From Cliona cf. orientalis (Eukaryota > Porifera > Demospongiae > Clionaida > Clionaidae), in assembly GCA_963930775.1 (NCBI GenBank), contig OZ005694.1:4395054-4459053 (forward strand): 64,000 nt of DNA. Reading direction: 5' to 3'. Shown piece after piece: positions 1-64,000 of the stretch. Under the pieces are notes generated by a model. That model saw only the letters and a list, made by a program, of their open reading frames with translations. It was not told the origin of the DNA and did no database searches. Numbering within the stretch: position 1 is the first letter of the stretch; each line of letters begins with the position of its first letter. A program made the translations under genes and the position numbers.

Positions 1-1734
1 GTGTATTTGTAATCATGGATATCTATCTGATGGAGAAAACAATTGCGTTGGTATAAAGAAGTTTGTTGCTATTATTTATATCATAGATTAATGATTTTTC
101 ACTGCATTTTTTGTCATAGATGTGGATGAGTGTGCAACTAATATTGATAACTGTGACATAAATGCTGATTGTACAAATACTGAGGGTAATTTTATGTGTA
201 AATGTAGAGATTCATACTTTGGTGATGGAGAATCCTGTGACCGTGAGTTATTATCATAAGGATTGTTTCATGCAAAAAAAAATGATAATTATACCATTTT
301 TCAGCGGGAATTGGCCCAAAAATTGATCGAAACAATGTACAAGGTAATTATAAGATACCGTTACTAATTATTTATTACTTTTGCGATTATATATAGTCAA
401 GCCCATCCACAAGTTAAATTACTCTGTTGGTACTGATTTCTGTCTTGAAGAAACCAGCTTCTCTTTCACGATTGTTTGTCGTCTTGAGAATGAACCTACG
501 CCTTCACCGCTGCCTGCATTTCAATGGCTGACCACATTCAAATCAAATGAAACTGTTGACAGCATAACTGTAACAGCTACAGTAGATACAATGTACTTTG
601 AGAATGACACTCTCATCTTCTCTGGAGATGCAATTGCTGAACTAGATCGCTGTTCAGTGCTTAATGTCACTTGCATTGCAACCAACAACTTCGGTAGTGA
701 TAATGCCACTACATCAGTCAAAATCTGTGGTATGATTAACAATAATTTACATGATAAATATTTTGTGTTGGTTTTAATTCTTAGACCCCAGCCAGTGTCA
801 AGATGGCCAAACTAATAACTGTACTCAAATATGTGAAAGAGATCCTACCTCTGGTGTTCATAGCTGCGGCTGCAATGCAGGGTTCGAGATCAAAATGGGG
901 TCAGATTCAGTATGCATAGGTATAAGTTTATACTGTTAATACCTATAATATTATGGATACTTAACAATAATTATTATAATAGATATAGATGAATGTGCCT
1001 CTGAACACGCTCATAACTGCGGTATTTTGGATGACAGGCATATGTGTCAAAATACGATAGGTTCATTTACATGTGTGTGCAAATCAGGATACAAAGGGGA
1101 CAACTGTGAAGGTATGACATAGTATAATTATTGTAGTAGTGTGTTAATTACAATCAATCAATCACTATTAGTTGATATTGACGAATGTGAGGGTGAAAGT
1201 GATCCATGCCTCTCATCAGCTTATTGTACAAATATAAATGGTTCATACTTCTGTACTTGCACTAACGGTACGAGGATGGACGACAACGGAGACTGTACAG
1301 GTATAGTATTACCGTATTTCCTCTAAAAAATCGGCACGAAAATAATATTGCTTTAGCTTCGCCGAATTTTTAGAGGTTAATATTCAACATTCTGTCTGCG
1401 TGCACATTCTATTCCCGTTTATAGCATATATACGCGTGACGATCTTTGCTGAAAATTAGAGACTACTTTCAATCATTCGGTATAGGGTGCCGAATAATTA
1501 GAAGGGCCGAATTTTTAGGAGAATTACGATAACTACAATAAAGCTATATATGGATGTGCATGATAATTTACAGCTAATAATGATTATTATGATAACTTAA
1601 CACGGTTATAGATATTGATGAGTGTTTTGATGATACTCACGACTGTTCTGAGAATGCTAGATGTGAAAATGTGCTGGGAAGTTACACTTGCACCTGTAAC
1701 ATGGGATTTGTGGGAAATGGACAGACATGTACGA
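1..1734 (+). CDS. RTK ectodomain exons: EGF-like and Ig-like
   Basis: Each EGF-like unit is close to one exon. The exons at 120-242, 983-1111, 1172-1300 and 1612-1734 open with D-V/I-D-E-C, the calcium-binding EGF signature, and carry the usual spaced cysteines. The exon at 785-919 is an EGF-like module without that opening (C-x-C-N-A-G-F near its end). Exon 397-729 encodes about 111 residues with the pattern C-(x)n-W-(x)n-C (FTIVC, FQWL, NVTCIA), typical of an Ig-like fold. Most of these introns are phase 1, which allows exon shuffling and fits the modular structure. Several N-x-S/T sites suggest glycosylation. Confidence 0.85.
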
Positions 1735-4700
1735 GTGAGTAAAGCTAGAGTATGGGAGAATTTTTTTTACCAGTAAGATCAATATTATTTGAGTGAGGTG
1801 GTTTAATGTATACCATTAAAATATTTCATCTAAAAATTCAGCACAAAACTATGCTCTATAGCCCTTTTCTGAAAATTAGACTACTTTTATTAAGAGCATT
1901 GTACAGTAATATTATTATGTAGAGGTGCAGGTTTTTTGGAGAAATACTGCAGCGTTGTTCAAAAGTAATAAGATCCTGTTTCAATCATAAGTTTTCTGAA
2001 TGAATAAAATGATTAAAGCAGTAATATAATACTTACCTTTATCTTCTGCTATTATTTATTACACAGTTTCAAGAGGTATCATCATCAGTATTAGTGTCAT
2101 TGCTGGAATTTTGGTGGTAGTGGCTCTTCTGATACTGATTGCTATAGCAAGTATCAAACTCTACAAGAAGATACGTCTAGTATACAAATTGAAGAATCAG
2201 AAACGTCTGAGGTTAATCGTCAGGGTGTAATATATTATTATTATCGGAAAACCTTGGTGAGCATTAAATTTGGCAAAACAACCTTCAGTTTGTACTAAAT
2301 TAATAGTCTTGCCATGCAGTTGAATGCTTTGAGCAGCTATAAAATATTTACAAGTTCTTAATTTGGGGATCGATCTTCAACAACTTGTCAAATTGAAATC
2401 CTCACCGAAGTCTCTCGTGCACTCAATAGTATAGTCATGCAAATGCACTAATAAACTGATTGATGCTATAGATCACGTAAGAATGAAAGCTCTCTTCATC
2501 TTGATGCCAGGCTGAAGGTGATGATGAGGGGAACAATAAAAGCAAAGCTTTCACCAGCTCTTATTATTAATTCTACTAATCTTCGAGTCATGGATCCAAT
2601 TGGACAGGGTATTTTAGTTGCAATACTAATCCTATTATTGTTAAAATTGGTGGCAGGTGAATTTGGCATAGTGTACAAGGGGTACATTGTTGATCAATAT
2701 ATAGACGAAGTTGTTGCTATTAAGACCCTAAAAGGTACTCTAGTGTGTACATATATACAAAATGAATTGTCACTTGATCAGAAATGATTATTATCATGAA
2801 TTTCAGGATTTGTTGATGGATATGCTGTACAAGAGTTGCTAAATGAGTGTGCTAGGATGAGAGACTTTGATAATCAACATGTGATGAGCTTAAAAGGAGT
2901 TTGTCTCGATGGAGGACCAATGCCTTATGTTGTCCTACCCTACATGGCTAATGGCAGTCTGCTTTCCTACCTAAGAAAGGAGCGACTGAACCTAATCGTA
3001 AAACAAGACGTAGATGGAGAAGATGAGGATAAATCACAGATTGTAAGAGTTTGCTTTGTCAGAAATTTTTGCTATTATTCAGCTAGAGTCATCATTCATA
3101 GATACTTTTCACGAGGAAACGGCTCATGGATATGTGTTTACAGGTGGCTAAGGGCATGGAGTATCTGGCTGATCAGAAAGTGGTTCATAGAGACTTGGCA
3201 GCGAGAAACTGCATGTATGTTACACTGGAGCAACTTAAAAAATGTGGCCTCCCAGGATTATGCTAAGAATGTGTACATACATTATGCATTATAGGATTGA
3301 CTTGAATATGGTGATTAAGGTTGCTGACTTCGGTTTGGCAGTGAATACTGGTGCCAAAGAATATTATCGTCTCACGAATCAAACAGATGTCAAACTTCCT
3401 CTGATGTGGATGGCTCCAGAGAGTCTCTCTGACTACATGTTCTCTGAAATGTCAGATGTTGTAAGTCTAACTTTAGAAGATAGACTATAGGGAGAATCTA
3501 AAGTCTGGCCATTTCCGTCATAGAGCATTGACTATATTATTATGTATGCCTACACTTATGAATATTAATTTTGATGCCTATAATATTATTATGCTAGCTA
3601 CAAACAATGCATGATCAATGCCTCAGCAAGATTCCTCTTGTGCCCAGTTTTTTTTTTCACTAGCTTAGTACAATGCAGTATGTTACTAGGTAAGCATATA
3701 GCTAGAAATAGGGTCTATCCTTCTTGTGCAAGAGTTATAAATAATATATCTTTGTAGAACTAGAGATGCCATTGATTACATCATTAGTAGAAATATACTA
3801 TTATTATAGTGGAGCTATGGAGTGACCTGCTGGGAAATATTCACTGGAGGCCAGGCTCCTTTCACTGGCGTTAAGCCATCGTCTCTTCTCACTCTACTCC
3901 AGCGAGGGGAGAGATTGGATATCCCCAACAACTCTGCCTGCAGTCAGGAAATGTTAGACCCACACCATACAATGATAATAATATTGTCATAATATTATAG
4001 TAGAATGATGATGCCGATGATATTGTTATGAGTGCGAAGCACGAGTAACAATGCAAAAAAGGCAATGAACGAGTAATATTTCCAAGGTAGGGTTTCCACA
4101 CAAAAAAATGAAGTTTTTCAGAACTTCTCAAAACTGGTAGGACGAAGATGTTCTTGGACTAACACTAATTCTCACTCCAGGTCACGCCCCCATGTTCATT
4201 TGCCGAGATATCGAGACTTTTATTATTCTCCAAATTTTGACAAAATTCGCCAAAACGTGGGGTACCATCGTTATACAGCATGGTAAACGCTTCCTCACGC
4301 AGTCACTGGATGAGGACGATCGATTTAGTAAGGCAGCCACAATAAATCACAGGTTGGAGCATATTAACCATCTGGCGCGACAATTTCGCCAAAAAATGCC
4401 AAATTTTTGTATCTCCATGTAAGAGTAATTTTGCACAGTATCATTCGAGATTTAGGGACCGTCCCAGTAGGCTAGCTAAATGCCGCGAAATGAGCGGTTT
4501 TTGGAAATTTTGATTTTTTCGTTGGATACCCTATCCAAGGTATCATTGTTCTACTATGTCAATAAGATATTTATCATATTATTATGTGACCTGCTCTGAG
4601 AAAAGGGACCTTAGCACATAAAATTTTCATTTTCCAATAATGGCCGCGTGAAATATGAAAAAAATCTGCTTTTTTTCAATTTTCTACTTTTTAGTCTATC

Positions 4701-7700
4701 AAAAAAAATCTGGCTTCATTTTAATATAATTATGTTTATACACAAGTAAAATGTAGCTATGGGCGCAATTAATTATTGCTCTGATATATGCATGCAACTT
4801 AATGCAGAATTTAAACACCTATTTTCAGAAAGCGACTCTATCTACCCGAGTGAATAAAGGTGGTCATAACTCCACTTGTCATGGCGATTATGTGACCAAC
4901 TCGTACAATAACGGTTTTTTCACGTGACCAATACATACTAGTTGCCGCCCACGCGTTCTCCATATGTGTACTAGTGGTGCTGTACAGGGCCAGCCTTTGC
5001 AAAAGTCAAGCTAAGATCTCTTTGAAAGCAGAAAGGCACAGGGCTGGTGTAGTATGTCAGTCAGTTGCACGAGTGATATAATAACATAGCTAGGCCTAAA
5101 AAGCTACCTTGAGAGTGAAAAAAGCATGAGTTGCTAGTAGTCCAGTGTATAAGTGTAGCTAGTCTACATGCATGCCTTGGCATCATGAGTCCAAGTATAC
5201 CTGTAGCCAGGCCCTGTAGACTACACTCCAAGCAACTCGCCATGCAGTCATCTTCATGCTGAAATGATCATCCCACAAACATACAAAGAACATATAAAAC
5301 TGCTTCCTGGGGCTCGCCCCGAATTTGGAGAAATAGAAGCCCCCCCCCCCCCCCCCCCAAGGTGGGCTGTGGGCACAGCCTAACTATTAATGTTGTCACA
5401 CAGTACACAGTCAAAGATCTGAGTCCCCTCCCCCTTTTGCTACATGTACCTGTTCTCCGCCCTTGAAAGTTCAATATATATACGATAATAATAATTATTA
5501 CTATAAGTCATTAGACTCTAGTTATCGCAAATACTGTGATTTGATTGGTTAAAAACAAGGATTCTAAGTTACTTAGAAACCCTCTATATGCAACGCCGCT
5601 GTGGGCTAGCGTAGTCTGAGTCTTATTGTACTTGTGTCATTTACTGACTTAGCACTGACTGATCATATCACATGAGCATACACAATAAGTAGAACAGCAT
5701 TATGCAATACGATTACGTCATTAATAAACCTAACAATTACATCACTAAACCACAAATCAGGAACACAACTCAACTAATTAAACAGATCAGGAAACACAGT
5801 TATTACATCACCCGCTCCCTATCTCACACGTCCTCGGGTGTTCAAAGTTTACTTTCGAAGATTGTAGCGAGTTCGAGCTCGCTTTCGCTCTTTCTTTGGC
5901 CCAAGCCACGATTCGTCGGCCAACTCAGGTGGGCAGGGAGTGACTCGGTCAACATTCACAAGTATTGGTTTCATATTAGGCTTGTCAACCGGTCTGACAG
6001 ACAATCCATTCGTCAACACCTCGACAATTCTGTACGGCCCATGATATGGAAGTGAAAGTTTGTCTGTTTTCTCGTGAGGCATGAACACCATAACCCTGCC
6101 TGCCACCTGGTACTTGGGCTCCTTTGAATGTTTGTCGTATTGAACCTTCTGACGTTGTTGTGCCTTACCAATGTTCTGTTTCGCCACTTGCCATGTTTTC
6201 GTTAAACCTCGAGTTAATTCCGCACAATAGTCTTCTGCATCTACTTGATACTGGGTGCGGGTTTCAGAGAATGCAGTTTCGGTAGGCAAACGTGAATCAC
6301 GACCATAAACCATGTAGAATGGTGACTCCCCAGTTGAAGAGTGTGGTCTAGCCCGATAAGCAAATAACACCTGCTGGAGGTGCACATCCCATGATGGACC
6401 GAACTCCTTAGCATGCTTGGCTAACATTGTTTGCAGAGTCCTATTAAAGTTTTCCACGAGTCCATCGCACTGAGGATGGTATGCGGTGGTATTGATCTTG
6501 TGCATGCCGAGCAAGTTGCATACCTCCTGCATAAGACCTGATAGTAAGTTCTGACCCCTGTCTGACAACAACTCGGCAGGTACCCCATGCCGGCAGACAA
6601 TGTTATCAACTAGTAACCTGGCTATAGTCTCACTGGTTTGATCCTCAGTGGCATAGGCCTCCACCCACTTCGTAAGATAATCCATGAAGACTATCACATA
6701 CTGGTTCCCCCTTTCCGTCAGCGGCATCTTCATAATGTCGACTCCTACCCTTTCAAAGGGTCCAGAAACTGGAATTGGCTGCAGTGGAGCTCTGTGCCGA
6801 CGGCCAGTACCATTGTGAGAAGCACAGGTGAGGCAAGCACGGCAGTAACGATGTACATCCCCATACATCCCTTCCCACCAATACCGCCTAGCCAGGGTAT
6901 TATACATACTCCTAGCAGCAAAATGACCAGAAAGACTACCACCATGAATTTCCTCCAACAACTTCCTCTGAGAGTTGGAAGGTACAGCTACTCGGAGTGA
7001 ATTCTCACGAGCCACATCTACATAAAACAAAACACCATCTTGTATTGTGAATCGAGACCGCTCCAAAACCAAACGCTTGGCAAGCTTCTCGTCAGTGGGC
7101 AATACTCCACCATCCAGATATTCAATAATAGCCTTTAATTTGGGATCATCTCGCTGCTGACTAGCCATATTGTCAGTAGCAACCGTATTAGTGGTTGTCT
7201 CATCTGCCTGTACCGAGTTTACAGACTCCAGAGGGGCTCTGGAAAGGGCATCCGCATTGCTATGCTGACGACCCGGACGATACTTAATTTCCACATTGAA
7301 CTCAGCAATCGTCTGACCCCACCTAGCCAGCTTCCCAGACTGGTGCTTAGCCTTAAGCAGAGCACGGAGTGGAGCATGATCAGTGACAACCACACAAGCA
7401 TGACCCAATAGGTACGCTCTAAAGTGTCTGAGCGCCCACACAACCCCTAAGGCCTCCAAGTCAGTGATCCCATAATTTTTCTCATGCTTCGACAAAGTAC
7501 GGCTAGCATAAGCCACAGGGTGATTTTTGCCTTCCTCACCCTCCTGTTCTAGCACTGCCCCCAACCCTTTCCCACTAGCATCAGTGTGCAAAGTGAACGG
7601 GCGAGCAAAATCAGGGTAAGCTAGTACAGGTGGCTCTGATAGCAACTGTTTCAAACTGTCAAAAGATTGTTGACATTCCCCGGTCCAGTGAAATGGTACC

Positions 7701-10700
7701 TCCTGCCTAGTCAGGGAATGCAACGGCCCAGCTACCCGTGCAAAGTTGGGTACAAATCGACGATAATACCCAGCAAGGCCTAAGAACTCCCGGACCTCCT
7801 TCACATTTGTGGGATTCCTAAATTCCTTTACTGCCTTAACCTTGTCAGGATTGGGTAAGATTCCCTCAGCTGTGATAACATGCCCCAAGTAGTGTACTTT
7901 AGGGGATGCAAACTCACACTTTGCCGGGTGTAGTCTCACTCCAACCTCCCTCAATCGATCAAAGACCAGCTGCAGGTGCTCCAGATGTTCACCCACCGAA
8001 CTGGAGAGAACAATCATATCATCAATATAGACATTACAAAACTCACCAAACCCTCGTAACGCATGGTGCATTAAACGCTGGAATGTCGCCGGCCCATTGC
8101 ACACTCCAAACGGCATGACACGAAACTCGTATAGCCCATCATGTGTCGAAAAGGCTGTCTTCTCCTGCGATTCGGACCCCATCTTAATCTGCCAGTATCC
8201 TGAGCGAGCGTCGAGAGTGGTGAAGATCTTTTTCCCACCAAGTTGATCCAACATGTCATCGATGCGAGGCATCGGGAAGACATCTTTCCGAGTAACCGCA
8301 TTTAGCGCCCGATAATCAACACAGAATCGGTACTCGCCACTCTTCTTTTTCACCAGCACCACCGGACTACTCCAGGGGCTGTTCGACTCTTGCACTACCT
8401 TGGTCTTGAGCATGTTGTCCACTAGCCCTTTAATCGTTGGCCTGAGGGAAAATGGAACTCTCCTAGGTGGTTGGCGTATAGGAGGACTATCCCCAGTATC
8501 GATTTCGTGCCTGATTCCTTCCACCTCGCCTCTTTCCAATTCAGAGAGTGCAAACACATCATGGGCTTCCAAAACAAAGTCACGCACCCTCGTTTGCTCA
8601 TCTTGCGTCAGCCCTTCCTCACTGACTCTCAACATTTCTTTCAACTTTTCCACTCTTTCTTTTTGAATATTCTCATCGATTCGATTTACCAGTCCCACTG
8701 GTTCCTCGTTCGTTTCGTCATTAACCAGTTCCCCTGGTGATATCTCAACACACGGCTCAATTTGTCCCGCAGGTATCCCAATGGATAATTTGTGTGTGTC
8801 ACGACTTGGATTCTGGACCAACAAATGCACACACCCTTCGTCATCAGGTTGAACTACGGACTCTTCGATCTTTAAACCAGTATCTGCCATCCAACGTTGG
8901 TTTGGTTGGAAGAACACAGAATCAGTTGAAGGAGTACTGTTAGGTAACTTTGCTTTGACAATGACAGCACCTCCGCCTGGAACTCGTTTGGGTTGTATGA
9001 AACAAACAGTTGGGCTTCGATCTCCTCCTCGTGGTTCCACTCCAGGACCTGGCACCATCAGTCCCAACGGAATCACCACGTTCGTGCCTAGCAAGCACGG
9101 CTCTCCTCCCACTCCAAGGTCAGAACGGAGGAAGACAGTTGAGGTGACTGATTTGCCTCCCCACTCAAAAGTGAGCTCAACACACGCCCCAATTGGTATC
9201 GGTCGCTGGCTGTAGTCTCGCAGCACAAGGCCTGAGTCGAGTGGCTTCAATGCCTCCTTCAAAATGCCAGCTCTCCGTCCAATTTTCTGAAACAAATTGA
9301 ATGACATTATGGTTGCTGATGAGCCGGGATCAACCATGCCTTCCACAGGAGTACCACCAACAGTAACAGTGGCATAGTAGAGGGGGCCAAGTGAACCTGT
9401 GACGGCGTCGACTGCGGCATTGGAGGAGTATGACTTACTCATCCTTTGGTACTCGGCTTCTGCAAGCTGATCAGCCAGCCGACGACATTGGTCATCGAGG
9501 CTCTCCTCTCCCCTAGTGACACGTGCAGCCTTGACTGCTGAACTCGAGCCAGATCGAGTATTCTCCCTTGCGGGTGTCTCAGATGGCGGTCGTCTCTGTG
9601 GACAGTCCCTCTGCTTGTGGCGGGTACTTCCACATTCTCGGCAGCGGGGAAACCGGGAGGAGTTTGACGAGTGACCTGTACGACTAGTGTTTGATCCACG
9701 ATCAGCTGAACTGGAGGGCGTTGCAGCACTGCTGCTGCTACCTGGCGGCTTGTGGAGCTCGTTCAGTTGTCGCTCCTGCTCCTCGGCTGCCCTCGCTTGG
9801 TGCAGGCTGTCTGCAAACGTCTTCGCTGATGGAAGAACTTTTTCCTGCCACTTCATCTTTAGCCCAAGCACAAATAGGTCACGCTTCAATAGGTCCTTCG
9901 ACTCTTGGTCCATCCCGGATCGACGACCATAGCTGCGATCAAAAAGTGTTTCAAATTCCTGCGCATACTGGTCAACAGACTCAGATGGCAGCTGCTTCCT
10001 TTTCATTAGCTGAGCAGAGAGGAGTGCATCTCTCCTGGCAGGTGCCAGACGCTTCTTCAGGCCTTCTACGGCAGACTTGAAGGAGCTCTTTGACTCTGAA
10101 GGTAGTACTTCAAACAGGCGCTCCGCTCTACCCTTCAAGCGTAGCTCGAGCTGTACTAGCTTCTCCCTGTCACTCCAACTTTCCAACTCAGCATACTTCT
10201 CTAACTTACGCACCCATCGCTCAAACAAGTCCTCATCATCCCTACACTCTTCACCCGAAAATGTAGGCAGAGTAGGTAGTGATAGGCGTACCGTTCGTCC
10301 ACTGTTGGCCACAGGTACAGTCTCCTTCTTATGCTGTGGGTCGGGGGTACACCCGCTCCCTGTGCTTGAGGACGGTGGGGGTGCTTCCGTATCCATAGCC
10401 TTTGGCTCATTCTGCCGACTCAGCTTCTCTTTCAGTAGAGCTATGAGCTCATCTCTGGCCTCAAGCTCTTTCCTGTGGTCTCTCTGAGCCTGCTCTCTCA
10501 CCCTAGCAGCTTGTAGCTCAGCATCTCTCTCGGCGCTCTCGAGTTTCCACTCCAAGCGGTCAACTTCGTCGCGAGCATCGTCAAGTTCGAGTTCTAATTG
10601 ACGCACATGCTCCTCTGACCCCGCGAGGTCAGACTCCGCCCTTTTCAATCTTGTCTTGACCTCACGTTCGACCCCGGACGCCACGTGGTCCGTAGTACCT

Positions 10701-11587
10701 TCGAGATCTTTCTTGAGCTGTCCAATCTCCTGCTCAAGACCGAGCACACGCCGCTCTGCCTCATCGGCTCTCTCCAGAGCCTCGTCTCTTTCGGCTTCAA
10801 CGTCGGCATCGAGACGCCTCTCAGCGGCTCGGAGCTTCTCTGTTAGCTGATCAACGGCTTGCTTTAAATCAGCCTTCGTCTTTTGCTTAGGTGGCATGAT
10901 AACCGAACGAACACAGTCCCACTGCGTATTTTGGCCACCTTTGGTCTCGGCGGGACCTCCAAATGCAACGCCGCTGTGGGCTAGCGTAGTCTGAGTCTTA
11001 TTGTACTTGTGTCATTTACTGACTTAGCACTGACTGATCATATCACATGAGCATACACAATAAGTAGAACAGCATTATGCAATACGATTACGTCATTAAT
11101 AAACCTAACAATTACATCACTAAACCACAAATCAGGAACACAACTCAACTAATTAAACAGATCAGGAAACACAGTTATTACATATACTTAGAAAGCTAGT
11201 TCTTTAGGCAATAACATACAAGAAGTTACTAAGCAACAGCATATATACTAGAGTCTAGACTAAACAAGTTAGACACTTCAGCCAATGGGATCTACAGTCC
11301 TTAGAATACTTCAGACGCTTATAAAACCCTCAGGCTTCGCCTTCGGGATTTTATATCGTATTCTAAATCCTGTAGATCCCTTGGCTTCAGTGTCTATCTT
11401 ATATTTGTACTCCAATAGATATTCAGTGATGCTCCAGTGTTGGGATATTGAGCCAGGTAGTAGGCCTTCGTTCTCTGATTTGGTGAAGACCATTTCCACC
11501 TCTCTTGAGGAGATGTCTGACTATCTTCATGTTGGCGCCTTCACTGATCTTGATTGCATCACTGGAGAAGCTGAGCACAAAGTTTAA
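1..11587 (+). CDS. Receptor tyrosine kinase, EGF/Ig ectodomain (5' end outside window)
   Basis: A single-pass receptor tyrosine kinase assembled from exons joined by in-frame GT-AG introns. Exons read as 1-50, 120-242, 305-343, 397-729, 785-919, 983-1111, 1172-1300, 1612-1734, 2067-2211, 2472-2608, 2657-2734, 2807-3042, 3144-3214, 3295-3460, 3810-3952 and 11419-11587, with the stop TAA at 11585-11587. Order of parts: EGF-like, EGF-like, Ig-like, four EGF-like, membrane helix, kinase. The product should sit in the plasma membrane and phosphorylate tyrosines after ligand binding; the ligand cannot be told. Most introns are 50-350 bp, but the last is about 7.5 kb because an LTR retrotransposon lies in it. 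Signal peptide and first exons are upstream of the window. Animals, sponges especially, have many lineage-specific RTKs of this kind, so no vertebrate gene name is assigned. Confidence 0.9.
1311..1529. repeat. Palindromic MITE, TACCGTATTTC family, copy 1
   Basis: About 219 bp in an RTK intron with inverted ends ACCGTATTTCCTCTAAAAA and the complement of GCCGAATTTTTAGGAG. It encodes nothing. The same sequence occurs in inverted orientation at 19515-19730 and as decayed pieces near 1819-1960 and 52591-52647. Ends and length fit a non-autonomous DNA transposon. Confidence 0.7.
2067..2211 (+). CDS. RTK transmembrane exon
   Basis: The exon encodes a run of about 27 hydrophobic residues ([20 protein letters not shown] and onward) followed at once by a basic stretch (KLYKKIR), giving a type I membrane topology with the kinase inside the cell. 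The acceptor is the AG at 2065-2066 and the donor the GT at 2212; the frame continues cleanly into the juxtamembrane exon at 2472. Confidence 0.85.
2472..11587 (+). CDS. RTK kinase domain exons
   Basis: All the main tyrosine-kinase landmarks are visible: glycine loop [12 protein letters not shown] across the 2608/2657 junction, VAIK lysine in exon 2657-2734, HRDLAARN catalytic loop in 3144-3214, ADFGLA at the start of 3295-3460, MWMAPE after it, SDVWSYGV across the 3460/3810 junction, and [14 protein letters not shown] in 11419-11587. HRDLAARN is the form used by tyrosine, not serine/threonine, kinases. Exon 2807-3042 has a short acidic insert after the hinge (DGEDED), where many RTKs carry a kinase insert. 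The C-terminal tail is short and contains one tyrosine (SDYLHV), a possible docking site. No inactivating change was seen, so it is probably active. Confidence 0.88.
3953..5588. other. RTK last intron, part left of the LTR element
   Basis: Non-coding. I find no exon with splice sites that would extend the kinase reading here, and no recognisable protein. It contains a run of 18 C residues near 5341-5358 and AT-rich unique-looking sequence. The last exon is only reached at 11419, so all of this belongs to the same intron. Confidence 0.6.
5589..5807 (-). repeat. 3' LTR of the Ty3/gypsy element
   Basis: 219 bp, matching 10964-11182 base for base as far as I can read. Because the element is on the minus strand this left copy is its 3' LTR. 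Read on the plus strand it begins TGCAACGCCGCTG and ends CAGTTATTACA. Confidence 0.93.
5849..10897 (-). CDS. Fused Gag-Pol polyprotein of the Ty3/gypsy element
   Basis: One frame of 1,682 residues starting at the ATG at 10897. Residues about 1-165 form a charged coiled coil; 215-390 are a retrotransposon Gag domain; near 435-450 is a CCHC zinc knuckle ([14 protein letters not shown]); near 520-600 a retropepsin-type protease; about 820-1000 the reverse transcriptase with YIDDM; then RNase H ([11 protein letters not shown]), the integrase HHCC zinc-binding module, the integrase core (TAYHPQCDG near its end) and a GPY/F-like tail. No chromodomain is seen. It would copy its RNA into DNA and integrate it. 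Gag and Pol are in the same frame, so no frameshift is needed to make Pol. The long N-terminal coiled coil before Gag is unusual. Confidence 0.95.
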   Translation of the reverse strand: MPPKQKTKADLKQAVDQLTEKLRAAERRLDADVEAERDEALERADEAERRVLGLEQEIGQLKKDLEGTTDHVASGVEREVKTRLKRAESDLAGSEEHVRQLELELDDARDEVDRLEWKLESAERDAELQAARVREQAQRDHRKELEARDELIALLKEKLSRQNEPKAMDTEAPPPSSSTGSGCTPDPQHKKETVPVANSGRTVRLSLPTLPTFSGEECRDDEDLFERWVRKLEKYAELESWSDREKLVQLELRLKGRAERLFEVLPSESKSSFKSAVEGLKKRLAPARRDALLSAQLMKRKQLPSESVDQYAQEFETLFDRSYGRRSGMDQESKDLLKRDLFVLGLKMKWQEKVLPSAKTFADSLHQARAAEEQERQLNELHKPPGSSSSAATPSSSADRGSNTSRTGHSSNSSRFPRCRECGSTRHKQRDCPQRRPPSETPARENTRSGSSSAVKAARVTRGEESLDDQCRRLADQLAEAEYQRMSKSYSSNAAVDAVTGSLGPLYYATVTVGGTPVEGMVDPGSSATIMSFNLFQKIGRRAGILKEALKPLDSGLVLRDYSQRPIPIGACVELTFEWGGKSVTSTVFLRSDLGVGGEPCLLGTNVVIPLGLMVPGPGVEPRGGDRSPTVCFIQPKRVPGGGAVIVKAKLPNSTPSTDSVFFQPNQRWMADTGLKIEESVVQPDDEGCVHLLVQNPSRDTHKLSIGIPAGQIEPCVEISPGELVNDETNEEPVGLVNRIDENIQKERVEKLKEMLRVSEEGLTQDEQTRVRDFVLEAHDVFALSELERGEVEGIRHEIDTGDSPPIRQPPRRVPFSLRPTIKGLVDNMLKTKVVQESNSPWSSPVVLVKKKSGEYRFCVDYRALNAVTRKDVFPMPRIDDMLDQLGGKKIFTTLDARSGYWQIKMGSESQEKTAFSTHDGLYEFRVMPFGVCNGPATFQRLMHHALRGFGEFCNVYIDDMIVLSSSVGEHLEHLQLVFDRLREVGVRLHPAKCEFASPKVHYLGHVITAEGILPNPDKVKAVKEFRNPTNVKEVREFLGLAGYYRRFVPNFARVAGPLHSLTRQEVPFHWTGECQQSFDSLKQLLSEPPVLAYPDFARPFTLHTDASGKGLGAVLEQEGEEGKNHPVAYASRTLSKHEKNYGITDLEALGVVWALRHFRAYLLGHACVVVTDHAPLRALLKAKHQSGKLARWGQTIAEFNVEIKYRPGRQHSNADALSRAPLESVNSVQADETTTNTVATDNMASQQRDDPKLKAIIEYLDGGVLPTDEKLAKRLVLERSRFTIQDGVLFYVDVARENSLRVAVPSNSQRKLLEEIHGGSLSGHFAARSMYNTLARRYWWEGMYGDVHRYCRACLTCASHNGTGRRHRAPLQPIPVSGPFERVGVDIMKMPLTERGNQYVIVFMDYLTKWVEAYATEDQTSETIARLLVDNIVCRHGVPAELLSDRGQNLLSGLMQEVCNLLGMHKINTTAYHPQCDGLVENFNRTLQTMLAKHAKEFGPSWDVHLQQVLFAYRARPHSSTGESPFYMVYGRDSRLPTETAFSETRTQYQVDAEDYCAELTRGLTKTWQVAKQNIGKAQQRQKVQYDKHSKEPKYQVAGRVMVFMPHEKTDKLSLPYHGPYRIVEVLTNGLSVRPVDKPNMKPILVNVDRVTPCPPELADESWLGPKKERKRARTRYNLRK
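10964..11182 (-). repeat. 5' LTR of the Ty3/gypsy element
   Basis: 219 bp twin of 5589-5807 and, given the element's orientation, its promoter-bearing 5' LTR. Any transcript from it would run leftward, antisense to the host RTK gene. Confidence 0.93.
11281..11390. repeat. Imperfect hairpin just upstream of the last RTK exon
   Basis: The stretch GGGATCTACAGTCCTTAGAA is mirrored about 80 bases on by its near-complement (TTCTAAATCCTGTAGATCCC), with a smaller inner hairpin around CTTCGCCTTCGGG. It ends about 30 bp before the acceptor at 11418. Probably a small foldback element. Confidence 0.55.
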
Positions 11588-13051
11588 CTCAATCTAAGGT
11601 TCAAGCACTTTACTACAGTAACTATGATTGTTATATTCATTAATCATTAAATAACATTATAGCTCAGTGGATCCCCTCAATGAGAAAAAATTGTTATTCT
11701 GTTCATGTTTTGTCAACATCAATTTTCATTAATTTCTCAATCTGTGTGGTAAGGGATGTAACTAGCTATAATAATGTGACTGTGTGTGGGAGGGGGGGGG
11801 AGAACTTGGTGCAATCGTCTTAGTTTGGCTCCCAATCCTAGGGTTGTGAATTCAATTCCCATCGGCTGGGCCTTGTAACTTTAAGCTTTATCTACATTAA
11901 TTGCTTAATTAATAAGTCCGAATCCATCTACAAATAGGGTACCTGGCCTTGCGCTGGGATGGACGTGACCATTGTTGGTGGAAATGTGGCCGTGGCCTGT
12001 GTGGAGTCACAGCCTTTCCACAATCAGCTAGTTCAATGCCCCTGCAGTCACTGCATGGCCCTGCTGTAGTGGGATTGTTCTCATGCTAGGCTCAAGGCTA
12101 GAAGTAGCACCCTGCAGCAATAGTCACCATGCTAAAGCAAAGGAGCAGGGTATCACAATAATTATGGATGGCCCATCCATAATCCATGTGTATATAATTA
12201 TGACATTGTGTGTGTGTGTGAGAGAGAGAGAGAAAGAGAGAAAGAGACATACCCAACGCCAATTTATTCATTTAGGTCTACTACGTATACAATACATCAG
12301 TATTATTGTAGGATTCTATCATAATGACCATACAGAAGCTTCTAGCAAGATCTTGTAAGAATCTTATATACTCAATTTGTGCTTGCACCTACTTACACCT
12401 CAGAATCATGCAAGAATCTTTCAGGATTGACATAGCTAATATTAATTATGGGCATGATCACATTGTACAGCAAAATCTTGCAGTTACAAGTAGATGATTT
12501 CAGAATAGAGGTGCAAGAGTTCTTGCAACAAAAGTGCTAGGTATCTTCATGGCAGTACGGTGGCGATCCTTACCTAAAGATCGTACTCGTGTTCAGCTCA
12601 TTAGCATGGGCAACCCTTATACCCATTAGCATTGCAGCTAGCTGCAACACCATCATTATTATCTTCATTGTAATAATAGCAATAATTAATATTTAAGTGA
12701 AGTCAAGAGTATACTCTTGGTGAAGTTCACACCAAACTTTTGACAGGATATATGTACGTGATGCAGTTCTTCATGCTCATAGCCCGTGCAAGAAGTAGGA
12801 AAATAAGTATTATTGGCAATAGCTGTTAATCCTTGATTAGCTAATAGTATAATAATGCATAGTGGTGTCTGCCTCTGTGCTTTCAGCTGAACTACTTTAT
12901 ATGATGAAACTTCACATACACAGAGGTATAACAATACAATGTCATTAAAAAATGATGTACGGCCAACATAATAGCTAATTAATGCTTATTACTCCTATAG
13001 CTAGCAGCTGCAGATCCAGAAAATATTATTAACCTGAATCTGCATAATATT
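11588..13051. other. Intergenic, possible tRNA-derived SINE near 11,800-12,160
   Basis: No coding potential with splice support. Around 11,815-11,870 the sequence has a tRNA-like flavour: a region resembling a B box (GGTTGTGAATTCAATTCCC, two bases longer than the consensus GGTTCGAATCC) lies about 35 bases after TGGTGCAATCG. It is followed by about 300 bp of non-coding sequence, as in a SINE, but no clear A-rich tail or target duplication was found. A GT/GA microsatellite lies at 12,205-12,245. Confidence 0.35.
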
Positions 13052-16000
13052 TCAAAGGTTGTCCTCCATGGCCAGCAGTGGTTCCACTGTGCTATCACAT
13101 GAACCGACTGTATTAGAGTAATTTGTTACTTGAAGTACTGTTTTAGAAGCTGAATTGCTCCTCAATGAATTTGACTCTTCAAGTGCTCTTGTACTGTCAT
13201 CATCATTTCTTTCACTTTCAAACTCCTGTGACTGTGGAGTTTTAGCTTCTGACAGAGATTCTGATCCAATTGGTCTATATGCACTAAACAGTGGCGGAAC
13301 ATATCGTCGTGGATTATCAATGGCATCAAAAATTTTACTGTCACTTGGATCCCAGGTTTCTCCGGATTCGTTTGATCTTCTGATTATTCTTTTACCCATT
13401 CTGACACATACCTTGTACATCTTAGAACTGCCATACCTGTAAACATGATAAATAAGGACAACCAGAAAGAGACAGAATTGCAATCCAACAGAAATGTAAG
13501 CAGCAACTGTTTGAAGAACGTCTCTAGATTTCAAGGTGGTACCAGAATCATCGAATGTGTACCAAGATACAATGGCAAAACAAGCGAGGTTAAAGTATGT
13601 AAATGATTCCATTGCATTAAGCAACCGATTTTTGTACACTTTTACCATAAACACAGTCTTATAAAGATACAGAGAGCATACTGTGACAATCGTAAATATG
13701 AGCGTGATTCGAGGATCAATTGATACAGTGAAAGCTGAAATCAGATATAAAATGACTCGCACTAACAAGAGTAACCCTATCCAATATCGATGCTTAGGTG
13801 TATGAGGAATGTGGTATATATGTATCAATGAAAGAATGAAGCTTGTGATTTCTAATCCACTTTAAAAGTTTTATTCTGGGACAAAGAAGAAGCAATTGCC
13901 ATGAAAAAATGAAAGTAGTAAATATCAAACCCACTAAAAGAATAAGAGAAGCTACACTGAAAAGTACAATAAGCTTTCCTTCACTGTATGCAATGCTTGC
14001 ATCTAGAAGCCATCGAGTGGTTGTGGTTCCATTTGGAAATGACAAAGGAGCAAAAGAGAATGCTGCAATAATCACCTGTAAGAGTTTAGTGTAAGAAATC
14101 AATATAAGGGTGGCCAGAGTTGCAACCGGGTTTCTTTTTCCCAAGAGATTTGAGAATTTTGAGGAGCGTGAGCTTATTCCAATGATAAAAATCACTAGAA
14201 AAATTAGGTAAACAGGAAATACAAGCTCAAGCCAAGTCTTAGTGTAAGTATCCATACCTTCATAGAAGCATGTATCGATTCCTATGTCCAAATTCAGCCA
14301 AGAAATAAATACTTTAGCAACGTCCAAGTGCATCTGATTAAAGTATATGCTCCTATTAGCATCAAGGATATTGGCGTAAAAGATAATGGAGTTGAGCGAT
14401 CCAACAGCCACAGTGAGATTGAGCACCAAGACTAAGACTACAACTAGAATACCAGCAATGAAAGCTGCCAAGATAATAACTATCAACTGCATGTGCATAC
14501 CAGTTATTTGGGCATTTTATACATTTGGAACTTCCAAGGGATAAGCTATAGTTAGACATGCATTCACCGCACAAGAAACCAGCACGGTTATTGGCACACT
14601 GGGAGTCAGAGCCATCAGGCAAGTTCAAATTTACTAAAACTGACTCGCTTGGTAGCTTGCAGTAATCCCTGGGACAAAATGGATGAATAAAGTATTGCTG
14701 ATAGGAATTATTAGCACCATTTTCCAAAGCGCTGATCCAAAAATTTTTATTCCTTACAATGGATTCACTATCTTGGTCACAATCTTGAACGTAAGTAGAG
14801 AAGAGTTTATTCCGTGAATCACAGACACATGAGCATCTTGTGCTGCTGGTGTCTCGCATAAATCCAATCCCACAAAAGCAGTCATTAACATGGACATTGA
14901 TGATAAGCTTTGATATTCCTTTGCTATTACAAGGACCATCAGCATGGATAGATAGAGTGTATTGCTGTGAAGTATTTGGAAAGAAAACGTGATAAGTTAA
15001 GTTAGAACATGCTGCATCAATTCCCTCAATTCTTTGAGTCTCTGACAAAGTGAGATTGTTACTACTGCTTAGGATAACAGTGGCAACAACAGGATGTTCA
15101 ACCTGATCAACTGCTGCCAGTGGAAGCGTAAACATATCTCCTATGGTGATGCTAATATTGTAAATCCTACGACTGCAATCTACAAGATTTCCATTACAAG
15201 GACAGACTCGAACAGGCTTTGAACTAATGGTGCTAGGATCTCTGATATTGGTTATTTCTAGCAAGTTTGAATTCAGTGCCCCAGTTTGCCCTGCAGTGGA
15301 TAGATTATTAGTTGTGATTGCTTTGCATCTGTCTAACAGACCTCCATAAAGATTATCTCCACTGAAATTGGCTGAATTGTTATAGAAGTTTACTGATAAG
15401 TGGTCTAGCATAGCTTGAATAAAGCACAGACTTACATTTGAGTAAAGTGGATCACTGGAACAAAGAGAAGATTCACTTCCATCATTTACAAACACTGCTC
15501 CTCCAAAGTTTGCTTTGTTTAGCGTAAAGGACACTGTCAGGTTAGCAACTGTACCTCCATCTCTGGCAGCAGAATTGTTGTAAAACATGCATTGATGTAT
15601 TTCAACTGCACAACAAATGTATGCGTCGAACATCCCACCATTAATTAATGCACTATTGTTGACAAATGTACTGCCATTAACTTGTATATTGCAACCATAT
15701 CGCAAGTGTATGGCTCCACCATAGTCATTAGCAGTATTGGATGTAAAAGTACTATTGATTATCAAAGAAAGATGATCCTTATTCGACTGTATAATAGCTA
15801 TTACTCCACCTCCACCTACAGCTGAATTTGAATTAAAGTTGCTGCCCTGAATAAGAATTGTACTGTTGTTATTTAAGTATGCTACACCACCTTCAGAGAG
15901 TATGATACTTCTATCATCACTATCTGCTCTGTTGGAATTAAAGTTGCTGTTGATGATCATGGCATTAGTATTATCTGTGGCGTACAACACACCACCAGAT

Positions 16001-17145
16001 TTGGCAGAATTGAATGTTACTGTACAATTACCAGTATAAATTACTCGACTTTGCGTTGTTGCATACACAGTTCCTCCAAAATCAGTAGCTGAATTTTCTG
16101 TAAACATACTGTTATCAAGAACGGCACTACTAGCATTTTCAGCGTACACAACACCACCAAATTCATGGGCGATATTTTTCTCAAACATGCTGTTATGTAC
16201 AAGGATGGAGCTTTGGTAGAACAGAGCGACTACTCCTCCATATTGGAATGCAATGTTGCCACTAATTGATGACTGTGATATTATAATTGTAGCATTAAAA
16301 GCAGCTCCAACCCCACCATATCCTGTTGAGGTATTATTGTCGAATGTACAATTGTGTAAGTACATGGTGACACCATGGTTTACAAAGAGTGATCCACCGA
16401 AACAGAGTCGATTATTACAAGCTGTAGCCTGATTGGAAATGAATACAGAGTTACTAATATTGATGGAACTATTCAACTCGGAGAAAATGGCTCCTCCAAT
16501 ATTGGCTTTGTTAGCTTCAAAATGGCAGGTGTCAATTGAAATATTGCTACGATTTGCTATTATAGCTCCACCTACCCTTGCTGTGTCTGATAGAAAATTT
16601 AGTCCTAAGGATTCAAAGAATTTTAAGCTGGTATGATAAGATCCAAATTCATTAAGAACAAATGATGTGCCAATAATTTCTACATTGCTTTCAGCTATTA
16701 TCAGAGCTGAACGAGACCGTTTCCGTCCTTGAAAGTTTGAATGCTCAATGGTAACTTCATTCACAGAATCTACTTTGTTTCCACCACATGCTGTGAACGT
16801 TAATCCTTTTATGTATATTTTGTTGACATTCAAAAAGGTGAAGTTTGCACCATTGCTGCACGTGATTGAGCTAATGCCATCAGAGATCATTGAAAAGTAT
16901 GCAACATCACTCACAGAAAATGGAACTTCCAATGTTACAGTATGGTTTTCAAGAAAAACAAGTGTCGTATTTGCAGTTATATAATTGCTTAAGTTGTAAG
17001 CAAGAACAGAAAGAGTCAGGCACGATGTTTCAAATGCTGAACAGTTTTCAATGGGTGCAATGTAATACTCCTCACATAACACACTGCTCTTGCTCAGAAT
17101 TTTTAAAAGGATAAAGAGTACAAATGCTTTCGTAGAAAACCTCAT
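13052..17145 (-). CDS. Secreted beta-helix protein with Cys-rich stalk and multi-pass membrane domain
   Basis: The ATG at 17145 opens 927 residues with a clear signal peptide (FVLFILLKILSKSSVLC). Residues about 90-560 are tandem parallel-beta-helix repeats with recurrent G-G-A/V-I/V and F-x-x-N turns, resembling chlamydial polymorphic membrane protein repeats. Residues 630-860 are Cys-rich (CFCGIGF, CSCVC, GFLCGEC, CIKCPNN). The reading then passes into two overlapping frames, 14498-13794 and 13828-13052, which hold a run of about seven or eight hydrophobic helices and a Ser/Thr-rich acidic cytoplasmic tail. No GT-AG intron of workable length joins the three frames, so there seem to be two small frameshifts, one near 14,490 and one near 13,815, where TATATA suggests a slipped microsatellite. 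Either a recent pseudogene or assembly errors. Large repeat ectodomain plus membrane bundle suggests a surface or adhesion protein; its function is unknown. Confidence 0.72.
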
Positions 17146-17766
17146 TTTAATTCAATCGACAACTGATACTAGATAGAGAATCTTGAAATAAACATAGGTG
17201 GACCTGGAACAAATTCAAAATGATTGATATAGCTAATAATGAATTCACTGGAGTGTAGAACCCTACCACTACATGCATGACTCCTGTAGCTGTAGCTATA
17301 GCATGGCTCACTGTGTATACATGCTTGTTCAATAGTATTGAACTACATACCCTGCACCTGAACTGTAGCTACAGGGTTCTGGTAGAGGATGGTACTATTT
17401 TCTTCAGAGTCAGTGAGAGTAGGAGAAGGCACCTGGCTCTATCACTATTATAAACTGAAAGCGGCTTTAGCTCCAAAGGTCGGTAGTGAAGGTACATATT
17501 CAGTTCTGATATAGCTATGTTGATGCTAGGCCTAGGCCCTTAGTCCATACCACACCCCCTCTTTAACGCCCGCTAGAGCGTCCGAGCATTGCTGTCGTCA
17601 GAGAATCAATCTCTTATAATATAGTTTACTCTACATGTAGCTAGCTACCTAACCTGAATTATGCACTTGAAAGCCACTGCCCGTTTTACACTGTTGACTC
17701 AGTCACTGCATTGATAACTGACCAGCAAAGCACTGTCTACACTTTGTGGCAAGGATTAATTATTGT
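17146..17766. other. Upstream region of the beta-helix gene
   Basis: About 600 bp of AT-rich sequence before the minus-strand ATG at 17145. It should contain that gene's promoter. I see no strong core motif and no exon. Confidence 0.4.
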
Positions 17767-19378
17767 TAGCGTAAGCCGCCATTTATCGGCATGCAAATTT
17801 TCCCGATTTGTAACTCCCGCCAGGAATGACGTATGAACTTGGTTCTTGCACCGAAAGAAAGCTCTTAAAGTAGGCTTTCATTAGCTGGAATCCAGAGAGG
17901 TAGGCCCTAGTAATCAATGAGCTATAAGCGCTAATGTGCAGACATGAAAATACCATTTATCGGCAACCGGTACGTATTATCGGCACACCTATTCTTTTCC
18001 ATAATGGCGAATGCGCCATTTATTGGCACCTTAGCCTTCTCGAGCCTTTTACTGCTGCCTTACTTGCCAGAAAATTATAGAAAAAATATCCCCAGATACT
18101 TCAGGATGTCCTCTCGCTATATCTCTCTTCTCATATCGATCGCTTGCATCGTCTTCGAACGGCAGCCGTGAATGTATTGATACTACACGTAAAATCAATA
18201 CTAGAGCCGTTTCAACAGTACAATAAATTTATGAAGGACTTGGATGTGTTCTAGGCATCAGCCTCCACCTTCAGAGCAACTATGACAGAATAATAATCTT
18301 TCTAGCTCTTGCTAGGCCACGGTAAAGCCGCCATGAGCTGTTTCTCCCTGTAGACGCCAGATACTTTATCCAATTTTGATCGAACTTGGTATAGAGCTTC
18401 TTCGCCACGCCTTCTTGCCAGTAATATCATCCTTTTCTTCCTGTTTACTTTCCTTGATGTGCAATGGCCATTGAAAGTTTCAGGTCCGTAAACGCTTCAG
18501 CGATATCCGTATAATCCCGTAAAATACGTCGTAAACTAGGTGCCGATGATTGGCACGGGCGGTGCCGGTATTTTTTTTTTTTTTTTTTTTTTTTTTCAAG
18601 GAGACCAGAACACTAAGCAGAAAAAAAATTGTCCAGAAACCACCACATAGTTGAGATGGATGCTTAGTAGAGCCATACAATGCAAGCAGGCAGCCTTTAC
18701 TCCAATTTTGACCAAATCTGGTAAAGGTCGTCACATTTATGTGCGCGCGTGGCCCCGCCCCTCACGTAGCGCGTGGGCGGAAAACATTGCAAACGCATGG
18801 CTTCCCTGTACAAACATATGGGGAAACTTCAAAGGGCCGTAACTTTAATTCTAAGGCGTGAATCAAAAATCTGTCCGGTCAAATCTCTAGTTTCGACCCA
18901 TTCTGCGTGCCCATGTAAAAATTGTCCCCCCAAGTACTCCCAAACCCCCCATGAATTAGATTATTTATTTAAATTTGCTTTTTTTTTCTACTTAGTGTAT
19001 AATATATAATAATTTCTGATGCTGATATCAGGGGTCAACATGAATAGCAGAAGCTAATACAAGCATGATGACCTATTTAAAACTAAGTAAGGTACTATTT
19101 AATTAATAATGAAAAATGCAATAACTAAAGTGAGGACAAAGAACGTTTAAATGAACATAATGTAGTGAGAGTTTGGCTACTGGGGGGTAATGAATTCCAC
19201 AGGGATATGGAGTGGGGATAGAAAGAAGAAAGAAATTGATAGGTGTTGCCAGGGAGATCTTGGAGTGATACGTTACTGACCTGTCTTGTGTTATAGTTCG
19301 ACCTTTTATAGTTAATGGGAGCACATCGACAGTCTGTTAGGCCATTACGTACATGCCGATATATGGCGGCTTACGCTA
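17767..19378. mobile_element. 1.6 kb non-autonomous terminal-inverted-repeat DNA element
   Basis: The left end reads TAGCGTAAGCCGCCATTTAT and the right end is its near-complement (ATATGGCGGCTTACGCTA), giving inverted repeats of about 26 bp bounded by TA, as in Tc1/mariner-type insertions. The motif is echoed inside (near 17,955 and 18,015), suggesting nested or repeated termini. No transposase is encoded. Inside are a T run at about 18,571-18,596 and, at about 18,598-19,000, one copy of a repeat found again at 24.9-25.7 kb. Confidence 0.65.
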
Positions 19379-19514
19379 GGTGCATGACTTTTTTGGAAGG
19401 GAAACCATCATTGTGATATCACTCTCACTGGGTCTGAAGAATACCAACTAGCTAGCTACAATAATGTTTTTGCATGTCCATGTGGGTTTCAGAAGTAGTC
19501 TCGGAGATCATTTA

Positions 19515-19730
19515 TACCGTATTTCTTCTAAAAATTCGGCCCTTCTAATTATTCGGCACCCTTTACTGAATGAGTCTTCTAATTTTTCGGCAAAGGTCGT
19601 CATGCGTATATGCTATAAACGGGAATGGAATGCGGACGCAGACAAAATGTTGAATATTAACCTCTAAAAATTCAGCGAAGCTAAAGCAATATTATAATTT
19701 TCATGCCGAATTTTTAGAAGAAATACGGTA
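19515..19730. repeat. Palindromic MITE, TACCGTATTTC family, copy 2 (inverted relative to copy 1)
   Basis: About 216 bp, starting TACCGTATTTCTTCTAAAAA and ending with the complement of that sequence. It aligns end to end with the reverse complement of the copy at 1311-1529, including the internal GCATATACGC and CCCGTTTATAGC segments. Non-coding. Confidence 0.75.
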
Positions 19731-21491
19731 ATTATTTTGGGGAAGCATTCCCCAGACTCCCTCATTTCATGGTATCCCACCACAAGCTAGCTATGTACCT
19801 ATCAATGGTATGGCCCATGCAACACCCCTACTTGGGAGCCAACAGGAGGAGTATACATAGTAGCTAGCTAGTACAATAAATCAATCCCTTATCACCTACA
19901 AATCTAGTGTCCACAAATAAACTCCAAGCTGGTGGGACTCAGTAAGCGAAGGTCAAGAAGTAAGCTAGCTGGCAATCAGTGAGGGGAGCCGCAGGTTCAA
20001 AGTTGGGTATGTAGCTAACAGAATTGATCATGAAAGGTAAAAATCATCCCCCCCCCCCAGCCCACATGCACATCGGCCCCATGTAGGGGTATACATAGCT
20101 AGCTGTCGTGGGGCATTAGTGAATCTGTGCCAACAGCTGATGCCATGGGCATTACACGCCATGACTAACTTGGTATGGGCTTAATTATAATTTTAGTATG
20201 TATCAATGACTAAATTGGCACCAGGTTATCCTGCAGTATGTGCAGTAAAAGCTAGCCAATAATATCCGGTCAGCTTACCGATCACACTGTGCTTTAAAAC
20301 TGCTTGTGGTGATCCAATGTAATGCTGCAAACAGCACTATGATATTGGTGACCTTCACTCCAGACAGCTGCGTGGGAGATTGCATGCACCACCCCTATAC
20401 TGATATTCATAGTTATGAATACCGGTACTACTCACATATTATAATATTATTATATTATTAATATTATTCATGCTCATGACCTTACCATGACACCACCCAC
20501 TAGACAGGTAATACCGTAAATCAAGAAATTATTTGTATTGCATTAAAGTCATGCGGTTCAGTGTCACTTTGATCAAATTAAAATCAAAATCATGTGAATT
20601 TCAACCTTGCGATTCTTGCACAGACAGTCTCTCAATCAGAATCACAAATGGGTCACTAATTTTACTGATCTTTTCAGGATTGGATATTGCTTCTGTAGTA
20701 TCAGTTTACTGCTGCAATACTGCCGATAGCCTCCTCTGTTTCGCTCCAGTCTGCTGATGTGTAGGCAGAGCTTCCATTTTAAAAATACTTTAGCAAACTC
20801 GTAACAAAGGCTCGCCTCCTCGATGGTTTACATCACCCCATGCATGTTATCAACTATAGCAGCGACTCTGCTCAGAAGGGTCAGGGGCTGGGTAAATTCT
20901 GGGTATGAATGGTTAGCAGGGTAGTCTTCAGGGTCTGCATGGGGGTCTGAATATTTCGGGGTCCAAATATCACGTGACAGACCTCATCTATGCCAACCAA
21001 CTTTGTAAGATATCTATAAATATATAATTATATAATATACATACAGCTCAACTTGATATAATATACTAAACTGGTCCTTAACAGTAGTGCATATGGATAG
21101 CAGCATGTCCAAGCATTCCATCATGATGACAATCCATATCAAACAATAATAATAATAATAATATGGCCCATGCAATTACAAGATGAATTCAGTGCTGCCA
21201 AAGATTAGGATTAGGATTTTTGAGCATCAATATTGCTTCATTAGCATATATGCAGATTAGGATATTAGGATTTTTTTAGCCTTCTACTCCCATAAGGTAC
21301 TGTAACAGTGTTTTCCATAAGTATCTCAGGATTTGGGGTATGTTCCTTAGGTTTTATTGTAAAAAGATTATGGCAGCCCTGTGAATTGCGCATGCGGTAG
21401 CTATATAATTATAATATATAGGCTTACTACTTGTAATCAGAAAAATAACGATACTTGAATATTAGCTACTATGTGGCCAGCTAGCTACATA
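19731..21491. other. Intergenic, no gene recognised
   Basis: AT-rich. It holds an 11-base C run near 20,049, TA-rich microsatellite sequence near 20,435-20,470, and (AAT)n near 21,146. A segment at about 19,960-20,005 (GCAGGTTCAAAG) vaguely recalls a tRNA B box, but no tRNA can be folded. No exon can be supported. Confidence 0.4.
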
Positions 21492-22292
21492 TCACTGTGT
21501 GACATTCCTCTGAAAGACCAAAGTTATATGATTGTTCAGAAGCTGTGTGTGAATATCGACATTGGCATCACAAGCCTGGTGATGGTAGCCATGCTGCAAA
21601 ATGCTCCGTATCAATGCTGTATCTGCTCCAAGAAAGTCATATTTGCCTGACTTATCAGTAGCCCCCGATAGGTTCTCACCAAGGACGTCCTGGAGCCTAT
21701 ATTCCTTTACGTATGGGAAAAATGTGGTTACACCGACTAATAAGTAGTCATTATGTGACTGTTTCATTCCCATGTGCTCAAGAAAGTCAATAATCAGCTT
21801 AGCAGGTGACCCTGGGGTGCCTAATTTCACCCATGGGCATTGGAACCAGACAACTTTACCACAAACATTCAAGCTATCTGGAATGTTAGTAGCATCAATG
21901 CCAAACAGCCAGTTCTCTTGTGGGGGAGGCTGCAAATTCATCACGTGTGCTATCTTCTCCAAAATTGTGCTCGTATCCTCTCCCAACCACCGTCCGTTGT
22001 TGATACAAAATTCTATAGATGTAAGCTTGGCTTCGGTGAACTGGGGCTTTGGACATTCCACTGGATCTATGGACTCGTAGCGAGTTGAGGTAAATCCTTC
22101 CCACGACTTGCGTACAACAGCGAAAGCAACCGAGAAAGTGTAGTTTCCTTCACCAACCAACACTACACTACGCCTCTCATCAACAAGTAGGGGTCGCAAT
22201 AAGTCTAAGATCTGTACGTTGGCACAATTATCATCGTCGTACTTAATACACACTTCGGGACGAGAAGCGATTGAGTCTGCAGCTGGATTCAT
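21492..22292 (-). CDS. DUF2431 / BMT5-like Rossmann-fold protein, probable methyltransferase
   Basis: A single uninterrupted frame of 266 residues from the ATG at 22292. The segment VVLVGEGNYTFSVAFAV (residues about 43-59) is the glycine motif of the DUF2431 family (usually LLVGEGNFSFS), which binds S-adenosylmethionine. Fungal BMT5, in the same family, methylates a uridine of the large-subunit rRNA. The downstream part (VVWFQCPWV, then LIIDFLEHMG, then LVGVTTFFPYV) fits the later strands of the fold, with FQCPWV where relatives have FNFPH. It is near the usual length for the core domain and lacks fused domains. Absence of introns in an intron-rich region may mean retrocopy origin. Substrate is not predictable from sequence alone. 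Confidence 0.7.
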   Translation of the reverse strand: MNPAADSIASRPEVCIKYDDDNCANVQILDLLRPLLVDERRSVVLVGEGNYTFSVAFAVVRKSWEGFTSTRYESIDPVECPKPQFTEAKLTSIEFCINNGRWLGEDTSTILEKIAHVMNLQPPPQENWLFGIDATNIPDSLNVCGKVVWFQCPWVKLGTPGSPAKLIIDFLEHMGMKQSHNDYLLVGVTTFFPYVKEYRLQDVLGENLSGATDKSGKYDFLGADTALIRSILQHGYHHQACDANVDIHTQLLNNHITLVFQRNVTQ

Positions 22293-22437
22293 GTAGTTAG
22301 ATTTATGACTGAATTTTCCAGTTTGTGAGGCGAATGGTGAATGATGCGCTTTTAACCCTGTTCACGCTAAATTTCGTACTTAGTCATAAGATCAGTAGCC
22401 CACTCCCCCCTCCCGAGAGCCTGGGCACGAGGCTATA

Positions 22438-22778
22438 CAGTGGCGTGTCCAGGATTTGAAGGAGGGAGGTGCTAAGCCAATCGCGCGCGAAGCGCGCGCG
22501 CAAAATTTTAAGCCACGCCCCCCCAAACGTTGACCACGCCCCTCGCTAACGCGTTCTTGAAGATAGCTGGCTGACAAAGAAGGCTGTTTTGGCCAAATAG
22601 CAACGAGAAAGAGTTGCTTAGAGAGCGACTTTAGAGGCCAGTAAGTTTATTGTTGGTTCTGGCTACCAATTGTCGATTATCAGCATGAACAGTTGCCACT
22701 GAGCTACTGATCTGGCTGTTGTGCCAGAGCTGAGGGGGGTGCTCGAGCACCCGGAGCCCCCCCTTGGACACGCCACTG
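22438..22778. repeat. 341 bp MITE, CAGTGGCGTGTCCA ends (hAT-like)
   Basis: It starts CAGTGGCGTGTCCAGG and ends with the near-complement CCTTGGACACGCCACTG. A matching CTATA lies directly outside both ends. CAGTGGCG-type termini are common in hAT-derived MITEs, but those make 8 bp duplications, so assignment is tentative. It contains the GC-rich palindrome CGCGCGCGAAGCGCGCGCG. A stretch resembling a tRNA D arm inside does not fold. Confidence 0.65.
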
Positions 22779-23261
22779 CTATATACAAGATCAGAGGACT
22801 GCCTTGCACTTGAATCGTCCACCACTCATGCAGGTTTAATTGCAAAATCAATTTTATTTTTCACAGCAAGAATTCGGTAGGACTATTGCCATTGGCGCCG
22901 GCTCGAGCGGTAAATTCAGTCTCGCAGCCGGCTCTGACACCATGTACTGGCATGCAATAGATGGCACAGAATAGTAATTATTACGCACAAAACCACGCAT
23001 GATGATTGCACAATGTCATGATACACATACCACTACACTTAGTACGTCCAATCCTCAGTACCTGGTCACAAAAACTGAGAACTTATATTGAACCATTCTC
23101 AGCATGCGTCTCTCTCCCCCCCCCCCCCCCCCCACACCTTGCAATTGCTGATATGAGGCTCTATAATATGATTGCAAATGAAAGTGTCAACTACATGCTA
23201 TCCAAGAGTTACATGTACAGTATTACAATATCATATAACGATTATGCTTTATGGTCAATAA

Positions 23262-23507
23262 GGCCATATAAAATAACTTACTTGATTCTCATCCACCTTT
23301 TTCCAAAAAATAGGGACGGGAGGAGGCATTTTATTTTTATTTTTTACTCATCAGGACACTAGAAAGAGCAGTATCTGGAGCATATTTTCGAGATATTTGG
23401 TAAAGGGTCGCTACTGCGCACGCGCGATAGCAATAAAATTCATAGAGGCGGCCTGTAAAAATTGGGACGGGCGGGGATGAGAATCAAGTAAGTTATTTTA
23501 TATGGCC
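23262..23507. repeat. 246 bp MITE with about 36 bp inverted ends
   Basis: The left end GGCCATATAAAATAACTTAC is repeated in complement at the right end (GTAAGTTATTTTATATGGCC), and the match continues through TTGATTCTCATCC on the inside. The central part is unrelated. No coding potential. Confidence 0.75.
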
Positions 23508-23785
23508 TAATAATAATAGTATTAAACTGAAGAGATTGTGATAACTGATAAAATTTCAGACCATTCAATTAAAAAAAAATAATTGTGGCTACTGTATTAA
23601 AATCATTTAGTTCTGAAAGTCATTTTTTCAAAACAGTCACCACATATGCGAACTTTCTTATTTATTCTTAATCTTTCAATTTCACTTTCAAAAGGACTGC
23701 ATCTGAAAGAAATACCAGAGTGAGTGGACTATTATCATAACAATGCCCCGGGAAATCAACGGTCAGCTTACTGACACAGTATAAT

Positions 23786-24197
23786 TACGTCCAGAGTCCC
23801 AATTAGAAACTAAGAATTCGGCTCTCGCTATGATGAAATTATGATGAAATGATGATGAAATCCATGATGAAATTTATGATGAAACCTATGATGTAATTGC
23901 TGTGAAACTGTTTCAAAAAGTTTAGCTCACATGACAGGGTGTTGGGACCCAGAATTCAAACCTAGCGTAGAAGACATCGTGGACTATCGATGAGATATGG
24001 CGATTTTCTCGGTTCGCTTTCTTTGGCGAGCTCGCACTCGGGGGGATTACCCTATTCAGTCGAGCACATGGCAGGTGAAGGTCAACCGGCTCAAGCCGCG
24101 CGCCCCAATATTGTACGCGTATACGGAGCATGCGCAGTTTGTCGATGTGTCCCAGTTCGAATTTATGGCGGCGTATCCATGAGGGACTCTGGACGTA
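23786..24197. repeat. About 412 bp TA-bounded inverted-repeat element with internal ATGATGAAAT minisatellite
   Basis: Ends CGTCCAGAGTCCC and GGGACTCTGGACG are exact complements and both are bounded by TA. Inside, at 23,829-23,900, ATGATGAAAT-type units are repeated; similar units (GGTAATTATGGTGTAATTA) occur just outside at about 24,250-24,325, so the minisatellite may be older than the element. Confidence 0.55.
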
Positions 24198-24869
24198 GTC
24201 TCTGAGTTGTTCATTATCTCCCCAGTAGCAATTTACTTTTCAGTGGTTATGAGGTAATTATGGTGTAATTATGATGAAACCTATGGTGTAATCTCTTAGG
24301 TAATCTATGAGGTAATTATGAGAAAATTCAGGGCCTCGATGGAGCCTTTCTGGGACTTGAAAATCAGTAAATATGTAGAGTATCTTACGCGTGTATCCAG
24401 CGAATACATTACAAGCTGAGCGCTACTTTCTCTGAAAAGTACTGTTGATTGAACTTCACGTGTTTTCTTGGCTTACGTAATGCCGTGGATAAATAAAGCT
24501 AGCCTTGCGCTATATATAGCACACATTGTCACAAGGGGCTGTCCCGCGCGCGACTGCAGCAGCGTGACCAACCTGAAGTTCAGAAGGAATACTGTACTGT
24601 CGAGTTCGTCTCTGTGATTGAAGCATCGAAACTTGTCACTATCAAGGCTGAGAGTCGATCTTAGACGCCATCTCCATGATTTCTGGGGCGAGCATCGATC
24701 GATGTGTACGCATTCTATTGACGACCTTTTACCGTACACTATGCAGCTACTGGGGAGATGGTCAAGGGTTCATAATTATAGTCAGTCAATCTATAATTCC
24801 AAACAAAGCAAGGTCTCTACCCGTGCAGAGACGAATAAGTGTGGCTTCACCCATATTCCTCGTGTTTCT

Positions 24870-25725
24870 TCAAGGAGCCCACACACTAAGCAGAAAAAAA
24901 CCACCACCACATAGTCGAGCTGGATGCATAATATAATGCACGTATGCATCCAATAATATAAAGCATTCTGCAGGATGGTCAGTAAAGGGTCGTAAATGTA
25001 TGCATAAAAATTAATATTTTATGGGCAAATATTGCCTTCCTATACAAACACATGGGAACACTCTAGGGGGTTCATTTGAAGGCGTAAATAAAAAAGTCCA
25101 AACTTCTAGTTAGATCCATTCTGTGTGCCCATATCAAAATTATTGCTTGAAATGCCTCCTAGTGCTTTAATTTTTTTCAGTTTCAATGTTTTTTTTACCA
25201 AACAAGACAACACACTAAGCAGAAAAATTGTCCAGAAAGACTACACAATAGAGTTGACTTCATTGTAGAACCACACAATGCAACTGGCTCCCATTACACC
25301 GTAACGGTTGTGAACAAAATATATATTATGGTAAAGGATGTCCTGTTTATGTGTGCGTGAAGCCCTGTCCATCACATAGTGAGTGGGCAGAAAAAACATT
25401 GTATGGCTTCCTTATACATTGAAACATAATATGGGAAAACTTTCTAAAGCGTGAATCAAACTTCTGCCTCCATCAAATCTCCAGGTTTCCAGGTGTGATC
25501 CATTCTGCGTGCGCATATGAATAGTTAGTCATGAATTGCTTCCCAGAGTCTCCAACATTATTTTAATTATTTGTGTATATGTAATTAGTGTATAATTTCA
25601 AGCGAGCCAACATACTAAGCAAAAAAATGGTCCAGAAACCACCACATAGTCGAGCTGGATGCATAGGAGAGCCATACAATGCAAGCAGGCATCAAAAATA
25701 GCAATATTTGGTTAAGGGTCGTCAA
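24870..25725. repeat. Dispersed repeat, three decayed copies in tandem
   Basis: The marker CACTAAGCAGAAAAA occurs near 24,889 and 25,211, and as TACTAAGCAAAAAAA near 25,613; each is followed by a segment resembling CCACCACATAGTCGAGCTGG. A second marker, CCATTCTGCGTGCGCATA or close variants, occurs near 25,120 and 25,500. The same arrangement appears once inside the element at 17767-19378. Non-coding; the family is not recognised. Confidence 0.55.
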
Positions 25726-25920
25726 CGTACCCCACACACCCGAGCAATATCCTTTAAGTAGTGGTGCTCAACTACATCACTTAGGCAAAAGAAGGCCCAA
25801 ATGAGGCCTGTAGAAGAGATAAATATCTACATCTGGTATTTTAATCTTGTAAATCAACCATTTCTCTAACGATCCATGTGGAACTGAAGTGTTATATAAT
25901 ATAGTGATTGCGATCCTGTT

Positions 25921-26012
25921 CAGGGGTGTGGCCTTGACCATAATTATAGTAGAGTTTGTTAACTATGATGGTATAGTGTTTCATTAACGTAATAGTCAAG
26001 GCCACACCACTG
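25921..26012. repeat. 92 bp hairpin element
   Basis: CAGGGGTGTGGCCTTGAC at the left is matched by GTCAAGGCCACACCACTG at the right (one or two mismatches), around an AT-rich loop. No clear target duplication. Confidence 0.55.
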
Positions 26013-26852
26013 AGTTCGATTGCTAGAGCACTGATCATCAACAAAGACCATTGACAACACCAAATATCGAGATATCACTCCTATCAGGCCTCCCTTTGAG
26101 CTTTGTCAGTGATGCAGGTGACCCCTGCAGATTGAAGGGTGTGGCTTGCACAATCTCCTATACAGACTAAGATTATAGTTGTCCGTGCATGCGTCTGTAC
26201 GAGCGGGAGGTGACCGGAAGCGATTCGACCCGAGCTAAAATGATTTATTTCTAGGCATCGCTGGACTTGGGGCGATACAACAGATAGCCCACTGACATGG
26301 CTGAGTATGGCCCCAGCAGCGAGTAAAGTGAGTTGCTTAAAAAAAAAACACCAGGGCAGAATTAGACTGAACTGTACCACTTACAATGGCAGCCTGGAGA
26401 ATGCAAAGGGATGACACTCTGGAGTCAATGCTGCCAATAGTGCTCTCCAGAAGGAGGCGATTCTATTCTAAGCAGGAAGCCCTTACGAGTGAAGCTGCAA
26501 GACAACTAACGAATTTCTTGAGCTAGCTGATGATTGACAAAGTCACATGATCAGGTAGGATGTGCACGTGCACTATATAGCTTGTTCATGCGCATGTGCA
26601 CAAATATGTAGGCAAAGGTTGTCGACGGCATGCACATACACAATAATATGAGATGAGTGAGCGAAGCAAGCTCACTCCTTGTAGTATTATTATTATGGCT
26701 ACAAAGTGATAGTTGGGTATAGGGTCCCATAGGCCGGTGCCTGTAACATGGAGGTTCCACCATATCTGATAACCAAAGCTGTACTACACTATCATACAAA
26801 TGTGAGACACTCCTAAAGGGGTGGTGAAATATAGATTCTGAAGTGAACCTAC

Positions 26853-52406
<25,554 letters not shown>

Positions 52407-53815
52407 CTGAAAAGGGTAATAAAATGTTTGTATACAGGTATAGCAATAAATTACTTAATTGTATAATGTTATTTGAGGGATATTCAAACTCCTAGTGGTA
52501 TTGACATAGATACATCTATATTCTATAGGGGCCATTAATAGTAGGAAATTGATGCATACAAAATATAATACAATAATAATAACATAATACAGTATTTCAT
52601 CTAAAAATTCAGTAATACAGAATAATTAGAGGTGTTGAAATACAGTAGCTAGCAATGGCTATACACATACATAATATAATTAACAATGTCACATAGGGAG
52701 GAATTTATTCCCAAGCTGCCCATGAAACCCTTCCAATCAAATACTATACATGGTTCCAGCAGTATAGGCATATACTTTTACAGATATTTCCTTGAAACAA
52801 GGGAATTAATATGGAACGTCACACTGTACATTGTAACCTCAGAAGGGATGACAACATACGAAAGACACAAACTAGTACCGTAGACTCTGGTTAATAAGCG
52901 CATGTGCTTATAGCGGTAAACGGAATGACAGTATGCGCTTAATAAAGGATATGCGCTTATATGGCACATAACCACGCCCACAAACGTTTGGGCACGTGAT
53001 GGATGTGAGGCCAGACGCTAGGCCCGCTAGCACTAGCGCTCGATCGATCGAGCACTTTAACGTTTACAGATGCCGCTCAAGATGACGAGTGCTGGCGATT
53101 TGTCGATCTTCTTGCATGATAACGTTATTCGTGGCCATCATTTCTCCAAAGATAGCTGGACTCCAAATACTTTCCAGCCGGTCAAGGTCAGGTTCATACA
53201 ACGCCACGCCTATTAAGCATATGTGCTTAATAAACAATAGCTTATGACAAGAAGAGGGCATGCACTTAATAAATAATGTGCGTTTAATAGCGAGGTGCGC
53301 TTAATAACCAGAGTTTACGGTATATTATATACTGATCTAGCCAGCATACAAGATACATCATATTGCATAATTTTTTTATAAAAGCGTTATCACTCAAAAT
53401 ACCAATACCATAATGGTTTTGCATTACTGGTTGGTCAAAAATTAATAACAAAATGTTGTTGTCATCCTGACGACTAAGATCCAGCGGCCCGATAACTTGT
53501 AGCCAGAGCTGTCCAGTCTAAGGTAAGGGATCAACCATACACATCGAGAGGACCCCACAAACAATATAGGCTAAATTGAGGTAATTACCGGCTGCTGGAT
53601 TACAACCATGCAGAAATTAGGGGACGAGCATCGATCTGCGCTAGTGCTAATTGTGCTGGCGCTTTGGCCTCTGTATTGAGCTGCATGAGCGTGCGAGCAC
53701 AGGAGCCACACCTATGAGAACACCAGCATTTTCGCACCTCGCTTCTGTTTTTGCCCTGAGGATGACTAGAGCATCTAGTCGACATGCCGGCAACTTTCAC
53801 TGAATAATTAAGTTG
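52407..53815. other. Gene-poor region with one palindromic element
   Basis: No exon of WDFY3 or other protein could be supported. It contains the 448 bp palindromic element at 52876-53323 and a short relic of the TACCGTATTTC family at 52591-52647. The remainder is AT-rich and featureless. Confidence 0.45.
52876..53323. repeat. Palindromic element, TACCGTAGACTCTGG family
   Basis: Ends TACCGTAGACTCTGGTTAAT and complement (TTAATAACCAGAGTTTACGG), about 448 bp. Words such as TGCGCTTAATA and GCGCATGTGCTTATA are repeated inside in both orientations. A truncated relative begins at 61,575 (TACCGTAGAAACTGGTTGTT). Confidence 0.75.
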
Positions 53816-54985
53816 TAGGTACTAACTATATGTAGATCCATCTCAATCTTTGAAAAATGCTCTATTTGATCAGAAAGTAACATTTAGCAAAGCTTCTGGT
53901 ATGTTTCTATTGTTAATTTTAGTGGTAGGTTGTCACATAATTTTTGTTACTTTCTTCCAGATTTTATAACCACCCATTACGATTCTGCGAAGACAGCATG
54001 GTGAACATCAGTCTGCTTCTTTTTCCCCAAGAAAGGAAGATGACAACCAATGGACAAAAGTGACAAGAAAGAGAAGATCTCGTGGCTTGCCGCCCTGTTG
54101 GAAACTAAAAGTACCTGTCCATCTTTGCGACAGCCTCAAGACACCAAGTAGCAGTACATCTAGCACCGACAGTGAAGGCACAGACTATGAACAGAGTGAT
54201 GCTGTTGAAATGCCTCATCCCCAACCCACCCCAGTTGCTTCTAGGACTAGATCCCGGATGAAATACTTTAGAGATACTTGATTGAAACTGTAGTTAGGTA
54301 GTGAGATGTCACGCTCGTATTAGCCTTCTGGCTACTCATGTTGACCGATGTCATTTTCTGACAATATTATAGTACCATTGGAATTTTTTTTTGTTGAAGG
54401 CTTTGAAATGGAAAATATTGCAACAACTCTGTTCAATCCAATCAAGAACCAAGTACTACACCACCTTGGTGCTAGAGTTGAAGAAAGTGTTCCAGGATAA
54501 TCTATGGAAAGACACAAGGAACCGGACGACAAGAAAAGTATACGTACACTGTTAGTGGGTCTGACTCGACTGGAGACGAAGCATGTCAGCAGATCATGCA
54601 ACTTCATATAACTTATTATTCAGGTAACATGCTTGAGGCGATGAAAGGTCCCTCAGGGTCAAGCAGGCGTCCTGCATTACAGAAAAATATATATAAGCTT
54701 GGAAGTCTTAATATCCATTTCTATCCAGTAATAAAAATTTTCAACGAATAAGTACTGGTTGGAGAGTATATAAACTAATTATGACATTGAGGTACTATAC
54801 GTAGATTCATCTCAATCTTTGAAAAATGCTCTATTTGATCAGAAAGTAACATCTTCTGGTATGTTTCTATCGTTAATTTTAGTGGCAGGTTGTCACATGA
54901 TTTTTATAACCACCCATTATGACTCTGAGAAGACAATACCGTTGGAGTTTTTTTTGTTTGAAGCTATAGTATGGAAGATTCAGAC
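53816..54985 (+). pseudogene. Decayed, internally duplicated gene fragments, family unrecognised
   Basis: A block starting near 53,830 (CATCTCAATCTTTGAAAAAT) is repeated near 54,809, and each copy leads through GGTTGTCACAT to CACCCATTA. A second block at 54,409-54,600 is repeated at 57,569-57,752. Between the copies, 54,060-54,281 is open and reads TRKRRSRGLPPCWKLKVP followed by a Ser/Thr-rich tail, continuous upstream with ASFSPRKEDDNQWTKV. The pieces look like partial paralogues of one lineage-specific gene family. I cannot name it. Confidence 0.45.
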
Positions 54986-55661
54986 TCTGATACCTAGCTG
55001 TCCGACAAGGCTGTAGTTGTTTCAAGGAGCCTGACATCATGCATCTTTCTAACATTTAGCTAATATTCTGCTTTGTTGTGCATGTCTATTGTTGATATTT
55101 CCTGTTCTTCTAATTTTATGAACTTTTTTGGCAAATCTATGAACAAAATAATTTCCTTGCATGAACAATTAGAAAATTGATCTGGCAACACTGATCTTGA
55201 ACCACCAGATCGACTTTTCTCTCTGAATTTAGTACCTCTGGATACCTTTCGAAGGCTAATTCGATCGTAGAGAAGGTTTTTACTTAGCTTAACGGCAAAA
55301 AAGAGCGTTACTGGCTGGCTCTTGGCATCGTATGGGCGGACCCCAACGCGTGACGTCACGTACATCTTGCATAATCGGGATCCAAAACGGTATAGGCAGT
55401 CTCCCAGACCCTCCCTCCGCGTGTTTATCCTGCAAGAACTAAACGCTGCGGTGGGAGCGGTCTGGTTTCGAGACTACTGTTGCACGGACGTATGCAGTCC
55501 GCCGGTCATCAGACTTGGACTGTAATTTGTTTTCCCAGCTTCTTGTAGTCGTAGTAGGGTCCTGCTGGATCAGCGATTGTTTGCCTTACTATTTATGACC
55601 TTAGTAATAGAGATGGTAGTGGACTAAATTTATAGTTACAACAGTTACAGTAGGGTTGGCA

Positions 55662-55765
55662 TACCGTATAGCGGGAAATTTTCGAGAGAATTAATTTTCG
55701 CTGTTTTCGCGGATCAGGGTGAATCTGCGAAAATTTATACCTCGAAAATTTCCCGCTATACGGTA
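55662..55765. repeat. Short palindromic MITE, TACCGTATAGCGGGAAATTT family
   Basis: 104 bp, near-perfect foldback: TACCGTATAGCGGGAAATTT at the left and its exact complement at the right, with little else between. The shortest member of the family in the window. Confidence 0.8.
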
Positions 55766-55794
55766 TGACTTGACGACCCGTTCCTACACTGACT

Positions 55795-55859
55795 TAGCTC
55801 GAACATAGTCTGGCGGGCTAGCCCGTGAAGGGGCTGGCCCGCCAGACTAGCTCGAACAT
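55795..55859. repeat. 41 bp hairpin insertion between 12 bp direct repeats
   Basis: TAGCTCGAACAT occurs at 55795-55806 and again at 55848-55859. The 41 bases between form a stem (GTCTGGCGGGCTAGCCC against GGGCTGGCCCGCCAGAC, one mismatch) with a GTGAAG loop. It looks like a miniature insertion with target duplication. Confidence 0.7.
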
Positions 55860-56570
55860 GCGCAGTCCCACCAGCATATGATATCAGTAGAATGGGTGTG
55901 TCGATATAAACCATAAGGCATACTGAACAGAAAATGCACTATTTGTAGCGTTTAAGACTGTTTTTATTGCCTTCTATGGCAAAATACTCTGGTAGTATAT
56001 ATAGCAACCACTGAGGTCACTAATGAGTTCGCGTTGCTATGCGCGTAATTGACATAAATTCGACTAAGTGCCGCGTTGAAACACCCGTGATGTCCATGTG
56101 GATATCCAAGGGCCAAGGGCGTGAAATGACGTATTTCATTGTGTCGCATGAACATCACGTGAATCGACGACTTTGTTGTCAGCCCCCTCGTCGCCAGCTC
56201 CCTCGTCGTCAGCTCCCTCGTCTTCAGCTCTCTCTTCCTTGTCGTCCTCGGTAAGTGAGTAGAGATAATTGGTGGGTGACCACAAATACAAGCCAAAAAT
56301 TTCTCCAAGCTAGAGTGGCAGTGAAATTTGAACTGGTTACAAGAGCCTGAGTTTGAGTGAGATAGACAAATTTGGTGGACTGAGGTGTTAGTGAGAGAAT
56401 GCTGGAGTAAAAATTGCTACTATAAATCACCCCAACACCTGTGGTGACATCCCTTTTTTGCCAGGGTCCTTGTCTTTGGTCCCCACATGCTAACAACTAG
56501 ATATCACTGCCATCCATGTATCAAATTATGTGTTCAGTATATTTTTTTAGGATTCTCTGTCACTTTCAGA

Positions 56571-57569
56571 ATGTCAGTGTCTTCCACACCTAATAAGAAA
56601 CTAAAAAGTATGTTTGTAAATTGGGTTCGGACTTCCATTACTAAAACTCTTTATTCCAACAGCAGTATGGAGCGTACTTCTAAGGAATGTGGACACTACA
56701 CTCGTTCCTGAATCTGATAAGTGAGTTTAAAAATTCCTAACCATTGTAGACTTAGTTTACATGCATTCTTTAATCGGTAGTCTTGAACAACTGTTGTCGG
56801 AAACTGTAAACGCAGATGTTTTTGCACCTATTCCTGAAAAGATTCAACGATTAGCTCTCAATGATATCCTTCCGGAGGGAAGCTCAGATTTAGTCGAAGC
56901 TATTATTCAGTCAGTTAAGCAGGTAAGTCAAATATACAGGTCAAGCGTTGTGTGTGAAGTACTCCTCCATTTTCATGTGTTCACATTCCTTGACAGAGCT
57001 TGAGTGGCCCAGTAACTCTCACGGACAGAATAATGAGCTATGACTTGGCACCTAGTAACATAAAACAAAATGAACTATTTGAAGTAGCAATCTGCATAAT
57101 AGATACACCACCTGTCTCTTCACTACCGGTCGAAGAAATTTTATTGAATGTTGTGTTTGGTGAAAAGTACAAGCAGCCAGATTCGCAGCTATGTTTGACT
57201 AGATATGAAGAAACATTGAAGACAATAACTGATTCAATTAAAATGCATCGCATAAAAACTGTGAATATAAACTTTGAAGAGGCCGCAGGGTACACTATGC
57301 TTGGAATTTATGCAGTCAATTTTGCAGATATACTCTCAAAAGAACTATCAAAGGTTATGATGTACTGGAACCAGATGATGACGGCTGATAACAAAAAACG
57401 AGGCCACAATCCTACATCGGATACTGCCATCATTACGTTGATTCGGGGGGATCAAGTAGGTCAAAAGATACCAGTTGTTGTTTATGAATACAAGCCAGCT
57501 GTCCATCCAGACCCTAATAGGGTGAATAAATATGATCTCATGGAGGCGTTACTACAGGCCTCCTACTGA
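56571..57569 (+). CDS. Four-exon gene of unknown function
   Basis: Exons 56571-56607, 56663-56720, 56781-56922 and 56997-57569 join in frame through GT-AG introns to a protein of about 269 residues starting MSVSSTPNKKLK. The third-to-fourth exon join is strongest (SVKQ then SLSGPV). The last exon is 190 residues, mixed alpha/beta, with VVVYEYKPAVHPDPNRVNKY near its end. A V-x-E/Y-x-K strand followed by a D-rich turn recalls nuclease-like or kinase-like folds, but this is not enough to assign a function. The stop at 57567-57569 lies exactly where sequence similar to 54,409-54,600 begins, so the gene may be cut off by a duplication joint. Confidence 0.55.
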
Positions 57570-58519
57570 GATGGCAACAATTCTGTTTAATTCAATCAAG
57601 AACCAAGTACTACACCACCTTGGTGCTGGAGTTGAAGTAAGTGTTCCAGGACAATCTATGGAAAGACACAAGGAACCAAACGACAAGAAACACATACGTA
57701 CACTGTTAGTTGGTCTGACTCGACTGGAGACGAAGCATGTCAGCAGATCATGTTTGGCGAAGAGGTGAGGTTGAGGTATCCTCTAGTAGCCTTAACCCAA
57801 GGGGCAAGATCGACATAGTAGTAGGCTCCAAGAGCAGTAGACTTGACGATGCAGATTTGGAAATTAATGTGGAAGGGGATACGGTCATCGGCATGTCCGA
57901 TGTATCACTGGGTGAAACTAAAAGCTGTCATACACATTTAGCAAAGGGAACTCCACCCACTGATCATCCTTCTGGACAACCCTCAGAAGTAGGTCTTCTA
58001 GCAGTCAATTGTCAGCCAGTCCTTGTGCTTCTTTCAGCAGCACAGACGTTTAAAAAATCTGGCCCCTATTTGCTCTTTTTTGGCAAAAGACACCACATAC
58101 GACCATTTATATACTTTAAATGTGCCGATGTCCTTACCACCAAAAGTGATATTCAGTAGTTTAAGATGGATGAAGATGAACTTATAATAATAGAGGTTAT
58201 TGGAGTGTGTATGGTGACATTACTTTTGCGTACTAGTCGTGCAGTTCAATTTGAACCTGAAGACAAGATTGCACATTTTCTTCATGACGATGAGAAGTTT
58301 CCCCAAACCAGTTTTGTAGATGCATTGAGCGGTGCAGACCTTGATCTATCTCATGTTAAACTTAAATGTGAGAAGTTTGATGGTCAGGCTAAAAGAAGCA
58401 ATGTCACAATCTACAATGATATTGGGAGTTCTGGTGAATGGTCAGATTTATTTGCAAGATATAAGAATCTTCGTTCGTTTCAAGCAGAGTCATGTGTAGA
58501 CTTGGATTTGTGCAAATGA
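57569..58519 (+). pseudogene. Downstream fragments of the same unknown family
   Basis: 57,569-57,752 matches 54,409-54,600 closely (shared NQVLHHLGA, SMERHKEP, LLVGLTRLETKHVSRSC). Two further open stretches follow in different frames: 57,737-58,159 (ends near GPYLLFFGKRHHIRPFIYFK) and 58,166-58,519 (FEPEDKIAHFLHDDEKFPQT). Whether these are exons of one gene or relics cannot be settled by eye; no convincing splice pairs join them. Function unknown. Confidence 0.4.
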
Positions 58520-59540
58520 CAAACGCAATCACCAGTTATACTGCAAAGACCTGTCTCTTGAGGTATGGGGTAGCTAGGTCAATCTGCAGCTCACTTGCAT
58601 GGATGTAATTAATATTCTTCAAAGATGAAGAAAAGTTTCAGGTATGCATCAAGTCCTTGACTCCATCACAGGTATAAAGGCTATAATGGCCAAAATCTTT
58701 CATAAAAAATTTGAAGGTGTCCTCTTTTTATAGTATGACATCATTTCATTTGGACCGGGAATCTTTCTGGACTTCACTACTAAATCAACCAAAAAATCTA
58801 GCACCGACAATTAAGCTAACTTGGAACTTATTTTAGGAAAAAATTCATTTTTCAGGACATGGTCATTTGGTCATTTACATGGACCTTATGAAGCCTTACC
58901 AAAAGTTGCTGAATTGATGTCTATATATTCCTATCATCCTAGTCAGTGAAAAGAAATTTCACCAAACCTGAGTTACTCGTATATATGAAATATCTGTCTG
59001 GACTTCCTATATAGAAATCCTATATAGAAATAACAAGTGTTTAATGAAGTAGAAGATATCCACATCAATTCTCATCAGAAATTTTCTGAGATACGAGTCT
59101 CAGACTAGAAATCTGCCACTGTTCTTTTAAAGTGCAGGGCCAATGGTAATTATTAGGCAAAGTCAAAAGTGTTCACTGCTAGCGAAAATGCTGATGCTCT
59201 AAAATAAGAAAGGAAAAAAAGCAGCGAGAGCATTTGTTTGGCTCACCCAAAACGTGGCCTCGGTTCTGCAGGGACATCAAGATCTTCATGGAGGCCTGCC
59301 TATCCCACGCCAAAAAGAGAATCCCGGCAGAGATGACCGTGACAAATGATACAGTTTCATCATATAATTTTTAAATCTTATGTATTGATCTATTTATTAC
59401 GTTCTCATGCATTCTTCTGTTCACTGAAACTATACCTCAAAGAACATAATTTCTGCCCCCAAATGGTGAGGACAACTCGATGTATGGTACTTCATTAGAC
59501 TCCCTCTCTTTGTTTGCAGGTATAAGTGGCTGGCTACGAG
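58520..59540. other. Intergenic, nothing recognised
   Basis: AT-rich sequence with no extended reading frame, no inverted repeat and no RNA gene visible. Confidence 0.4.
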
Positions 59541-59549
59541 AGTCTTTGT

Positions 59550-60750
59550 GGTGACTTCAGTAAGGTATGTGGGAAAGATAGTGACCTTAAACATGCCCTA
59601 TTCTTTTGAAGCATAGAGCTGATGTAAATTACGAAAGAAAATTGCAAATAATATGCTATATTGAGTAACAGCAGGAAAAGTATTCCTCAGCTAGTGGTAA
59701 TGATATCCATAACTGACTGTTCTTTTGAAGCATAGGGCTGATGTTAATTAGGAAAGAAAACTGCAAATAATATGTGCGAGCATGCTATATTGAGCAACAG
59801 CAGGAAAGGTGTTTCTTAGCGATGAGGACACAGATATCTGGTGTTGAACTCATAAGATTAGCCTAGTGCTGATTTCTGTAAGGTATGTGGGGAACAAAGT
59901 GACCTTGAACGGGCCACTATTCTGTTGAAGCACAAAGCTAATGTTAATTCGGAGAGAAAACTGCAAATAATGTGTGAGCATGCTATATTGAGCAACAGCA
60001 GGAAACTTTTAAGGTGTTTCTTAACAGTGAATCAGATAGGACAGATATCTGGTGTAGAACTTATAAAATTAGCCTAGTGCTGACTTGTATAAGGCATGTG
60101 GGGGAGGTAGTGACCTTGAACAGGCCACTGTTCTTTTGAAACACAGAGCTGATGTTAATTAGGAAAGAAGACTACAAATGAATATTATTTCTGAGCATGC
60201 TATATTGAGCAACAGCATGCAGGGAAAATATTTCTTAGCAGATCTGATTTCTGTAAGGTATGTGGGGAAGGTAGCGACCTTGAATGGACCACTATTCTTT
60301 TGAAGCACAAAGCTAATGTTAATTCGAAGAGAAAACTGCAGATAATGTGTGAGCATGCTATATTGAACAACAGCAGGAAACTTTTAAGGTGTTTCTTAGA
60401 GGTGATGACACAGATATCTGGTATAGAACTTGTAAGATAAGACTTGTATAAGGCACGTGGGAAAGGTAGCGACCGTGAATGGGCCACTATTCTTTTGATG
60501 CACAGAGCGGATGTTAATTAGGAAAGAAAACTGCAAATAATACTCCTGAGCATGCTCTATTCAGCAATAGCAGGGAAAATGTTTCTTAGCAGATTAGCCT
60601 AGTGCTGATTTCTGTAAGGCATGTGGGGAAGGTAGCGACCTTGATTTGTGCCACTGTTCTTTTGAAACACAGAGCTGATGTTAATTAGGAAAGAAAACTG
60701 CAAATATAATATGCACAAGCATGCTATATTGAGCAACGGCAGGAAGTGTG
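59550..60750. repeat. Degenerate tandem array, about 7 units of 130-217 bp
   Basis: The core GCATGCTATATTGAGCAACA, with small changes, recurs near 59,652, 59,781, 59,980, 60,197, 60,354, 60,549 and 60,720. A second landmark (CTGATGTTAATTAGGAAAGA) precedes it in most units, and AAGGTATGTGGGGAAGGTAG begins them. Unit length varies because units carry different insertions. No unit is an open exon on either strand over its full length. Confidence 0.85.
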
Positions 60751-61035
60751 TTTCTTGTTAACAACTGGCATAGAACTCACGTTACTACTTTGCAATCCTA
60801 AGACTAGGATTCTGGCACTCTGGGCACCTGAGACACAAAATTGGCTGATAGCTGATGCATGCTGCACAATCCCAAGTTATCCCAGACAGGCATCTTCCAT
60901 ACTACTGGAATATCCGTGGCAATTCTAGAATGGCAATGATGCAGTATTGCAAGAGGGATATATGCGGTGGGGGAATTCAGGAAGCCAGAAAGTCCAAGAA
61001 AAATTGCCTGTATTGCCTGTATTGCTCTTTACAAA

Positions 61036-61221
61036 AATAAAAGTAAGAATGTGATGGTTGCGCTAATAGACACTGGATGTGACCCGGCTAAGACGCTAGG
61101 GCACTTGGTCCACATGCAGGTAGATAAGTACCAGGGCAGTTACTCCGCTGAGTCCCGAGTCTTCTGCCTTCACAGGTGCGATTTAAATAATTTATCACTT
61201 AGCTTTCTCAGTAGTAGCTAG
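61036..61221 (+). pseudogene. Short open stretch with a VALIDTGCDP motif
   Basis: Reads KNVMVALIDTGCDPAKTLG. D-T-G preceded by hydrophobic residues occurs around the catalytic Asp of subtilases such as tripeptidyl peptidase II and also in aspartic proteases; nothing after it supports either. A GT donor follows near 61,173. Probably a relic or chance. Confidence 0.2.
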
Positions 61222-61680
61222 CTAGACTTATAACCAAAGAAAATACTAAGCTTTAGCTACTAAACTAGCTAGGTTTTGACTATAAACTGTGAGTACTTTC
61301 TTCGTGATAGTTCTACTCGCTCGTCCTTTCCTTTTTTCTCGTTCAAGAATGAAAAATGAAAAATGAGACATCCTTGATGCCTGTACCAATGTGGCAGTGT
61401 ATAGCAGTAGCATGGAATAGAATCGCTTGACTTCGAGAAACGAACCTTTGAAAATGAGAGAAATTCATTCTGTCCTGGGTAGGGCACAGTACACGGATGG
61501 ATATGAGGACATATACGAGATTATTGCATTATATACCCATGTAATACATATGCACGCGTGCGTGATTATCATAATACCGTAGAAACTGGTTGTTAAGCGC
61601 ATGCGCTTATAACACGCGGCAGCAAGAAAATATGCGCTTAACAAAAGTATGCGCTTACAAGTTGTGAAATGTCTGCCTTT

Positions 61681-61885
61681 AAGCAGCTGAGAAAGGGGAT
61701 CAGCTGTGGTTGTTGAGTGGGAGAATGCAATTTATTTTTCAAATATCCATCCAATAAATGGTATTTGGTTCTATAGATTTACAGCAAGAGCTATGCATAC
61801 TCTCTGGCAATTCCAAGCAGCCGAGAAAGGGGATCAGTCGTGGCTGTTGAGTGGAAGAATGTAATTTATTTTTCAAATATCCATG
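61681..61885. repeat. Tandem duplication, two units 136 bp apart
   Basis: AGCAGCTGAGAAAGGGGATC at 61,682 is repeated as AGCAGCCGAGAAAGGGGATC at 61,818, and the similarity runs on for about 70 bases to CAAATATCCATC/CAAATATCCATG. Non-coding. Confidence 0.7.
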
Positions 61886-62130
61886 GAGAGATATGCTTAT
61901 TTGATTTGGAAAGTGGTAAATGGTACATACTCCAGCATGTCCAAACAAAGCAAGCTCTTTGGCAATAGTTGGCAAGCAGAATAAAATTATTATCACCATT
62001 GTTATCACTAATTGACAAAGATGAATAATTGGTACTGAAGAAGCACACTTAGATATAGTGTAAATAACTGTGTGCTGGCAAATACTCACAATAGCTACTA
62101 GCAACTTTCTTTCACTCATCAATAATCAAT

Positions 62131-62174
62131 TCATCGAAGCTTTTCGGCTAACATGGTTAGCCTCATCAGGATGA
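62131..62174 (-). ncRNA. Type I hammerhead ribozyme motif, left arm (mirror copy)
   Basis: Exact reverse complement of 62449-62492 and therefore the same hammerhead core on the minus strand, reading 62174 down to 62131, with predicted cleavage between 62136 and 62135. An RNA from either strand across the palindrome would contain one ribozyme and one anti-ribozyme and would tend to fold on itself unless cleavage is co-transcriptional. Confidence 0.72.
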
Positions 62175-62448
62175 TAAAAAAATGAACGAAAGAAAAACCT
62201 TATATAGAAATAAGGGAGAAAACATGGCTCAACACAAGACAGACAATGAGGGCCAATAAACAATAAACAGATGTATGGAGTGTAAAAGACGATTAGGGCT
62301 ACCTAGTCAACGTTGACTAGGTAGCCCTAATCGTCTTTTACACTCCATACATCTGTTTATTGTTTATTGGCCCTCATTGTCTGTCTTGTGTTGAGCCATG
62401 TTTTCTCCCTTATTTCTATATAAGGTTTTTCTTTCGTTCATTTTTTTA

Positions 62449-62492
62449 TCATCCTGATGAGGCTAACCATGTTAGCCGAAAAGCTTCGATGA
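62449..62492 (+). ncRNA. Type I hammerhead ribozyme motif, right arm
   Basis: In order: helix I 5' strand TCATC (62449-62453); core CTGATGA (62454-62460); helix II GGCTAAC/GTTAGCC (62461-62467 with 62471-62477) closed by CAT; core GAAA (62478-62481); minimal helix III formed by AA and UU around GC; U16.1 and C17 at 62486-62487; predicted cleavage after 62487; helix I 3' strand GATGA (62488-62492), exact complement of TCATC. Every conserved core position is met and the layout has helix I open. A 2 bp helix III with a 2-base loop is like the newt satellite and Penelope-like hammerheads, which often act as dimers. Confidence 0.75.
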
Positions 62493-62615
62493 ATTGATTA
62501 TTGATGAGTGAAAGAAAGTTGCTAGTAGCTATTGTGAGTATTTGCCAGCACACAGTTATTTACACTATATCACTAATTGACAAAGATGAATAATTGGTAC
62601 TGAAGAAGCACACTT

Positions 62616-63081
62616 TATTCCATATAACAAGCCGAGGATCGCTTGGGCTACTATCCAGCACCAGTTCCTCTACAGGGAGGAGGAGGAACTTCAAGATGAA
62701 AGTGGTTCAGGAGAGCACATTGCTCCAATTTGAAATATATAGCCACTCAACAAGTCATTCCAATCTCTCTTAATATTTAATACTTGGGATCATTCATTTA
62801 CTTTCTTCACATACTGTATGAATGAGTACAGTACTGTAAAATACAACCATGTTAGGCGAATAGGATACAGCTCACCGTAAGAAGCACACCTTACTCCATA
62901 ATTATATGTTGGCAGGGGCAGTATTATAAGAATGTACACCGACAAAAATCGAGTGACTCTAATGAAAATTTCGAATTGTATACTCTTTGATTCTATGGAT
63001 TCACAGAAAGCTATATGTGATCTCTAGAAATTCTATTCTGATCAAATTGTTGATTCCAAGCACACAATTGTAATTCTTAGA
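62616..63081. other. Non-coding, no feature seen
   Basis: AT-rich. A short stretch near 62,985-63,065 loosely resembles 61,770-61,815 (TTCTATAGATTTACAGC-type), another sign of local duplication. No gene. Confidence 0.35.
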
Positions 63082-63671
63082 ATGCTCATTTTTTTCTATT
63101 TAGATTTACGGGTTGTACACTATGTGCTGAGGGCCCACGCAGCCAGACCAATGCATTGTTCTTTGGTTATATGTGGTTTAAGGAAGTTAACCATGAACGA
63201 AGTGCTTGGCCCCCGCCCGCATACGACATGCATGCACGTGCTGGTTATGTGCAGTTCACTGCCCCTTGCTAGCTACCTTGTGCTTCAATGTCAGCTATTT
63301 GAGCAGCTGGTGGATCCCGATAGTGCGTTTGATGCAATTTTCTCCTACATGGCCACCCGTTACAGCCATTTTGCCCCACTGACAACCATTTTGTTTGACG
63401 ATATCACCTTCCCTGACACATTCGACACTCTCGACTTCCCCGATCCGACCCTCTCAGCCTCGCCTCACCACTCGCCGAAGCCCCGATTGCGAAGGATCGC
63501 CCACGCCACTGTTTACCCCAGAGCAGCAGGTGTGGATAGAGAACTTGATTACCACACTCAAAATCACCTGTTGTCAGTCACTTCAGCAGGTTTAACATTG
63601 AAACAATGCCATCACTGCTGCCCAAGTATGTAGCCTATGGAAAGGAACTGAAAGTTGTTGTTAAGCCAACG
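63082..63671 (+). CDS. Possible exon(s) of an unrecognised gene
   Basis: A 183-codon open stretch (63082-63633) and an overlapping one in another frame (63395-63595) both look partly protein-like: FEQLVDPDSAFDAIFSYMAT in the first, PEQQVWIENLITTLKITCC in the second. A further reading, MPSLLPKYVAYGKELKVVV, ends at a good GT donor at 63672. A frame change or unseen introns would be needed to use all three. No family recognised. Confidence 0.3.
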
Positions 63672-64000
63672 GTAAGCAAAACTAACAAAAGTATATTATA
63701 GTAGTGATAAAGAATATTGGTGTTCCCATGAGCTACAACCACCTCAGACTAGTAGAGCTACTCTTGATTCATGGGATGGATGATAAGAAAGTACATAGCA
63801 TCACGAACTTTGAGCTTGCAGGGGTGCATGCATGTAGCACGTCACAGAGGTCAAGCGACCCTCTACTGTTGTCACTCCATAGTGTGACAGTGTGTACAGT
63901 CCAGCCATGGCCTATTCAAGCGATCCTCTACTGTTGTTACTCCACAGTGTGTATACAGTCCAGCCATAGCCAGTCTTGCCTGGACTATTTATATCAACAT
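63672..64000. other. Window edge with a local direct repeat
   Basis: CAAGCGACCCTCTACTGTTG at 63,853 is followed about 66 bases later by CAAGCGATCCTCTACTGTTG, and the similarity runs on through ACTCCA and AGTGTG to CAGTCCAGCCAT. A short duplication; otherwise nothing recognised. Confidence 0.5.

Follow-up and report, generated by a model that had tools for sequence, protein, structure and literature searches.

A perfect palindrome in the window, the whole 64,000-nucleotide stretch of Cliona cf. orientalis DNA analysed here, is probably an insertion of a Penelope-like element (PLE) that lacks ORFs and consists of two head-to-head pseudo-LTRs (pLTRs), each with a minimal hammerhead motif. We put the probability that it is such an insertion, and that it arose by two-sided priming of reverse transcription, at roughly 0.7. 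This reading builds on a single insertion with a 48-bp duplication, a repeat family, ORF-bearing relatives and a pattern of junctions, from which we infer the priming steps.

The window palindrome and its empty site

Positions 62052-62571 form a perfect palindrome of 520 bp, with arms of 260 bp that are 100% complementary and a spacer of 0. The palindrome had been noticed in an earlier sequence-only reading, but with limits that were too narrow. The features of the region are as follows.

62003..62050, no strand: target-site duplication, left copy, 48 bp; identical to 62568-62615, present once at the empty C14 site
62052..62311, minus strand: inverted pLTR, left arm, 260 bp; perfect reverse complement of 62312-62571
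62131..62174, minus strand: mirror hammerhead core; predicted cleavage 62136/62135
62199..62206, minus strand: mirror TATA-like box
62293..62330, no strand: central 38-bp palindrome, halves TTAGGGCTACCTAGTCAAC and GTTGACTAGGTAGCCCTAA, the 5' hairpin of the pLTR, as read from the sequence
62312..62571, plus strand: pLTR, right arm, 260 bp; 5' end GTTGACTAGGTAGCCC, 3' end at the target duplication; member of the repeat family, laid out as in the family C ORF-bearing pLTR
62417..62424, plus strand: TATA-like box TATATAAG of putative function, starting 37 nt upstream of CTGATGA
62427..62441, plus strand: distal helix I, 5' strand; pairs with 62504-62518
62449..62492, plus strand: hammerhead core; predicted cleavage 62487/62488
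62504..62518, plus strand: distal helix I, 3' strand; pairs with 62427-62441
62568..62615, no strand: target-site duplication, right copy, 48 bp; its first 4 bases overlap the arm end

Contig C14 holds an empty paralogous site, where the 48-bp sequence occurs only once. The left flank of the palindrome matches C14:5964272-5964433 and the right flank C14:5964386-5964518, with an overlap of exactly 48 bp. When the window flanks are joined with a single 48-bp copy, 247 of 256 aligned bases equal those of the C14 site, with one 12-nt gap in the left flank. Because the empty site carries the sequence once, the 48-bp repeat is a target-site duplication, and the palindrome is one insertion.

Two further features of the window lie outside the insertion. 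Positions 61570-61657 are a piece of an abundant repeat: the query that contained them gave 783 first-look candidates, most of the scored ones matched this region, and a short inverted second piece was often matched as well. On the minus strand, positions 5849-10897 hold an open frame of 1682 aa that looks, by eye, like a Ty3-type polyprotein.

Hammerhead motifs in the arms

The sequence-only reading had placed a hammerhead motif on each strand, with coordinates and letters that are correct. In the plus-strand core, helix I (62449-62453 and 62488-62492) encloses CTGATGA (62454-62460), helix II GGCTAAC-CAT-GTTAGCC (62461-62477) and GAA (62478-62480). On the helix III side, an A15.1-U16.1 pair closes a palindromic AGCT tetraloop, C17 is at 62487, and cleavage is predicted before 62488. 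The motif had been described as a minimal hammerhead. This type is indeed known from PLEs, but in the window copy 15 further helix I pairs, 3 of them G-U, can form beyond an internal loop. The distal helix I is less regular in other copies.

The claim that the core set exceeds chance is borne out by a folding z of -3.1 for the 48-nt core and by the excess of genomic matches over a reversed pattern given below. The Rfam check that had been suggested did not turn out as hoped: the scan of the window gave nothing at gathering, and no hammerhead appeared up to E = 10 over 851 bases. MicroRNA matches across the palindrome stay below gathering and are due to the long hairpin. A genome search with RF00163, in which 73 of 21,693 candidates were scored, gave 13 matches, none from the hammerhead family of the window arm. 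Rfam Hammerhead_1 probably misses this family because helix III is almost absent. Four of the RF00163 matches are above gathering (C16:2350071-2350115, C16:2371824-2371868, C14:6560502-6560558 and C2:13665097-13665145); they are other ribozymes in other places. By its structure, a conserved core together with a covarying helix II, the window motif classifies as a hammerhead ribozyme, and self-cleavage is predicted.

It had also been suggested that either strand yields a self-cleaving RNA. This is doubtful for transcripts of the entire palindrome, which are predicted to fold as a 258-bp hairpin (-471.5 kcal/mol). Since a read-through RNA holds the ribozyme together with its perfect antisense, both ribozymes are probably masked, and only RNA started inside an arm would escape. 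The TATA-like box, TATATAAG or TATTTAAG, was located in a single arm from each of families A, B and C (positions 106, 115 and 109), 35-38 nt upstream of CTGATGA. Its placement suggests that RNAs may start near the ribozyme.

Repeat family and covariation

With up to one mismatch allowed, CTGATGA-N17-GAAAAGCTT matches the genome 89 times (60 exact) and the reversed pattern 11 times; several of the one-mismatch matches lack helix II pairing and look like chance. For the shorter CTGATGA-N17-GAAA, the counts are 253 and 149. The reversed controls imply that a part of the pattern matches is due to chance. Compared with the 216.8-Mb genome, the arm plus 129 bp of flank gave 54 matching pieces, of which two or more cover flank alone.

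The 87 cores collected for alignment reduce to 51 distinct ones and, after omission of window position 2511 (a chance match), L097 (truncated) and L099 (a 2-nt insertion), to 48. A second alignment, A2, holds 15 chosen copies. There are three main helix II types: GGCTAAC/GTTAGCC in family A, that of the window, GTCACAT/ATGTGAC in family B, and five inner pairs with an A.A at the base in family C. Helix II covariation in the 48 distinct cores scores 0.352; shuffling gives 0.128 on average, and sliding the partners no more than 0.107. The letters swap between families, and 86.9% of the pairing cells hold a pair. The expectation that genome-wide copies keep helix II through compensating changes is thus supported by this measure. 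On two others (double-change pairs and the count of pair types) the shuffles score at least as high, and 18 of the 48 cores fail to form the fourth helix I pair. In view of these results and of the kinship within families, the weight falls on the change of the whole stem between families.

Neighbouring cores mostly stand head to head. In the core-match list, 11 pairs lie at most 1 kb apart; counted by eye, 10 are oriented (-,+), one is (+,+) and none is (+,-). The (+,+) pair, L074 (C14:2402179-2403367), consists of two pLTRs in direct orientation, 508 bp apart, and is the sole tandem pair among the close cores. The 32-bp centre, GGGCTACCTAGTCAAC followed by GTTGACTAGGTAGCCC, occurs at 32 genomic places with at most two mismatches, seven of them in one array; the reversed control gave 0. 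The array, L069 (C5:9654975-9655655), has seven central palindromes about 50 bp apart, the last of which opens a full pLTR. It may have come from repeated template switching or from later tandem duplication. Family C also includes a perfect palindrome, L058, of 2 x 265 bp, with the centre as in the window and a 49-bp duplication. Another copy, L037, differs from the related L018 and L028 in the orientation of an approximately 780-bp segment next to the arm.

ORF-bearing copies

Coding sequence is present upstream of several family C arms. The copy at C6:5427383-5431668, on the minus strand, reads inverted 3' end (804 nt), 38-bp palindrome, pLTR, ORF1, ORF2, pLTR. Its inverted 3' end is identical at 800 of 804 aligned positions, and its three pLTR copies are identical to the L058 arm. 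ORF1 has 357 aa from the first ATG (frame of 393) and ORF2 639 aa; the ORF2 frame ends only 25 nt from the pLTR. A second copy, C2:10782863-10785958, opens with a 13-bp duplication and an inverted pLTR, continues with ORF1 (from about codon 115), the reverse transcriptase and a pLTR, and closes with the other duplication copy. Its inverted pLTR ends within 3 nt of position 1, at a junction without palindrome.

ORF2 has 361 relatives at E <= 0.001 among 7995 scored, of which 120 are listed. One of them, P0001, is 97% identical to ORF2 and matches P0076, a protein with RVT_1 and GIY-YIG, at 31% identity over 547 aa (E = 3e-63). The Pfam and NCBIfam comparisons of ORF2 gave no Penelope-specific match; on sequence grounds, ORF2 is a Penelope-type reverse transcriptase. 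ORF1 has 29 relatives, none with a listed Pfam domain except P0047, which matches ORF2 too. In ORF1 and ORF2 themselves, neither a Pfam domain nor GIY-YIG was found, and PF01541 is absent from the listings for P0001-P0017.

The features that mark PLEs are present: a reverse transcriptase, direct and inverted pLTRs around an ORF, a hammerhead motif in the pLTR and a target-site duplication. The GIY-YIG domain C-terminal to the reverse transcriptase, as in canonical endonuclease-containing PLEs (Penelope/Poseidon), is not seen. The copies also lack the telomere location of endonuclease-deficient PLEs: if contigs are taken to be chromosomes, the window copy lies at 4.457 Mb and the ORF-bearing copy at 5.43 Mb of the 11.3 Mb of C6, and the other ORF-bearing copy at 10.78 of the 14.8 Mb of C2. 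The arm is classified as the pLTR of an apparently endonuclease-less PLE.

Because the palindrome is two pLTR copies head to head, the hammerhead motif is found on both strands. The mirror-image pair, which had been regarded as unusual, follows from the inverted pLTRs that are frequent in PLEs (PMC3846280, in part); the window's pair is one of the ten close pairs with the same orientation. The ORF-bearing copies that were read belong to family C. Since the centre, the core, the 3' end motif and the layout are shared, family A is likely to have such parents as well.

Elements with GIY-YIG were also considered as parents. Two such PLE types were seen, with no matching arm in the stretches read, which cover the elements partly, and they were set aside when the real parent was found. 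L053 contains a second, canonical-looking hammerhead (minus strand, 2247). It lies in antisense orientation within the ORF of a different PLE type, one whose GIY-YIG is N-terminal, and judged by eye it has a GGCC stem II, a long helix III and a 6-bp helix I.

Junctions across copies

Of 67 loci searched singly (26 plus 41), 14 have target duplications that adjoin the element, as does the C2 ORF-bearing copy; none was seen for the C6 ORF-bearing copy. Their lengths are 48, 51, 20, 12, 16, 49, 15, 58, 46, 32, 65, 50, 18 and 13 bp, and at least 62 bp in L008. The duplications are imperfect (89-97% identical) in L008, L064, L076, L079, L080 and L089. A 17-nt repeat at L074, which is a simple repeat, and short repeats that do not touch the element were not counted. 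Most family B and C stretches extend only about 340 nt before the arm, so that a duplication beyond a long left arm can be missed. The 67 loci include some that overlap and some that are related copies of one insertion (L018/L028/L037 and L024/L027).

The element's 3' terminus, inverted, forms the left end in 12 of the 15 copies with duplications, either directly at the duplication or within about 7 nt of it. The exceptions are L064 and L076, with 12-16 nt of other sequence in between, and L008, which has no inverted 3' end. The left segment varies in length from 6 nt (L089), 8 nt (L011, with a further 14 nt of the centre), 13 nt (L079), about 54 nt (L090), about 100 nt (L088) and 163 nt (L012) to a full arm. 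Shortened left arms retain the outer end and have lost the inner part. The lengths of the left and right segments are unrelated in both ORF-bearing copies, and in L096 two 5'-truncated arms are joined directly, with the centre absent.

Two junctions coincide with the ribozyme cut. The left arm of L077, which lacks the outer end, has position 178 of the family C arm as its first base, immediately past the cut, and that of L038 starts at the cut with one base ambiguous. Two such cases in about 20 inner endpoints, picked by eye from 23 hand-chosen loci and the 41-locus set, have a chance of 0.003 to 0.022 if endpoints are even over 260 positions, a rough and after-the-fact estimate. Genome-wide patterns for further cut-site junctions in families C and A returned only L077 (family C). 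L017 is ambiguous, as a deletion between GATGA repeats explains it equally well.

Origin of the palindrome

The following order of events would account for the window copy. A staggered cut would have produced a pair of 3' overhangs, each about 48 nt long, and each would have served as primer for reverse transcription beginning at the element's 3' end (arm position 260). Both cDNAs would have halted at the 38-nt hairpin that opens the pLTR. The self-complementarity of this hairpin would allow the ends of the two cDNAs to pair, giving a palindrome that is centred exactly and has no spacer. Elsewhere, one of the cDNAs may have ended early, sometimes at a 5' end made by the ribozyme, and been joined by other means. 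Trimming of the element RNA is the likely job of the ribozymes. Two-sided priming has a biochemical precedent in a PLE protein that, in vitro, both cuts the two strands and extends them (PMC11167929). Against it stand the failure to find GIY-YIG or another nuclease in the element, the small share of loci with duplications, the three exceptional left ends (L008, L064 and L076), the small and hand-picked set of cut-site junctions, and L089 and L011, where the outer match is only 6-8 nt. Insertion of the PAc element in vitro, moreover, did not depend on ribozyme cleavage, and RNA ending at that site was not observed (PMC11167929).

We extend this more tentatively, and at somewhat under even odds, to a general scheme in which two-sided target-primed reverse transcription is the normal mode of insertion, the 5' palindrome acts both as a stop for the reverse transcriptase and as an annealing adaptor, and ribozyme-cut RNAs can template one side.

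Perfect palindromes alone do not separate two-sided priming from self-priming, in which one cDNA reaches the 5' palindrome, folds back and copies itself outwards into an inverted arm. Self-priming would readily give perfect palindromes with exact centres and identical arms, and also the array of seven central palindromes at L069; it is the model proposed for the PLEs of Adineta vaga, there on an antisense template, in the available part of PMC3846280. From a fold-back cDNA one would expect the centre to be present and the outside missing, so that self-priming fits many of the Cliona copies poorly. In truncated left arms it is the outer 3' end that remains and the part next to the centre that is gone, the reverse of outward copying, and at L011, L079 and L089 left outer segments of only 6-13 nt are present. 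Moreover, the junction of the C2 copy has no palindrome, and L096 has no centre. The retained outer ends, the variable length of the left segment and the unequal segments of the ORF-bearing copies favour two-sided priming, and we consider self-priming unlikely.

Long palindromes are unstable, and the truncated arms might instead reflect palindrome revision, with a complete inverted dimer formed first and host nucleases later deleting one arm from the hairpin tip. Many truncated arms do meet the other arm at positions 1-7, near the centre, as would then be expected. However, L011, L015, L075 and L077 keep 11-41 nt of the left centre together with a more outer part, and the junctions at the ribozyme cut and the unequal left and right segments of the ORF-bearing copies are not easily reconciled with revision either. 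As a general account it appears improbable; some truncated arms could nevertheless be later deletions of full palindromes, and for this part of the copies deletion from the tip is a live alternative to early cDNA ends.

It is very unlikely that the arms belong to a metazoan retrozyme, a non-autonomous repeat that spreads via ribozyme-cut circular RNA from tandem units. The single-pair helix III with its palindromic tetraloop resembles that of amphibian hammerheads (as far as described in the available part of PMC7229834), and a unit of about 260 nt is inside the animal range of about 150-300 bp given in the accessible text of PMC7761336. There is even one direct pair, L074. The other 10 of the 11 close core pairs are head to head rather than in tandem units, the unit ends are the 5' hairpin and the 3' terminus and not the cleavage site, and the arm is common to ORF-bearing copies.

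A zero-spacer perfect palindrome is a known shape of assembly artefacts, and inverted repeats with flanking duplications resemble MITEs, but the duplications of DNA transposons are short and of fixed length; an artefact or a foldback DNA transposon is hardly credible in view of the independent palindrome L058, the exact 48- and 49-bp duplications, the empty site, the range of duplication lengths (12-65 bp) and the reverse transcriptase in relatives.

Comparison with known systems

Minimal type I hammerheads of PLEs were reportedly described by Cervera and de la Pena (2014) and by Lunse et al. (2017). According to the part of PMC6155905 that was available, minimal hammerheads are present in all PLE sequences known at the time. 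The Cliona motif is like the PLE minimal type I hammerheads in having almost no helix III and in its site in the pseudo-LTR (PMC6155905, PMC7761336, both in part). Compared by description, the window copy differs in its possible distal helix I, its one A-U pair in helix III and its AGCT loop. Metazoan retrozymes, in the partial texts of PMC7229834 and PMC7761336, are similar in being non-autonomous repeats of about 150-300 bp with a type I hammerhead, whose helix III is weak in the amphibian ones; these sources describe tandem units and circular RNA, whereas the Cliona units are inverted and have PLE relatives.

Among PLEs, inverted pLTRs, palindromes at the pLTR 5' end and solo pLTRs have been described (PMC3846280, in the sections available). 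Since these features and minimal hammerheads are known, a head-to-head ribozyme pair is to be expected. A close likeness is to Pen2 and Pen3 of Adineta vaga, which have a head-to-head inverted pLTR on the 5' side, an 18-38 bp palindrome at the pLTR 5' end, solo pLTRs and target duplications; both contain an endonuclease, and their duplications are 8-10 bp or absent (same sections of PMC3846280). In the Cliona element, by contrast, no GIY-YIG was found, there are two ORFs, and the duplications are 12-65 bp with a group near 50, while the window copy is the pLTR pair alone, without an ORF. The Poseidon element PAc of Anolis is likewise a PLE with a hammerhead at the pLTR, with both strands cut and extended and an internal start of reverse transcription, but it has GIY-YIG, a tandem arrangement and a ribozyme that overlaps the ORF start (PMC11167929).

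In the open-licence literature, surveyed mostly by listing, we found no description of PLE insertion as two-sided priming with annealing palindromes. The accessible text of PMC3846280 proposes self-priming and asks for experiments that discriminate between models, and that of PMC7761336 calls the activity and role of the hammerheads in vivo a mystery. The ORF-bearing copy with identical pLTRs offers starting material. As PLE products go, the window palindrome is ordinary, though its form is unusually clean. What is informative is the junctions of the family: with dozens of copies in this genome, some near-identical and some with intact duplications, they help to separate the models of PLE integration.
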